The position numbers and the translations under genes were made by a program. DNA of 64,000 nucleotides, taken from contig NZ_LNYE01000029.1 of the NCBI RefSeq assembly GCF_001467695.1, forward strand, positions 741,769 to 805,768. The letters run 5' to 3'. The notes beneath the pieces were generated by a model. The model was not told the origin of the DNA. It did not search any database and saw nothing but the letters and a program-made list of their open reading frames with translations. This document shows positions 1 through 64,000 of the stretch, one piece after another; the stretch's first letter is position 1; each line of letters starts with the position of its first letter. Source of the DNA: Legionella gratiana. GTDB lineage: Bacteria; Pseudomonadota; Gammaproteobacteria; Legionellales; Legionellaceae.

Positions 1-681
1 GGAAATTGGCAAAAATTAAGTCCAGGTATTGAGTATCAAGATCTAGCTGGTGGGATACTCGCTCCATGGTCGCATGTCTATGTTTTTCGTGTTGACCTCA
101 ATAAAAACAAGTTAGGCTTAGTCAATGCAAAAAATTTAGCATTAAAAAACGCGTCTGTGAACCAATTTGCAGTGTATAGCAAAGCACTTGTAAGCCTTAA
201 CGGTGGTTTTTTTGACCATGAATTTAACTCTCTTGGACTAAGGATCACTAATAAAAAATTAAAAAATCCTCTAAAACGAATCAGTTGGTGGGGAATTTTT
301 TTTATAAAAAACAACAAGGCGCATATTTCCAGTCTTCGCCACTTTCAATATGATAGTGATATTGATTTTGCCATTCAAAGTGGTCCTCGATTATTGATTA
401 ACCGGAAAATTCCATCACTAAAACCCGGAATCGCGGAGCGTTCTGCTTTGGGAATCACTGCAGACGGTAAAGTTATCCTTTTAGTCACGACCAATGCTGC
501 AATGACTACCAATAAACTTGCTCATTTGCTTCGCTCACCACCTTTATCTTGCATTGATGCCCTTAACTTAGACGGAGGAAGTTCAAGCCAATTGTATGCT
601 CATATAGGTTCTTTCTTACTAAATGTTCATGGGTTTTCTAATATCAGTGATGCAATTATCGTAAAAAAAATAGGTTTTTAA
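1..681 (+). CDS. Phosphodiester glycosidase (NAGPA-like) family protein, 5' truncated by the window edge
   Basis: The frame is open from base 1 and ends at TAA 679-681, so the start lies outside the window; the GTG at 157 is internal, because coding sequence of the same character precedes it. The product contains NGGFF near the middle and NLDGGSSSQLY near the end, the conserved glycine/aspartate motifs of the phosphodiester glycosidase (NAGPA, formerly DUF2233) fold. Bacterial members are thought to act on periplasmic or surface glycan phosphodiesters. The substrate cannot be told from sequence, and a signal peptide, if present, is not in view. No downstream partner is linked: a control region for nrdA follows. 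Confidence 0.75.
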   Translation, partial: GNWQKLSPGIEYQDLAGGILAPWSHVYVFRVDLNKNKLGLVNAKNLALKNASVNQFAVYSKALVSLNGGFFDHEFNSLGLRITNKKLKNPLKRISWWGIFFIKNNKAHISSLRHFQYDSDIDFAIQSGPRLLINRKIPSLKPGIAERSALGITADGKVILLVTTNAAMTTNKLAHLLRSPPLSCIDALNLDGGSSSQLYAHIGSFLLNVHGFSNISDAIIVKKIGF

Positions 682-714
682 TTGAGAACGAATTATTCTA
701 AAAATAATCACACG

Positions 715-723
715 TTATCCACA
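715..723 (+). promoter_or_regulatory. DnaA box upstream of nrdA
   Basis: TTATCCACA is an exact match to the consensus DnaA box. In E. coli the nrdAB promoter is controlled by DnaA, so a box about 160 bp before nrdA is likely functional rather than chance. That it binds DnaA here is inference. Confidence 0.55.
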
Positions 724-772
724 AAATATTCCCACTTTATTCTCTTGACAAAAACACACTACCGCTCAAAAA

Positions 773-820
773 ACACATTATATTGTTGCAACAAATAAAA
801 AAACCCACAACATATTGATT
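773..820 (+). promoter_or_regulatory. Paired NrdR-like boxes
   Basis: Two 16-bp sites, ACACATTATATTGTTG (773-788) and CCACAACATATTGATT (805-820), match the NrdR consensus ACACWATATATWGTGT at about 13 and 12 of 16 positions. They are separated by exactly 16 bp, the spacing typical of paired NrdR boxes. A possible -10 (TATAAT, 832-837) lies just downstream, so bound NrdR would block the promoter. nrdR itself is not in the window. Confidence 0.6.
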
Positions 821-831
821 TCTTTTGTTGC

Positions 832-837
832 TATAAT
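832..837 (+). promoter_or_regulatory. Candidate -10 element of the nrdAB promoter
   Basis: TATAAT is a perfect -10 hexamer about 50 bp before the nrdA start. No good -35 is visible at 17 bp, which would fit an activated promoter, with the DnaA box and NrdR sites just upstream. Confidence 0.45.
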
Positions 838-886
838 TTAATATATTCATCTAGGAAATTAATAATAAAAACCCAGCGGAGGAAAA

Positions 887-3712
887 ATGTCTGCAACTAT
901 TGATCCGGTAAACGATGTACCGCAAATCAGTCAATTGGAATTGACCGCTAACGCCCCCGGTTTATTAAAAACCATTAAGCGCAATGGTAAGGTAGTAAAT
1001 TACGACGATACAAAAATCAAAATAGCAATTACTAAAGCCTTTATTGCTGACGAGGGCGGCACAGCGTCTACATCGGATCGCATCCATCAGCAAATTGAAG
1101 AACTTACCCACCAAATCACCCAAGTATTCAAACGCCGTTTACCCAGTGGTGGTGCAGTTCATATAGAAGACATTCAAGATCAAGTCGAGTTAGCGTTAAT
1201 GCGTAGTGGCCATTATAAAGTTGCCAGAGCCTATGTGTTATACCGCGAAGAACATCGTAAAGCGCGCGAAAATGAATTAAAAAAACAAGCGAGCGACAAT
1301 AAACTTCTGTTAATTACTATGCCTGATGGAGAATTAAAGCCATTAGATACAGAGCGTATGAATACGATTGTTCATGAGGCGTGCCGTAATTTAGAACATG
1401 TTGATGCAGAACCAGTTATTAAAGATGCGTTGCGTAATCTGTATAATGAAGCAAAATTTGCAGACGTGCATAAAGCATTAATTATGGCGGCACGTACTTT
1501 GGTTGAAAAAGAGCCTAATTATACTTATGTCAGTGCACGCTTGTTATTAGACAACTTGCGATTAGAAGCATTACATAAATTAAATATTCAAGCAGACGCA
1601 ACCTTTGATGAAATGAGTCAACTCTACCCTACTTACTTTAAAATCTATGTTGCTCATGGCATCAAACAAGGAATGCTTGATGAAAAAATGGCTGATTTTG
1701 ATTTAGAAAAATTGGGTAATGCGCTATTACCTGAACGTGACATGAAATTTACCTACCTAAGCTTACAGACTCTATACGACCGTTATTTTATTCATGACCA
1801 AGGAATACGCTACGAACTACCCCAAGCTTTCTTCATGCGCGTTGCGATGGGTCTGGCAATACGTGAGAACGATAAAAATGAAAAAGCGATTGAATTTTAT
1901 CAATTGCTGTCTTCTTTTGATTACATGTCATCCACACCAACCTTATTTAATTCGGGGACAATGAGACCACAGTTATCCAGCTGCTATTTAACTACAGTCC
2001 CTGATCATTTAGATGGTATTTACAGCGCCATCAAAGATAATGCATTACTTTCTAAATATGCGGGAGGTTTAGGCAATGACTGGACGCCTGTACGCGCAAT
2101 GGGTTCACACATCAAAGGAACCAATGGAAAATCACAAGGAGTGGTTCCTTTTCTAAATGTTGCTGATGCAACAGCAGTCGCCGTAAACCAAGGAGGAAAG
2201 CGTAAAGGTGCGGTTTGTGCTTATTTGGAATGTTGGCATAAAGATGTAGAAGAGTTTCTAGAATTAAGAAAAAATACCGGGGATGATCGACGTCGTACTC
2301 ATGATATGAACACCGCATTATGGATACCTGATTTATTTATGATGCGTGTACGTGAAGATGCTGATTGGACTTTATTTTCTCCTGATGAAGTTCCCGAGTT
2401 ACATGATCAATACGGTAAAACCTTTGAAAGGTTATATGGTGAATACGAAGAAAAAGCACGCAAAGGGCTGATGAAAAATGTAAAAGTTGTGTCTGCAGTC
2501 AAACTGTGGCGTAAAATGTTATCGATGCTTTTTGAAACTGGCCATCCATGGATGACATTTAAAGATCCTTGCAACTTGCGCTCACCACAACAACATGTTG
2601 GCGTAGTTCACAGCTCTAACTTATGTACTGAAATTACTCTTAATACTTCGGAAGAAGAAATTGCTGTATGTAATTTGGGCAGTATTAATCTTCCTGCACA
2701 CATCAAAAATGGCAAACTTGATGTTGAAAAATTAAAACAAACCATTAAAACCGCTGTACGGATGTTAGATAACGTGATTGATATTAACTATTATTCTGTA
2801 CCTCAAGCACGTAACTCTAACTTAAAACATAGACCTGTCGGACTTGGTTTAATGGGCTTCCAAGATGCCTTGTATGAATTAAAAATTGATTATGCTTCCC
2901 AAGAAGCAATCGAATTTGCAGACTCATCTATGGAATTAATTAGTTATTACGCTATCGAAGCTTCCTGTGATTTAGCAAAAGAAAGAGGCAGCTACTCCAG
3001 TTACGAAGGTTCCTTATGGAGTAAAGGCATATTACCAATTGATTCGATCAATCTGTTACAACAAGCACGCAACAAATACTTAGAACAAGATCGTTCACAA
3101 CGCTTAGATTGGGAAAGCTTACGCGTTAAAGTTCGCACTCAAGGAATGCGTAATTCAAACGTGATGGCTATTGCGCCAACAGCAACTATCTCTAATATTT
3201 GCGGTGTAGCACAATCCATTGAACCTACCTATCAAAACTTATATGTAAAATCCAATTTATCAGGCGAGTTCACTGTAATCAATCCCTACCTTGTTGCTGA
3301 TTTAAAAGCTCTGGATCTTTGGGATGAAGTCATGGTTAATGACTTGAAATATTTTAATGGCAGCGTCCAACCAATCAGCCGTATTCCTGCTGATTTGAAA
3401 AAACGCTATGCGACTTCCTTTGAAATTGACCCAATTTGGTTAGTGGATGCTGCTTCTCGTCGTCAAAAATGGATCGATCAAGCCCAATCGCTCAATATCT
3501 ATATGGCGCAACCTTCTGGTAAAAAATTGGATCAACTCTACATGCATGCGTGGATACGTGGATTAAAAACGACTTATTACTTACGTAGCATGGGTGCATC
3601 TAATGCTGAGAAATCCACAGTCACTGATAGTGCACTCAATGCAGTTAAAATAATGACTGAAGCGCCAAAAGCATGCTCTATACTCGATCCAGACTGTGAA
3701 GCATGCCAATAA
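887..3712 (+). CDS. nrdA: Class Ia ribonucleoside-diphosphate reductase, alpha subunit
   Basis: Reduces ribonucleoside diphosphates to deoxy forms with NrdB. The 941-residue product is much longer than E. coli NrdA (761) because the N-terminus carries what look like two ATP-cone regulatory domains: one from about residue 27 (KTIKRNGKVVNYDDTKI) and one from about residue 145 (ITMPDGELKPLDTERMN). This is the Pseudomonas-like arrangement. Active-site cysteines are visible at C366 (SSCYLTT), C580 (NLCTEI) and C595 (AVCNLGSINL), and the C-terminal shuttle pair at C937 and C940 (CEAC). The start is set by GGAGGA a few bases upstream. nrdB follows after 15 bp, so the two are an operon. Confidence 0.97.
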   Translation: MSATIDPVNDVPQISQLELTANAPGLLKTIKRNGKVVNYDDTKIKIAITKAFIADEGGTASTSDRIHQQIEELTHQITQVFKRRLPSGGAVHIEDIQDQVELALMRSGHYKVARAYVLYREEHRKARENELKKQASDNKLLLITMPDGELKPLDTERMNTIVHEACRNLEHVDAEPVIKDALRNLYNEAKFADVHKALIMAARTLVEKEPNYTYVSARLLLDNLRLEALHKLNIQADATFDEMSQLYPTYFKIYVAHGIKQGMLDEKMADFDLEKLGNALLPERDMKFTYLSLQTLYDRYFIHDQGIRYELPQAFFMRVAMGLAIRENDKNEKAIEFYQLLSSFDYMSSTPTLFNSGTMRPQLSSCYLTTVPDHLDGIYSAIKDNALLSKYAGGLGNDWTPVRAMGSHIKGTNGKSQGVVPFLNVADATAVAVNQGGKRKGAVCAYLECWHKDVEEFLELRKNTGDDRRRTHDMNTALWIPDLFMMRVREDADWTLFSPDEVPELHDQYGKTFERLYGEYEEKARKGLMKNVKVVSAVKLWRKMLSMLFETGHPWMTFKDPCNLRSPQQHVGVVHSSNLCTEITLNTSEEEIAVCNLGSINLPAHIKNGKLDVEKLKQTIKTAVRMLDNVIDINYYSVPQARNSNLKHRPVGLGLMGFQDALYELKIDYASQEAIEFADSSMELISYYAIEASCDLAKERGSYSSYEGSLWSKGILPIDSINLLQQARNKYLEQDRSQRLDWESLRVKVRTQGMRNSNVMAIAPTATISNICGVAQSIEPTYQNLYVKSNLSGEFTVINPYLVADLKALDLWDEVMVNDLKYFNGSVQPISRIPADLKKRYATSFEIDPIWLVDAASRRQKWIDQAQSLNIYMAQPSGKKLDQLYMHAWIRGLKTTYYLRSMGASNAEKSTVTDSALNAVKIMTEAPKACSILDPDCEACQ

Positions 3713-3727
3713 TTAGGGAGAACTTAA

Positions 3728-4828
3728 ATGTCAGAAAACATCACACAACAACAAGACATCATTCTTACAGGTGCTACAGGCTATGAGTCTCTTGAAATGG
3801 GGGCTGCGCGCATTCATGTTGATGATAAACGTATTATCAATTGTCGCGCCGATTTAAATCAACTTGTGCCCTTCAAATATAAATGGGCTTGGGATAAATA
3901 TTTAACCGCTTGCGCCAATCACTGGATGCCCAATGAAATCAGTATGAGTGCTGATGTAGCACTCTGGAAAGATCCTAATGGTCTTACAGAAGCGGAACGT
4001 TTAATTATCAAACGCAACTTAGGCTTTTTCTCAACAGCCGACTCTTTAGTTGCCAATAATCTGGTTCTGGCTGTTTATAGACATATAACCAATCCAGAAT
4101 GCAGACAATATCTCTTGCGACAAGCCTTTGAAGAAGCTTTGCATACCCATGCGTATCAATATGTTATTGAAAGTTTGGGACTTGATGAAGCAGAAGTCTT
4201 CAATATGTATCGAGAAATCCCTTCAGTAGCCACTAAAGCCGCTTGGGCATTACCCTATACCCAAAGTTTAGCTGATGAAACATTCCATACGGGCACCTTA
4301 GAAAATGATCAACGTTTATTACGTGACTTAATTGCCTTCTATGTAGTATTTGAAGGAATCTTTTTCTATGTTGGTTTTACACAAATTCTTTCTATGGGTC
4401 GTAGAAATAAAATGGTCGGAACCTCAGAACAATTCCAATACATTTTGCGCGATGAATCCATGCATATGAATTTTGGTATTGATGTAATTAATCAAATTAA
4501 GATTGAAAATCCGCATTTATGGACCCCTGAATTTAAAGAAGAAATAACACAGCTCATTCGCCAAGGAGTAGATTTGGAATATCAATATGCCAAAGACACC
4601 ATGCCACAGGGAATCTTGGGAATGAATGCAGAAATGTTTGAAGAGTACTTACACTTCATTGCAAATCGACGCCTCACCCAAATTGGCTTAGCGGAACAAT
4701 ATCCAGGTGCCGTAAATCCATTCCCTTGGATGAGTGAAATGATGGATTTGAAAAAAGAGAAAAATTTCTTTGAAACTCGTGTGATTGAATATCAAGCTGG
4801 TGGTACTTTAAGCTGGGAAGATGAATAA
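3728..4828 (+). CDS. nrdB: Class Ia ribonucleoside-diphosphate reductase, beta subunit
   Basis: Supplies the diiron-tyrosyl radical to NrdA. The 366 residues are close to the usual 370-380. The di-iron helices are recognisable: [10 protein letters not shown], then [12 protein letters not shown] with the probable radical tyrosine after the Glu/His ligands, and [10 protein letters not shown] with the second Glu/His set. It is preceded by AGGGAG and lies 15 bp after nrdA. A hairpin terminator follows directly after the stop codon. Confidence 0.97.
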
Positions 4829-4841
4829 AAATTAAAGTGAG

Positions 4842-4868
4842 CCAATGCCCGCCCAGTTCGGGCATTGG
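4842..4868 (+). terminator. Hairpin terminator after nrdAB
   Basis: A perfect 10-bp inverted repeat, CCAATGCCCG / CGGGCATTGG, with a 7-nt loop, begins 13 bp after the nrdB stop. It is followed by a short T run (TTTGT), so it is a moderately strong intrinsic terminator. Confidence 0.75.
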
Positions 4869-5072
4869 TTTGTACATGCTCTACAATCGTTAAAAATTAC
4901 AACAATAACCCCATAACTTAACCACATCACAAATATTTTTTTTACTATCAAAGAGTGGCATAATACACCTCCACAGTTTTTGCAAAACCATCTGATGGTT
5001 TTGAATTTCGTTTTTGTAATAAAACATAAAACTGTCAAATCCAAATAAACTAAATAAAACAGGATGTTTCAT

Positions 5073-5903
5073 ATGAAAAAATTTTTTTGTTCCATTGGCT
5101 TAAGTTTTTGTCTTGTATCCAGTGTATTCGCAAGTGATAACGCGCTTGATCTTTTAAATTCAGAAATTACAAATATTCTAGCGCCACTTCAAAATCAAGA
5201 CACTGTTGCAAGACTCAAATTTGACACAGTAGAACTCAATAGCGAACGTGCCGAAAAAATCGCCTTAAATGGGCTGTATAAAAAATTCGGCTCAAAAAAC
5301 AGTTTCGAAGTAAAGGTGGACAATCTAAGCTATGACTATGGCGATGGCAAATCTCCAACCACTGTTTTTAAAGGGTCCCTTGGACTTGATTTCACAAAGT
5401 TTTTACCACGTGAAGAAAGTAACGAAATGATTCCTAGTGCGATTGAATATTTGCAAGAAACTATAAGAGAGTACACTGAAGAATATGGCGATGCCATTTT
5501 TATCAAAGGAGTGCTCACTTCAACAACCAAAGATATGGATGGCAATTATACAGGGTTAACTGCATTGCTTTCAGCAAAAATTGATCTCAATAAACTCCCT
5601 GAAGATCTTTCACGTACTGAAGTTATGGCTACAGATGCTTTTATCTCAATCACGTTGAATCTTAAAACTGGGTTTTCTATAGATGGCTTCGTGGTAAGCA
5701 ATCCAGAATATTCAGGATTTCAAGAAGACGAATTAGGATTAAAAGAAGTCCTAGAACATTTCCTCGCTCGTGATAAAGAAACACGAGATCTCATTGAAGG
5801 AACTTTCATGTTTTTAGACTATGTAGCTTCTGATATCGTTGAAATAGACAACTCATCATTCTGGAAACTCATTCCGAAAAAATACTCCTTAAAACTCAAA
5901 TAA
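5073..5903 (+). CDS. Secreted protein of unknown function
   Basis: Start chosen at ATG 5073, nine bases after AGG (5061-5063); the in-frame ATG at 5064 overlaps that Shine-Dalgarno. The product of about 276 residues begins with a classical signal peptide (MKKFFCSIGLSFCLVSSVFA, probable cleavage before SDN). The mature part is hydrophilic, with no transmembrane segment and no motif I recognise. It may be a periplasmic or type II-secreted protein. It stands alone between the nrdB terminator and a palindromic repeat. Confidence 0.75.
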   Translation: MKKFFCSIGLSFCLVSSVFASDNALDLLNSEITNILAPLQNQDTVARLKFDTVELNSERAEKIALNGLYKKFGSKNSFEVKVDNLSYDYGDGKSPTTVFKGSLGLDFTKFLPREESNEMIPSAIEYLQETIREYTEEYGDAIFIKGVLTSTTKDMDGNYTGLTALLSAKIDLNKLPEDLSRTEVMATDAFISITLNLKTGFSIDGFVVSNPEYSGFQEDELGLKEVLEHFLARDKETRDLIEGTFMFLDYVASDIVEIDNSSFWKLIPKKYSLKLK

Positions 5904-5980
5904 AAAATTGTCATTTATTATTTTGAATTGATATTCCACAGTAGAAATTAAAAATAATTTATGTGAATATCATTTTTAGG

Positions 5981-6013
5981 GATCGTCACCCTCCGCTTCG
6001 CGGAGGGTTGATC
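5981..6013 (+). repeat. REP-like hairpin
   Basis: ACCCTCCGC (5988-5996) and GCGGAGGGT (6000-6008) form a perfect 9-bp stem around TTC, with flanking GATC on both sides. A related hairpin with the same ATCGTCACCCTC edge lies, inverted, at 49983-50008. It may also act as a terminator for the preceding gene, though no T run follows. Confidence 0.55.
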
Positions 6014-6033
6014 TATCAAGGTAAGCAACCAAG

Positions 6034-6158
6034 TATAGTACCACCCACTAGGTTTTAGACAAGGCGCAAGTGAACGAGGTGAAGGAGTTTACATAAAGTA
6101 AATGACTGAAGCCGAGTGAGTTTGCAACGCAGTATAAAACTTAGTAGGTGGCGCTATA
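6034..6158 (+). repeat. Inverted-repeat element with 24-bp termini (MITE-like)
   Basis: The termini 6034-6057 and 6135-6158 are inverted copies matching at 20 of 24 positions (left arm starts TATAGTACCACCCACTAGG). The roughly 77-bp interior contains no convincing ORF. The right end lies just before the Shine-Dalgarno of the next gene, so the element forms most of that gene's 5' region. Confidence 0.65.
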
Positions 6159-6174
6159 GTTCAAGGAGTAACTA

Positions 6175-6690
6175 ATGACAAAACACCATAAGAAACAGGA
6201 AGACAATACCAATTACAGTTTTTTACTCAAATGCATGGCTGCACTCACAGCGGCTGCTGTAATCACTGCAGGGGTAATTGCAGCAGTAAGCCTCAAATCC
6301 GCCGCAGCAACCACTACCGCGATAGCGGCTAAAATGACGTTAGCATCCGCTTTTATTTTTACACCAATAATTCCAATTGCACTGGTTCTAATTGGCCTTG
6401 TTTGTGTATTACCCTTTTTATTTGGGCGCAATAACAGTACTTATATACCGAATCGCGTCGTTACAACTGGTTATAATAATTTTGGTTTTTATTCCACACC
6501 CAGTTATTCTACTGCGTCAGTTTATACAGATTCTCACTATCATGATCATGGTACAGGAACTGTTTATACCACCAGCAGCCATGTCCATGGACACGATAAC
6601 CCTACGCATGGCCACGATACTCATGTCCATGGACATGATAGCCATACACATGGGCATACCACTGGTGTACACATGCACGGTCACCGTTAA
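6175..6690 (+). CDS. Membrane protein with a histidine-rich C-terminal tail
   Basis: 171 residues, preceded by AAGGAG. Two hydrophobic segments (about residues 22-45 and 55-80) would anchor it in the membrane. A Tyr/Ser/Thr-rich linker follows. The last 45 residues are packed with His in HGHD/HVHGHD-type repeats and end HMHGHR. Such tails usually bind Zn, Ni or Co, so metal storage or delivery is a possible role, but no family is recognised. The repeats are encoded by near-identical codon blocks such as CATGTCCATGGACA, which suggests slippage or duplication. Confidence 0.75.
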   Translation: MTKHHKKQEDNTNYSFLLKCMAALTAAAVITAGVIAAVSLKSAAATTTAIAAKMTLASAFIFTPIIPIALVLIGLVCVLPFLFGRNNSTYIPNRVVTTGYNNFGFYSTPSYSTASVYTDSHYHDHGTGTVYTTSSHVHGHDNPTHGHDTHVHGHDSHTHGHTTGVHMHGHR

Positions 6691-6823
6691 AATGCCCGCT
6701 CTTCTCCCTCGAGGGGAAGAGATTTAAAAATAATTGAACAATACTTCCTCAAAAGAAGCTCTAATCACATATAAAGTTAATTTAATAACCAAATAGTGCT
6801 ATATTTAATCATAGAATCACTGA

Positions 6824-6988
6824 TTAACGTCGGCTCAATATACAAAATAAAATAATTTTTTATATCGAGCTTTTTTAGAGCGTTATCCCATACAGGCATT
6901 TTGCTCAGTATGCCTGTATGGGATAACGCCCATTTAGCGACGTAAAAAATCATTTCCATGCTTTCTACGTCGAACTCACGTTAGTTAA
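6824..6988 (+). repeat. Palindromic dispersed element, copy A
   Basis: About 165 bp bounded by TTAACGTCGGCTC and, inverted, CGAACTCACGTTAGTTAA. At its centre is a perfect 19-bp inverted repeat (6881-6899 / 6910-6928) starting CGTTATCCCATACAGG, with a 10-nt loop. A second copy lies inverted at 45234-45407 with the same arm, core and end order. It is noncoding and MITE-like. Confidence 0.75.
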
Positions 6989-7034
6989 AGATACTAATCA
7001 TCCATTATGAAATACGCACGCAGGGAGGATGCAA

Positions 7035-7322
7035 ATGAAAAACATATTCCTTATCATAGTACAATTAGCAATAGCTATAGCTGCTTTTGCTGATACCACT
7101 ATAATCACAGAAACCAAGACCTGGAAAAGCGTTCCTATTACAGTTAACCCACAAGCACATACTTATATAACAGTTGAAGGTCCCATACCACAAGGTGAAT
7201 ATTATTATACATATCCGGGATATCGATGCGTAAAAGAAAAAGTAGCTGTTGTAGGTGGCAATGTAATTATATATCATTCAGGAGTACCTGGTGGAAATGA
7301 TATCTATTGCTATCCCGAATAA
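7035..7322 (+). CDS. Small secreted protein of unknown function
   Basis: ATG 7035 is preferred to ATG 7029 because GGGAGG (7023-7028) abuts the first ATG but is six bases from the second. The 95-residue product has a signal peptide (MKNIFLIIVQLAIAIAAFA), then a short beta-rich domain with two cysteines (GYRCVKEK and DIYCYPE) that could form a disulfide in the periplasm. No family is recognised. It stands alone between two repeat elements. Confidence 0.65.
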   Translation: MKNIFLIIVQLAIAIAAFADTTIITETKTWKSVPITVNPQAHTYITVEGPIPQGEYYYTYPGYRCVKEKVAVVGGNVIIYHSGVPGGNDIYCYPE

Positions 7323-7338
7323 TAAGTCATACGTTAAC

Positions 7339-7483
7339 GGCACTAAGTTAAGCGTTTTGAGTAAACTCTTCACCTATCGACGTCCCGAGGCTTGTCTGCG
7401 GGATCCATAAATCTGTTAGAATTAGATCCTTGGATCCTGTGGACAAGCCACGGGAAGTAGGCATGAGGTCTTAACTGAGTGCC
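7339..7483 (+). repeat. Palindromic dispersed element, GGCACTAAGTTAAG family, long copy
   Basis: The ends GGCACTAAGTTAAG (7339-7352) and CTTAACTGAGTGCC (7470-7483) are inverted. An inner inverted repeat runs from CCCGAGGCTTGTC to GACAAGCCACGGG around a GGATCC-rich centre. A shorter copy with the same ends and a CCCGTGGC hairpin is at 62344-62437. This is not an ORF. Confidence 0.7.
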
Positions 7484-7494
7484 ATTAGAGCGTA

Positions 7495-7590
7495 CATCCG
7501 TATGTGAGCTTCCGAAGTTTTATTTTCGTGCAAGATGCGCCAAATACAGCTTTACGGTGCATGGAAACTTACGATAATAGTTGTACTCAC
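7495..7590 (-). repeat. Second dispersed repeat family, copy 1
   Basis: Read on the minus strand, 7563-7521 (CATGCACCGTAAAGCTG, then TATTTGGCGCATC, ending CGAAAATA) matches 40951-40993 on the plus strand over about 43 bp with few differences. Weaker similarity continues on both sides, including a shared CATACGGATG/CATACCTATG edge. No coding potential is apparent. Confidence 0.6.
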
Positions 7591-7603
7591 TTAAAGGAAG
7601 AAT

Positions 7604-7804
7604 ATGTTAACAGGGGCATTTATTTTTTTTGTTATCACTATTATCATGGCTTTTTATTTATACATTGGAACTAACCCCACGTTACTTCTTATTGCAAAAA
7701 TCTTTTTTTATTTTTCGTTAGCTGCTTTTTTGATTTTATTAATTACTCATTTCTTAAACTCAGCCCCGCCTGCTCCTGAAGAAAATAAAAATCTTCCTAT
7801 ATAA
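7604..7804 (+). CDS. Small two-helix membrane protein, DUF1328/YtjA-like
   Basis: 66 residues preceded by AAAGGAAG. Two hydrophobic helices (about residues 3-22 and 27-50) and a short Pro/Glu-rich tail (SAPPAPEENKN). The length, the start (MLTGAFIFFVI) and the IAKIFFYF segment in the second helix resemble the DUF1328 family of small inner-membrane proteins, whose function is unknown. The assignment rests on topology and weak similarity. Confidence 0.6.
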   Translation: MLTGAFIFFVITIIMAFYLYIGTNPTLLLIAKIFFYFSLAAFLILLITHFLNSAPPAPEENKNLPI

Positions 7805-7823
7805 TGATTTCTTAGAACTGAGA

Positions 7824-10085
<2,262 letters not shown>

Positions 10086-10121
10086 TAAAATTAGCTCACA
10101 AATTGAAATAAATACAAATCG

Positions 10122-10400
10122 TTAGGTTTCTAAAATACTCTTCACACCACAAAATTCTGCCAAAGATCGTGTTTCAGCAGGCATTCCAATAACTTCAAAA
10201 GCTTTTTGATTCTTTTTGCATAGTCTCCTGGCTTCAATCAACAATGCTAAACCTGCACTATCGCAATGTCTTACGTTACTTAAATCAAGAGTAAATAGAT
10301 CACTTTTATCTTCCATGAAAGCGTGACAAAGCTTTGCACGTACTTCTACTACTGACTTAAATGTCAGATCTACTTCAGGTTTAAAATAAACTTTATTCAC
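10122..10400 (-). CDS. mlaB: STAS-domain subunit of the Mla phospholipid transporter
   Basis: 92 residues starting at GTG. The STAS motif LDLSNVRHCDSAGLALL (about residues 39-56) is complete. MlaB binds the ATPase MlaF in the inner membrane MlaFEDB complex and is needed for its stability and activity. It starts 2 bp after mlaC ends. The order mlaC-mlaB-ibaG-murA is conserved. Confidence 0.92.
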   Translation of the reverse strand: MNKVYFKPEVDLTFKSVVEVRAKLCHAFMEDKSDLFTLDLSNVRHCDSAGLALLIEARRLCKKNQKAFEVIGMPAETRSLAEFCGVKSILET

Positions 10401-10402
10401 AA

Positions 10403-11014
10403 TTATGAAGCCCTTTTAAGCTGTTTCTTTTGCATCAGTTTAATCACATCATCAATACTGGAATTTTGTAAGGCTTGGGCAAATTGTGATCTGAAACTTT
10501 GCAGTAAACTCACACCTTCAACACTAATGTCATATATTTTCCACTGACCATTTTTAGCAACAAGACTATAAGACAAAGGAATATTTTGACCTTCTGTACG
10601 AACTATAATACTGTTAACTCGTATAAATCTGGAGTTTAAAGAACCTCTTAAAGGTAAGAACTGTACACTCTCGTCGGCATATTGTGCTAAAGGGCTGGAG
10701 TAAGTACGAATCACAAGACGTGTAAATGCTTTGGAAAATTGTTCTTTTTGTAAACTTGTTGCTTTATTCCACGCTTGTCTTCCTAAAACAGAACGAGACA
10801 TTCCAGCTACATCTACAATAGGCAGTAAGTGTGTTTCCACTGCTTGGTAGATAATGTTAGGGTTGCTTTTCAAGCTGGTCTTATTTTCCTTAAGGGTCGC
10901 AATAATATTATTTGCAGTCTCCTCCAACATAGGAATAGGAGAGTTTTGTGCAGCACTCATTACTGGAGATACAATTACACCGATAGCTAATAAGATTGTT
11001 TTTATTATTCTCAT
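10403..11014 (-). CDS. mlaC: Periplasmic phospholipid-binding protein MlaC
   Basis: The start is placed at ATG 11014, which has AAGG upstream and begins a signal peptide (MRIIKTILLAIGVIVSPVMS); the longer frame to 11059 would put 15 charged residues ahead of it and overlap mlaD. About 203 residues. Tt family features include SRSVLGRQAWNKAT and FTRLVIRTYSSPLAQY. MlaC shuttles phospholipids across the periplasm between the outer membrane MlaA complex and MlaFEDB. mlaA is not in this window. Confidence 0.93.
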   Translation of the reverse strand: MRIIKTILLAIGVIVSPVMSAAQNSPIPMLEETANNIIATLKENKTSLKSNPNIIYQAVETHLLPIVDVAGMSRSVLGRQAWNKATSLQKEQFSKAFTRLVIRTYSSPLAQYADESVQFLPLRGSLNSRFIRVNSIIVRTEGQNIPLSYSLVAKNGQWKIYDISVEGVSLLQSFRSQFAQALQNSSIDDVIKLMQKKQLKRAS

Positions 11015-11027
11015 GTCTGTAACCTTT

Positions 11028-11504
11028 TTATTTTTTAATGTTAAACAGTAATTGACCAATTAAATTTTCTAGGATGATTGCTTCTTGAGTTTTACCGATC
11101 ACGTCCCCATTTTGCAAAAAAGGATGATCGTGACTGTCTTCGTCTTCGAAACCAGGGACAATACTAATGTAATTTGAACCAAGCAATCCCTCAGTCAAAA
11201 TTCGTGCTGAGGTATCTTCATAAGGAATTTTTTTATCGCTTCTCAAACGCATCGTTACTTTTGCATTAAGCTCTCCTGGCTGCAATTCAATATGAGTCAC
11301 TTCGCCAATTTTAACTCCAGCCACTGTTACTGGCGCCCGAACCTTTAAGCCACCAATATCAGTAAAATCTGCGGTCACTTGATAATGGTCCTGAGACATA
11401 AAATTAGAGAAATTACTCACTTTCATGGTCATGACTAATAAGGCCAACACACCAAGCAACATAAATAGGCCAACACTAAAATCTACGTAACGTTGCTTAT
11501 TCAT
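11028..11504 (-). CDS. mlaD: MCE-domain substrate-binding subunit MlaD
   Basis: 158 residues, slightly shorter than E. coli MlaD (183), mainly at the C-terminus. One N-terminal transmembrane helix (about 10-27) is followed by the MCE domain with TADFTDIGGLKVRAPVTVAG and GLLGSNYISIVPG. Hexameric MlaD forms the periplasmic lipid channel on MlaE. It starts immediately after the mlaE stop and is separated from mlaC by 13 bp. Confidence 0.95.
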   Translation of the reverse strand: MNKQRYVDFSVGLFMLLGVLALLVMTMKVSNFSNFMSQDHYQVTADFTDIGGLKVRAPVTVAGVKIGEVTHIELQPGELNAKVTMRLRSDKKIPYEDTSARILTEGLLGSNYISIVPGFEDEDSHDHPFLQNGDVIGKTQEAIILENLIGQLLFNIKK

Positions 11505-12287
11505 TTACCAATCTCCAATCATCATTGCTGTCAACAAAAAATCAAGCCCTAATACTGCAAGCGAAGAATAAACCACTGTTTTAGTCGTCGCCTGGCTGAT
11601 ACCTTCTGCAGTAGGCATACATTCAAAACCCTGGAATACTGATATCCAGGTTACAACAAAAGCAAAAACTAAGCTTTTAATAATACCACTGAGTACATCA
11701 ATCCGAAAATCAACAGCCGCCTGCATGTTAGACCAAAAACTTCCTGCATCCACACCTAACCAATGTACTCCGATAAAATATCCGCCAAAGATTGCAACAG
11801 CAGAAAAAATTAATGCTAAAAGAGGTAACGCAATAAAACCTGCTAAAAATCGAGGATAAATAACCCTACCTAAAGGATCAACACCCATCATATCCATACT
11901 AGATAACTGTTCCGTTGCTTTCATTAAACCAATTTCAGCAGTCAAAGCGGAACCAGCACGGCCAGCAAATAACAAAGCACTGATTACTGGACCAAGTTCT
12001 CTTGAAATACTTAAGGCTAATAATTGACCTAACTGGCTTGAAGCACCAAATTTTTGCAACGTATTATAACCTTGTAAACCAACAACCATACCAATGAATA
12101 AAGCAGAAACAACAATAATCAAGCAGGATAATACACCCACAAAATAAATTTGATAACGTACTAAAGGCCATAACCTTGAAACGTCAGGCTTCCTAAATAG
12201 CATAAAAAATAAAAATAACCCGGAACTACCTAAGTCTTGTAAGATTCGTAAACCGCGATTACCTATACGCGTAATGAATTCAAACAT
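11505..12287 (-). CDS. mlaE: ABC permease MlaE
   Basis: 260 residues with about five to six hydrophobic segments. The MlaE/permease signature is seen in [20 protein letters not shown] followed by [17 protein letters not shown], the EQ-loop region that contacts the ATPase. Integral inner-membrane subunit of the Mla lipid transporter. It overlaps mlaF by 8 bp, so expression is coupled. Confidence 0.96.
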
Positions 12288-13077
12288 CTAAGAGCTCCTC
12301 TGTATAGGGTCTGGCAGGATAATGAAAACGTACTACTCCGTCTGCCTCGCCATGCATAAACTGCTTCACCTGAGGTTCGGTGGATTGTATTAACTCCTGT
12401 GGGGTTCCTTCTCCTATAATTTTTCCACCTGAAATAAGGTACATATAATCAGCAATTGAACATGTTTCTTCTACATCATGAGAAACAATAATCGTTGTTG
12501 TATGCAATAAATCATTTAACCGTTTAATGAGACGAACCAAAACTCCTAATGAAATAGGATCTTGTCCAGTGAAAGGTTCATCGTACATCATCAGTTCTGG
12601 ATCCAAAGCAATTGTACGTGCTAAAGCAACTCGTCTTGCCATCCCACCCGACAACTGAGCGGGCATCAAATCAGCAGCGCCCCGCAAACCAACAGCCTCA
12701 AGTTTCATTAATACAATGTTACGCAACATTGATCCATGTAATTGTGTATGCTCCCTTAAAGGAAAAGCGACGTTTTCAAATACTGAGAGATGAGTAAACA
12801 AAGCAGAACTTTGAAAAAGTAAGCCCATATCACGTCTTGCTTCATATAAAGCTTTACGAGGTAATTGGTGCATATTTTGCCCATTTACATAAATAGCACC
12901 ACTATCAGGCTTTAGCTGTGCACCAATGAGCTGCAATAAAGTCGTCTTTCCAGAACCACTTGGTCCCATAATGGCAGTAATATTGCCTCGTTTAACCTCC
13001 ATATTAATACCATCAAATATGCGGCGACGATCACGAGTAAATATTAAATTCTTTATTTCAACCCAATTTTCAGGCAT
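12280..13077 (-). CDS. mlaF: ABC ATPase MlaF
   Basis: 265 residues. Walker [10 protein letters not shown] (about residue 40), signature [12 protein letters not shown] and Walker [14 protein letters not shown] are intact. Energises phospholipid transport by MlaFEDB. It is the first gene of the minus-strand run mlaFEDCB-ibaG-murA-nif3; its promoter must lie in the roughly 130-bp gap shared with the divergent kdsD gene. Confidence 0.96.
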
Positions 13078-13211
13078 GCTCTCTTTATCCCGATTTAGCC
13101 AAAAGTAGAAGTATATACTGGATCACAAAAAAAAATGAGTTATTTAATTCTATTTATTCAAATGTTTTTTTGTTAGAATCAAAATTAAACAAAAAAACAA
13201 AAAATAAGCTT

Positions 13212-14174
13212 ATGAATTTTTGTAATCTAGGACTTGCTGTCATTGAGACCGAAGCACAAGCCGTATTTGAATTAACCCAGAGAATTGATAGTCGATTTGA
13301 AAAAGCCTGTGAGTTACTACTTGCCTGTAAAGGACGAATAGTTGTAACTGGCATGGGAAAATCGGGCCATATCGCCAATAAAATTGCCGCTACTTTATCA
13401 AGTACAGGCAGCCCCTCATTTTTTATGCATCCAGGTGAAGCAAGCCATGGTGATCTGGGCATGATTACTCGGCAAGACACAGTGATCGCAATATCCCACT
13501 CTGGCAATACTGTTGAATTGGTAACCTTACTCCCTTTATTAAAGCGATTAGAAATTCCACTCATCAGCTTAACCGGTAATTCTGAATCTGCTTTAGCGAA
13601 AGCATCCAATGTGAATTTAGACGTCAGTATCAAACAAGAAGCATGCCCACTTGGTCTAGCACCCACAACCAGTACTACAGTTGCATTAGTGATGGGAGAT
13701 GCACTAGCAATTGCACTTCTGCAAGCCCGAGGGTTCAGTGAGGAGGATTTCGCTTTATCTCATCCTGGAGGCTCCTTGGGTAAGCGACTTTTGTTGCGTA
13801 TTGACGCTCTCTGTCACCAAGGAGACCAGTTACCGCTCGTTCATGAAAATGCGACCGTTAGTGAGGCACTTATTGAAGTAACCGATAAAAAACTAGGTAT
13901 GACTTGTGTTATCGATAACAAAGGATATCTTACTGGCATCTATACCGATGGAGACATTAGGCGAACTTTAACTCGTCAATATGACATTAATACTACTCCA
14001 ATTAAAGAGGTAATGACCCCTAGTGCCCGTACTATTTATAAAGGAATGCTTGCTGCTGAAGCCTTAGCTATGATGCAAAAATACAGTATAACCTCACTCA
14101 TTGTAATTGATGAAGAAAAAAGGCCGACTGCCGTACTTCATCTTCATGATTTGTTAAAGGCTGGTGTTTTTTAA
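13212..14174 (+). CDS. kdsD: D-arabinose 5-phosphate isomerase
   Basis: Converts ribulose 5-phosphate to arabinose 5-phosphate for KDO synthesis. The start is placed at ATG 13212 (320 residues); an in-frame TTG at 13170 would add a Lys/Asn-rich leader not seen in the family. The N-terminal SIS domain has GMGKSGHIANKIAATLSSTG and HPGEASHGDLGM; two CBS domains follow from about residue 205 (ENATVSEAL and VMTPSARTI). The end HDLLKAGVF is family-typical. The stop overlaps the kdsC start. Confidence 0.95.
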   Translation: MNFCNLGLAVIETEAQAVFELTQRIDSRFEKACELLLACKGRIVVTGMGKSGHIANKIAATLSSTGSPSFFMHPGEASHGDLGMITRQDTVIAISHSGNTVELVTLLPLLKRLEIPLISLTGNSESALAKASNVNLDVSIKQEACPLGLAPTTSTTVALVMGDALAIALLQARGFSEEDFALSHPGGSLGKRLLLRIDALCHQGDQLPLVHENATVSEALIEVTDKKLGMTCVIDNKGYLTGIYTDGDIRRTLTRQYDINTTPIKEVMTPSARTIYKGMLAAEALAMMQKYSITSLIVIDEEKRPTAVLHLHDLLKAGVF

Positions 14175-14701
14175 TGATTAAATTAATAGAACAAGCAAAA
14201 AACATTAAATGCCTCATCTGTGATTTAGATGGGGTGCTCACCGATGGCTTTTTATATATAGATACTCACTTTAATGAACTGAAAACATTTCATATCCACG
14301 ACGGTGTCGGTTTAAAATTACTGATGGCAATAGGTATTGAAGTTGCTGTTATTACCGGCTCTTGTAATCCATTAGTTGACCATCGAATGCAACAATTAGG
14401 TATTCTTCATTATTACAAAGATCAACTAGATAAAAAAGAGGCTTACAACCAACTAAAAAAAACATTAAATCTAAAAGATGAACAATTCGCTTACATAGGT
14501 GACGATATTCCAGATATACCTATTATGCAACAAGTTGGCCTTAGTGTCGCTGTTGCTGATGCAACACACTTAGTTAAAGAAATTGCCATGTGGCAAACAA
14601 CTTTACCGGGCGGTCGTGGGGCTGTACGTGAATTATGCGATCTCATTCTCAATGCACAGAACAAAATGGATTTAGCTATAACAGGTTATTTAAAACAATG
14701 A
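14174..14701 (+). CDS. kdsC: 3-deoxy-D-manno-octulosonate 8-phosphate phosphatase
   Basis: Small HAD phosphatase that removes phosphate from KDO 8-P. The 175 residues are typical. Motif I is CDLDGVLTDG (about residue 16), motif II lies in ITGSCNPLVDHR and motif III in YIGDDIPDIPIM. It overlaps kdsD by one base (TAATG) and lptC by four (ATGA), which indicates tight translational coupling in the kdsD-kdsC-lptCAB operon. Confidence 0.96.
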   Translation: MIKLIEQAKNIKCLICDLDGVLTDGFLYIDTHFNELKTFHIHDGVGLKLLMAIGIEVAVITGSCNPLVDHRMQQLGILHYYKDQLDKKEAYNQLKKTLNLKDEQFAYIGDDIPDIPIMQQVGLSVAVADATHLVKEIAMWQTTLPGGRGAVRELCDLILNAQNKMDLAITGYLKQ

Positions 14702-15270
14702 ACGCAGTCAAACAATTCATGTGGCTTTTTTTTACATTAATTCTTCTCGCTTGTTCCGGGTGGTATTACAGCCATTCAACAACAATCATTCGCCTTGATC
14801 ACGAAACTTTAGCAAATTCAGTAGATACTATAATTTCTCACGTAACCGTACGCCAGTTTGATCAAAAAGGTACTTTAGCGAATCTATTAACCTCACCACT
14901 CATGCAACATATTCAAAAGGATAATGTTTATTTATTTGAAAATCCTCATATTATTGTAAGTCAAGACGAACAATCGCCTTGGGATATTCGCTCAACAAAA
15001 GGCCGTTCATTTGAAGGAGGGAAACAAGTTACGTTTATGGGTAATGTAATTGTACATCAGAACAAGGGAGCTAAATCCCAAGAAAGCACCTTAAAAACAG
15101 AAGAAGTCACCTACTTTCCAAAAGAAAAAAAAGCAATTTCTAACGTTTTAGTGACCTATGAACAATCAGGTAACATCATTCAATCTACTGGAATGAATGC
15201 TTATTTAGATGAAAAACGAGTAGAATTACTTCATCGAGCCCGAGGAAGTTATGTTCCAGCACATGGCTAA
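14698..15270 (+). CDS. lptC: LPS export protein LptC
   Basis: The start ATG 14698 overlaps the kdsC stop; the frame is open further upstream but that part lies inside kdsC. The 190 residues match LptC (191 in E. coli). A single N-terminal transmembrane helix (about residues 7-24) anchors a periplasmic beta-jellyroll that receives LPS from LptB2FG and passes it to LptA. Similarity is recognised mainly from length, topology and context between kdsC and lptA. Confidence 0.93.
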   Translation: MNAVKQFMWLFFTLILLACSGWYYSHSTTIIRLDHETLANSVDTIISHVTVRQFDQKGTLANLLTSPLMQHIQKDNVYLFENPHIIVSQDEQSPWDIRSTKGRSFEGGKQVTFMGNVIVHQNKGAKSQESTLKTEEVTYFPKEKKAISNVLVTYEQSGNIIQSTGMNAYLDEKRVELLHRARGSYVPAHG

Positions 15271-15790
15271 TTACAGCTTGTCAGACCACTTTAAGTTGTG
15301 GTTGAGTCTATGGTTTCTTTTGACATTTGCGTGTGCTTCATATGCATTGTCTGAAGATAAAGAAAAAGTAATGCATGTAATGGCAGACTCAGCAGATTTG
15401 AGCCAACAGCAACATAAGGGTGTTTATACTGGCAATGTTGAGTTGATACAAGGGACAACAAACTTACGCGCAACTAAAGCAATTACCTTAGGTAACGAAA
15501 AAAATCAGCTTGTTGTAGCCATAGCCAGCGGAGCTCCAGGACAACAAGCACATTACTGGACAACAACAGATCCTAAAAAACCGCCCCTTCATGCCTATGC
15601 GGATACTATTCGTTATTATCCACTACGGCATTTAATTGAATTAATAGGGAATGCTCACGTCGAGCAAGGAAATAACTCATTTTCTGCAGCGAAAATAAGC
15701 TATGATACTGAAAAACAACATGTTTTATCTCAGGGCAATGGGAGTAAACGAATAATGATTATTTATCATCCAGAAAAGAACCCATCATGA
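15251..15790 (+). CDS. lptA: LPS transport periplasmic protein LptA
   Basis: Signal-peptide protein of about 179 residues ([17 protein letters not shown], then the OstA-like fold: [26 protein letters not shown] and [20 protein letters not shown]). It forms the periplasmic bridge for LPS. The ATG at 15251 has GAGGAAG at good distance and overlaps lptC by 20 bp; ATG 15263 (ATGGCTAA overlap) is the alternative and is 17 bases from that Shine-Dalgarno. The stop overlaps the lptB start. Confidence 0.95.
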
Positions 15791-16512
15791 GCATTCTAGA
15801 AGCACGAAACCTCAAAAAATCGTTTAAATCGCGAACGGTTGTCGATGGTATTAGCATTCACATAAAAAAAGGAGAATGTGTAGGTTTGCTAGGACCTAAT
15901 GGTGCTGGAAAAACAACTTGTTTTTATATGATAGTAGGACTACAAGCCTGCGATGAGGGGCAAATTTTCTTGTCTGAAAGAGACATTACATCAAGCGCCA
16001 TGCATCAACGAGCTCGCTTAGGAATCAGCTATCTCCCTCAAGAGGCTTCTGTATTCCGCAAACTGACTGTTGCAGAAAATATTATGGCTATACTGGAATT
16101 AAGATCTGATTTAAGTGAACAAGCTCGAGAAGAAAAGCTCGATCTGTTACTTCAAGAATTTCATATTTCCCATCTAGACAAAAGTCTAGGCATGGCCTTA
16201 TCTGGAGGCGAGAGACGGCGAGTCGAAATTGCTAGAGCTTTAGCCATAGAGCCTTCTTTTATTCTACTCGATGAACCTTTTGCTGGAGTTGATCCCATTT
16301 CGGTCATTGATATTAAAAAAATTATTCAACATTTATGTAATAAAGGCATTGGAGTTCTAATCACAGATCATAATGTAAGAGAAACATTAGATATTTGTGA
16401 GCGAGCTTATATTGTCAGCCAAGGAAAAATATTGTGTGAAGGAACACCAGATATTATACTGACTAACCAACAAGTAAGAGCTGTTTATTTGGGTGAAGAC
16501 TTTACCTTATAA
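15787..16512 (+). CDS. lptB: LPS export ABC ATPase LptB
   Basis: 241 residues with Walker [10 protein letters not shown], signature [15 protein letters not shown] and Walker [14 protein letters not shown]. Powers LPS extraction from the inner membrane with LptF/LptG (not in the window). It is the last gene of the kds-lpt cluster; the ATGA overlap with lptA couples translation. rpoN and hpf, which often follow lptB in enterics, are not present; trpG follows instead after 87 bp. Confidence 0.97.
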
Positions 16513-16599
16513 GGGTGTAGCCCCAAGAGAAGGAGAGCTCGGAGAAAATATAATGCTACTGCTTTAAACTACGATTATTCATTCATATTTTAATTTAAC

Positions 16600-17166
16600 A
16601 TGCTACTCATCATCGATAACTACGACTCATTTACTTACAATCTAGTACAATATTTTCAATGTCTAGACCAGGAAGTAACTGTTTTCACTCATGATCAAAT
16701 TAGTTTGACTCAAATAAAGACACTTAATCCTACCTACTTGGTGATTTCCCCTGGCCCCAAAGCGCCCAAGGACGCCGGCATTTCTATGGAGGTAATTCAT
16801 TCTTTTTATCAAGATATTCCTATATTAGGGATTTGTCTGGGACATCAATGTATGGCCCAAGTTTTTGGGGGTAAAATCATATCTGCCCCGGAAATAATGC
16901 ATGGAAAAACATCGACTATTACCCATAATCAGCAAGGAATATTTAAAAATATACCCAATCCATTCAAAGCAACCCGTTACCATTCCTTAGCGGTTGATAA
17001 AGACAGTCTTCCTGATTGTTTCTCAGTTGATGCATGGACAGATAATACCATTATGGCAATTTCACATCGCCAATACCCTATTTTTGGTCTACAATTCCAC
17101 CCAGAAGCAATATTAAGCCAGCATGGGCTAAAATTATTAGAAAATTTTTTAAAGTATGAAACCTAA
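16600..17166 (+). CDS. trpG: Anthranilate synthase glutamine amidotransferase component
   Basis: 188 residues of class I glutamine amidotransferase: oxyanion-loop and nucleophile motif LGICLGHQCMAQVFGG (Cys near residue 80) and the His/Glu of LQFHPEAIL. Supplies ammonia to TrpE for anthranilate synthesis and might also serve PabB. Linkage to trpD (overlap of 11 bp) and trpC supports trpG; trpE is not in the window. No clear Shine-Dalgarno is seen before ATG 16600. Confidence 0.92.
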   Translation: MLLIIDNYDSFTYNLVQYFQCLDQEVTVFTHDQISLTQIKTLNPTYLVISPGPKAPKDAGISMEVIHSFYQDIPILGICLGHQCMAQVFGGKIISAPEIMHGKTSTITHNQQGIFKNIPNPFKATRYHSLAVDKDSLPDCFSVDAWTDNTIMAISHRQYPIFGLQFHPEAILSQHGLKLLENFLKYET

Positions 17167-18190
17167 TCTTCTCTTTGAACACCTGATTGCGAAAAAGAAT
17201 TTAACCGCCACGCAAGTGCGTGGTGTCCTACATGCTTGCATGTCTGGCCAATATAGTGACGTGCAAATTGCTACCTTTTTAGCACTAATGCGCATGAAAG
17301 GTGAAACCACCGAGGAGCTAATCGCCGCCGCAGAGGTCATGCAGCAATTCGCTCGTACTATAGATTTAGGAACAAACTTAATTGACATAGTAGGTACTGG
17401 TGGGGACGGAAAAAATACCTTTAATGTTTCTACCACCTGTAGTTTTGTAGTGGCAAGTGCAGGATTTCCTGTTGCAAAACATGGTAATCGCTCCATCTCC
17501 AGTCGTAGTGGTAGTGCTGATTTATTAGAGAAAGCAGGCTTTATATTAAATCTCACCGATGAACAAATGCGAATCTGTATGAAACAATGTGGTTTAACTT
17601 TTTTATTTGCTCCACATTATCATCCAGCGATGCAACATGCTCGAACAGCTCGCCAACAACTAGGAATTAGAACCTTATTTAACTTACTTGGCCCATTAAT
17701 TAATCCTGCCCATGTAAAAAAACAAGTTGTTGGGGTATTTTCAGCAACGTGGCAACAACCTTTAGCTTCAGTTCTTGCTCATTTAGGAAGCGAAAGAGCG
17801 TTAGTAATCAGTTCACAGGATGGTATGGATGAAATCAGTATTGTAGCCCCTACGAATGTCGTTGAATATCGAGAAGGTAGATATGAACATTGGATTATTA
17901 ATCCTAAAGATTATGGCATCAAACATCACTCTTTAGATGAAATTATTGTGAACTCACCCAGTCAAAGTTTAGACTACATTCATGCGGTACTTTCCGGAAA
18001 ATCAGGGGCAGCACGAGATATAGTGCTGTTAAATTCTGCAGCTGCCATCTATTGTGCTGGCAATGAATTATCTTTTGAACAAGCATTGGAACAAGCTAAA
18101 ATCGCCATAGACAGTGGTAAAGCCAATCAATGCTTTACCAAACTTCGCCAATTAACTCAAACCCTAAACAAAGAATCAAATCATGAATAG
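17156..18190 (+). CDS. trpD: Anthranilate phosphoribosyltransferase
   Basis: 344 residues. The PRPP-binding loop [14 protein letters not shown] (about residue 81) and [18 protein letters not shown] are intact. Joins anthranilate to PRPP in tryptophan synthesis. It overlaps trpG and trpC. Its bases 17781-17947 recur at about 98% identity in the decayed chimera at 27657-27822, so part of this gene was once duplicated about 10 kb downstream. Confidence 0.97.
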
Positions 18191-18962
18191 TATACTGCAG
18201 CGTATTGCTCAACAAAAACTAGAAGAAATTAGTTTGGCTAAGCTAGAAAAGCCTTTAGAGGTACTAAAACAACAACCAATCATGGAACGAAGAGACTTTC
18301 TTACTGCCCTACAAGCTAAAGAAACACCAGCCATTATTGCAGAAATTAAACGAGCATCTCCAAGCAAAGGCATAATTCGAGAGAACTTTAATGCAGCAGA
18401 AATTGCAGCAATATATGACCAACATGGTGCACGCTGTCTGTCTGTACTTACTGATATTGAATTTTTTCAAGGTCATCCCGATTATATAGTCCAAGCAAAA
18501 ACACATTGTAAATTACCGGTATTGCGCAAAGATTTTATTATTGATACCTATCAAATTTATGAAAGTTTGGCTTTAGGTGCTGATTGTATTTTACTTATTG
18601 TTGCGTTACTTGATGACGTTCAGTTAGTTGAGTTTTGCCAATTGGCTCAAGAGCTTGGCATGGCTGTTCTTGTAGAAAGTCATAATCAAGAAGAACTCGA
18701 GCGTGCTTTGCGTTTGCCTACCCCATTAATAGGAATCAATAACCGCAGTCTTCATACATTTAATACAAATATTCAATTGAGTATTGATTTAAAACCCTAT
18801 ATACCCAATGACAGAATCACCATTACTGAAAGTGGGATTAACACTCATACAGACATCCGTTTGATGCAATCTCATGGAATAAATGCTTTTCTTGTTGGAG
18901 AAAGCTTAATGAGGGCTAAAGATATAGGTAACGCCTTGGACCAACTGATAAATGGAATCTAA
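18183..18962 (+). CDS. trpC: Indole-3-glycerol phosphate synthase
   Basis: 259 residues, monofunctional (no fused PRAI domain). The (beta/alpha)8 barrel motifs are [14 protein letters not shown] (catalytic Lys about residue 56), [21 protein letters not shown] and [11 protein letters not shown]. Closes the indole ring in tryptophan synthesis. It overlaps trpD by 8 bp. trpF, trpB and trpA do not follow. Confidence 0.97.
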
Positions 18963-19034
18963 TGACTATAATGAAGGCAAAGTATTTTGCATTTGCACAA
19001 TTACCTTGCCAATAGGGTGTGAGCGATACAATTA

Positions 19035-19181
19035 CTATTCTAAATTGGGTTCTGTGGGTTGTACTGGCTCAGGCTCAGGCAGTCCAGGCTCATCTGGCTC
19101 ATAAGGCTCTGGATTTTCTGGATACTCATCCGGCACAGTAGGATACTCATCAGGTTCTGGTATTTCGTCGCCGTTTTTCAA
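19035..19181 (-). CDS. Very acidic Pro/Glu-rich 48-residue small protein (candidate)
   Basis: Minus-strand ORF starting at TTG 19181 with AAAGGA about eight bases upstream. The peptide is built of Pro-Glu-Pro and DEYP-type units (for example EPDEYPTVPDEYPENP and GLPEPEPVQP), has one Lys and no Cys or His, and is predicted to be disordered. The codon-level regularity and the good Shine-Dalgarno argue that it is expressed. No family is known to me. It is antisense-oriented between trpC and the SDR gene. Confidence 0.5.
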   Translation of the reverse strand: MKNGDEIPEPDEYPTVPDEYPENPEPYEPDEPGLPEPEPVQPTEPNLE

Positions 19182-19234
19182 AATAGATCCTTTATTTTGT
19201 TACGAATATAGAAAATTATAGCAAAGGAAATAAA

Positions 19235-20074
19235 ATGAAAGTAGCTGTAATCACTGGGGCTGCAAGTGGAATTGGATTAGCATTAACCCAAGTCCATTTA
19301 CAACGAGATAGCTTTGTAGTTATGGTGGATAAAGATAGTGTGACGCTTAAAAATGAAGCCACACGATTATTGGCGTTATTTCCAGGAAAAGTCTTGGAAA
19401 TTTCCTGTGATGTAACGAAGCCTAACCAAGTAACGCAGCTGGCTCAACAAGTTCAGAACCAATTGGGACGTATCGATTGGATTTATAATAATGCAGGTAT
19501 TATAGGCCAATTAGGTCCAATTTGGGATTTATGTCCTGAACACGTTCAAAAAGTCATGGACGTTAATTTACATGGAATGATTTATATAATTCAAGCATTT
19601 ATTCCCTTCTTATTTCAACAAACGTTTTATTCGCATATCATCAATATAGCCAGCTTATATGCACTTTGTACTGGTTCGCAGACAGCCTCTTATTCCATGT
19701 CCAAACACGCCGTTTTAGCTTTATCTGAATCGCTATATTTTGATTTAGATCGTATGAAGAAACCGGTAAATATCTCCGTAGTTTTTCCTTCATTTACTGA
19801 TACAGCGCTTTTATCTCATAATGAGGATACCTCTTCGCAATTCCAAGAAATCTTAAAATCACTTTTATCTCATTCACGTCCCGCCCTTGATATTGCTGAG
19901 TATATAATACGTGAAGTAGAACAAAAAAAATTCTATATTTTTCCAGATCCAGAAGTTAAAGGATATTGTGAGGACCGCACTAAGGCGATGATATTTGAGG
20001 AAAATCCTCACGTTACTAACATTGAAAAATTAATGAGCACACTTATTAAACGGCAATCTAAAAACCCATCATAA
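19235..20074 (+). CDS. Short-chain dehydrogenase/reductase
   Basis: 279 residues, preceded by AAAGGAAA. Classical SDR: cofactor motif TGAASGIG at the N-terminus, NNAG about residue 87, catalytic Ser in NIASLYALCTG and YSMSKH (Tyr-x3-Lys). VDKD at the end of beta-2 (Asp) suggests NAD(H) rather than NADP(H). The substrate cannot be inferred. The gene is monocistronic, flanked by the two candidate small ORFs on the opposite strand. Confidence 0.9.
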   Translation: MKVAVITGAASGIGLALTQVHLQRDSFVVMVDKDSVTLKNEATRLLALFPGKVLEISCDVTKPNQVTQLAQQVQNQLGRIDWIYNNAGIIGQLGPIWDLCPEHVQKVMDVNLHGMIYIIQAFIPFLFQQTFYSHIINIASLYALCTGSQTASYSMSKHAVLALSESLYFDLDRMKKPVNISVVFPSFTDTALLSHNEDTSSQFQEILKSLLSHSRPALDIAEYIIREVEQKKFYIFPDPEVKGYCEDRTKAMIFEENPHVTNIEKLMSTLIKRQSKNPS

Positions 20075-20090
20075 AATTTAAATTATCCAT

Positions 20091-20249
20091 TTACGTCAAT
20101 AAAAATAAAATCGTAGGTTGGGAATGAATGATTGGATGTTCAACCAGAGCTGAACGTCCACCAGGTAGGTACATTTCATCCTCATATCCAGTAAATGTTG
20201 TTCCATTATTTGATGCTTCTTCTCCATGCTCATTGAAATCGCCTTGCAA
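20091..20249 (-). CDS. Candidate 52-residue small protein
   Basis: In the 434-bp gap after the SDR gene, a minus-strand frame opens with TTG 20249, seven bases after AGGA. The product begins MQGDFNEHGEEASNNG and continues with TFTGYEDEMYLPGG and a hydrophobic end. Composition and Shine-Dalgarno favour this frame over the overlapping ATG frame, but the ORF is short and could be chance. The remainder of the gap (20250-20508) shows only AT-rich sequence and the PEBP gene's Shine-Dalgarno. Confidence 0.3.
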   Translation of the reverse strand: MQGDFNEHGEEASNNGTTFTGYEDEMYLPGGRSALVEHPIIHSQPTILFLLT

Positions 20250-20508
20250 ATAATCATCCTATATTAAGTACATACGCGTTTTTTATATAAGAGTCCCTCA
20301 CTGTAATCCCCTGAAATTTCCAGGCAAATTTTTATTTATTTCTAATCTTCTCTTAATTGCCGCTTTTCTGTGGGAAGAAAATCATTTAACTCCTCATAAA
20401 AACACAACTGTATAGTGATCATGCTATGCTTAAATGAGTTACTTTTCTTAATTTATGGCAAATTAAGGTAAAAAAGACAGGAAAAATCACAAATATAAGG
20501 AGATTACT

Positions 20509-20958
20509 TTGAATTTCTCACTAGAAAGCCCAGCATTTAAGCACAATGCTTTGATTCCTTTGGAATATACTTGTGAGGGGGATAACCACCCACCACCCCT
20601 TATTTGGCACAATCCACCTCCGCATACACAATCGTTCGTTTTGATTATGGATGACCCTGATGCACCAATGGGGGTCTGGGTTCACTGGGTTTTATTGAAT
20701 TTGCCAGCTGATTACAGGCAACTTAGAACAGGAGCGACGCTACCTGCTTCAGTAATCACTGGTAAAAACAGCTGGGGGAAATCAAGTTATGGTGGTCCCT
20801 GTCCACCATCTGGCACGCACCGATATTTTTTTAAGCTCTACGCGCTTGATACGCTGCTTTCGTTGGATAAAACAGCGACGAAACAGATAGTAGAAAAAGC
20901 GATGCAACAGCATATTCTTGAGCACTGTGAACTGATTGGCAAATATACTAAATCTTAA
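20509..20958 (+). CDS. YbhB/YbcL-family Raf kinase inhibitor-like (PEBP) protein
   Basis: 149 residues, starting at TTG 20509 after AAGGAG. Phosphatidylethanolamine-binding fold motifs: FVLIMDDPDAPMGVWVHWV (the DPDAP signature) and YGGPCPPSGTHRYFF. Bacterial members are cytoplasmic or periplasmic with no established ligand; no signal peptide is present here. It appears monocistronic. Confidence 0.92.
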   Translation: MNFSLESPAFKHNALIPLEYTCEGDNHPPPLIWHNPPPHTQSFVLIMDDPDAPMGVWVHWVLLNLPADYRQLRTGATLPASVITGKNSWGKSSYGGPCPPSGTHRYFFKLYALDTLLSLDKTATKQIVEKAMQQHILEHCELIGKYTKS

Positions 20959-21063
20959 AATATTTTCCATAGCTTATTTCTCGAGAAACATATTTTTTAT
21001 TCGGAAGTGGCAGTAGAACCTGGAACTATTAATTTGGCTTATATGGCACGGAGTAGAACGAGT

Positions 21064-22224
21064 ATGAAAAAATCTATTGCTCAAATTTTACTTTATATCT
21101 CTTTTAGTATTCTAATAGTGCCAACCTGGGCTAAAACTACAGAAGCTGAAACAACTTCGATTTCTTTGCCCTATCCTGCGATTACTGGTCCACTTGTTGC
21201 CAATTCCAATCCATTTAACATCGAGGCAGGCCCATTCGAAAAAATTTATATCACTGGCGCTTTAAGCGGCTTTGGCCTGCGGCAGAACAATCCTGTAATG
21301 GGAAATCCGAACTCACTACTCGATTTAGATAATGGTCAGCTATTTATTCAGAATACCAGAGGTTTGTTGCAATTTTATGTTCAGGCAGGTGGTTATTCTT
21401 TACCCTCTCTTGGTACTCCCTATCTGCGCATGGACGATACGACTCGTGATTTTTTCGGCCCCGTTCCAGTGGCTTTTATCACATTGGCTCCTAGCGATAA
21501 TTTTTCGATAATGGCAGGAAAGTTATTCACGCTCATCGGCGCTGAAAATACTTTTACCTTCCAAAATTTTAATGTTGAGCGTGGATTGCTTTGGAATCAG
21601 ACCAATGCGGTGAATCGCGGTGTCCACGTACACTACACCCATGGTCCTGCCAGTGTCTCGGTTTCTTTAAACGATGGCTTTTATTCTGGGCGGCTTAACT
21701 GGCTTTCGGGACTAGTAACTTATACTATTAATTCAAAAAATAGCATAAGCGTAGTTGCTTCCGGAAATATCAAACATGACAACCAATGGAGTCTCGTGAC
21801 TCCATTGGCTCAGAATAACAGTCAGATTTATGATTTGATTTATTCTTATACCTCCGGTCGATTGATTATTGGTCCTACATTACAATTTACTCATGTTCCT
21901 AAGGACCCTGGTATCGGGCTACTGGACTCAGCTTCTTCTTATGGAGCTGGCTTAGCGATAAAATTTTCTTTCAATACCCATTGGAGCCTTACTGGGCGTG
22001 CCGAATATATTGATACAACAGGCGGAATTAATCTTGCCTATGGCCCTGGCAGCAATGCATGGTCATTAACACTAACACCAACCTATCAACGAGATATCTT
22101 TTTTGTGCGCGGTGAGGCGTCCCTTGTGGATGCAAATAATATTACAGCCGGTTCAGCCTTTGGTCAGGATGGTACAAAGCACTCACAAGAGCGATTGCTT
22201 ATTGAAACTGGTGTATTGTTCTAA
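21064..22224 (+). CDS. Outer-membrane beta-barrel porin, BBP2/OmpL-like
   Basis: The start is placed at ATG 21064, which begins a signal peptide (KKSIAQILLYISFSILIVPTWA); the frame runs upstream to 21007 without it. About 386 residues. The mature protein has alternating hydrophobic strands, the sequence GPVPVAFITLAPSDNFSIMAGKLFTLIGAE and a C-terminal strand ending in Phe (LLIETGVLF), as required for BAM insertion. It resembles the putative beta-barrel porin-2 family; the transported solute is unknown. Confidence 0.8.
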   Translation: MKKSIAQILLYISFSILIVPTWAKTTEAETTSISLPYPAITGPLVANSNPFNIEAGPFEKIYITGALSGFGLRQNNPVMGNPNSLLDLDNGQLFIQNTRGLLQFYVQAGGYSLPSLGTPYLRMDDTTRDFFGPVPVAFITLAPSDNFSIMAGKLFTLIGAENTFTFQNFNVERGLLWNQTNAVNRGVHVHYTHGPASVSVSLNDGFYSGRLNWLSGLVTYTINSKNSISVVASGNIKHDNQWSLVTPLAQNNSQIYDLIYSYTSGRLIIGPTLQFTHVPKDPGIGLLDSASSYGAGLAIKFSFNTHWSLTGRAEYIDTTGGINLAYGPGSNAWSLTLTPTYQRDIFFVRGEASLVDANNITAGSAFGQDGTKHSQERLLIETGVLF

Positions 22225-22314
22225 TACATTGATTTTTTAATTTTGTCCCTCAATGTTAGTGGAAGAAGTTGAAGTGATTAAATAAATACCTATTATTTTT
22301 TGAAGAAGCTAATC

Positions 22315-22376
22315 AAGGAGGAAGAAAGTGAGTTGCTTTAGTAACAGGTGGTATTGGAACAACCATATGGCAGAAA
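22315..22376 (+). pseudogene. Possible remnant of a short-chain dehydrogenase gene start (PhaB-like)
   Basis: A Shine-Dalgarno (AAGGAGGAAG) is followed by a stretch that in one frame reads VALVTGGIGTTIWQK, like the N-terminal cofactor motif of acetoacetyl-CoA reductases. The frame closes quickly, and no further SDR sequence is seen. The short length keeps this tentative. Confidence 0.25.
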
Positions 22377-22440
22377 AGGATGTGAGGTCTATACCAAAAT
22401 ACTAATAAGTTAGAAGTTTCGTCAATGAATTTATGCTATA

Positions 22441-22752
22441 ATGCACGAATTTTTTTATATTGATCACTTAATGATTACGCCAATTTTAGTTGCCAAAGAA
22501 ATAACTGTGCATGCTTATTCAATTAATGCCATCAATAATGCTTATTTTGGAAAAGGTCTAATTGATGGAAATAAAGGAGCCTTTGCTTCTTGGGAAAACG
22601 CAATCCAACAGACTATTTCTAGAGGGAAAATACCCGTCACAATAGTTAATGACATTTACAACAGGGCTGCCAATAACTCCAAGAAAATATTGGCTGATTT
22701 AAAGTCAAGTGAGACAGAAGAATTTACTAATAGCTCTTTTAGTTGTTTTTAG
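22441..22752 (+). CDS. Hypothetical protein upstream of the GH13-like gene
   Basis: 103 residues, or 93 from the second ATG (22471). No convincing Shine-Dalgarno is seen at either start. The sequence (for example FGKGLIDGNKGAFASWENA) looks like a small soluble helical protein with no motif recognised. It ends 13 bp before the GH13-like gene and could be co-transcribed with it. Confidence 0.4.
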   Translation: MHEFFYIDHLMITPILVAKEITVHAYSINAINNAYFGKGLIDGNKGAFASWENAIQQTISRGKIPVTIVNDIYNRAANNSKKILADLKSSETEEFTNSSFSCF

Positions 22753-22765
22753 GAAATATGATTTT

Positions 22766-24874
22766 ATGAATTATAATTTTTTAACCGAAGGCAACGGTAT
22801 TATTGCATGTTACGACATGTATCCCACGCAATTTCGCTCTATTGAAGATATGAAAAATTATTTGCCGAAATTGAAACAATATGGATTCAATGCATTATGG
22901 ATTAACCCCTTGCAATTACCTGGTGACATTAATGGTTTTTTCAAAACCGATAAGAATTTGGGTGTAAAAATAGGTAATGAAGTCACTCGTAGTTTGTATG
23001 CGATGAGCAACCCCGATCTTATTAATCCTCAATTTAGCCAGGGGACTGCTAACGATTCATTAGAAAAGATCCAGCAACTTAATCGAGACGCCTTAAAATC
23101 ATTTACCCAAAGGGCGAGAGAACTGGACATTGTCCCTATGTTTGATCTGGTCTTGAATCATGTTGCTATTGATTCTCCATTGTGCAAAGAAAAACCTCAT
23201 TGGTTCAAAGGGGCACATGAAGATTTTAAAGATGTCCGCGGATTTAATTATGATGATGAAAAAATCAGAAAAGAAATAATGAGGGAACTTTGGCAGCCCT
23301 ATATCCAACGTTATATGCTTGAATATGGATTTGATGGTGTACGTGTAGATGCTGTCGGATATGTACATCATGAGATTAGAAGAGAGGTATATGAATATAT
23401 CCATACCCTTTCTAAAGAACATAAAAAACCAAAGCCAGTCATCATTGATGAAGCTTTATTTAATAAACGGGAACTTGCTGAAGAGGTCCGTTATTTGAAA
23501 TTGCCTGGTGTAGGACCAACTCATATCACTACCGAAGTATATAATACTGAATTTACACTTGCTAGCACTGATATCCCAAGCAAAATATTGGAGGAAGAGC
23601 AATTAAAAGCATCTGTCGTTTTTTATCAAAAAGATGGCGTTTTACGTGAACAGGCCAAAGGAGGCTGTATTAATTTTTGCGGTAACCATGATTACCGTTC
23701 ATTGGCAATGACTATCTTATTTCAAATGGCCAAACAACGATTTCTCTCTGATCCTTTATATAATGATTTTATGAATAGTTATCAGTCATTCTCTCCTACG
23801 CCCAAAACTGCTAAAGGTAGCAAACAAGAGCTAGTAGATCCTTTAAAAACAACATTATTGTATTCTTATGTGAGTCAAATTAAAACAGAATTGGAATGTA
23901 AAAACGAAAAAACGCTACACGATTTTCAAACATTAGTATACGAAAAAATGGCTCTTACAGCACTTACAGGTAGTGGAGGCTGGTTCTTATTAAGTGGTGA
24001 TGAAACATGTGATGTGACTGCTAAAACGGTCTTTCAAAGAAAGGATGCTGTCGATAAATCTTATTATCCCCAGAGAGAGCATCACATATTTAGTGATAAG
24101 CCTGATATTGCCAATAAAGTATTAGAAAAAATGGCTGAAGATAATTTTTTTGAAGAAAATAGTGCCAATAATTGGTTGGTGGATCTATATCATGAATTAT
24201 CAAAACACCCTGAACTCCAACAACGTCTTTTGCTCCCTCATATTGAGAATATTAAACATCAAATTAATGCAGGTATCGCAACCGTACAATATAAATTTTC
24301 TTCATTACTCTCTGCTGAAAATTGTAGCATTGGCTTTGAGGCAGAAGATTTTATTGCTAAGACAAGAAATTCAGACAATGGTTGGCAAGGATTACACGAT
24401 AATGTTGCATTTATTAGCCAACTTAATTCCTTATTAAAAAAATTGCCAGCATCAGTTGCTGGTTTTTCTAGTGCTCTGGTACGTCTTCCAGAGAAACCAA
24501 ATTTAGTAATTATTGTTAGAAAAAATGGAAAGCAAATAGACGCACCCATTGATATTGTGGCGGTTAATCTTGATCAGACGAAAAATACTATATTAACAAA
24601 AAAAGACCTACAACAAATTGCTAAAAATTATTGTAATCAATACCTCTTATACGGAACCCTTGATGAAAAAAATCATCTATTAAAAAATCTATATAATCGC
24701 ATGCTAGAGACTGTTGGTCCTAATCAAATCCATGTGGATAGTAGCATTGTATATGATAGTTCTGAAGGGTTTGATTTGAGCAATTCATCGATTAAATTCT
24801 TCAAATCTCAACCAGAATCAAGAAGTTCGCAAGATGACGCATTGAATCCCAAAAATACCATCGTGAAGCAGTAG
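22766..24874 (+). CDS. GH13 alpha-amylase-family protein, paralogue 1
   Basis: ATG 22766 is used, with AGGAAA upstream; the frame extends to 22709 but overlaps the preceding ORF. About 702 residues. The TIM-barrel has all four GH13 regions: FDLVLNHV, GVRVDAVGY (nucleophile Asp), VIIDEALF (acid/base Glu) and FCGNHDYRS. No signal peptide, so it is cytosolic or delivered by another route. The roughly 300-residue C-terminal part is not a recognised starch-binding domain. It is tail-to-tail with a roughly 45% identical paralogue. In Legionella, unsecreted amylase-like proteins include Dot/Icm substrates, so an effector role is possible. Confidence 0.8.
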   Translation: MNYNFLTEGNGIIACYDMYPTQFRSIEDMKNYLPKLKQYGFNALWINPLQLPGDINGFFKTDKNLGVKIGNEVTRSLYAMSNPDLINPQFSQGTANDSLEKIQQLNRDALKSFTQRARELDIVPMFDLVLNHVAIDSPLCKEKPHWFKGAHEDFKDVRGFNYDDEKIRKEIMRELWQPYIQRYMLEYGFDGVRVDAVGYVHHEIRREVYEYIHTLSKEHKKPKPVIIDEALFNKRELAEEVRYLKLPGVGPTHITTEVYNTEFTLASTDIPSKILEEEQLKASVVFYQKDGVLREQAKGGCINFCGNHDYRSLAMTILFQMAKQRFLSDPLYNDFMNSYQSFSPTPKTAKGSKQELVDPLKTTLLYSYVSQIKTELECKNEKTLHDFQTLVYEKMALTALTGSGGWFLLSGDETCDVTAKTVFQRKDAVDKSYYPQREHHIFSDKPDIANKVLEKMAEDNFFEENSANNWLVDLYHELSKHPELQQRLLLPHIENIKHQINAGIATVQYKFSSLLSAENCSIGFEAEDFIAKTRNSDNGWQGLHDNVAFISQLNSLLKKLPASVAGFSSALVRLPEKPNLVIIVRKNGKQIDAPIDIVAVNLDQTKNTILTKKDLQQIAKNYCNQYLLYGTLDEKNHLLKNLYNRMLETVGPNQIHVDSSIVYDSSEGFDLSNSSIKFFKSQPESRSSQDDALNPKNTIVKQ

Positions 24875-24884
24875 AAAATCTCAA

Positions 24885-24938
24885 GATGGTCACTGGTAAA
24901 TGACCATCGAAAAAGTAGATTGGGTCGTTTCGCCCAAC
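24885..24938. terminator. Bidirectional hairpin terminator between the two GH13-like genes
   Basis: GATGGTCA (24885-24892) and TGACCATC (24901-24908) form a perfect 8-bp stem. A second weaker hairpin (TTGGG...CCCAA) follows by 24938. They lie in the 90-bp gap between convergent genes and would terminate both, although T runs are short. Confidence 0.5.
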
Positions 24939-24964
24939 ATTCAAACATAGGCCAGGTAGAGCAA

Positions 24965-27181
24965 TTATTTAACAAATTTTTTTGTCTCTATTGGATTTGT
25001 GTACTCTTTAAATGCTTGTTCCTTTTGCTCCACATCCTCGAGTAGATTAGTATCTTGTGTCGATAACTCTTCAACTTTATTCAAATCTATTCGCGAAGAT
25101 TGTTTATGGTGGAACAGACTAAATTGAGATGTTACATGGTGGCTAGGAAATTTTGTTACAATTGAATCAGAGATATGTATCTTTTGACCTTTGATACAGG
25201 ACATAATTGTCTGATAAGCCAAGTTAAACTCTGGTTGATTAATAGTCCAGTTGTAATGCTTCTCTTTTCCGTCATTGTAATAAGTATATTCAGGAATAAC
25301 TCGTTTTTGGAAATTACACGCTATTTGATGAATATCATTTTGAGTTAATGTTTCTTGTTGTGATGGCTCTAAATTAATAATCACAAGCTCCGTTTCAGAA
25401 TTTAGGCCCTCACCATTTTTGCGAACCACTGCCACTAAATTAGGCTTGGATTGAATAGGAATTACTTCGCTCCAAAAATGAAAGTTAGAAGAAGGCATAG
25501 CGCTTAATATCTTATTAATTTCTAACATGAAATCTTTCATATCATGTACTCCTTTCCAGCCACTTGCAGAAGTTCTGGGATCAGGAACATAATCATTTTC
25601 TATAAAATGAATCGTAATATTTTTTTCAGCGAGTCTTTTTTGTAACTCGGCACAAACTATTGTATCACCACAATTTATCTGATTTTTTAATGTCTCTAAA
25701 TAGGGAACCAATAATCTTTTTTGGGATTCTTCAGCATGAGATAACTCTCTAAATACAATTCCTGGATTTTCCTTATTGATATTTTCTATAGCCATTTGAG
25801 TTAATACATCCATAGTCTCTTTAAAGTGAGAATGTTCTGGACTAAAAAAATTATGGTTACGTTGAGCATAATAAGTTTGCTCAACTGCATGTGCATGTCT
25901 AAAAACAGGTTTTGCAAGTAAATCACCGGTTTCATCGCCAGAAAGGGCATACCACCCAGCACTAGACGTTAATGCGCATATCACTATTTTTTCCCTCATT
26001 TTACGTTCTATTTCGGCTATTGTGCTCTTATTATTTGCTAGAACTTCATTTTGGATATCTTTAACAAAAGAATAAAGAAAGACAGAAGATACTGCTTCAT
26101 CATATTCGTCACTTTCCTGTTGATACTTTTTATGAGCATAATACAGTGGGTGATTTTTTATGCGTTGTTCTGCCATTTCTTCCAAAATGGTCATTGCTAA
26201 TGAATTATGATCATGATTACCCGAAAAAGCGATGCATCCTCCATGCATATCAGGATGAAGTTTTCTGTTTCGATCTAGAAAAACTGCTTGTGCTTTGATA
26301 CCCTCCTCTTCTTTGCTCCAACTTGGAAGACCGCCGTATTCATCTCTATGAGCATAGTAAGTTCCCCGGGTAATATGGGTTGGACCATGGTCGGGAAGAA
26401 GTAAATTATCAACAACATCCGATAGTTTTTTCTTTTTATCGTTAAAAAGAAGCTCGTCAAGTATTACGGGCTTAGGCTTTTTATAAGTTTCAGCAAGCTC
26501 GTAGATGTATTTATAAATTTTTTTGCGTAATTCCGGTTCTAGATATCCTACAGCATCAACACGAACACCTTCAAAACCATAGTTTATCATGTATTTGAAA
26601 ATATAGGGTTTCCAAAATTTCTCAATAATTTCATCACGAATTTCAGGTTTTCTATAGTCAAAAGCAATTGCATCCTTAAAATCGGGATGTACCTTTTCAT
26701 GAAACCAATGAGGTTGCTCTGTTCTATGTCGTGAATCAGCGGAAACATGATTTAAAACTAAATCAAACATGGGCACCAAGCCACAGTGTCTGGCCTCATC
26801 GGTGAACTGTTTCATGATTTTCTCATCAAAATCTTTTTTTGCTTCGAGAGACATCTCGGAGGAAGCAGAACTGAAATAGGGACTTATTGTCTCGCTATCA
26901 GTCATGGCATATAAGCTTCGCGTCACTTCATTAAATGCTCTAACGCCATTTGTTTTATCCCGTTTAAATAAGTCTTTAACATCTCCAGCGGTTTGGATTG
27001 GGTTTATCCAAACTGCATTAAATCCCATTTTACTTAACACAGGAAGATAGCTTATCATCTCTTCTATGTTTTGAAACTGAGTAGGAAACATGTTATAGCA
27101 TCGTAAGATACCATTGCTATCCATGACTACACTTTTACTGCGAGAAGTCGTATTAGATGACTCAATTTTATTATGTGACAT
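24965..27181 (-). CDS. GH13 alpha-amylase-family protein, paralogue 2
   Basis: 738 residues, homologous to the preceding gene along the catalytic domain and beyond (shared CYNMFPTQF, FNAVWINP, EVTRSLYAM, DLVLNHV). GH13 catalytic regions are intact: GVRVDAVGY, VILDELLF, FSGNHDHNS. No signal peptide. The C-terminal 40 residues are acidic (VEELSTQDTNLLEDVEQKEQ), reminiscent of the E-block found in some Dot/Icm substrates. It probably acts on alpha-glucans, possibly host glycogen; that is inference. Confidence 0.8.
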   Translation of the reverse strand: MSHNKIESSNTTSRSKSVVMDSNGILRCYNMFPTQFQNIEEMISYLPVLSKMGFNAVWINPIQTAGDVKDLFKRDKTNGVRAFNEVTRSLYAMTDSETISPYFSSASSEMSLEAKKDFDEKIMKQFTDEARHCGLVPMFDLVLNHVSADSRHRTEQPHWFHEKVHPDFKDAIAFDYRKPEIRDEIIEKFWKPYIFKYMINYGFEGVRVDAVGYLEPELRKKIYKYIYELAETYKKPKPVILDELLFNDKKKKLSDVVDNLLLPDHGPTHITRGTYYAHRDEYGGLPSWSKEEEGIKAQAVFLDRNRKLHPDMHGGCIAFSGNHDHNSLAMTILEEMAEQRIKNHPLYYAHKKYQQESDEYDEAVSSVFLYSFVKDIQNEVLANNKSTIAEIERKMREKIVICALTSSAGWYALSGDETGDLLAKPVFRHAHAVEQTYYAQRNHNFFSPEHSHFKETMDVLTQMAIENINKENPGIVFRELSHAEESQKRLLVPYLETLKNQINCGDTIVCAELQKRLAEKNITIHFIENDYVPDPRTSASGWKGVHDMKDFMLEINKILSAMPSSNFHFWSEVIPIQSKPNLVAVVRKNGEGLNSETELVIINLEPSQQETLTQNDIHQIACNFQKRVIPEYTYYNDGKEKHYNWTINQPEFNLAYQTIMSCIKGQKIHISDSIVTKFPSHHVTSQFSLFHHKQSSRIDLNKVEELSTQDTNLLEDVEQKEQAFKEYTNPIETKKFVK

Positions 27182-27359
27182 TTTAAAAAATCCAAAAATT
27201 ACTCTTGTTGATCACATATTATCATAATTGATTTATTATTTTACAAGAAAGTTTTTGGATTCGCTTACTCTTAATTTTCCTGCCACATTAATATTTCATT
27301 AAGGTTTATTCTGAATCACTTTCTATGAAGGCCTTCTTATGCGAGGGAAAATTAAAATG
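27182..27359. other. Non-coding spacer upstream of GH13 paralogue 2
   Basis: AT-rich sequence that must hold the promoter of the minus-strand GH13 gene. The right end (about 27330-27359) may be badly decayed monooxygenase sequence continuing from the neighbouring fragment. Nothing else is recognised. Confidence 0.4.
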
Positions 27360-27664
27360 GCAAAAATAACTGTATCAAATTCTTCAAATTTACCATCAGT
27401 AAAATAAACTCGCTTACCGTCAAAATGAGTAATTCCTGGACGAGGAAATATTTCTCCATGACGAATAAGATAAAGAAGTTCCGTATTAATCGTTGGATGA
27501 ATTTCTAAGGGACCACAATCCGGCTTCATTAATTTATATTTTGCATAACGTCCTTGAAGAATACGCGCAAAAAAGCTCAAAACTTTCTGTCTTAACCAAG
27601 AAGGCATCCATCGAATTTTTGCCATAGCATATCATCCGTGGGCTTTCCAAAAACAAATTTAGGA
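27360..27664 (-). pseudogene. Fragment of a flavin-containing monooxygenase gene
   Basis: 27360-27664 matches 30898-31200 of the intact monooxygenase gene with about seven substitutions and a 2-bp insertion (near 27630) that shifts the frame. It encodes the region from PSWLRQKVLSFFARILQG to FEEFDTVIFA and has neither the N-terminal Rossmann motif nor the C-terminus. It is joined directly to a trpD fragment at a shared ATTTAGGAA. It is non-functional. Confidence 0.9.
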
Positions 27665-27822
27665 AGCGAAAGAGCGTTAGTAATCAGTTCACAGGATGGT
27701 ATGGATGAAATCAGTATTGTAACCCTACGAATGTCGTTGAATATCGAGAAGGTAGATATGAGCATCGGATTATTAATCCTAAAGATTATGGCATCAAACA
27801 TCACTCTTTAGATGAAATTATT
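27657..27822 (+). pseudogene. Fragment of trpD
   Basis: 27657-27822 matches trpD bases 17781-17947 with about three substitutions and one deleted base, which shifts the frame. The plus orientation is the same as in intact trpD. The left boundary coincides with the end of the monooxygenase fragment within a 9-bp sequence present in both parent genes. Similarity ends abruptly at GAAATTATT. Confidence 0.9.
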
Positions 27823-28047
27823 ACCACATTGTCGACGAGTACCTTTCAAGTTGTTGGCACGGCGTAAAAGCAAATAAAATTAAATTGAAACACGTTATCC
27901 CTATCCATTTTTCTTCGTTCACGCTCAGTTATAGATTCCCGCTCGATAGCTTTGACTTCGTCTATAGTTCGGATCGGGCGGGAATGACGTATTCTCGAAC
28001 CGTGAAAACCGAAAACTCATTGGCGTTGGGTATATCAAAATAAAGCT
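27823..28047. other. Non-coding spacer with an imperfect inverted repeat
   Basis: No ORF is recognised. ATTCCCGCTCGAT and, about 30 bp on, ATCGGGCGGGAAT form an imperfect inverted repeat (about 27935-27995) that could be a terminator for the minus-strand gene at 28048 or part of a dispersed repeat. Confidence 0.4.
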
Positions 28048-30153
28048 TTAAATCATCGGAACAACTTCCGATTTTTTTTCGCTTTCCATCTTTTCTTTTA
28101 TTAGATTCTCTATCATCTTGTTACCAAATAATATTGTATTACTTTCTACTTTAATATCGAGAGGCAATTTAGAACAATCAATATTCAGCGTAGATTGGGC
28201 TTTATATACATAACTTTGACCTTTATCAGGTTTAATAGCTGCCTCAATATTTTCCAGTGAATTAACTCTATTTTGAGTGACAATTTCTTGAATTTTAAAT
28301 CCCTTCTCTGTTAGTGTAAAATTAATCTCTCTTCTTTGGGCAGGGATATCTTCTTCATCTATATTACGAGCATCTGCTGGGGGATAACCTAACTCGTGCA
28401 TATATCTAAAGGCAGCTGAACAGACAGGATTCAAGACACCTCCTTGATGAAAAATCTCCATTAATTCATTGGCCACACTCTCTTTTTGTTCTTCTGCTAT
28501 GTTCTTTAATAGTTTATTTTTAAAAAAAGCTTTTAACTCATCAGTATTACTGAATAACTCTTCACTTGTTGGAAGATCATGTAACCTTTTATCTTCTTGT
28601 ATTATTTTTTGAATGGATTCTCCATTGATATTTACTGGGCCTGCATCCACTCTGCACCAATCTCTCAAAATATTATTATCTCCATTGCTTATCATATCAA
28701 CAGCAAAAGGGCTTGGTTCTGCTTTCATTTCACGCAGAGCATCTTTGAAAAAATGTACTGATTTAGCCAGTCCTTTTTCACGACCATGATACAGTGCCGC
28801 AGCCCCCATTGCCCCTGTTGCAGCAGCACCTGCACCAACACCAATAGTTGCCGCTAACCCCACTCCGCCAAGAACAGAGAGCAATAAACTGGTACCTCCA
28901 GTTGGTATTGCTGCTAACACACCAGCGGTTACCAATACAGCACACGAAACAACCAACAAACTGACTCCAAGCGCTTTCCAAGCAGTGGAAGATTTTCCAG
29001 ATACGCGAGTTGATAAGTTTGCTAAATCTTCAGCATTCTTTTTTGATTTCTCGGGTTCAAATCGCTCAATTAAGGCTTTATTAGTAGAGGATAATACTTG
29101 AATTAAATCACTTTGGTTGTTTGAATCTAGTTTTTCTTTACGCACAATTTCTTTGACATTGTTCAAAATTTCTGTGCCCTTTTCAAATAAATTTTTTTCT
29201 TTTTTATCTATCCTATCTTCTTCATTTTTTTGTAAATATTCGTTTAGAGTATTTTCAAGTCGATTAAGCTCAATTTGAACCAATTTTTTAATTGCGATAT
29301 CATATTCATTTGCATTTATCTTATTTTTATTGACATGAATTGTAGAAATAGGAATAGCTGGAGCTTTACGTTCTACATATTGCTCAATACTACTTATAAC
29401 GGCTGCGTTGTCATCAGCCATAATAATGCCTTTTATCCAAGCGGGTTTATTGGTCATAAAAGCTTCTAGCAAAAGACCTTTTGAGTGTGTATAGTTTGCA
29501 CGCCAAGAACGTTGATCAGCCAATAACTTAGCTACAATTCCTCTTTCATTCATGTCATGAGACAATTGAAATCCCGACTTTGCGACTTTACCTTTGCTTA
29601 AATCAGATTGATAAACAGTCACTGCTTCATTAAATGCACTACCCATAGTCATTTGATTTAAGGGCTTTTCAAGTATCTCTTTATAGGAAGGGAATTGCTT
29701 TGAAAGATTTAGATCACGCAAAATAGAGTCAAAAGCATCTCCCGTTAATTTTTTGCGTCCAAATTGAGGTAAATATAATTGCTTACTAAATGTCTTTGCA
29801 AGGCTTCCCGCTTCATCTCTTTGAACGTTATTTTCTGAATTGATCCATGCCAAATCCAAAGGAGTAATAAATCCATGCACTCTAAATCCTTGTTGTTCGA
29901 TTTGTTCCTTTATTTTTAAACGATGTTCAATATCCGAACTTTGAATCAGCATATCCGTAATAAAGTATATATCCCTAATGCCATTATTTTTTAAGCTATC
30001 GAGTAATGCCTGGTTTAGACCGTTTTCAAACTGGACAGTATCATCAATATCAAGGAATGCAACAATGCCATTATTTATTAAGCTATCGGATATTTCCTGG
30101 TTTGAACCATTTTCTAGCTGAACAGAATCATCCATCTCATTATGTTTAGTCAT
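28048..30153 (-). CDS. Effector-like protein with HAD-like N-terminus and hydrophobic C-terminal region
   Basis: 701 residues; GGGGAG lies before the ATG. The N-terminus has a HAD motif I-like sequence (VAFLDIDDTVQ, Asp35/Asp37) and, further on, KGIIMADDNAAVI, which could be motif III/IV. Residues 8-30 and 37-59 are a tandem repeat (DSVQLENGSNQ / DTVQFENGLNQ). The middle is coiled-coil-like and Lys/Glu-rich; about residues 395-455 are strongly hydrophobic, Ala/Gly-rich, like membrane-targeting segments of Dot/Icm effectors. The C-terminus is charged (EKMESEKKSEVVPMI). No exact family is recognised. Confidence 0.7.
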   Translation of the reverse strand: MTKHNEMDDSVQLENGSNQEISDSLINNGIVAFLDIDDTVQFENGLNQALLDSLKNNGIRDIYFITDMLIQSSDIEHRLKIKEQIEQQGFRVHGFITPLDLAWINSENNVQRDEAGSLAKTFSKQLYLPQFGRKKLTGDAFDSILRDLNLSKQFPSYKEILEKPLNQMTMGSAFNEAVTVYQSDLSKGKVAKSGFQLSHDMNERGIVAKLLADQRSWRANYTHSKGLLLEAFMTNKPAWIKGIIMADDNAAVISSIEQYVERKAPAIPISTIHVNKNKINANEYDIAIKKLVQIELNRLENTLNEYLQKNEEDRIDKKEKNLFEKGTEILNNVKEIVRKEKLDSNNQSDLIQVLSSTNKALIERFEPEKSKKNAEDLANLSTRVSGKSSTAWKALGVSLLVVSCAVLVTAGVLAAIPTGGTSLLLSVLGGVGLAATIGVGAGAAATGAMGAAALYHGREKGLAKSVHFFKDALREMKAEPSPFAVDMISNGDNNILRDWCRVDAGPVNINGESIQKIIQEDKRLHDLPTSEELFSNTDELKAFFKNKLLKNIAEEQKESVANELMEIFHQGGVLNPVCSAAFRYMHELGYPPADARNIDEEDIPAQRREINFTLTEKGFKIQEIVTQNRVNSLENIEAAIKPDKGQSYVYKAQSTLNIDCSKLPLDIKVESNTILFGNKMIENLIKEKMESEKKSEVVPMI

Positions 30154-30551
30154 TTTAACTCCCCATTTTCTAATAGGACCAATTGATTGAGTCCATAATT
30201 AGAAACTTTATCAAATCAGTCTTATAGGCAACTGTTGATCGCAGTCGAGTAGAGAATGAAATAAATTACTAAATAGAATATCGAACAAATAATTTCTGAT
30301 TTTGCAAAATATAGAATATTTTCGAATGCTACAATTACAACAGAATAGGCACTATTGTCCTTAATTTATGCATGAATTTGATTCATATTGTTTTGATAAA
30401 GCATAACCTACGATTTTTATGACTCTCTATGCAACAACCCCAATTGTACTGAGGATCAAAAAAGTATTAATCCTCATCCATAAATCAGGAGAGGGCGAGA
30501 AGATTGAGAATCATACCGCATAGGAGAAAAAATGCAGCTGGTCATTCCCTA
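30154..30551. other. Intergenic region with nothing recognised
   Basis: About 400 bp of AT-rich sequence between two minus-strand genes. No ORF with a Shine-Dalgarno, strong hairpin or known repeat is visible. It should contain the promoter of the HAD-like gene and the end of the monooxygenase transcript. Confidence 0.4.
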
Positions 30552-31862
30552 TTATGAGCCTAACATATCCAATAACTCTTTTCGGAATTTATGATAATCG
30601 ACCTCTAAAGCATGTCGAATATGCGATTTAAACCGGTAATGTGGTTTGTTCATTTCACGCTCGATCTTTTCATGTAAATTTTCGGGACGCTTCAGAGTTC
30701 CCATAATAATGCGTGCTGCAATTTTTGATTGATAATCAGCCAAGGGCCAAATGCATCCTTGTGGTTGACACAAACCAATAAAATACAATGTATCAAAATT
30801 AGGATGCATCATTTTTCGGTAAAGTGGAATCTTAGTGGAATTACTAAAATCAGCCACTGCCTTATCAAGAAACGGAAAACTTATTTTATAACCTGTAGCA
30901 AAAATGACTGTATCAAATTCTTCAAATTTACCATCAGTAAAATAAACTCGCTTACCGTCAAAATGAGTAATTCCTGGACGAGGAAATATTTCTCCATGAC
31001 GAATAAAATAAAGAAGTTCCGTATTAATCGTTGGATGAATTTCTAAGGGACCACAATCCGGCTTCATTAATTTATATTTCGCGTAACGTCCTTGGAGGAT
31101 ACGCGCAAAAAAGCTCAAAACTTTCTGTCTTAACCAAGAAGGCATCCATCGAATTTTTGCCACAGCATCATCCGTGGGCTTTCCAAAAACAAATTTAGGA
31201 AAAATATGATACCCTCTGCGCATGCTGACACAGGTATTAGGAGAAACTCTTGCTATTTCAACAGCTATATCACAAGCAGAATTACCCCCACCTATCACTA
31301 AAACACGCTGCCCTTTAAATACCGAAGCCTTTTTATATTGATGTGAGTGCAGTATTTGGCCAGAAAATTCACCAGGATATTCAGGCAAAACAGGATCCCA
31401 GTGATGTCCATTGGCCACTAATAAATAATCAAAATACTCTTCACGAGTGCCCTGAACATTTTCAAATTCAACTTTCCATTGGTTTAGATCGGTAGGCACA
31501 GCACTTAAGACATTGGTATTAAAATGAATGTACTTAGTTAAATCAAAATGATCTGCATAGCTTCGGAAATAATCTAAAACCAGACGATGCGAAGGATAAT
31601 CAGGATAATGTGGTGGCATTGGAAAATCTTCGAACTCAGACCAACGCTTTGAACTGATAATATGGGTTGTTTCATAAATACTGGAATGAGCATTTTCTTC
31701 ATCATAAATCCAATTACCACCAATTTGATTATTTTTCTCAAAAACAGTGATATTCGTTATACCTTGTTCTTGCAAATTTTTAATTGCAGCAAGCCCACTT
31801 GGACCTGCTCCTATCACACAGACACGAGGACAATGGTCTTTACCCATTAGCTTTATTTGCAT
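30552..31862 (-). CDS. Flavin-containing monooxygenase
   Basis: About 436 residues; ATG 31847 (MGKDHCP) is an equally possible start. FAD motif VIGAGPSGLAAIKNL at the N-terminus, the FMO fingerprint FSGQILHSHQY (about residue 165) and NADPH motif VIGGGNSACDIAVEI are intact. Oxygenates soft nucleophiles in N- or S-containing substrates; specificity is unknown. The 5' end overlaps the 3' end of the lipoprotein hydrolase gene, so the two are coupled. A roughly 300-bp internal part is duplicated at 27360-27664. Confidence 0.92.
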   Translation of the reverse strand: MQIKLMGKDHCPRVCVIGAGPSGLAAIKNLQEQGITNITVFEKNNQIGGNWIYDEENAHSSIYETTHIISSKRWSEFEDFPMPPHYPDYPSHRLVLDYFRSYADHFDLTKYIHFNTNVLSAVPTDLNQWKVEFENVQGTREEYFDYLLVANGHHWDPVLPEYPGEFSGQILHSHQYKKASVFKGQRVLVIGGGNSACDIAVEIARVSPNTCVSMRRGYHIFPKFVFGKPTDDAVAKIRWMPSWLRQKVLSFFARILQGRYAKYKLMKPDCGPLEIHPTINTELLYFIRHGEIFPRPGITHFDGKRVYFTDGKFEEFDTVIFATGYKISFPFLDKAVADFSNSTKIPLYRKMMHPNFDTLYFIGLCQPQGCIWPLADYQSKIAARIIMGTLKRPENLHEKIEREMNKPHYRFKSHIRHALEVDYHKFRKELLDMLGS

Positions 31863-32586
31863 TACTTAACACCTTTTTCACTTCTTTCATTATCATAGCT
31901 TGTACAATAGGATCTTTATCAATAGTGAAATGATTCACTTCTATTCCTTCTATCGTAGTAACATTGATGTTATCTATACGAGTTTGCTCAGGAGCAACCG
32001 CTTTAAGTTTCAAACCACTAAACATAGGTACAAAACTAGGCTTATAAAAATTCATTGCATGCTTTACATTAGGCGGAACAATCGTTTGTGATACCGCATC
32101 AACAGTAACTAATAAGTCAACAGGAATACCCAATTTATTAAGATTACGCGCAACTTTGATTTGCTCGTTTGCACCCAAAGAATGACCTACAAGAATAATA
32201 GGCCTATGTTCCTTATGCGTTTGATAATAAGAAATAATCTTACGGCTCACATTACCAGCATTATACCACATATCGCTGGGCGCAGAAATGTTACACTCGT
32301 CTACTACAGTATCACTAAGTGTTCTCATTCCGGTACTGAACAATCCAAGTCCACCCAACATCGTATGTACTTCGCCATTGTAAGGTTGAGACTTACCTAT
32401 CTTCTTTACTGCTTTTTTTGATGGTTTCTTAGACTGATCAATTACTGACTGCGCAGACTTTGGTATTGGCTTTTTAACTGAAGCCCTACCTCCAGATAAG
32501 TCAACACATCCCATTAAACTCATTGTCACGAGAAAGAACCCAAAAGATATAAAAAGATTTAATTTTCTATTTTGCGAAGAGTTCAT
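31840..32586 (-). CDS. Lipoprotein alpha/beta-hydrolase (lipase/thioesterase-like)
   Basis: 248 residues. Signal sequence with lipobox LMGC (Cys about residue 27) indicates a lipoprotein. The nucleophile elbow is VGHSLGAN (about residue 139), and the C-terminal NHFTIDKDP may contain the catalytic His. A Lys/Ser-rich linker follows the lipid anchor. Probably an outer-membrane-anchored esterase with unknown substrate. It overlaps the start of the monooxygenase gene. Confidence 0.8.
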   Translation of the reverse strand: MNSSQNRKLNLFISFGFFLVTMSLMGCVDLSGGRASVKKPIPKSAQSVIDQSKKPSKKAVKKIGKSQPYNGEVHTMLGGLGLFSTGMRTLSDTVVDECNISAPSDMWYNAGNVSRKIISYYQTHKEHRPIILVGHSLGANEQIKVARNLNKLGIPVDLLVTVDAVSQTIVPPNVKHAMNFYKPSFVPMFSGLKLKAVAPEQTRIDNINVTTIEGIEVNHFTIDKDPIVQAMIMKEVKKVLSNANKANG

Positions 32587-32714
32587 TTTATTTTTTATTT
32601 ATATTTTTAGGACGAGAATAATAGCTTATTCTTACGATATTTGCCAAGATACTCCTGTATTGCATTACAATTATTAATTGGGGTAAATGATTTTGATCAT
32701 ATAAAGGTTTGTTT

Positions 32715-34043
32715 ATGAAAACACAAATTGCGATACTCACAGTAAGCCAACTTAACCGCCAAGTGAAAGGTTATCTTGAAAATGAACTTGGCATCGTTTA
32801 CGTTGAAGGAGAGCTCTCAAATCTAAGCAAACCTGTATCTGGGCATTATTATTTTACTTTAAAGGATAATGGCGCTCAAATTCGCTGTGTTTATTTTAAA
32901 AACCGTCACAATATACTTACAACTAAGTTATCTGATGGTCAGCATATCATTGTGAGCGGCAGATTAAGCTTGTATGAAGCGCGTGGCGATTATCAATTGA
33001 TCGTGGAGCAAATTACAGAAGCAGGTCTAGGAGCACTTTATCAACGTTTTGAAGAATTAAAAAATAAATTGGCTGCAGAAGGATTATTTGCCTCAATAAA
33101 CAAGCGCCCTATTCCATGCATGCCTCGCACTATTGGCGTAATTACATCAACTACTGGGGCAGCAATTCGTGATATATTAGCAACACTTGCACGACGATTT
33201 CCTTTAGCCCGTATTTTAATCTACCCCAGTGAGGTTCAAGGAGCTGGGGCGGCACAACAATTAATCCAAGCATTACAACGTGCTAATAAAGAGAAACGGA
33301 GTGATGTACTTCTTCTTGCTCGTGGTGGCGGATGCATTGAAGATTTGTGGGCATTTAATGATGAGCAGTTAGCTCGCCAAATCGCCAGCAGCTCCATTCC
33401 AATTGTATCCGGAGTGGGACACGAAACTGATTTTACCATTGCCGACTTTGTTGCGGATTATAGAGCAGAAACACCAACAGCTGCAGCTATTGCAGTAACT
33501 CCTGATTGTCAGGAGTTAATCAAATTATTAAATCATTCCATAACACGTTTGCATGACGCAATGCATCGATTTTTGCAAAAATCTCAAATAAAACTGCATC
33601 ATTTGATGGATAAAATATCATCACCACAAAAAGCTATTTCTCGCTACTGGCAAACTACAGACTATTTAGAAAGACAACTTCTTTCGCATATGAACTCCAT
33701 TATCAAACAAAAAAAACACCAGCTACATCTACATATAAATCATCTAAAAGCGAGAAATCCAAAAACAGAAATCACTCAAACACGGCTCGTTTTACAACAA
33801 ATTTCAACACAATTAATTCAACTCATGCAAGCCAAGTTAAACCAACTTAAATATCAATTGCACACCCAATTGTCCACCTTGCATGCAGTAAGCCCATTAG
33901 CTACTCTGGATAGAGGATATGCGATTGCAACTAGAAAAAGTAAAGTGCTGCTTTCAAGCCAACAAGTTCATATTGGCGATACAATAAATGTGCGTCTAGC
34001 AGTAGGAAATCTGACCTGTGAAGTCACTCAAATACACGAGTAA
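32715..34043 (+). CDS. xseA: Exodeoxyribonuclease VII large subunit
   Basis: 442 residues from ATG 32715, which has AAAGG eight bases upstream (an in-frame TTG is at 32709). The OB-fold N-terminus contains VYVEGELSNLSKPVSGHYYFTLKD, and the catalytic region has GVITSTTGAAIRDI, LARGGGCIEDLWAFND and GVGHETDFTIADFVAD. The subunit forms ExoVII with XseB, which is not encoded nearby. The C-terminal part is a long coiled coil, as in the family. Confidence 0.97.
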   Translation: MKTQIAILTVSQLNRQVKGYLENELGIVYVEGELSNLSKPVSGHYYFTLKDNGAQIRCVYFKNRHNILTTKLSDGQHIIVSGRLSLYEARGDYQLIVEQITEAGLGALYQRFEELKNKLAAEGLFASINKRPIPCMPRTIGVITSTTGAAIRDILATLARRFPLARILIYPSEVQGAGAAQQLIQALQRANKEKRSDVLLLARGGGCIEDLWAFNDEQLARQIASSSIPIVSGVGHETDFTIADFVADYRAETPTAAAIAVTPDCQELIKLLNHSITRLHDAMHRFLQKSQIKLHHLMDKISSPQKAISRYWQTTDYLERQLLSHMNSIIKQKKHQLHLHINHLKARNPKTEITQTRLVLQQISTQLIQLMQAKLNQLKYQLHTQLSTLHAVSPLATLDRGYAIATRKSKVLLSSQQVHIGDTINVRLAVGNLTCEVTQIHE

Positions 34044-34046
34044 TAT

Positions 34047-34646
34047 ATGCTTGAAGAATTAAATAATAGTCTAGCTTTGATTATCATTCAAACACAAAAC
34101 AATAGCTCAATCCTAGCTATTATTCTTTTAATTCTCTGGTTTTTCTTTTTTGTAAATCGATTTATTTACAGAAGAATTTTATTATTGGGTATTATCCCCA
34201 GGCGTGTCCGTGGATTGCCTGGTATTTTTTTTGCACCTCTTTTACATGCAGATTTCAATCATCTATTTTTTAACTCAATTCCTTTAGTGGTTTTAAGTAA
34301 TTTTATTTTAATTAATGGGCTAAACTACTTTCTTTTTGTGACTTTGATGATTACTGTATTAAGCGGCATTGCTATTTGGTGTTTTGCTAAACCTGGTTTA
34401 CATGTAGGAGCAAGTGGTCTCATTACCGGTTATTGGAGCTTCTTAGTGAGTAATATCTATCAAAGTGGGACGTTAACAAACTTAATCTTAGGTGTAGTTA
34501 GCCTCTACTATTTTGTGGGTATATTCTTTGGAATTTTTCCCAAAGGAAAGGGAGTATCCTGGGAAGCCCATTTATTTGGTTTGTTAGCAGGTTTAGTTAC
34601 TAGTTATTTATTAAGACTGTACCCTAATTTCCTAGAGATAATTTAA
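34047..34646 (+). CDS. Rhomboid-family intramembrane serine protease
   Basis: 199 residues with about six hydrophobic segments. Conserved HADFNHLFFN, the catalytic serine motif VGASGLITGYW and the C-terminal WEAHLFGLLAGL (catalytic His) are present. Cleaves transmembrane substrates in the inner membrane; the target is unknown. It starts 3 bp after the xseA stop, so is probably co-transcribed. Confidence 0.9.
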   Translation: MLEELNNSLALIIIQTQNNSSILAIILLILWFFFFVNRFIYRRILLLGIIPRRVRGLPGIFFAPLLHADFNHLFFNSIPLVVLSNFILINGLNYFLFVTLMITVLSGIAIWCFAKPGLHVGASGLITGYWSFLVSNIYQSGTLTNLILGVVSLYYFVGIFFGIFPKGKGVSWEAHLFGLLAGLVTSYLLRLYPNFLEII

Positions 34647-34653
34647 TTTATCT

Positions 34654-34796
34654 AGGGTCTATTGACAATTCGCTAGACTGAGCCAAAATAGCGTGATTTT
34701 AAAGCACCGAAACGCAGCATACTCGAAGTATGTGAGTATCGGAGCGGATAAAATCACGCTATTTTGGCTAGAATAGTAGAATTGTCAACAGACCCT
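34654..34796. repeat. 143-bp inverted-repeat element after the rhomboid gene
   Basis: The ends AGGGTCTATTGACAATTC and GAATTGTCAACAGACCCT are inverted, and the symmetry continues inward (GCCAAAATAGCGTGATTTTA against TAAAATCACGCTATTTTGGC), giving arms of about 45-48 bp. This is MITE-like and would fold into a long hairpin; it probably also stops transcription from xseA-rhomboid. Confidence 0.7.
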
Positions 34797-34852
34797 AATA
34801 ATTTTTAAACCAATATGCTATCCTAAAATTAAAAAATAAAAAGAGACATCAG

Positions 34853-35203
34853 ATGCTATCATTTAAAAATTTATTTTACGCCAGTCTATTTTGTTTGCTC
34901 ACCACGCCTGTATATGCCAAATCAGGATCTCAGTCTGGATATGTATCTGGTTGTTGCAGTCAAATGGGTGGTGTCAGTTACTGTGACTCCTCTGCAGGAC
35001 GACTTGTCTGTAAAAATGGCTTCTACTCCGCATGTTATTGTACACCCCATGCGGTAATGGATTTACAACTGTTTAGAGGCTGTTGCTTATGGAAAGGAGG
35101 GGTTGTCACCACCTACAATACTACCGGCTTTGTTGTATGTAATGATGGCTCCATTTCAGAGGAATGCTCTTTGCGACCTGAAGAAACAATTGCTGCTTGG
35201 TAA
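34853..35203 (+). CDS. Small secreted cysteine-rich protein with two repeats
   Basis: 116 residues: a signal peptide (about residues 1-22, ending PVYA) and a mature part made of two related units, each GCC-x-x-GGV...G-x-VC-x-(N)G-x-x-S...C. The first is GCCSQMGGVSYC, the second GCCLWKGGVVTTY. Ten or so cysteines suggest disulfides in the periplasm or outside the cell. Function is unknown; it may be a type II-secreted protein. Confidence 0.7.
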   Translation: MLSFKNLFYASLFCLLTTPVYAKSGSQSGYVSGCCSQMGGVSYCDSSAGRLVCKNGFYSACYCTPHAVMDLQLFRGCCLWKGGVVTTYNTTGFVVCNDGSISEECSLRPEETIAAW

Positions 35204-35217
35204 GTGATGTAAGTTCC

Positions 35218-36039
35218 ATGCGATATAAAGCTTTATCAATTGCAGGATTTGATGGTTCTGGTGGTGCCGGAATTCAAGCCGATCTGAAAACTTTTTCAGC
35301 CTTAGGTTGTTATGGAATGACCGTTCTTACAGCACTACCCATACAAAACACTCTTGGTGTCAGACATTGTTACACCCTCCCCCTGCACGCTATAGAAGAT
35401 CAATTAAACGCATTATTTGATGATATTAGACCAGATAGCATCAAAATAGGCATGTTATTCAATAGTGAGATTATTGAATTAGTTGCTTCATTTCTTAAAA
35501 GAAAAGCAAAAAATATCCCGATTGTTCTTGATCCGGTAACTCTCGCTAAAAGCGGTGATCCTTTATTATTACCTGAAGCAATAGATGCATTGGTCACATT
35601 ACTGATGCCTCTGGCAACCCTAATCACACCCAATATTCCTGAAGCAGCTACATTTACTGGATTAACTGCGCAATCAGAAGAAGAAATGCTATCTATAGGG
35701 CAAAAGCTACTTGAGTTTGGCCCTAAGAACGTTTTGTTAAAAGGAGGCCATTTACATTCAAAAGACTCCAATGATTTACTCATAGGATCTCATGGCGAAT
35801 CTCATTGGTTCATGAGACCAAGAATAAATACGTCCAATACTCATGGTACTGGCTGTACTCTTTCAGCAGCAATTACAGCATGCCTCGCACAAAAAATTGA
35901 TTTAATAAAGGCGTGTGATATTGCAAAAAACTATTTATTTAACGCCATTCACGCTGCTAAAGACGAACGTTTAGGTTTAGGAAATGGACCAGTACAGCAT
36001 TTTTACCATCTTTGGCCCATTCAATTATTGAATCTCTAA
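35218..36039 (+). CDS. thiD: Hydroxymethylpyrimidine/phosphomethylpyrimidine kinase
   Basis: About 273 residues from ATG 35218 (the frame starts at TTG 35197; neither start has a strong Shine-Dalgarno). The ribokinase-fold motifs are SIAGFDGSGGAGIQADLKTFSALG at the N-terminus (split across the substrate loop), VLDPVTLAKSGD, and the anion hole/catalytic Asp region NTHGTGCTLSAAI. Phosphorylates HMP and HMP-P in thiamine synthesis. It stands apart from other thi genes. Confidence 0.95.
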   Translation: MRYKALSIAGFDGSGGAGIQADLKTFSALGCYGMTVLTALPIQNTLGVRHCYTLPLHAIEDQLNALFDDIRPDSIKIGMLFNSEIIELVASFLKRKAKNIPIVLDPVTLAKSGDPLLLPEAIDALVTLLMPLATLITPNIPEAATFTGLTAQSEEEMLSIGQKLLEFGPKNVLLKGGHLHSKDSNDLLIGSHGESHWFMRPRINTSNTHGTGCTLSAAITACLAQKIDLIKACDIAKNYLFNAIHAAKDERLGLGNGPVQHFYHLWPIQLLNL

Positions 36040-36089
36040 AAAATGCGAATGAACCTAATCTACACTCTTTATTCCAGACCCTAGAGTAC

Positions 36090-37310
36090 TCATAACCTCT
36101 GTGATGAATACTGATGCTCAACCATTTCTATTAATTCACCAAAACACAGGGCGCTAAAAATAATTAATAAATAACCTACTGTTGAATAGCAAAATACCGT
36201 ATCTGTACAGGATGAAAGGCAAAAAGAAAGTAACAAACCTAAAAGAATCGGTTTCGTTTCTTTAAGCTTGAAAAAAGTAATGAATAAAGTGCCTAAAAAT
36301 AAGAACAAAAGTACAATACCAACTATGCCTTGTTCTGCAAGGGTTAACCAATACTGACTATGGGGTTCATTTAATTTTTTTCCCCATGCTGGTATAGGTT
36401 GTTCTAAGGAAAAACGGTATGGAAAACCACCTGTGCCGATACCTATAATGGGATGTTCTTTAAATAAAGACTCTGCGTATTGATGAAATTGTATTCTAAA
36501 TCCTAAGGAATTATTTTCCTGATGTTGTTGTAATGCTTTAATATCATTCCACAACACATGTGTCGTTACTTGCATCCTAAGACTAAGCGTATAAGTTAAA
36601 AGAATCGTGCAAAAAAATAGCATTACGCCTACAATAGCCTTTTTCAAAGACATTTTCTGTACCATAAGCATTATCATTAAGAGTGTATATATTAAATAAC
36701 CTGTTTTTCCTGTGTTTAAAAACAAGATTTGATAGCTTCCTAAAAAAAACATACTTAAGTAAAAAAAACGTTGCAGTCGACTCACATCAACTTTAAAAAT
36801 CTGCAACCCTGCTAGATAAACACCTAAAGCGACCATATATCCAGTAATGATATGGTTATAAAATACTTCTCCAGGATCAGAAACATTATTCAATTCTAAT
36901 AGATTTCTTGCTTTTAAAATGGAAAGAACACAAGTTAATAGCATCACTGATATATAACTATCTAAAACCCATTGCCTTGTTCTGGGTTTAATAAAAACTA
37001 CAGTAAGAATGGGTAAAAAAATTAATTTAGAATATTTATCAACTGTATTATAACGCATCGCAAACGGTGCATCAGACCAGAAGCAAGCAATAATAATATA
37101 AAGAAAAAAAACCAAGCCTACGCGCGCCCATGAGGTATTAAAAGCACACGATAAATATTGTCTGTAATAAGGGGTAAATACTATTGCCGCCAGGCTAAGA
37201 ACCATCAAAATTGATTTGATGCTGGAGCTAATAGGAATTGAAAAAACTAATAAAGCAATTAGAACCGGAGCCAATAAATTAATTTTTTCTTCTGAAAAAA
37301 AATCTCTCAA
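36090..37310 (-). CDS. O-antigen ligase family protein
   Basis: 406 residues with about ten to twelve transmembrane segments. The Wzy_C/O-antigen ligase signature is seen in PIIGIGTGGFPYRF and NEPHSQYWLTLAEQGIVG. It would join O-antigen (or another glycan) to lipid A-core on the periplasmic side. The start is TTG 37310, overlapping the glycosyltransferase stop (TTGA), with GAGGAG six bases upstream, so translation is coupled. A WaaL function is the best guess. Confidence 0.85.
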   Translation of the reverse strand: MRDFFSEEKINLLAPVLIALLVFSIPISSSIKSILMVLSLAAIVFTPYYRQYLSCAFNTSWARVGLVFFLYIIIACFWSDAPFAMRYNTVDKYSKLIFLPILTVVFIKPRTRQWVLDSYISVMLLTCVLSILKARNLLELNNVSDPGEVFYNHIITGYMVALGVYLAGLQIFKVDVSRLQRFFYLSMFFLGSYQILFLNTGKTGYLIYTLLMIMLMVQKMSLKKAIVGVMLFFCTILLTYTLSLRMQVTTHVLWNDIKALQQHQENNSLGFRIQFHQYAESLFKEHPIIGIGTGGFPYRFSLEQPIPAWGKKLNEPHSQYWLTLAEQGIVGIVLLFLFLGTLFITFFKLKETKPILLGLLLSFCLSSCTDTVFCYSTVGYLLIIFSALCFGELIEMVEHQYSSQRL

Positions 37311-38095
37311 ATTAGCTCCTCTCCATTTTGAGCTAAGGATGGTAATTGATCTAAATTTTTGTCTCGATATATTTGCTTAATACCACGATAAAAAGTGCCT
37401 TGTGCATTAAATACAGCAAATAAAAAGCCCCTTTTGCCATCTAAAAATCCTCGTTGTACTACATAGCACCTAAAAAACATCCATATACTACCGGCTAATG
37501 TCTTACTAAAACTTGGCTTTCTTTGCTTTGAAATATATGTTTTTGCGCTGTAGGATGAATATTTATTCAATTTATAAAGAACGTGACTCACATCTTTAAA
37601 TGAATGATGCATAATCGGATTTTTGATTTTACCAATACGAGCCTCTGCTGGAAGAACTATTTTTTCATGCACAATATCATTACTGAAATGAGCATTAGCT
37701 CGTTTAAAAAGACGAGCATGCCTTTTAGGACTGGATGAATACTTTAAAGGTTGATTGTAGAAATACATTTGAATTGCAACTCTAAAAGCATCTGCTGAGT
37801 CAGAAGCCATAGCCTCGAGCATTTCTTGTTGTAATTCTTGGCTTACTGATTCATCTGCGTCAAGATTCAATACCCAGTCACTCTGTGCTTTTGATAAAGC
37901 ACGCTGCTTTTGAGCACCATAACCAGGCCAGTCTGTGGAATAAACATGTTCAGTATATTCTTTAGCGATAACGACTGTGTTATCCGTACTTCCCGAATCT
38001 AACACTATAATTTCATCAGCAAACCGGACTGATTCAAGGCATCTCCTGATATTCTGTTCTTCGTTTTTAGTTATTATTATTACTGATAACGTCAT
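37307..38095 (-). CDS. Family 2 glycosyltransferase, WaaE/KdtX-like
   Basis: 262 residues. GT-A motifs: SVIIITKNEEQNIRRCLESV, IIVLDSGSTDNT and LNLDADESVS (DxD). The arrangement EIIVLDSGSTDNT and DWPGYGAQKQRAL is characteristic of LPS core glucosyltransferases of the WaaE type. It follows clpA directly (ATG next to the clpA stop codon, GAGGG upstream) and precedes the O-antigen ligase, supporting an LPS core role. Confidence 0.85.
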   Translation of the reverse strand: MTLSVIIITKNEEQNIRRCLESVRFADEIIVLDSGSTDNTVVIAKEYTEHVYSTDWPGYGAQKQRALSKAQSDWVLNLDADESVSQELQQEMLEAMASDSADAFRVAIQMYFYNQPLKYSSSPKRHARLFKRANAHFSNDIVHEKIVLPAEARIGKIKNPIMHHSFKDVSHVLYKLNKYSSYSAKTYISKQRKPSFSKTLAGSIWMFFRCYVVQRGFLDGKRGFLFAVFNAQGTFYRGIKQIYRDKNLDQLPSLAQNGEELI

Positions 38096-40360
38096 TTAAA
38101 AAACACCCTCACGGTGATCATGACTATCAAAGTGTAATTTACCATCTTTTACTTTTAAAGTAACGTGCCCCCCGTGCATTAACTTACCAAAAAGAAGTTC
38201 ATCAGCAAGAGGTTTTTTCACATTTTCTTGAATGAGTCGAGCCATAGGACGGGCGCCCATTACTTTATCATAACCATGTTCAATTAGCCATTCACGCGCC
38301 ATTTTATCCACAGTAAAAGTCACACCTTTGTGACTGAGTTGCTCATCTAATTCCATAATGAATTTATCGACAACCAGACCAATAGTTACTGCATCTAATG
38401 GAGCAAAGTTAATGATTGCATCCAGCCTATTTCTAAATTCTGGACTAAATTGCTTTTTAATTACTTCAAGCCCATCATTGCTGTTGTCTTGTTGCGAGAA
38501 GCCAATTGAGTTACGCACCATCTCACCTGCTCCAGCATTAGAAGTCATTACCAAAATAATGTGCCTAAAATCCGCCTGGCGGCCGTTTGTATCGGTTAAG
38601 GTTCCATGATCCATTATTTGTAATAGCAAGTTAAATACATCAGGATGTGCTTTTTCAATCTCGTCAAGCAAGAGTACGGCATGAGGGTTTTTAGTAACGG
38701 CTTCTGTAAGCAAACCACCTTGATCATATCCTACATACCCAGGAGGAGCTCCAATCAATCGGGAAACCGTATGTTTTTCCATATATTCAGACATATCAAA
38801 ACGCAACAGTTCGATACCTAGAACATTAGCTAACTGTCTGGTAACCTCAGTTTTCCCAACACCTGTAGGTCCAGCAAATAAGAAACAACCAACAGGCTTT
38901 TGTGGATCTCTAAGACCGGAGCGCCCTAATTTAATTGCAGAAGCCAATGCGGTTATCGCTTGATCTTGTCCATAAACTAAAAGTTTCAAATCACGTTCTA
39001 AGTTACGTAATGTATCTTTGTCACGGGCGGATACTTTCTTAATGGGTATACGCGCAATTTTCGCAACCACGCTTTCAATTTCAGTAACACTAATTATTTT
39101 TTTACGTTTACTTGCTGTTAATAAATTCTGATAAGCACCCGCTTCATCGACTACATCGATCGCTTTATCCGGCAAAAATCGATCATTAATGTATTTTGCT
39201 GACAATTCTGCTGCTGCTTTTAGTGCAGGTATCGTAAATTTTACACCATGATGTTCTTCCAAACGACCTTTTAATCCTTTCAAGATTTCAAAAGTTTCAT
39301 CAATTGTAGGTTCAGGAATATCAATTTTTTGAAAACGTCGAGCCAAAGCTCTATCTTTTTCAAAAATGCCTCGGTATTCCTGATAAGTTGTAGACCCTAT
39401 ACATTTCAATTCGCCATTTGCTAAAAGGGGTTTAATCAAATTAGATGCATCCATAACACCACCTGAAGCTGCACCGGCTCCAATAATGGTATGAATTTCA
39501 TCAATGAATAAAACAGCACCATCTTGTTGGCTGAGTTGTTTTAACACTGCTTTTAATCGTTTCTCAAAATCACCCCGATACTTTGTTCCGGCAAGTAACG
39601 CGCCCAAATCCAGTGAATAAACAATGCAATCACGAATAGCATCAGGTATTTCACCATCAACAATACGTCGTGCTAAACCTTCAGCAATTGCAGTCTTACC
39701 AACCCCTGCTTCTCCTACCAGTAAAGGATTGTTTTTTCTGCGTCGGCACAATACCTGAATAGTACGTTGTATTTCTTCATGTCGTCCGATTAAAGGATCG
39801 ATTTTGCCTTGTTTTGCACGTCTATTAAGATTCGTACAATAACTTTCCAGAGGTGACTCATTACCTTCAGACGCCCCCATCTCATCTTCCATAGAATTCA
39901 TGTTTTCATGCATGTCATTATTTTGATACTTAGAGACACCATGCGAAATATAATTAATTACATCAAGTCGTGTAATATTTTCACGACGTAAGAAATATAC
40001 AGCTTGACTTTCTTGTTCACTAAAAATAGCTGCTAAAACATTTGCCCCTGTTACTTCTGTTTTTCCTGCAGATTGTACGTGAAAAACAGCACGTTGCAGT
40101 ACTCGCTGAAAACCAAGTGTTGGTTGAGTTTCTCTATCTACTTCATCTTCAGGAATTCTTGGGGTAGTCTCATCAATAAATTCAATCAAATCTCGGCGTA
40201 GTGCTTCTATGTTTGCATCACATGCCTGCAATACACTTCCAGCTGATGGATTATCAAGCAAAGACAATAGCAAATGCTCAACTGTCATAAATTCATGACG
40301 CTTTTCTTTTGCTTCCTTGAAAGCGAGATTCAAGGTAAATTCAAGTTCTTTATTTAACAT
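38096..40360 (-). CDS. clpA: ATP-dependent Clp protease ATP-binding subunit ClpA
   Basis: 754 residues. N-terminal Clp repeat domain ([13 protein letters not shown]), D1 Walker [11 protein letters not shown]2 Walker [10 protein letters not shown], and [18 protein letters not shown]. The absence of the ClpB middle coiled-coil domain and the partner clpS 30 bp upstream identify ClpA. Unfolds N-degron and other substrates for ClpP (not in window). GAGGAGC precedes the ATG. Confidence 0.97.
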
Positions 40361-40390
40361 TGTCGTTGCTCCTCTTCAGCCCACAGCAAA

Positions 40391-40714
40391 TTACTCGGGT
40401 TCCATGCTTGAAAGCAATGGATGCTGATTTCGTCTGGCGTATTCATTTACCAAAGCTACTTTTGTTTCTGCAATATCTCGTGTAAATACCCCACACACGC
40501 CTTTTCCTTGAAAATGAACTTGCAGCATTATCTGAACAGCCATTTCCTCATTCAGATGAAAAAAATGTTTCAGAACATCCACTACAAAATCCATTGGTGT
40601 ATAATCATCATTGAGCAACACAACTTTGTACTTTCTAGGCACTTTGATCTCTGAGCTCATTTCTGGTTCAGTGACCCTATGCCTTACAATTTCCTCTAGA
40701 CTTTGTCCGCTCAT
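40391..40714 (-). CDS. clpS: ATP-dependent Clp protease adaptor ClpS
   Basis: 107 residues from ATG 40714, which has GAGG nine bases upstream (an in-frame TTG lies at 40723). The core motifs [19 protein letters not shown] and [23 protein letters not shown] form the N-degron pocket. ClpS delivers N-end-rule substrates to ClpA, whose gene follows. Confidence 0.97.
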
Positions 40715-40929
40715 AACATACAACCTCTATACTATTTTTATAGACTCCCCGCGCGCTTTTGGCCAGTAAAAACTGCTAATTTTAATGAAAAAAAACCTTC
40801 GAAATAATGAAAAACATATTGATTAGATAACATTCATTATGAATCCATTGTTATGAAATTACTGCCTAGGGTGAACGAAACAGAATCCTAGAATTCTCTA
40901 CTACATTATTCCAGGTCATATCCACTCCA

Positions 40930-41040
40930 TTCTTAGTAAGCGTTCGCACTCATGCACCGAAAGGCTTTATTTGGCACATACTTATGCGAAAATAAAGCAC
41001 TTTCACCATGAGGCAAACATACCTATGAACGGATACCATC
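40930..41040 (+). repeat. Second dispersed repeat family, copy 2
   Basis: The core 40951-40993 (CATGCACCGAAAGGC, TTTATTTGGCACATAC, GCGAAAATA) matches the minus strand of 7521-7563. It fills most of the 350-bp gap between clpS and icd. The rest of that gap (40715-40930) contains a GC-rich patch near 40750 and nothing recognised. Confidence 0.6.
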
Positions 41041-41073
41041 CCTAAACGACACTCATACAATAGTATGTAAAAG

Positions 41074-42330
41074 TTACATATGTTTAATTACTTCGTCACC
41101 AAAACCAGAACTACTTACTAAGGTTGCACCAGTCATGCCACGCTCAAAGTCATAAGTTACCGTTTTGGCTTCTATAGCACCTTCCATACCTTTGATAATT
41201 AAATCTGCTGCTTCATTCCAACCCATATGACGTAGCATCATTTCGGCCGATAAAATAATTGAGCCAGGATTTACTTTATCCTTACCTGCATACTTTGGTG
41301 CTGTTCCGTGAGTTGCTTCAAACACTGCAACTTTGTCACTTATATTAGCACCAGGAGCAATACCGATGCCCCCTACTTGAGCTGCCAATGCATCAGAAAT
41401 ATAATCCCCATTCAAATTCAACGTTGCAATGACACTATAATCTTCAGGTCTTAAAAGAATTTGCTGTAAAAATGCATCAGCGATAAAATCATTGACGATA
41501 ATTTGCTGACCTGTTTTAGGGTTCTTGAATTCCATCCAAGGCCCGCCATCATACTCTTTAGCACCAAAAACGTCACGCGCAACCTGATAGCCCCAGTCTT
41601 TAAATGCTCCTTCGGTAAATTTCATAATATTACCTTTATGAACTAAAGTTACCGTTTGGCGATCATTATCAATTGCATATTGAATTGCTGCTTTTACTAA
41701 ACGAGTTGTTCCTTCTTTGGAAACTGGCTTAATTCCTATGCCGCAATGCTCAGGAAAACGAATCTTTTTAACCCCCATATCTTTCATCAAAAATTCGATC
41801 ATCTTTTTAGCTTCAGGAGTATCTGCTTGCCATTCAATACCCGCATAAATATCTTCTGAATTTTCTCTAAAAATGACCATATCCGTTTTCCAAGGTTCTT
41901 TAACAGGGCTTGGAACACCATCAAAATAACGGATTGGACGTAAACAAGTAAAGAGATCCATTTCTTGACGAATAGCTACATTTAAGGAGCGAATTCCACC
42001 ACCTACTGGAGTGGTCAAGGGACCCTTAATTGAAACCACATACTTTTTCATTGCATCCAATGTTTCTTTAGGTAACCATTGATCTGCACCATATACCTTA
42101 GTCGCTTTTTCACCTGCATATACTTCCATCCAGGCAATTTTTCTCTTATCACCATATGCTTTTGAAACCGCAGCATCAACAACTCGAATCATAGGGGGCG
42201 TCACATCAACACCAATACCATCTCCCTCAATGAAAGGAATTATAGGATTATTAGGTACACGAAGAGATAGATCAGCAGCTACAGTAATAGCTTCACCATG
42301 TGAAGGCACTTTGATTTTATCGTATGTCAT
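41074..42330 (-). CDS. icd: Isocitrate dehydrogenase, NADP-dependent
   Basis: 418 residues from ATG 42330, which has GGAG seven bases upstream; the open frame to 42390 adds a leader absent from the family. Motifs: [17 protein letters not shown], the phosphorylatable-serine loop [28 protein letters not shown] and [22 protein letters not shown]-cycle enzyme making 2-oxoglutarate; the regulatory Ser is conserved, although IDH kinase is not nearby. Confidence 0.97.
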
Positions 42331-42699
42331 TGACAACTCCGTAAATTTAGAGAGGCTCCAATCATAGCATGTGATAACTTGGAATCCCAAGCATGATTTT
42401 ATTTAATTTGCAGCTTAATGTAATGATGTAGCATTTAGATGGGTATCAGTACAAAAAATCTATGTTTCACAGGACAGAATTTGCATGAAATGAAGTGTAA
42501 TGGAATGATTTTTATCGGAACAAACTTTAGGAATGTCACCCTATAAATAATGACGCATTTGCTTTAGTCTCTTCTTAATATTAAATTTAACGAATAAATT
42601 ATTTATTTAACGTTCGACTTAAAAAGCATGGAAATGCCTTTTGCACCGTTAAACCCAGAAAAAGCGGGGATACTAGCATTTATATTTAAAGAGATTATT
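42331..42699. other. Divergent promoter region between icd and the GNAT gene
   Basis: About 370 bp that should hold both promoters. A TTTAACGTTCGACTT stretch near 42607-42621 resembles an end of the TTAACGT element but is too short to call. No ORF or strong hairpin is recognised. Confidence 0.4.
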
Positions 42700-43545
42700 A
42701 TGGAAAATTATCAAATAACACGAATGACACGTGATGAAATTTCAACTGCTGTGGAATGGGCACGTCAAGAAGGTTGGAATCCGGGATTAAACGATGCCGA
42801 ATGTTTTTATCACACTGATCCCCAAGGTTTTTTTGCAGGTAAATTAAATGGCCAAATCATTGCCGTGGGATCAGCTGTAGTTTATGACGACCACTTCGCA
42901 TTTTGTGGTTTTTATATCGTAGACAAAAACTACCGCGCACAGGGGTATGGGATGCAGTTAACCCAAGCTCGACTTGCTTATACAGGTGATCGTAATGTTG
43001 GAATTGACGGGGTATTAGATATGATCGACAATTATGCACATATTGGTTATAAATTTGCGCATAATAATGCGCGATATGCCCTCAAGTACAAACCACTTCC
43101 TCTCAAGCCAGACCCGTTGGTCGTAAACTTACAAACAGTACCCTTTGCACAACTCACACACTATGATCGTCATTTCTTTCCAGTGCCAAGACCTCAATTT
43201 CTTTCAGCATGGATCCAACAAAATACCGCTTTAGCGCTTGGTTATGTTCAAGAAGAACAATTAAGAGGTTATGGAGTTATTAGAAAATGTTTTACGGGTT
43301 ATAAAATAGGCCCTCTCTTTGCAGACACCCCTTACATAGCAGAAAAACTATTTGAACAATTATCAGAATTTGCTCAAGACCAAACAATCTATTTAGATAT
43401 CCCTGAAAATAATCCTTTGGCTATTGATTTAGTACAAAAATTTAGAATGTCTAAAGTATTCGCAACTGCAAGAATGTATTTAAAAGATGAGCCTAAACTC
43501 TCTATTCAAGGAATTTATGGCATTACTACTTTTGAATTAGGATAA
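42700..43545 (+). CDS. GNAT-family N-acetyltransferase with C-terminal second domain
   Basis: 281 residues from ATG 42700 with AGAG upstream (upstream in-frame ATG 42628 lacks a Shine-Dalgarno). N-terminal GNAT fold includes GFYIVDKNYRAQGYGMQLTQARL, the acetyl-CoA loop (R-x-Q-G-Y-G). The C-terminal half resembles the second acetyltransferase-like domain of the YitH/Acetyltransf_18 type (GYGVIRKCFTGYKIGPLFAD). Substrate is unknown. It lies 3 bp before a deacetylase-fold gene, so the pair probably acts on one substrate class. Confidence 0.85.
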   Translation: MENYQITRMTRDEISTAVEWARQEGWNPGLNDAECFYHTDPQGFFAGKLNGQIIAVGSAVVYDDHFAFCGFYIVDKNYRAQGYGMQLTQARLAYTGDRNVGIDGVLDMIDNYAHIGYKFAHNNARYALKYKPLPLKPDPLVVNLQTVPFAQLTHYDRHFFPVPRPQFLSAWIQQNTALALGYVQEEQLRGYGVIRKCFTGYKIGPLFADTPYIAEKLFEQLSEFAQDQTIYLDIPENNPLAIDLVQKFRMSKVFATARMYLKDEPKLSIQGIYGITTFELG

Positions 43546-43548
43546 ATC

Positions 43549-44421
43549 ATGCGCGATTTAGTAGGTTACGGTCCTGAAGGAAAGGATCTTTTTTGGCCAA
43601 ACAAAGCAAAAGTGGCCATTAATTTTGTAATTAATTATGAAGAGGGCTCTGAATTAAGCCCAGCCAATAATGATTTAGAAGCTGAAACAAGTGGGGCAGA
43701 TTTTCCTTTTATACCTAAAGCTAAAGGACAACGTAATCTGAGTATGGAATCATTTTATGAATATGGGAGTCGTGTAGGATTATGGCGCCTTTTACGTTTA
43801 TTTGATTTTTATCAAATACCACTTACATTTTTTGTTACTGGATATGCCTTAACTTTCAATCCTCTACTGGCAAATTATTTAACGCAACGGCATCATGATG
43901 TGGCCGGCCATGGATGGCGTTGGATAAACTATGCAAATGTTCCAAAAAAAATAGAAAGAGAGCACATTCTTTTATGCCTTGAAACCTTGGAAAAACTAAC
44001 CGGACAAAGACCTAAAGGTTGGTATTCTGGTAGGCGAAGCGAAAATACGCGAGACTTATTACTCGAAATAGGTGGTTTCCTTTATGATTCGGATAGTTAT
44101 GCAGATGATTTACCTTATTATGTTGATAATCACCTCATAATCCCCTACTCTCTTGATTGTAATGACTTTAAGTTCACAACAACTCCAGGTTTTTATAGTA
44201 CACAGGAGTTTTACGATCGATTAATGAATACCTTTAACTATCTTTATCAAGAAAAAAGACCTGCTATTATGAGCGTAGGTTTGCATCCTCGCCTCAGTGG
44301 AAAACCAGATCGATGTATGATGCTAAGGGACTTTTTAAATCATTTAGTACAACATAAAGACATTTGGATAACGCGACGAATCGATATTGCTCATTTTTGG
44401 CTCGAATTATTTCCTCTATAA
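43549..44421 (+). CDS. Polysaccharide deacetylase-family hydrolase, PuuE-like
   Basis: 290 residues. NodB-fold features of the metal-independent allantoinase (PuuE) branch: NYEEGSELSPANND at the N-terminus, FFVTGYAL, AGHGWRWINY, GWYSGRRSENTRDLL and SVGLHPRLSGKPDR. PuuE hydrolyses allantoin, but related proteins act on other cyclic or N-acyl substrates. No other ureide genes are present. It is coupled to the GNAT gene upstream and ends at a bidirectional terminator. Confidence 0.85.
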   Translation: MRDLVGYGPEGKDLFWPNKAKVAINFVINYEEGSELSPANNDLEAETSGADFPFIPKAKGQRNLSMESFYEYGSRVGLWRLLRLFDFYQIPLTFFVTGYALTFNPLLANYLTQRHHDVAGHGWRWINYANVPKKIEREHILLCLETLEKLTGQRPKGWYSGRRSENTRDLLLEIGGFLYDSDSYADDLPYYVDNHLIIPYSLDCNDFKFTTTPGFYSTQEFYDRLMNTFNYLYQEKRPAIMSVGLHPRLSGKPDRCMMLRDFLNHLVQHKDIWITRRIDIAHFWLELFPL

Positions 44422-44476
44422 ACATAGAACTGCATTATTATTCCTCTATTTTAACGTTTGTTTAGCGTCTCGTCCT

Positions 44477-44521
44477 TTAACCTAAAAAAGCAATTGAAGC
44501 TCAATTGCTTTTTTAGGTTAA
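44477..44521. terminator. Bidirectional terminator between puuE-like and flgD
   Basis: A perfect 21-bp inverted repeat (arms 44477-44497 and 44501-44521, core AAAAAAGCAATTG / CAATTGCTTTTTT) with a 3-nt loop and T runs on both strands. The stop codon of the minus-strand flgD lies inside the right arm. Confidence 0.85.
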
Positions 44522-45192
44522 ACGGATATTTGTCTTACGCGATCTAATGATATAGACCCAATTCCGGCAACATTCAATTTTAATCCTTCTCCATTTTGCC
44601 CGAGGCTTACACTATTCACATTTACTAAAATCAGTGTTTGCAAGGGCATGTCTTTGCCTTCATAAACAGCGTACGCCTCAACCTTATATCTGCCTTCGTT
44701 AACCTTCTTGCCATTATCTCCGATTCCATCCCAATTGATCTGAAAAAAACCAGGTTCTGGTTTTTCTAAAGCAATTGTTTTTATATGCTCTCCAGATTCT
44801 GTATAAATAGAATGACGCAACATAGAAATACCCGGCAAAACATCAATGACAATCCTCACACAATTTTCAGTATCCCATCGAAAAATACTACTATCAACCA
44901 ACACTTTACGTCCTACTAAAGCAGAGGCTTGTAATGCTTGATTTGACTGTAATGAAGTAGTCAGTTGTTGCAATGACTCTTGCATTTCTGTGCCCTGTTC
45001 ATGAGCGGCAAATTGTGCCAATTGAGACAAAAACTCATAATTAACTTGTGGTTGCATAAAATCGTGATCTTGGATTTGCTCCATCATTAAATGTAAAAAA
45101 TCCTGTTCTCTCAAAGTTTTCTTTATTGAGGAATCAATTTGTTCTAATGAGGAACTTAATGTATCCGTTTCATTAAATGAATTTTTTGTCAT
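44518..45192 (-). CDS. flgD: Flagellar hook-capping protein FlgD (orphan copy)
   Basis: 224 residues. The N-terminal FlgD motif is LREQDFLHLMMEQIQDHDF followed by NYEFLSQLAQFAAHEQ, then GRKVLVDSS and a FlgD Ig-like domain with GFFQINWDGIGDNGKKVNEGRY. Acts as the hook cap scaffold. Here it is alone: flgB, flgC and flgE are not adjacent, unlike the usual operon. The N-terminal QLQNQDP-type motif is divergent, so this may be a second, specialised FlgD. Strong AGGGGG Shine-Dalgarno. Confidence 0.8.
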   Translation of the reverse strand: MTKNSFNETDTLSSSLEQIDSSIKKTLREQDFLHLMMEQIQDHDFMQPQVNYEFLSQLAQFAAHEQGTEMQESLQQLTTSLQSNQALQASALVGRKVLVDSSIFRWDTENCVRIVIDVLPGISMLRHSIYTESGEHIKTIALEKPEPGFFQINWDGIGDNGKKVNEGRYKVEAYAVYEGKDMPLQTLILVNVNSVSLGQNGEGLKLNVAGIGSISLDRVRQISV

Positions 45193-45233
45193 TCTTTTCC
45201 CCCTTTATTCACTTAACTTTAAAGCACGTCACA

Positions 45234-46407
<1,174 letters not shown>

Positions 46408-46474
46408 CTTAAGTTGTTTTGATTCAACCCGTAAGCAATGAAATGGACTCATACTCCCTCGCTTCTCTCTTCGC

Positions 46475-47794
46475 TTATTGAGAATGTTCTCTTACTCCGC
46501 TATTTATTGGTAAAACTACTTTCTTTAAACAAATCTTTGCTAACAATGCTGCAAAAGCATTTAATACACTCAAAATTAAAAAAATTTGTGGAATTGCTGC
46601 AGAAAAATGTAATAAAGCAATAACCAGCAACGCTCCCGCGACCATAAACATAGAGTTGTATATATTATTGGTTGCAATCACTTGCGCCCTTGATTCTGGA
46701 GGACTCGCCACTTGTAAATAGGTATATAAGGGAACAATAAAAAGGCCTGCGCTAAAAGCTAGCATAAATAAATCAAATGCAATGCGCCAATGAACAAAGT
46801 GATTAAAAAAATTAATTAGAGTAAATACATTTTTCGGCTCATTTAAATGAGGTGTAGCCCAATAAAGATCCATTGAAAAACAAGTAAAAGCAAACATAGC
46901 CCAAGGAACGATAGGAAGATGTATTTGTCCTTTAAATATAAAATTAACGGTCAACGAACCACACGCAATCCCTATGGAAAACAACGCGAGAAATAATGCA
47001 AAAACTGTGTTATTAGCTCCTAAAACATAGTTTATATAATCAGGAAGCTTAGTAAGTATTACTGCCCCTAACAACCAAAACCAAGATAAAATCAAAATTG
47101 CGATTAAAATACCAAAATGTTCAGTAGCCTGCTTCAACATCCTATAAGTCACCCGCCAAATTTGTTTGTCTACTTCAATATTTACCGACTTTGAAGGAGC
47201 TTTGGGGATAAACAAACTTGAGATAAGCCCTGCAAGAGCAACTAGTATGGTTAAAAAAACAGCTATATAGGGTTTAGGACCATGGATCCCTATAGACAAA
47301 GTACCCATAGTAGTGCCCAATAAAATAGCTATAAAAGTACTGGCATCAATTAAACCTGTTGCACCCAACAAATCTTTTTTAGGTAAATGATCAGGCAAAA
47401 TAGCATATTTTATGGGTCCAAAAAAAGTTGAATGAACTCCCAAGCCAGTTAAAGTAGCCATCATCAAAAAAATACTTTCCCAATAAAGGGCAAAACTACC
47501 AATAATCATTAAAAATAATTCTAAAATTTTAATTACACGAGTCACTAGAGCTTTATCATATTTATCAGCCAATTGCCCTGAGGTCGCTGAGAAAAGAAAA
47601 AAAGGGATTATAAATAAAGCACCCGCTATTGCTTGGTAAAACTCAGATTGAGCTTGATTATGAGCGAGATGATAACTAATTAAAGTAAGCATTGCTAATT
47701 TAAAAGCATTATCATTAAAAGCACCAAAAAATTGAGTCAGGAAAAAAGGCAAAAACTTACGTTCTTTCAAAAGGTAAAAAGTACTCCTACCCAT
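46475..47794 (-). CDS. MFS transporter, lysophospholipid transporter (LplT)-like
   Basis: 439 residues from ATG 47794 with GGAG nine bases upstream (the frame starts at GTG 47815). About eleven to twelve transmembrane segments. The LplT-type motifs FLTQFFGAFNDNAFKLAML and FFGPIKYAILPDHLPKKDLLGATGL are clear. LplT imports lysophospholipids for reacylation by Aas; aas is not adjacent here, and fusions with acyltransferase domains are absent. Confidence 0.85.
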   Translation of the reverse strand: MGRSTFYLLKERKFLPFFLTQFFGAFNDNAFKLAMLTLISYHLAHNQAQSEFYQAIAGALFIIPFFLFSATSGQLADKYDKALVTRVIKILELFLMIIGSFALYWESIFLMMATLTGLGVHSTFFGPIKYAILPDHLPKKDLLGATGLIDASTFIAILLGTTMGTLSIGIHGPKPYIAVFLTILVALAGLISSLFIPKAPSKSVNIEVDKQIWRVTYRMLKQATEHFGILIAILILSWFWLLGAVILTKLPDYINYVLGANNTVFALFLALFSIGIACGSLTVNFIFKGQIHLPIVPWAMFAFTCFSMDLYWATPHLNEPKNVFTLINFFNHFVHWRIAFDLFMLAFSAGLFIVPLYTYLQVASPPESRAQVIATNNIYNSMFMVAGALLVIALLHFSAAIPQIFLILSVLNAFAALLAKICLKKVVLPINSGVREHSQ

Positions 47795-47910
47795 GTATAA
47801 AACTCCATTAGTCACACATAATCGCCCATCCCATTGACTAAAAGATAGGAACGATTATGCTATTCTCACTTACGATATTAATCAATAAAATGAAGGTTTG
47901 GTCTATTCAC

Positions 47911-48756
47911 CTAGAGTGTGGAAGAAACAAGATGATTAGGCTTTAATATCAAGCGCCTAAGTGTATCATGAGCCTCTGTTTCACGTAAGAGTTTAGATAA
48001 GCCTATCTCAGAAATTTCATTATCTGATAAATCAATATACTTGAGATTGGTGTTCCATTTTAATGCATTGGTAATGAGATAAACTCCTTCATCACGCAAT
48101 TTATTGCTTTTAATATTTAGATAGGTTAAAGCTCGAGATTCCTTAATCATAGCAGCAATTTCTTCTGCACATGCCTCATTCAAATTATTATATGATATAT
48201 CCAAAACTTCTAATGAAGAATGTTTCACTACAAAATGATGTAGTGCTTTCATTCCTTCTAAGCCAAAATCATTACAGCTTAACACCAGTTCTTTTAATTC
48301 CGTATTTGAGCTAATCGATTCTAATAAAAGCTGAACTCCGGAATCACGAAGCCAATTTAGTGATAAATCTAAAACCGATAACTTCTTCTTTTTTAAACAT
48401 GAGAAAAAATCAGCAGGTATTTTGTCTCCGATCCAATTATCAATAAATTTAATGGTATTCAGTTTTCTACGGGGTAATGAATCAAATAAGTAGCGAATAT
48501 CTTCAGTATCAATATGATTACCATAAAATGAAATTTCATTAACTTTTGAAGCTAACTTTAAAATATCGTGTAAGGCTTCATAATCTTTATTATTTAAGTT
48601 GGAATGATCAATACTTATCTTTTTTATAAATTTGCAGCGCCTCTTTCCTTTTGATCGTAAGTACTTATTAAGATGAGAAAGAGCTAAATGATGCTGTACT
48701 TGTGCAAACTCTATTGACTCCAATTTTCCTTGTTCATGTCTTAATCTGATTGTCAT
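47911..48756 (-). CDS. Leucine-rich repeat protein, ribonuclease-inhibitor type
   Basis: 281 residues containing about seven LRRs of 28 residues (for example LSVLDLSLNWLRDSGVQLLLES, split here as LSVLDLSLNWLRDSG / VQLLLES; LEVLDISYNNLNEACAEEI; LKYIDLSDNEISEIGLSKLL). No signal peptide or membrane segment. Such eukaryotic-like LRR proteins in Legionella are often Dot/Icm effectors binding host proteins, which is a guess for this one. GGGGGG precedes ATG 48756. Confidence 0.85.
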   Translation of the reverse strand: MTIRLRHEQGKLESIEFAQVQHHLALSHLNKYLRSKGKRRCKFIKKISIDHSNLNNKDYEALHDILKLASKVNEISFYGNHIDTEDIRYLFDSLPRRKLNTIKFIDNWIGDKIPADFFSCLKKKKLSVLDLSLNWLRDSGVQLLLESISSNTELKELVLSCNDFGLEGMKALHHFVVKHSSLEVLDISYNNLNEACAEEIAAMIKESRALTYLNIKSNKLRDEGVYLITNALKWNTNLKYIDLSDNEISEIGLSKLLRETEAHDTLRRLILKPNHLVSSTL

Positions 48757-48850
48757 ATTCCCCCCCGCTATAAATGGAACTACAATTTTAATTGTAGATG
48801 ATATTCTGGGAGGGATCCGCTGATTATGAATTTTTAATAAGTTTCGTCAA

Positions 48851-49681
48851 TTAAATCTGTGCCATCAAACGGGTAAGTACATTTCCTGGTCCTACCTCTA
48901 TAAAAATGCGCTCACCTTGATTTTTTAAATAGCGAATGGTATCTGTCCAACGGACCGGATGTGTCATTTGTTTCACTAGGTTTTCTTTCGCCCTATCATT
49001 GGTATAAGGTTCTGCGGTAATATTTGCAATCACTTCGATTTGCAACGGTAAAAACTGAAAAGGTTCGATAAATTGTTTAAACTCATCCGCAGCTGCTTGC
49101 ATGTATCGTGAATGAAATGCACCACTGACTTTTAAAGGGACACACATCAAAGCTTCTTGAGCGAGTATTTCATTTGCCCTAGCTATATCTGCTGCGAGTC
49201 CTGAAAGAACAATTTGTTTCGGTGAATTAAAGTTAGCACAATCTATAGAATCTAATCCATTGATTTGCAACAATGATTTAATTCTGTCTTCTGCTAAATT
49301 AACCACTGCGAGCATCCCGCCTCCGCTGGCTTTGGCCATCAACTCACCACGTTTTTTCACCAGCTTCAAACCAGTCTCAAAATCAAAAACACCAGCAGCA
49401 AACAAAGCGGTATACTCCCCTAAACTATGGCCTATTAGATAATTAGGTGTTGGTTCTTCAGAAGCTCGAGCTAGAAAAGATAAAGCCTCGATAACATATA
49501 GTGCAGGTTGTGTATACTCGGTATTATTTAATTGCTGTTGTGGATCATCCAAACATAATTCTTTGAGAGAATACCCTAAAATTTCATCGGCTTGCTTGAT
49601 TTGTTCGGGAAAATATGAAAATAATTCAATTCCCATGCCTTTTATTTGAGAACCTTGTCCTGGAAACATATAAACAGTCAT
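48851..49681 (-). CDS. Malonyl-CoA:ACP transacylase, trans-AT PKS-like
   Basis: 276 residues with MFPGQGSQIKGMG at the N-terminus, the nucleophile GHSLGEYTALFAAG (Ser about residue 85), and GAFHSRYM containing the catalytic His. GAFHSRYM is the variant of discrete trans-acting acyltransferases of polyketide synthases rather than housekeeping FabD. Neither fab nor pks genes adjoin it. GGAG precedes the ATG. FabD function is the alternative. Confidence 0.85.
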   Translation of the reverse strand: MTVYMFPGQGSQIKGMGIELFSYFPEQIKQADEILGYSLKELCLDDPQQQLNNTEYTQPALYVIEALSFLARASEEPTPNYLIGHSLGEYTALFAAGVFDFETGLKLVKKRGELMAKASGGGMLAVVNLAEDRIKSLLQINGLDSIDCANFNSPKQIVLSGLAADIARANEILAQEALMCVPLKVSGAFHSRYMQAAADEFKQFIEPFQFLPLQIEVIANITAEPYTNDRAKENLVKQMTHPVRWTDTIRYLKNQGERIFIEVGPGNVLTRLMAQI

Positions 49682-49834
49682 TAATGCTCCTTTTCAAACG
49701 ATAAATCCAAATGTATAAGCCATAATAAAATAGAATTATCCATATTGTCATTAAATAAATTCGCCTACCCCTATCTGGTATTTGCCAGGAATTGCTCCAC
49801 TTGATAAAAATAAAGTGGAACTCAGTCAATTAAT

Positions 49835-49866
49835 CTGTCTCTTGATCCTATCTCATCAAGAGACAG
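49835..49866. repeat. IS50-inside-end-like palindrome
   Basis: CTGTCTCTTGATC begins a 32-bp palindrome ending ATCAAGAGACAG (perfect 12-bp arms). From either side the first 19 bases match the IS50 inside end at about 17 and 16 positions. Only 8 bp separate the arms, no transposase is present, and no 9-bp target duplication is visible, so this is at most a collapsed IS4-family relic. Confidence 0.5.
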
Positions 49867-49892
49867 CTGCTTGCGCAGAGAGGGAGGGATTT

Positions 49893-50024
49893 CTCAATAC
49901 CGTCGCCTTCCGCAAAAGCGGGAGGTCTAAAAGTAACCTATCTTTGCTCTAAACTTCACCTTGCAGTCATATGCTTACGAGACCCCCTGCTTACGCAGAG
50001 GGTGACGATGCTCTCAATACCGTC
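49893..50024. repeat. Repeat-rich patch: direct 12-bp repeats and REP-like hairpins
   Basis: CTCAATACCGTC occurs at 49893-49904 and 50013-50024 (period 120 bp). Between lie hairpins CGCCTTCCGC/GCGGGAGG (about 49904-49925) and CCCCTGC/GCAGAGG (49983-50002); the second carries the inverse of the ATCGTCACCCTC edge seen at 5981. The spacer after fabD-like (49682-49834) is AT-rich with nothing recognised. Confidence 0.5.
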
Positions 50025-50310
50025 TTCTGAGCATAAAGGATTAATCGCTTATTCCATGGGTAATTTTATTAGTGATATGAGTAATCCTTTTACTCGAATT
50101 GGACTCATCCAAGAATTATACGTTTGGCGTAACTCGCAACAGACGACTCAATGGACATTGAGCCCAAGCAGGCTCACTCAAGTAGCAGATATAAAACATC
50201 CACGTACCGAATTACTTAAAAATCCTCCACCAAAGGATCTTTATAAAGCTTATACCTACTACCAGCACTCTGTAAATGTACCATTTTTAGTAGGGAAGAC
50301 TTTCGTTTGA
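50013..50310 (+). pseudogene. C-terminal remnant of a CapA-family gene
   Basis: The frame reads SSEHKGLIAYSMGNFISDM, matching the LIAYSLGNF motif near the end of CapA/PgsA-like metallophosphatase-fold proteins (poly-gamma-glutamate capsule type), followed by about 75 residues to a stop at 50308-50310. The N-terminal catalytic domain is missing; the left edge coincides with the repeat patch. An ORF from GTG 50002 exists but without a good Shine-Dalgarno. Confidence 0.6.
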
Positions 50311-50336
50311 GAAACTCAGAATTGCATCAATGATTT

Positions 50337-51125
50337 TTAGGGCAAATAAATTGTTCCTTGCAAATAAAGATGAGCTGCTCCATAGAGAATAACTCGTTCG
50401 CCTTTGACCTCACATTGCAATTTTCCTTGCCGCGCTCCACCTTGCACTGCATTAATTCGAGATTTTTGCAGTTGCTCAGACCAATAAGGTGCAATCACAC
50501 AATGAGCTGAGCCTGTTACTGGATCTTCAGGAACATTGCATCCAGGGTAAAAACATCGTGAATAAACATCAGAATTTTTTCCTGGCGCCGTTAAAATCAA
50601 GCCTCTATAATCTAATTGAGCAATAGCATTCAAATTAGGTTCCGCCTCTTCCACCTCTTGTTGCTTTTCATAAACAAACATTAAATCAAACTGGCTTTTC
50701 AAAATGTGTAACGGTTTTTTTAAATTCAGCGCATGTAATTCTGGAAAATTTTCAATGGGAAAATAAGGTAATGCCGGAAAATCCATCATCAGTTCATTTC
50801 CATTTTTTCGAACAACAAGCTCACCACTTAAACAATTAAATTTTATCTCTTCTCCTTTGAATCCTAATTTCTCAAAAATAATATAGGCACTAGCAAGAGT
50901 TGCATGACCACACAAAGCTACTTCTTCATTTGGTGTAAACCATCTGATATAAAATCCGTTTCCTTCGGGAATAAAAAAAGCAGTTTCTGAAAGATTGTTT
51001 TCTAAAGCAATATTTTGCATTTCTTGATCAGTAAGCCAACTCGTTAATGGACAAACGGCGGCAGGATTTCCCTCGAAAAGATTTGTAGCAAAAGCATCGA
51101 TTTGATATATAGATAAATGTCTCAT
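50337..51125 (-). CDS. PhzF-family isomerase
   Basis: 262 residues; AAGGGA precedes the ATG. Diaminopimelate-epimerase-like fold with IDAFATNLFEGNPAAVCPL, the catalytic Glu in ENNLSETAFF, FTPNEEVALCGHATLA and DPVTGSAHCVIAPYW. Family members isomerise small metabolites; phenazine genes are absent, so the role is unknown. It is monocistronic on the minus strand. Confidence 0.92.
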   Translation of the reverse strand: MRHLSIYQIDAFATNLFEGNPAAVCPLTSWLTDQEMQNIALENNLSETAFFIPEGNGFYIRWFTPNEEVALCGHATLASAYIIFEKLGFKGEEIKFNCLSGELVVRKNGNELMMDFPALPYFPIENFPELHALNLKKPLHILKSQFDLMFVYEKQQEVEEAEPNLNAIAQLDYRGLILTAPGKNSDVYSRCFYPGCNVPEDPVTGSAHCVIAPYWSEQLQKSRINAVQGGARQGKLQCEVKGERVILYGAAHLYLQGTIYLP

Positions 51126-51355
51126 GAGATCCCTTGAAAAATGAATAACAAGGAATACATATGAGGGATAATTTTAGAAAATTCAAGAGCACAATAAGTT
51201 AGCTTATAAAAAAATGGCACAAGCATACACTTTCGATAACAAACACATCCCTGTGACAGCTATTAATTAAGGCACAGCACGAACCGTTTACCGAAATAAA
51301 GATAAAATTCTATTCAAAATAGCTTTTCCTCTCCTTCGTTGCATGAAAAATAAAC

Positions 51356-51385
51356 ACCCGGGTTACGGCTGTCCTTAGCCCAGGT
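51356..51385 (-). terminator. Terminator after csp
   Basis: ACCCGGGTTACGG and CCTTAGCCCAGGT pair at about 10 of 13 positions, and on the minus strand the stem is followed by GTTTATTTTT, as expected for an intrinsic terminator 50 bp after the cold-shock gene. The remaining gap to the PhzF gene (51126-51340) shows nothing recognised. Confidence 0.55.
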
Positions 51386-51435
51386 TTCATTTAACCGGCA
51401 GCGAGAGCTGAGAATACTTACGTACCCCTTATTAC

Positions 51436-51651
51436 TTATTCAGTAATAATAGTAACGTCTTGTGCTTTTAAGCCTTTTGGTCCTTTATCAAGCACAAAGG
51501 ATACAGGATCATTTTCATGAAGTGTTTTAAATCCAACACCTTGAATATCTTTGTAATGAACGAAGATATCATCACCATTCTCATTAATAATAAATCCAAA
51601 TCCTTTTTTCTCATTGAACCATTTTACATGGCCCGTTTCTCTTTGCGACAT
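51436..51651 (-). CDS. Cold-shock domain protein
   Basis: 71 residues from ATG 51651 with GGGG upstream; the longer frame from 51687 adds 12 residues not typical of the family. RNP1 (KGFGFI) and RNP2 (DIFVHY) are present in GHVKWFNEKKGFGFI and GDDIFVHYKDI. Single-stranded nucleic-acid-binding chaperone; long 5' region (51652-51810) could fold into a thermosensor-like leader, but none was identified. Confidence 0.93.
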   Translation of the reverse strand: MSQRETGHVKWFNEKKGFGFIINENGDDIFVHYKDIQGVGFKTLHENDPVSFVLDKGPKGLKAQDVTIITE

Positions 51652-51873
51652 TAGCGATCCCCTTTGTCTTAAGCCTTTACAATCCAACTAGTACAGATGT
51701 TTATTTCCAGCATAAAAAATACGTACTATTCCCAAGCTGGGTTATAATAAACATTTTCTATATGTACGAAATTCCGGTACATATAGATTAGCATAGCAGT
51801 TTTTTATTGATTGTTAAGGATTTTTTTAAAAAATTGCTATCTTTATCTTTTTTTTTTATATTGGAAATACATA

Positions 51874-52506
51874 ATGAATCATACAAAATCAGCTTTTATA
51901 AAATTAGCACTTGATTGTCAGGTATTAAAATTTGGTGAATTTATATTAAAGTCAGGGCGAAAAAGTCCCTATTTTTTTAATGCAGGTTTATTTTATCAAG
52001 GAAGCACTTTACGACAATTAGGTCAATTTTATGCAAAAACCTTGATCGAACATCATGCCCAATTAGATCATTTATTTGGCCCAGCCTATAAAGGCTTACC
52101 ACTGGCTACGGCTACAGCTATAGCCCTCTCTGAATTAGATAAAGAAGTAACCGTTACTTTTAATCGTAAAGAAATAAAAGATCATGGAGAAGGAGGCCAA
52201 TTAATTGGCGCCCCTCTTACAGGTAAAACGGTGATTGTTGATGATGTTATAACCGCAGGCACTGCTTTTAGAGAATCTCAAGCTTTGATTAAGGAGCATG
52301 GTGGTCAGCTGACTGGAGTTATCATTGCTTTAGATCGTTGCGAGCGTGGGTTAACAAACGAATCAACACTTTCTGAAATTAAAGCACAAGGTATTGAAGT
52401 TTACTCTATTATTACTTTATTTGATTTAATTGATTACTTAAAAAGCACAAATCAATACGAACAAGTAAAAAAACTGGAAGAATATCAATCAACTTATGGT
52501 TGCTAA
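51874..52506 (+). CDS. pyrE: Orotate phosphoribosyltransferase
   Basis: 210 residues from ATG 51874 with GGAAA upstream; the open frame from 51811 reads a T-rich leader. Motifs: [42 protein letters not shown] (catalytic loop) and the PRPP motif [13 protein letters not shown]. Forms OMP in pyrimidine synthesis. The usual neighbour rph is not visible. Confidence 0.97.
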
Positions 52507-52669
52507 AATGACTAGATAGATAGATATCAATTCATCTTCAACTGTGAATCCCCCTTTAAAAACCAGTGGAAATCCTTCTTCTGGTTTTCCATGTCGCATC
52601 AAACAGAAAATAAAACACCCCAAAAGATAACTAAATTAACAAATTGGATATATAATTAACAATAGAAGT

Positions 52670-54721
52670 ATGTTGTTTATGAAGTCCATTATGAAAAGCA
52701 AACATGATTCAGTTTTAGATATATTAAAAAACCTCCACGGTGAAAAACTCTCTGAACAAATACAAAAGACAGCTAAAAACTTATCGGATAAAATATCTCC
52801 TACACTAAAAAAGAGTCTTCAAGAAAAGTTATCAGAACCGCCATTTTTAGATGATTCGAAAAAAACGAAACCACCTGATAAATCAGAGTGTCCACATCCA
52901 AAATCTCATAGAACTCATAAAGCAGACGATGCTATTAAATGGGCTAAAGTAGCCGAACATTGTATTAGTAATTTTGAATTAGCATTTAAAATACAAACTC
53001 TCGAAGCTGAAACCGGATTAAAATACCCTCATTGCACCGAAGAAAAGAAGTTTTACTGTGACAACCGCTCTCAATTAGACTCGATTATAAAAGAAGCTGG
53101 ATCTGCTTATGAACTAGCTATTGGCCCTGTAAATAAGGGACATGACTTAGCCAAAACACCATTACATGATGCACCATTAGCTTCAATTTCATCACAGGTC
53201 TCTGAAAGCACCAAAGAGTCATTGAGTCCATTTCAACCCAATAAATATTCACTTTTTCATGAACTAGAAAATGCAAAAGCATTTATGAAAGCAGCCCAAG
53301 ACCCAGATTATCGTGAATATGCAAATCAAAATTTCGCAGGTGCATTTATTCATCTTTTTAAAGGTCTTGTAGAAGGAGCAATCGTACATGCTACGCCCTT
53401 TGAAGATGCAATTGTTAGTTGGGGTCCTCTCGAATTGGCTACCGATAAAATCAAAGGTACTAAAAAAGATGATGAAAACAATTTATTAATATCGAAACTA
53501 TATAGAGCCATTAAGAATTCATTTGCTAAATCTCCAGAAAGTGAATTAGTTGCTCAAAATCCATCATCCTCTTTAATGGATACCTCTTTATTAGCCGCTA
53601 CCCCAATCACAACAAAATCTGATGAGACTGCCCCAAGTATAATAGAACCCTATTCGTTTGAGGATACATTAAAAACAACGGCAAAAAACATAGCAGAAAC
53701 TATTCCTGAGCTCTCGAAAATTATTGAAGAACAAATTCTCAAATACATCCTCGAATTTAACACCGCAAAACTCGAAAGCAGCGAAGAGACATCTATTTTC
53801 AAAACAATTCAAGAAAATAGCTGGGTATTTAAATTCATTGAAAAAGATATCTCCAAACATCCACGTTTATATGCAAAAGCAGTCATTATAAATCCTAATG
53901 CAAGTACCTATCTTAGTGAGAAACAGAAGAACGATTTTGATTTTATGCTGGAAGCCGTAAAAGCAAATGGATTAGTGTTAAAAGAGGTTGGAGAAAAACT
54001 TCATCATCATAAACGCTTTAAAGAGTTAGTCATTTGTGCTGTTCAACAAAACGCAAGAGCCATTGAATATGTAGACACAGAACTTAGGAATGATCCCGAT
54101 TTAATGTATAACTTGTGGGGAACATCTAAAGGAGGAGGCTTAACCCATGCAATGATTATTCAATATGGAGGTCCTGACGTTCGCAATAACGAATTATTTT
54201 CTGATAAAGAGTTTATCAATGTAGCAGTGCGTCAAAATGGTCTTGTTTTAGAGTTTTTACCTAAATACCAAAATGATCCCGATATTGTTAAAATTGCTGT
54301 TCAACAAAATGGTCTAGCCTTAAAATTTACTACACTGCGTGACATTTCTATTGTCTTTCCTGCGCTGAAACAAAATGGACTTTCCTTGAGATTTGCTGGC
54401 AAAGTCTTTCAAGATGATGAAGAAGCGGTAACTCTAGCAACAACAAGTAATCCAAAAGCCATTTTATTTGCCAGTGAAAAACTAAGAAATAATGAATCAT
54501 TTATTCTCAAACTCATCAAGAAAAACCCGCGTATTTCTAAATACATCCCCTCTGAAATGAAAAATAGTCCAAAAATACTAACAGCATTGGAAGACACATT
54601 AATCCTAGAAGATAAATTAAGAAAAAATAAAACAGATATGGTCTTTTTCGGTTCCCCTAACTCCAAAACCACTACTAAAGAAATAAAGGAACCTGAAAAG
54701 AATCCAAAGAAAACACCTTAA
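52670..54721 (+). CDS. Effector-like protein with DUF4116-type repeats
   Basis: 683 residues with no signal peptide; ATG 52679 and 52691 are alternatives. The C-terminal 300 residues hold helical repeats of the DUF4116 type, for example FINVAVRQNGLVLEF, IVKIAVQQNGLALKF and VFPALKQNGLSLRFA, and a Lys/Glu-rich tail (EIKEPEKNPKKTP). DUF4116 repeats are common in Legionella and Coxiella Dot/Icm effectors. The N-terminal part is Lys-rich and helical without known motif. The TAA stop is supplied by the end of a TTAACGT repeat. Confidence 0.75.
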   Translation: MLFMKSIMKSKHDSVLDILKNLHGEKLSEQIQKTAKNLSDKISPTLKKSLQEKLSEPPFLDDSKKTKPPDKSECPHPKSHRTHKADDAIKWAKVAEHCISNFELAFKIQTLEAETGLKYPHCTEEKKFYCDNRSQLDSIIKEAGSAYELAIGPVNKGHDLAKTPLHDAPLASISSQVSESTKESLSPFQPNKYSLFHELENAKAFMKAAQDPDYREYANQNFAGAFIHLFKGLVEGAIVHATPFEDAIVSWGPLELATDKIKGTKKDDENNLLISKLYRAIKNSFAKSPESELVAQNPSSSLMDTSLLAATPITTKSDETAPSIIEPYSFEDTLKTTAKNIAETIPELSKIIEEQILKYILEFNTAKLESSEETSIFKTIQENSWVFKFIEKDISKHPRLYAKAVIINPNASTYLSEKQKNDFDFMLEAVKANGLVLKEVGEKLHHHKRFKELVICAVQQNARAIEYVDTELRNDPDLMYNLWGTSKGGGLTHAMIIQYGGPDVRNNELFSDKEFINVAVRQNGLVLEFLPKYQNDPDIVKIAVQQNGLALKFTTLRDISIVFPALKQNGLSLRFAGKVFQDDEEAVTLATTSNPKAILFASEKLRNNESFILKLIKKNPRISKYIPSEMKNSPKILTALEDTLILEDKLRKNKTDMVFFGSPNSKTTTKEIKEPEKNPKKTP

Positions 54722-54740
54722 TTAACGTGAGTTCGACCTA
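54718..54740 (+). repeat. Solo end of the TTAACGT palindromic element
   Basis: TTAATTAACGTGAGTTCGAC matches the terminus of dispersed elements A (6988 reading leftwards) and B. No second end is seen nearby. The effector gene's TAA (54719-54721) lies within it. Confidence 0.6.
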
Positions 54741-54835
54741 GAGTATTAATACCCAATGCCAATAAGTTGGCGGTGAGTATACATTGTTTATAGAAACATT
54801 TTATAACAATTTAGCAATAAAAATACCGACTCCCA

Positions 54836-54878
54836 TTGACAATAATTAAATAAATAGATTAACATTTTATTAATGTTA
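54836..54878 (+). promoter_or_regulatory. Candidate his promoter with overlapping palindromic operator
   Basis: TTGACA at 54836-54841 is a perfect -35. Eighteen bases on, TAACAT (54860-54865) is a fair -10 that lies within the perfect inverted repeat TAACATT-TTATT-AATGTTA (54860-54878). A repressor bound here would block the promoter of the TrpR-like/his operon. Confidence 0.5.
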
Positions 54879-54898
54879 TATCACGCTAATACATTAAT

Positions 54899-55195
54899 AT
54901 GAAAATACATACTTCAATAAAGCATTCAGCTCTGCCCAATTTAATGCAAGCAATCAGCGTACTGGAAAACAAAGAGGAAGCGTTGCAATTTTTTACTGAT
55001 TTATGTACTCCAGCAGAATTGGAAGCAATGGCAGATCGTTGGCAAGTGGTTCCATTATTGCGACAAGGTATTCCTTATAGAATTATTCATGAGCAAACTG
55101 GAGTGAGTGTAACCACTATAACCCGCGTTGCACGTTGTTTGAGTTTTGGTACAGGCGGTTATGAATTAATCGCGAAGAGATCGGAGTTATCGTGA
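54899..55195 (+). CDS. TrpR/YerC-family transcriptional regulator, candidate his repressor
   Basis: 98 residues. The TrpR-like fold is recognisable: EEALQFFTDLCTPAELEAMADRW then the helix-turn-helix YRIIHEQTGVSVTTITRVARCL. It belongs to the YerC/YecD branch rather than true TrpR. It overlaps hisG by four bases (GTGA) and opens the his operon, so it most likely senses histidine or an intermediate and controls the operon, including itself. Position and overlap are seen; the ligand is inferred. Confidence 0.85.
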   Translation: MKIHTSIKHSALPNLMQAISVLENKEEALQFFTDLCTPAELEAMADRWQVVPLLRQGIPYRIIHEQTGVSVTTITRVARCLSFGTGGYELIAKRSELS

Positions 55196-56073
55196 AAAAT
55201 CGTTTACGTTTAGCCTTACAAAAAAGGGGGCGCTTATCTGAAGAGTCTTTAAGTTTGTTACAACAATGCGGTTTAAAGTTTCGTATTAAGCCTAATAGCT
55301 TACTCACCCACGTAGATAACTTCCCCATCGATCTACTTTTTGTTCGCGATGATGATATTCCTACTTTAGTTTTTGATGGACTATGTGATGGAGGCATCGT
55401 TGGTGAAAACGTACTTTTGGAAAGTGCCCTTGCCAATCCCGAAAAACTCTATAAAACCATAGTACAACTGGGTAATTGTACCTGTCGCTTATCTATAGCT
55501 ATCCCCGAAGCCATGAATTATCAGGGACCAGGAAGTCTCGATGGAAAACGAATTGCTACCAGTTACCCTAACTTACTGAAGCACTATTTAAACAAACAAA
55601 AAATATGTGCGGAAATTCTTGTTTTATCAGGCTCCATTGAAGTTGCTCCTCGTATGGGGATGGCCGATGCAATATGTGATTTAGTTTCAACAGGGCAAAC
55701 CTTAGAAGACAATAAACTGTATGAAGTGGATACCCTATTGCAAAGCCAAGCAGTATTAATCCAAGGCGCTCAAAAAAAATCGCCCCTATTTCAAGATTTA
55801 TTTGAAATGCTAGCGCGCAGAATACTCGCGGTACAACAAGCCCAAGAACGAAAATATATTGTCTTTCATGCACCAAAATCAGCTCTTGAAGCAATAGCTG
55901 AAAAACTTCCTGGAGCTGAATCACCGACTATTTTGCCCCTACCTGGAACTATTAATAAAGTCGCTGTCCATGTTGTTTCCAGTGAGCGAATTTTTTGGAA
56001 GACATTGGAAACCATTCAAACACTGGGCGCCAGTTCTATATTGGTTTTACCCATAGAAAAAATGTTGGAGTAA
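55192..56073 (+). CDS. hisG: ATP phosphoribosyltransferase, long form
   Basis: 293 residues from GTG 55192. Long-form HisG: catalytic domains with LALQKRGRLSEESL and the PRPP-binding GMADAICDLVSTGQTL, and a C-terminal ACT-like regulatory domain (PTILPLPGTINKVAVHVVSS) that mediates histidine inhibition. No HisZ is needed. First enzyme of histidine synthesis; coupled to the TrpR-like gene. Confidence 0.97.
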   Translation: MKNRLRLALQKRGRLSEESLSLLQQCGLKFRIKPNSLLTHVDNFPIDLLFVRDDDIPTLVFDGLCDGGIVGENVLLESALANPEKLYKTIVQLGNCTCRLSIAIPEAMNYQGPGSLDGKRIATSYPNLLKHYLNKQKICAEILVLSGSIEVAPRMGMADAICDLVSTGQTLEDNKLYEVDTLLQSQAVLIQGAQKKSPLFQDLFEMLARRILAVQQAQERKYIVFHAPKSALEAIAEKLPGAESPTILPLPGTINKVAVHVVSSERIFWKTLETIQTLGASSILVLPIEKMLE

Positions 56074-56077
56074 CTTT

Positions 56078-57373
56078 ATGTTAACGATAAAAAACTGGCA
56101 ATCTTTATCCCAAACTGAAAAAATGCAATGTCTTACTCGCCCCTTGCAAACCTCTTCAGTAAAAAATCAGGTACAAGAAATTATAAAAAAAGTACAATCT
56201 TTTGGCGATAAAGCATTACTTGCACTTACAGAACAATTTGATGGAGTTCGCTTAGAAAATCTTCAAGTTTCAACACAACAAATAAAAAATGCCTGCATCA
56301 GTTCCCAAGCTTTAAATGCCATGAATGAGGCAATAAAAAACATCGAGAATTATCATCAAGCGCTGTTACCAGAGAATAAACGGATAAATACCACTACAGG
56401 AGTAGATATATACAGTACTTATAGACCAATTCAGCGTGTAGGATTATATGTTCCTGGTGGTAATAAAACGCCTTTAATTTCTTCATTACTCATGCAAGCA
56501 ATTCCTGCAAAAGTTGCCGGATGTCCTGTGAAAATATTGTGTACTCCACCTAATAGTGATGGTTCTATAAATAAACATCTTCTTGTTGCCGCACAGTTAT
56601 GCGGTATTGAGACTATTTATACTATAGGTGGTGCGCAAGCAATTGCCGCTATGGCTTATGGTTCTGAAACCATCACCAAAGTTGATAAGATCTTTGGCCC
56701 GGGAAACAGTTATGTTACCGAAGCAAAAACTCTTGTTTCATCTGATCCTAGTGGCGCAGCTATAGATATGCCAGCAGGACCTTCTGAAGTAATGATCATC
56801 GCTGATAAGAAAGCAAACCCCGCATTTATTGCTGCTGATTTATTAGCACAAGCAGAACATGGAACTGACTCACAAGTTATTTTAATTTGCGATAATCTAC
56901 AATTTGCAGAACAGGTAAATCAACAATTAAAAGAACAATTAAAAGCCTTATCAAGAATACACATCATGAACCAATCATTGGCAAATAGCATGATTATTGT
57001 CTGTCCTGAAATGGAAATGCAATTGAGTATTATTAACACTTATGCCCCAGAACATTTAATTATAAACCGTGAAGACGCAGAGTTATTGATCGATTCAATC
57101 AATACCGTAGGTACCGTATTTCTTGGTCCTTGGGCAGCAGAGACTCTTGGTGATTATGTAACCGGATCGAACCATGTTTTACCAACCAACGGTTTTGCTC
57201 GAAATCACAATGGATTAAGCACACTGGATTTTCTCACTTGTTTTAATGTGCAATCCATTAATCAGGAAGGAATCAAAAATATAGGTCCTGCAGCGATCAC
57301 TCTAGCACACCTTGAAGGATTGGATGCACATGCACAAGCGGTAGCAATCAGATTAAATTCACTGGAGGTTTAA
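56078..57373 (+). CDS. hisD: Histidinol dehydrogenase
   Basis: 431 residues. The NAD and zinc site motifs are present: VGLYVPGGNKTPL, IGGAQAIAAMAYG, KIFGPGNSYVTEAK and QAEHGTDSQ, with GSNHVLPTNGFAR near the C-terminus. Oxidises histidinol to histidine in two steps. It starts 4 bp after hisG and abuts hisC. Confidence 0.97.
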   Translation: MLTIKNWQSLSQTEKMQCLTRPLQTSSVKNQVQEIIKKVQSFGDKALLALTEQFDGVRLENLQVSTQQIKNACISSQALNAMNEAIKNIENYHQALLPENKRINTTTGVDIYSTYRPIQRVGLYVPGGNKTPLISSLLMQAIPAKVAGCPVKILCTPPNSDGSINKHLLVAAQLCGIETIYTIGGAQAIAAMAYGSETITKVDKIFGPGNSYVTEAKTLVSSDPSGAAIDMPAGPSEVMIIADKKANPAFIAADLLAQAEHGTDSQVILICDNLQFAEQVNQQLKEQLKALSRIHIMNQSLANSMIIVCPEMEMQLSIINTYAPEHLIINREDAELLIDSINTVGTVFLGPWAAETLGDYVTGSNHVLPTNGFARNHNGLSTLDFLTCFNVQSINQEGIKNIGPAAITLAHLEGLDAHAQAVAIRLNSLEV

Positions 57374-58450
57374 ATGTCAGTACTTAACTTAATACGCCCT
57401 GAACTATTAAATAACCAAGCTTACATTCCAATTAGTGGTCAAATCAATCATCGTCTACACGCAAATGAGCTTCCCTGGTCTGCATTAAACACAGAGATCG
57501 ATTTAAATTTTTACCCTGAAAAAATGGCTCAACAGCCCTTATTGGAACAGTTAGCAAAGGTGTATCAAGTAGATGTAAATCAACTTGTTTTGACCCGTGG
57601 ATCAGATGATGGAATTGATTTAATCACTCGTTTGTTTTTAAAAGCGAGGCAAGATGCATGCATGCAATTTCCACCAACCTTTCCTATGTATTCATTTTAT
57701 GCTCATTTACAACAAGCCCAACTGATTGAGTGTCCTTTAGATTCCTTAAATTACTTTGAAATTTCAGGAGAAGAGATTCGTAATTGTTGGCAGAACAATT
57801 GTAAAATGATTATTCTGTGTAACCCTAATAATCCTACCGCCAGTTTAATCGACCTCGCTCAAATTGCAGCACTATGCAAAGAATATAAAGACCGCTCCAT
57901 AATTGTTGTTGATGAAGCATATATAGAATTTACCCAGAATCAAAGTGCAGCATGTCTCATTCCTCAATTCGATAATTTAATCGTCTTGAGAACTTTATCC
58001 AAAGCCTATGGGCTTGCGAATCTTCGCTTAGGGAGCGTTCTAGCTCAAGCAAATGTTATTCAAGCATTAAATAAAATCATGTCGCCTTTCCCACTTTCCA
58101 CTGTTGTAATTGATATCGCGCTAAAAGCATTGGCAACACCGGAATGGTTTTTCGAATCAATTAACAAGATTATAAAAGCGCGCACTCAATTGATTCAAGA
58201 ATTAACACAATGCCCTCTTATTGAGAAAGTTTACCCAAGCCAAACCAATTTTATTCTCATTAAAACGTTATATGCTCGTGAGCTCGTCTCTTGGTTTGCT
58301 CATCACGGTATAGCAGTGAGAGATTTTTCACCCCATTCCTCTTTACATGATCATTTACGTATCACCGTAGGAGATGAAGCACAGAATAGGTTTCTTCTGA
58401 ATACCCTATCTTCTTTTCAACCTAACTCATCCTCAGAGGGATGCAAATAA
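57374..58450 (+). CDS. hisC: Histidinol-phosphate aminotransferase
   Basis: 358 residues, class I/II fold. Motifs: LTRGSDDGIDLITR, ILCNPNNPTASL, VVDEAYIEF and the PLP lysine in RTLSKAYGLANLRLG. Makes histidinol phosphate from imidazole acetol phosphate. It starts at the base after the hisD stop, with GGAGG upstream. Confidence 0.97.
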   Translation: MSVLNLIRPELLNNQAYIPISGQINHRLHANELPWSALNTEIDLNFYPEKMAQQPLLEQLAKVYQVDVNQLVLTRGSDDGIDLITRLFLKARQDACMQFPPTFPMYSFYAHLQQAQLIECPLDSLNYFEISGEEIRNCWQNNCKMIILCNPNNPTASLIDLAQIAALCKEYKDRSIIVVDEAYIEFTQNQSAACLIPQFDNLIVLRTLSKAYGLANLRLGSVLAQANVIQALNKIMSPFPLSTVVIDIALKALATPEWFFESINKIIKARTQLIQELTQCPLIEKVYPSQTNFILIKTLYARELVSWFAHHGIAVRDFSPHSSLHDHLRITVGDEAQNRFLLNTLSSFQPNSSSEGCK

Positions 58451-58467
58451 TGCTTTAGGATTTAAAA

Positions 58468-59526
58468 ATGCAAAAAATTTTATTTATTGATCGTGACGGG
58501 ACTTTAATTGAAGAGCCTTATGATTTTCAAGTTGATTCATTGGATAAAATCAAACTTACGTCCGGCGTAATCCCCGCTTTACTGCAACTGCAGAAAGAAG
58601 GGTTTCGGTTCATTATGGTAAGCAACCAAAATGGTATAGGTACACCTGCTTTCCCCGAAGATGCTTTTTTAATGTGTCATGAATTTACTTTGGATCTCTT
58701 TTCATCCCAAGGTATTTATTTTGATGAGATTTTTATTTGCCCACATATGCCCGAAGATAATTGCTCGTGTCGTAAACCCAAAACGGGTTTGTTAGACCAA
58801 TTTATGAAAAAAACCCTAATTGATAAAGTATCTTCTTGGGTCATTGGCGATAGAGAAACGGATCGTCAGTTAGCGGACAATTTAGGAATAAAGTTTTTAC
58901 CGATTAATCAAGAACATGGATGGGAACAAATTACGAGCACGATACTTAATCACAAACGTACTGGATTTATTCGAAGAAAAACACAAGAAACAACGATAGA
59001 ATTATCAGTGCTATTGGATTCTGACCAGACCAGCTCTATCAATACCCCTATACCTTTTTTTAACCATATGCTCGAACAAGTAGCAAAACATGGTGGATTT
59101 AATCTAGAGCTCTATGCTAATGGTGATGTAGAAGTTGATGATCATCATTTAATCGAGGATACTGCGATTGCTTTAGGAGAAGCACTGAAAGAAGCACTTG
59201 GAAACAAATGGGGCATTAATCGCTATGGGTTTACTTTGCCTATGGATGAGTCTATTGCTTCTATCGCCATAGACATAGGTGGTAGAGGTTTTTGTGTGTT
59301 CCAAGGGCAATTCACTCGTGAATTTGTTGGCGGTATGGCCACAGAAATGGTTCCTCATTTTTTTAATTCGCTGGCCAATGCTTTAGGCGCAACGATTCAC
59401 ATTGAAGTTACCGGTAAAAATCATCACCATATGATCGAAGCCTGCTTTAAATCACTAGGTAGAGCATTAGGCCAAGCGTGCGCAAAAACAAATCATTCTT
59501 TACCGTCGACTAAGGGGGTTTTATGA
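58468..59526 (+). CDS. hisB: Bifunctional histidinol-phosphatase / imidazoleglycerol-phosphate dehydratase
   Basis: 352 residues. The N-terminal HAD phosphatase ([12 protein letters not shown], zinc-binding [17 protein letters not shown]) is fused to a C-terminal IGPD domain from about residue 165 ([28 protein letters not shown]). This E. coli-type fusion is typical of gammaproteobacteria. It overlaps hisH by four bases. Confidence 0.97.
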
Positions 59527-60110
59527 TTGCTATTATTGATGTGAGTGGCACTAATCTAACTTCCTTAACGAATGCATTACAACGGTTAGGATTTAATTAT
59601 CAACTCACTCACAATGCCCAAGAAATCAGTAACGCAAGCCATGTGATCCTTCCTGGAGTGGGTACAGCATCTTATGGCATGAATGCATTGCATCACTATG
59701 GATTAATTGATGTCATTACCTCATTAGAACAACCATTATTGGGTATATGTCTCGGTATGCAATTATTACTTGAAAGCAGCGAAGAAGGAAACGTGCCATG
59801 CTTGGGACTGATTCCTGGAAGAGCCCAGCGGTTACCTCGGAAAGAGGGTTATCCAGTGCCCCACATGGGCTGGAATCAATTGCAATGGTGTAAACAGACA
59901 CCCTTACAGTTTGGATTAAATGAAAATAATTATGTTTATTTTGTGCATAGTTATGCACTTTGCACCACTGAATATGCTTTGGCTTATTGTGAATACAATG
60001 AATCTTTTACGGCAATCATTCAAAAGAACAACATTTGGGGTATGCAATTTCATCCCGAAAAATCAGCTGAAACTGGAATGACATTGCTTAAAAATTTTTG
60101 CAGTACATAG
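59523..60110 (+). CDS. hisH: Imidazole glycerol phosphate synthase, glutaminase subunit
   Basis: 195 residues. Class I amidotransferase with nucleophile motif [11 protein letters not shown] (Cys about residue 77) and the dyad region [12 protein letters not shown]. It supplies ammonia to HisF. ATGA overlap with hisB. Confidence 0.97.
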
Positions 60111-60159
60111 ATTTAAATTATTACTACGTAAGCTAGAACTTATTATTATCGGAGGCTGT

Positions 60160-60900
60160 ATGATCCTTATCCCAGCAATTGATTTACAAGCAGGTCGTTG
60201 TGTGCGTTTACGCCAAGGACAGTTTGATCAAGTCACTCAATTTGATATATCACCTATAGAACGTGCATCGTATTTCTCCAAATTAGGAGCAAAACGATTA
60301 CATGTTGTTGATTTAGATGGAGCTAAAACTGGAACCATGCAACAACTCTCGTTAATTTGCGCTATGCAAAATAGGGGAATTACAGTACAAGCAGGTGGTG
60401 GAATTCGCTCCTTAGAACAAGCAAAAATCTGTTTTTCTGCAGGAATATCACTCTTAGTGATAGGGAGTATAGCGATTACTGATCCTGCATTAACCGCACA
60501 AATTATTAATGAAATCAGCCCCCAAAATATAATCCTTGCTCTCGACATTCGCATGAAGAACAACATCCCTTTACCTGCTACTCACGGCTGGCAAACTACT
60601 TCAACTATGAATTTATGGGAAGTTGCTTCCTATTATCAACAATTGGGTATTACGCAAATCTTATGCACTGATATTGCCTATGATGGCATGATGCAAGGAC
60701 CAAGTTTTGATCTTTATAAAGAAGCGGTAGAACGTTTTCCCAATATTGCTTGGCAAGCTTCTGGAGGCATTCGTCATCAAGATGATCTGACCAAGCTGCA
60801 CGCACTAGGTATTAAAGCAGCGATCTTGGGACTGACTATGTACCAAGATGCGTTTAATTTGAAATCAATGTTATCAAACCCTGTAATGACAACGGAATGA
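60160..60900 (+). CDS. hisA: ProFAR isomerase
   Basis: 246 residues, (beta/alpha)8 barrel. IPAIDLQAGRCVRL holds the first catalytic Asp; the second Asp is in CTDIAYDGMMQG. AGGGIRSLEQA and ASGGIRHQDD are the phosphate-binding loops. Isomerises ProFAR to PRFAR. GGAGG precedes the start; 49 bp from hisH. Confidence 0.97.
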   Translation: MILIPAIDLQAGRCVRLRQGQFDQVTQFDISPIERASYFSKLGAKRLHVVDLDGAKTGTMQQLSLICAMQNRGITVQAGGGIRSLEQAKICFSAGISLLVIGSIAITDPALTAQIINEISPQNIILALDIRMKNNIPLPATHGWQTTSTMNLWEVASYYQQLGITQILCTDIAYDGMMQGPSFDLYKEAVERFPNIAWQASGGIRHQDDLTKLHALGIKAAILGLTMYQDAFNLKSMLSNPVMTTE

Positions 60901-60936
60901 AATACCTAAACGACATTTTATTAAAGAGTACACATT

Positions 60937-61704
60937 ATGTTAACTAAACGAATTATTCCTTGTCTTGATGTACGCGAGAATCAAGTCGTCAAAGGAGTTC
61001 AATTTCGCAACCATCAAATTGTTGGTAATATTCTCGAACTCGCTGCCGAGTACTCCGCATCCGGAGCAGATGAACTGGTCTTTTATGATATTACAGCAAG
61101 TTCAGAACAACGTTCTGTTTGCCCTAAATGGGTGCATCAAGTTGCAGCAATAATTAACATTCCATTCACCGTTGCTGGTGGAATTCGCTCTCTTGATCAG
61201 GCAAAATCACTATTAAATGCCGGAGCCGATAAAATATCCATTAATAGCCCTGCATTGGAATCTCCTCATTTAATTAACGAATTAAGTAGTAATTATGGAA
61301 GCCAATGTGTCGTTATTGGAATTGATAGTCAATGGATAAATGATGATTATTATGTTTATCAATATACGGGAGATGAGAAAAAAACAATTAATTCCAAACG
61401 CAAAACATGTGAGTGGATTAAAGAAGTTCAAGACAGAGGTGCAGGAGAAATTGTATTAAATTGCATGCAAGCGGATGGCGTACGTATGGGGTATGACTTA
61501 CGGCAGTTACACGTGATGCGGTCTTTATGTGAGGTACCCTTAATTGCATCGGGAGGGGCTGGAGCGTTACATGATTTTACGCAAGTCTTCCTTAAAACCA
61601 AAGTAGATGGAGCTTTGGCAGCTAGTGTATTTCACAATAAAATAATAACAATCCACGACATTAAATTAGCATTAAAGAAAGAAAATATTGAGGTACGATT
61701 ATGA
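60937..61704 (+). CDS. hisF: Imidazole glycerol phosphate synthase, cyclase subunit
   Basis: 255 residues, (beta/alpha)8 barrel. [17 protein letters not shown] has the first catalytic Asp, and [11 protein letters not shown] and [11 protein letters not shown] the phosphate-binding loops. The second Asp is expected in [13 protein letters not shown]. It pairs with HisH and overlaps hisIE by four bases. Confidence 0.97.
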
Positions 61705-62324
61705 ATCATATGGAAATTAACGCTTTAGATTGGAAAAAAATGAACGGCTTGTTACCTGCCATTATCCAAAATGCAGAAAATGGTAATGTTTTGATGTTAG
61801 GTTATATGAACCAAGAAGCTTTAATTGCGACATTAACTACAGGTCAGCTTAATTTATACAGCCGAAGCCGTAAACGATTATGGCGTAAAGGCGAAACTTC
61901 CGGCAACAGCATGTCGGTTCAGCATATTAGTGTTGATTGCGACAATGACAGCTTATTAATTCAAGTGCTACCTAAAGGACCTGCTTGCCATTTAGGATAT
62001 GCTAGTTGTTTTCAGCCTACAAATAACACCAATCTTGGTTTTATACATGAATTAATTGATCTCATCAATGAACGCGCTGATTCGCAAAATGAAAACAGTT
62101 ACACAGCAAAATTATTAGAATCTGGGCTCAGTAAATGCGCTCAAAAAGTAGGTGAAGAAGCTGTGGAAACAGTCATCGCTGCTGTAAACAATGATCGTGA
62201 AGAATTAGTGAATGAATGTGCCGATTTAATCTTTCACTTATTCGTTTTATTAAAAGCTTGTGAGTTAAATTTTTATGATGTATTACAATGCTTACAAGAT
62301 AGGAATACGACTGTCCATAGTTGA
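61701..62324 (+). CDS. hisIE: Bifunctional phosphoribosyl-AMP cyclohydrolase / PRA-PP pyrophosphohydrolase
   Basis: 207 residues. The N-terminal HisI domain has [30 protein letters not shown] and the zinc-ligand cysteines in DCDNDSLL and [12 protein letters not shown]. The C-terminal HisE domain has [18 protein letters not shown]. Catalyses the second and third steps of the pathway; it ends the operon. Confidence 0.97.
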
Positions 62325-62343
62325 AAATTTATGTACGTCGTGA

Positions 62344-62437
62344 TGGCACTACGTTAAGCGTTTTTGACTAAATTTTTCTCATCTTGATAATCCCGTGGCT
62401 TTGGCCACGGGGCGTAGGCATCCTTAACTTAGTGCCA
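62344..62437 (+). repeat. Palindromic dispersed element, GGCACTAAGTTAAG family, short copy
   Basis: TGGCACTACGTTAAG (62344-62358) and CTTAACTTAGTGCCA (62423-62437) are inverted with one mismatch. The interior hairpin CCCGTGGC / GCCACGGG (62392-62411) resembles that of the longer copy at 7339-7483. Located just after hisIE, it probably also terminates the his transcript. Confidence 0.7.
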
Positions 62438-62479
62438 TTAATACATGCCTAATTCATTGACGTCTTTATCGAATAGATC

Positions 62480-63652
62480 TTACACAACCGCCAACAAAAC
62501 CGCTGTCAGATAATTTCCTTCAGGAAAAGATGCTAATGTAGGATGGCAACTTGCTGGACCATAAACCCCTAATATACGCGCTTGTTTTCCTACAGCTCCT
62601 GCTTGAATACTCACCAAAGAACAAAACTCTTGAGATGAAAGCGCCGCGGAACAATTACAGGTCATTAATAAACTCCCTGTCTTCATATGCTTAAATACTT
62701 CGCGATGTAAATAACGATAGTAATTTTTCGCACGTTGTAAATGCTGTTGTGAAGGAACTAACTTGGGAGGATCCAAAACAATGACATCATATTCCCCTGC
62801 TTTTGTTAAATAATCACGGGAATCAGCTTCGATAAACTCGATTTGTGTTAACTCATTTAATAATGCATTCTTTCTACCTTGAGCAATAGCCTGAGCAGAA
62901 CTATCTACAGCAGTAACTTTTAGTGCACCTGCTTTAGCAGCATGTAAGGCAAAACCACCGGTATACGAATAAAGATCTAATACATTTTTACCATGAGACA
63001 ACTGAGCAATACGCTGATGATTCTCACGTTGGTCAAGAAATAAGCCTGTTTTTTGAGCTTGGGCAAATTCAACTTCATAAATTATCCCTGCTTCGAGAAC
63101 GTTTGCATGATGATGTGTTTCTTGTTCACAACTTTGTTGCCATCCATCCTGACTTAAAGGTTTTTTTTGGGGCATCCAAATCAATTGATCCGTAGGAAAT
63201 AATTTTTGCAGTGCCTGGCTAATGATTTCTTTATTGAGCTCCACCCAATAAGCGGAACTCGCAATAACACATGTTTGATTAAACCGATCTATGGTTAGAC
63301 CAGAAAGTCCGTCTGCTTCGCTATTAAACAATCGATAGGCAGTAGTTTCTGTATTAGGTAAATTTAAACACTCTCGTATTAACTTCGCTTGTTTTAAGCG
63401 ATCAATAATTAAAGAGTTTAAATTACTTGTATTAATAGACTCCGTAGTAAGTGCTAATACTCTAACCCGATAAAGCGAGTACTCATTGAAAACTCCCACC
63501 CCAATAAGTTCTCCATCTGCATTATGGATATCAACTAAATGACCTGTAACTAATTTTCCATTTGTTTTTGCAATAGCTTTGGGAAATATCCATGGATGTC
63601 CGCGTAGGACAGTATTTTGTTTTGCTGCAAGCAAAGTAATTTTTGCATTCAT
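62480..63652 (-). CDS. rlmI: Class I rRNA (cytosine-C5) methyltransferase, RlmI-like
   Basis: 390 residues: N-terminal PUA domain (AAKQNTVLRGHPWIFPKAI), central domain with RLFNSEADGLSGLTIDRF, and a C-terminal Rossmann methyltransferase (NVLDLYSYTGGFALHAAKAG and VIVLDPPKLVPS). The organisation matches RlmI (YccW), which methylates C1962 of 23S rRNA in E. coli. It could be a related paralogue. Confidence 0.88.
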   Translation of the reverse strand: MNAKITLLAAKQNTVLRGHPWIFPKAIAKTNGKLVTGHLVDIHNADGELIGVGVFNEYSLYRVRVLALTTESINTSNLNSLIIDRLKQAKLIRECLNLPNTETTAYRLFNSEADGLSGLTIDRFNQTCVIASSAYWVELNKEIISQALQKLFPTDQLIWMPQKKPLSQDGWQQSCEQETHHHANVLEAGIIYEVEFAQAQKTGLFLDQRENHQRIAQLSHGKNVLDLYSYTGGFALHAAKAGALKVTAVDSSAQAIAQGRKNALLNELTQIEFIEADSRDYLTKAGEYDVIVLDPPKLVPSQQHLQRAKNYYRYLHREVFKHMKTGSLLMTCNCSAALSSQEFCSLVSIQAGAVGKQARILGVYGPASCHPTLASFPEGNYLTAVLLAVV

Positions 63653-63791
63653 TTATCTATTTCCCCAAAAACAAAAATCGGCTAATCTACACAAAGACCG
63701 AAAGACCTGCAATAATCTTTATTTCATAAATCTGAAAAGCGGAGTCTCGATCATAATAAACTAATTGAAAAATAAAAATACAAGGCCTATT

Positions 63792-63953
63792 ATGCCACAA
63801 AAAATAATACCACTATTTGATGGAGATCATAAAAAAGGTCTTGCTCTGAATCTAAAACATAATTTTAATTTATCTATTATGGTTATTCATAGTGAATACA
63901 TTCCTGCTTTAAAGAAAAATACATCATGTTTAGCAATTAATTCATTCTGGTAA
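63792..63953 (+). CDS. Hypothetical small protein
   Basis: 53 residues from ATG 63792, with AAGG eight bases upstream; a TTG start at 63765 is less likely. The sequence (MPQKIIPLFDGDHKKGLALN and onwards) has no recognised motif. It ends 4 bp before another ATG (63958) that opens a frame running off the window. Confidence 0.4.
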   Translation: MPQKIIPLFDGDHKKGLALNLKHNFNLSIMVIHSEYIPALKKNTSCLAINSFW

Positions 63954-63957
63954 AAAT

Positions 63958-64000
63958 ATGGAAAAAACACCCAAATTATCCTTTGGCCTTACTCTAGGTG
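63958..64000 (+). CDS. Start of a gene cut off by the window end
   Basis: ATG 63958 opens an uninterrupted frame beginning MEKTPKLSFGLTLG to the end of the window. Only 14 residues are visible, so no identity is possible. The Shine-Dalgarno (GGTAA) is weak. Confidence 0.3.
   Translation, partial: MEKTPKLSFGLTLG

What the first reader, a model, noticed from the sequence alone, without database searches (positions are those of the whole stretch)
27360..27822. Chimeric fossil: monooxygenase fragment fused to a trpD fragment
27360-27664 repeats 30898-31200 of the flavin monooxygenase gene (about 7 substitutions plus a 2-bp insertion), and 27657-27822 repeats 17781-17947 of trpD (about 3 substitutions plus a 1-bp deletion). 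The two parents lie 13 kb apart and are unrelated in function, yet both pieces show the same divergence of about 2%, so they arose together. A misassembly would be identical to its sources; the shared mutations and frameshifts argue against that.
Basis: seen in the sequence. Interest (0 to 1): 0.8.

Follow-up and report, generated by a model that had tools for sequence, protein, structure and literature searches.

The report
Scar of an old segment duplication
A 463-base stretch of a Legionella chromosome is a dead patchwork of pieces of two nearby genes, most likely the join left behind by a once-duplicated segment; it is real genome history, but an ordinary kind of scar with no sign of a function.

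Summary
Window 27360-27665 copies 30898-31201 of a flavin-monooxygenase gene (97%) and 27657-27822 copies 17781-17947 of trpD (98%). These are the only matches in the own genome; none of 44 other Legionella genomes shows a match spanning the join or a third copy. It is no misassembly: the fossil carries its own substitutions and frameshifts, and at four sites it keeps the base of all or most of the nearest relatives where the intact monooxygenase gene has changed.

The parents were not always 13 kb apart. In relatives SDR and monooxygenase are neighbours, 34-498 bp apart in 29 of 30 loci, so the parental points lie about 3-3.5 kb apart. The window has about 10.4 kb of extra genes there, with the fossil inside. 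The pieces share 9 bp at their join and keep strand and outward order: the geometry of a tandem-duplication join point.

Best reading: a short-repeat tandem duplication, later whittled down to its join. Main rival: two fragments captured or copied into a break; the genome encodes Ku and LigD. The deletions are inferred. No function is indicated; interest modest.

The parts
27360..27665 (-). fossil copy of the middle of the flavin-monooxygenase gene (parent 30898-31201), with a 2-bp insertion
27657..27822 (+). fossil copy of the middle of trpD (parent 17781-17947), with a 1-bp deletion
27657..27665 (.). 9-bp microhomology ATTTAGGAA at the join, present in both parents (31193-31201 and 17781-17789)
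17156..18190 (+). intact trpD (parent)
18183..18962 (+). trpC, part of the segment thought to have been duplicated
   Evidence: name from homologous order, recalled
19235..20074 (+). short-chain dehydrogenase (SDR); its end is the left border of the extra block
30552..31862 (-). intact flavin-monooxygenase gene (parent); its 3' end is the right border of the extra block
20093..30528 (.). 10.4-kb block absent from this place in the relatives examined: PEBP-family gene, porin, DUF5630 tail, two alpha-amylase-like genes, the fossil, a 701-aa ORF
27323..27625 (-). 100-aa open frame left inside the monooxygenase fossil; truncated at both ends against the parent, taken as chance residue

Best explanation
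A non-functional scar: the join point of a former tandem duplication. Shown: the monooxygenase piece runs, on the same strand and in outward order, into the trpD piece across 9 bp that both parents share; this is exactly the sequence made when a segment starting in trpD (17781) and ending in the monooxygenase gene (31201) is repeated head to tail. Inferred: an illegitimate recombination between the two 9-bp repeats duplicated the trpD-trpC-SDR-monooxygenase segment (about 3.4 kb, or about 13 kb if the extra genes had already arrived); the redundant DNA on both sides of the join was then removed by nonhomologous deletions, or replaced by incoming genes, while one good copy of every gene was kept. 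The 463-bp join is the only redundant piece left and now decays without constraint.
For: Same strand and outward order of both pieces, lying between their parents, as a tandem-duplication join must. 9-bp shared repeat at the join; 12 of 200,000 random junctions reach this. In relatives the two parental points lie about 2.9-3.5 kb apart in 25 of 28 loci. The fossil groups with its own parent, support 0.933, against 19 relatives, and one trpD site shows it split off after this lineage left the others. Five sure fossil-branch substitutions in about 461 bp plus two frameshifting indels, most of them altering the protein, while the four changes assigned to the intact gene are silent (codon reading by eye). 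Own-genome search shows no other copies. Tandem duplication across designed 9-bp borders is reported in E. coli (PMC11111574, abstract and passages).
Against: Two further nonhomologous events must be assumed, and homologous recombination normally removes a tandem duplication without a scar (recalled). No trace of the rest of the second copy was found: of seven spacers tested, six looked like shuffles; 30154-30528 beat 40 of 40 and later 150 of 150 shuffles, but only by an inverted AT-rich 34-column match that 8 of 54 other window places equalled. No conspecific genome was available to show the duplication or its stages. In a Salmonella study the deduced cut-off for confirmed duplications was 11 bp, and the one 9-bp candidate tested was not confirmed (PMC3411829, passages). 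The outer edges show no microhomology that can be judged, because the undisturbed sequence is unknown.
Confidence: 0.58

Rival explanations
1. One-step insertion at a break: a double-strand break between the amylase-like gene and the 701-aa ORF was closed with two short pieces of nearby DNA, either ligated in (Ku/LigD end joining) or copied by template switching, the two pieces being held together by the 9-bp repeat.
For: Needs one complex event, not three. The genome encodes a Ku protein beside a LigD-type ligase; Ku is found in 32 of 45 Legionella genomes, own included. Short captured or copied inserts from close by (up to 619 bp) are described in vertebrates (PMC2671141, abstract only).
Against: Strand, order and position between the parents would be chance: one of eight arrangements of two fragments. 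If 27359 and 27823 once adjoined, both outer junctions have no shared bases (read by eye). My searches listed no bacterial example of a two-piece captured insert of this size; they cover only the open-access library.
Confidence: 0.28
2. Transformation patch: DNA of a sister strain, already rearranged, was taken up and integrated with the extra genes, bringing the chimera along.
For: The extra block has a patchy distribution: porin in 7 of 45, amylase-like pair in 3 of 45 genomes, own included. Uptake-driven tandem duplication is described in pneumococcus (PMC3784515, abstract). Four silent changes sit within 19 bp of the intact gene, as after a short conversion tract.
Against: The fossil is 97-98% like its own parents and at most 91% (monooxygenase) or 86% (trpD) like any other genome searched, so a foreign-species source is excluded; a same-species source cannot be tested. 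It also moves the question of how the chimera formed to another strain.
Confidence: 0.1
3. Assembly or sequencing artefact.
For: The assembly has 31 contigs; no raw reads were available.
Against: The stretch lies inside contig C29, at 769128-769590 of it (one search gives the window's placement). It differs from its parents by ten substitutions and two indels, and holds bases of the relatives that the intact gene lacks, which a chimeric contig cannot produce.
Confidence: 0.02
4. A selected element: a functional chimeric gene or RNA.
For: A 100-aa frame is open over most of the monooxygenase piece.
Against: Frameshifts in both pieces, loss of both ends of the enzyme, no Rfam match in 20000-31000, no counterpart in 44 relatives.
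Confidence: 0.02

Closest known systems
Short-repeat tandem duplication in bacteria (E. coli constructs with 9-bp borders, PMC11111574; Salmonella junction survey, PMC3411829)
   Same: Join of the far end of a segment to its near end, same strand, with a repeat of about this size at the join (9 bp in the E. coli design).
   Different: Those are fresh duplications with both copies present. Here only the join remains, embedded among unrelated genes. In the Salmonella survey confirmed duplications had 11 bp or more, and a 9-bp candidate was not confirmed.
Repair-mediated capture of nearby DNA in vertebrates (PMC2671141, abstract)
   Same: Short linked extra copies of local sequence, within the size range reported there.
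   Different: Known from eukaryotes; usually described as one piece from one source, here two pieces in join-point geometry.
Merodiploids made by natural transformation (PMC3784515, abstract)
   Same: Tandem duplication in a bacterium, with a proposed link to DNA uptake.
   Different: Those span about 100-900 kb and use long repeats; here about 3.4-13 kb and 9 bp.
Ordinary partial-gene pseudogenes
   Same: Truncated, frameshifted gene pieces.
   Different: Two unrelated genes joined at a shared 9-mer, with a readable geometry.

Membership tests
Tandem-duplication join point | End of the downstream parent joined to start of the upstream parent on the same strand | tested here: met
Tandem-duplication join point | Direct repeat or microhomology shared by both parents at the join | tested here: met
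   9 bp; 12 of 200,000 random junctions
Tandem-duplication join point | Lies between the two outer copies | tested here: met
   17.8 kb < 27.4-27.8 kb < 31.2 kb
Tandem-duplication join point | Both full copies of the segment present | tested here: not met
   trpC and SDR occur once in the window; so it is filed as a remnant, not as a duplication
Tandem-duplication join point | Intermediate stages in conspecific strains | not testable with these tools
   one genome per species is held
Break repair by captured or copied fragments | Flanks adjoin exactly in an uninserted relative | not testable with these tools
   no searched relative has the flanking genes here
Break repair by captured or copied fragments | End-joining genes present | tested here: met
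   Ku and LigD; permissive only
Break repair by captured or copied fragments | Microhomology at the outer junctions | tested here: inconclusive
   none if the flanks once adjoined; unknown if sequence was lost (by eye)
Mobile element or its scar | Transposase or integrase gene in the block | tested here: not met
   none among the Pfam matches of ten proteins, six of them in the block; IS ends were not searched for
Functional gene | Open, conserved frame | tested here: not met
   frameshifts; no match across the join in 44 relatives

The most novel reading that the evidence does not exclude
The duplication came first, in the compact ancestral locus of about 3.4 kb, and the redundant stretch it created between the good SDR and the good monooxygenase gene served as a harmless landing pad for two blocks of acquired genes (20.1-27.4 kb and 27.8-30.5 kb), which overwrote all of it except the join. 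Transient duplications would then be a route by which islands settle without costing the host a gene, and join-point fossils inside islands would be their signature.
Probability: 0.22. Interest if true: 0.5.

Novelty: new member of a known kind. Interest (0 to 1): 0.25.

Why it matters
Tandem duplications are common but usually vanish without trace. A dated, readable remnant with its 9-bp join shows that they can leave fossils, and that such fossils can be told from misassemblies by polarising the changes against relatives. If such fossils prove common at island borders, the landing-pad idea becomes testable by genome scan. On its own this is a local accident.

Tried and rejected
Misassembly: rejected on fossil-specific changes and retained ancestral bases. 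Foreign-species source: rejected, nearest other genomes 91% and 86%. Further remnants of the second copy: seven spacers tested against trpD-SDR and monooxygenase; one (30154-30528) beat its shuffles, but 8 of 54 other window places scored as high with it, so I read it as chance. Plasmid origin of 26800-30551: no match in the plasmid collection, distant mode. Known RNA: none in 20000-31000. Island genes at this locus in relatives: not found there; porin, amylase-like pair and parts of the 701-aa ORF occur at other places in some. A link between the permuted order of the amylase-like pair and the fossil: its join would have to lie between the two genes, and the fossil does not, so dropped. Papers: nine searches answered; none of the listed rows described a two-gene join-point fossil of this kind, but only listings were seen for nearly all, and subscription journals are mostly missing. 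Dynamics of Legionella genomes (PMC5025774, passages only) has no occurrence of 'duplication'. Short-patch double illegitimate recombination in Acinetobacter was considered from recall; one search gave only side mentions in its listing. I made no count of such fossils genome-wide; a self-comparison of 42 sequences (window plus 41 loci, 690,275 bases) showed no second pair of abutting gene pieces that I noticed, by eye.

Full report
What was checked. The finding says that 27360-27822 is a fusion of a monooxygenase piece and a trpD piece. Repeat search and pairwise alignment confirm both: 27360-27665 against 30898-31201 (97.06%, seven substitutions and a 2-bp insertion) and 27657-27822 against 17781-17947 (97.6%, three substitutions and a 1-bp deletion). 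In a self-search the E-values are 1.4e-144 and 1.2e-75. In the own genome (3,926,196 bases, 31 contigs) the stretch matches itself and its two parents and nothing else.

Where it is. Search and named records place the window in Legionella. The nearest records by the monooxygenase are L. santicrucis (93% of amino acids) and L. longbeachae (91%); the own record is not named.

The locus in relatives. In relatives the order is trpG-trpD-trpC-SDR-monooxygenase-orf248-xseA. Of 41 loci given to (20, 21), 40 show the monooxygenase, and 30 show SDR and monooxygenase on one stretch: the gap between them is 34-498 bp in 29 and 1,141 bp in one. From trpD start to monooxygenase start it is 4.2-4.8 kb in 25 of 28 loci and 5.3-5.9 kb in three, against 14.7 kb in the window. 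Taking off the offsets in the two genes, the two points joined in the fossil lie about 2.9-3.5 kb apart in those 25. In the window similarity to relatives stops at 20092 and resumes at 30529 at the earliest. The 10.4 kb between hold a PEBP-family gene, a porin, a DUF5630 tail, two alpha-amylase-like genes (weak Pfam matches, one under and one over the curated cut-off), the fossil, and a 701-aa ORF without Pfam match. Porin relatives occur in 7 of 45 genomes, amylase-like relatives in 3 of 45, and partial relatives of the 701-aa ORF in 13 of 45, own genome included each time.

Not a misassembly. Against 16 relatives (monooxygenase) and 15 (trpD), two monooxygenase substitutions and the insertion are unique to the fossil (16 of 16 relatives agree with the parent). 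Four differences are better placed in the intact gene: at two sites all four nearest relatives (G020, G021, G006, G010) carry the fossil's base, at two others three of four. One site is split two to two. In trpD two substitutions and the deletion are unique to the fossil (15 of 15), and at the third site relatives, parent and fossil all differ. By eye from the frames, the four changes in the intact gene are silent, whereas most fossil changes alter the protein or the frame. A tree of the monooxygenase piece with 19 relatives joins fossil and parent with support 0.933. So it is a real, unconstrained copy made in this lineage.

Age. Five sure fossil-branch substitutions in about 461 bp are about 1.1%. 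Fourfold-degenerate differences between the window and the four nearest relatives are 34-43% (monooxygenase) and 42-58% (trpD). The copy is therefore young against the species split; with five events the figure is rough.

The join. Both parents carry ATTTAGGAA, at 17781-17789 and 31193-31201, and the fossil switches within it. Of 200,000 random junctions between the two genes 12 share 9 bp or more. The same word also occurs at trpD 17364. The monooxygenase piece runs into the trpD piece on the same strand with the downstream parent first, and the fossil lies between its parents. Of the eight arrangements of two fragments this is the one that a head-to-tail duplication of 17781-31201 must give.

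Mechanism. I take the tandem duplication as most likely (0.58). Shown: the join, its repeat, its geometry, its reality. Inferred: that the duplication existed, and that two later deletions or replacements removed the rest. Either the 10.4-kb block was there first and about 13 kb was doubled, or the compact locus of about 3.4 kb was doubled and the extra genes overwrote the redundant part. An E. coli study reports precise tandem duplication across 9-bp borders at about 3.6e-11 under selection (PMC11111574, abstract and passages). Against it: a Salmonella survey deduced 11 bp as the lower bound of confirmed duplications, and its one tested 9-bp duplication candidate was negative (PMC3411829, passages); and such duplications normally collapse without a scar.

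The rival. One event at a break could insert two local pieces. The genome has Ku beside a LigD-type gene with 3'-phosphoesterase and ligase domains; Ku is in 32 of 45 genomes, so it is not special to this species. I give this 0.28. The test is a strain of the same species with the extra genes and no fossil.

Traces of the lost copy. Seven spacers were compared with trpD-SDR and monooxygenase. Six were like shuffles (the best of these six, 27823-27914, was equalled by 4 of 40). 30154-30528 beat 40 of 40 and then 150 of 150 shuffles through an inverted AT-rich match, but 8 of 54 other window places did as well. I count this as no trace.

Limits. One genome per species is held; no reads; the relative searches score a limited number of candidates per genome (14). 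No bacterial paper describing the same thing was seen in nine answered searches of an open-access library, mostly as listings.

Verdict. Real, dead, explained well enough by known processes. New member of a known kind; interest 0.25.

Noticed in passing
22441-27181; G033 and G003 (L034-L036): The two amylase-like genes are convergent here (GHa +, GHb -), but divergent in the two other genomes that have both, with the DUF5630-tail frame still upstream of GHa: a permuted order.
   Followed up: partly
30898-31201, columns 183-201 of the alignment: Four silent differences of the intact monooxygenase gene lie within 19 bp, as after a short conversion tract; no relative printed has the same combination.
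   Followed up: partly
27915-28036: About 120 bp of a dispersed intergenic repeat (80% to G000:C23:277187-277307, shorter pieces elsewhere, also in G010) just beyond the 701-aa ORF.
   Followed up: partly
L145 (G000:C22 around 23 kb): Ku gene beside a LigD-type gene; Ku in 32 of 45 Legionella genomes, in some of them as several copies.
   Followed up: partly
   Followed up: no
6823-6988 and 45234-45404: Inverted repeat of about 170 bp, 76% identical, 38 kb apart.
   Followed up: no
29977-30139: Two 76-bp direct repeats (82%) at the start of the 701-aa ORF.
   Followed up: no
6580-6663: 21-bp-spaced direct repeats.
   Followed up: no
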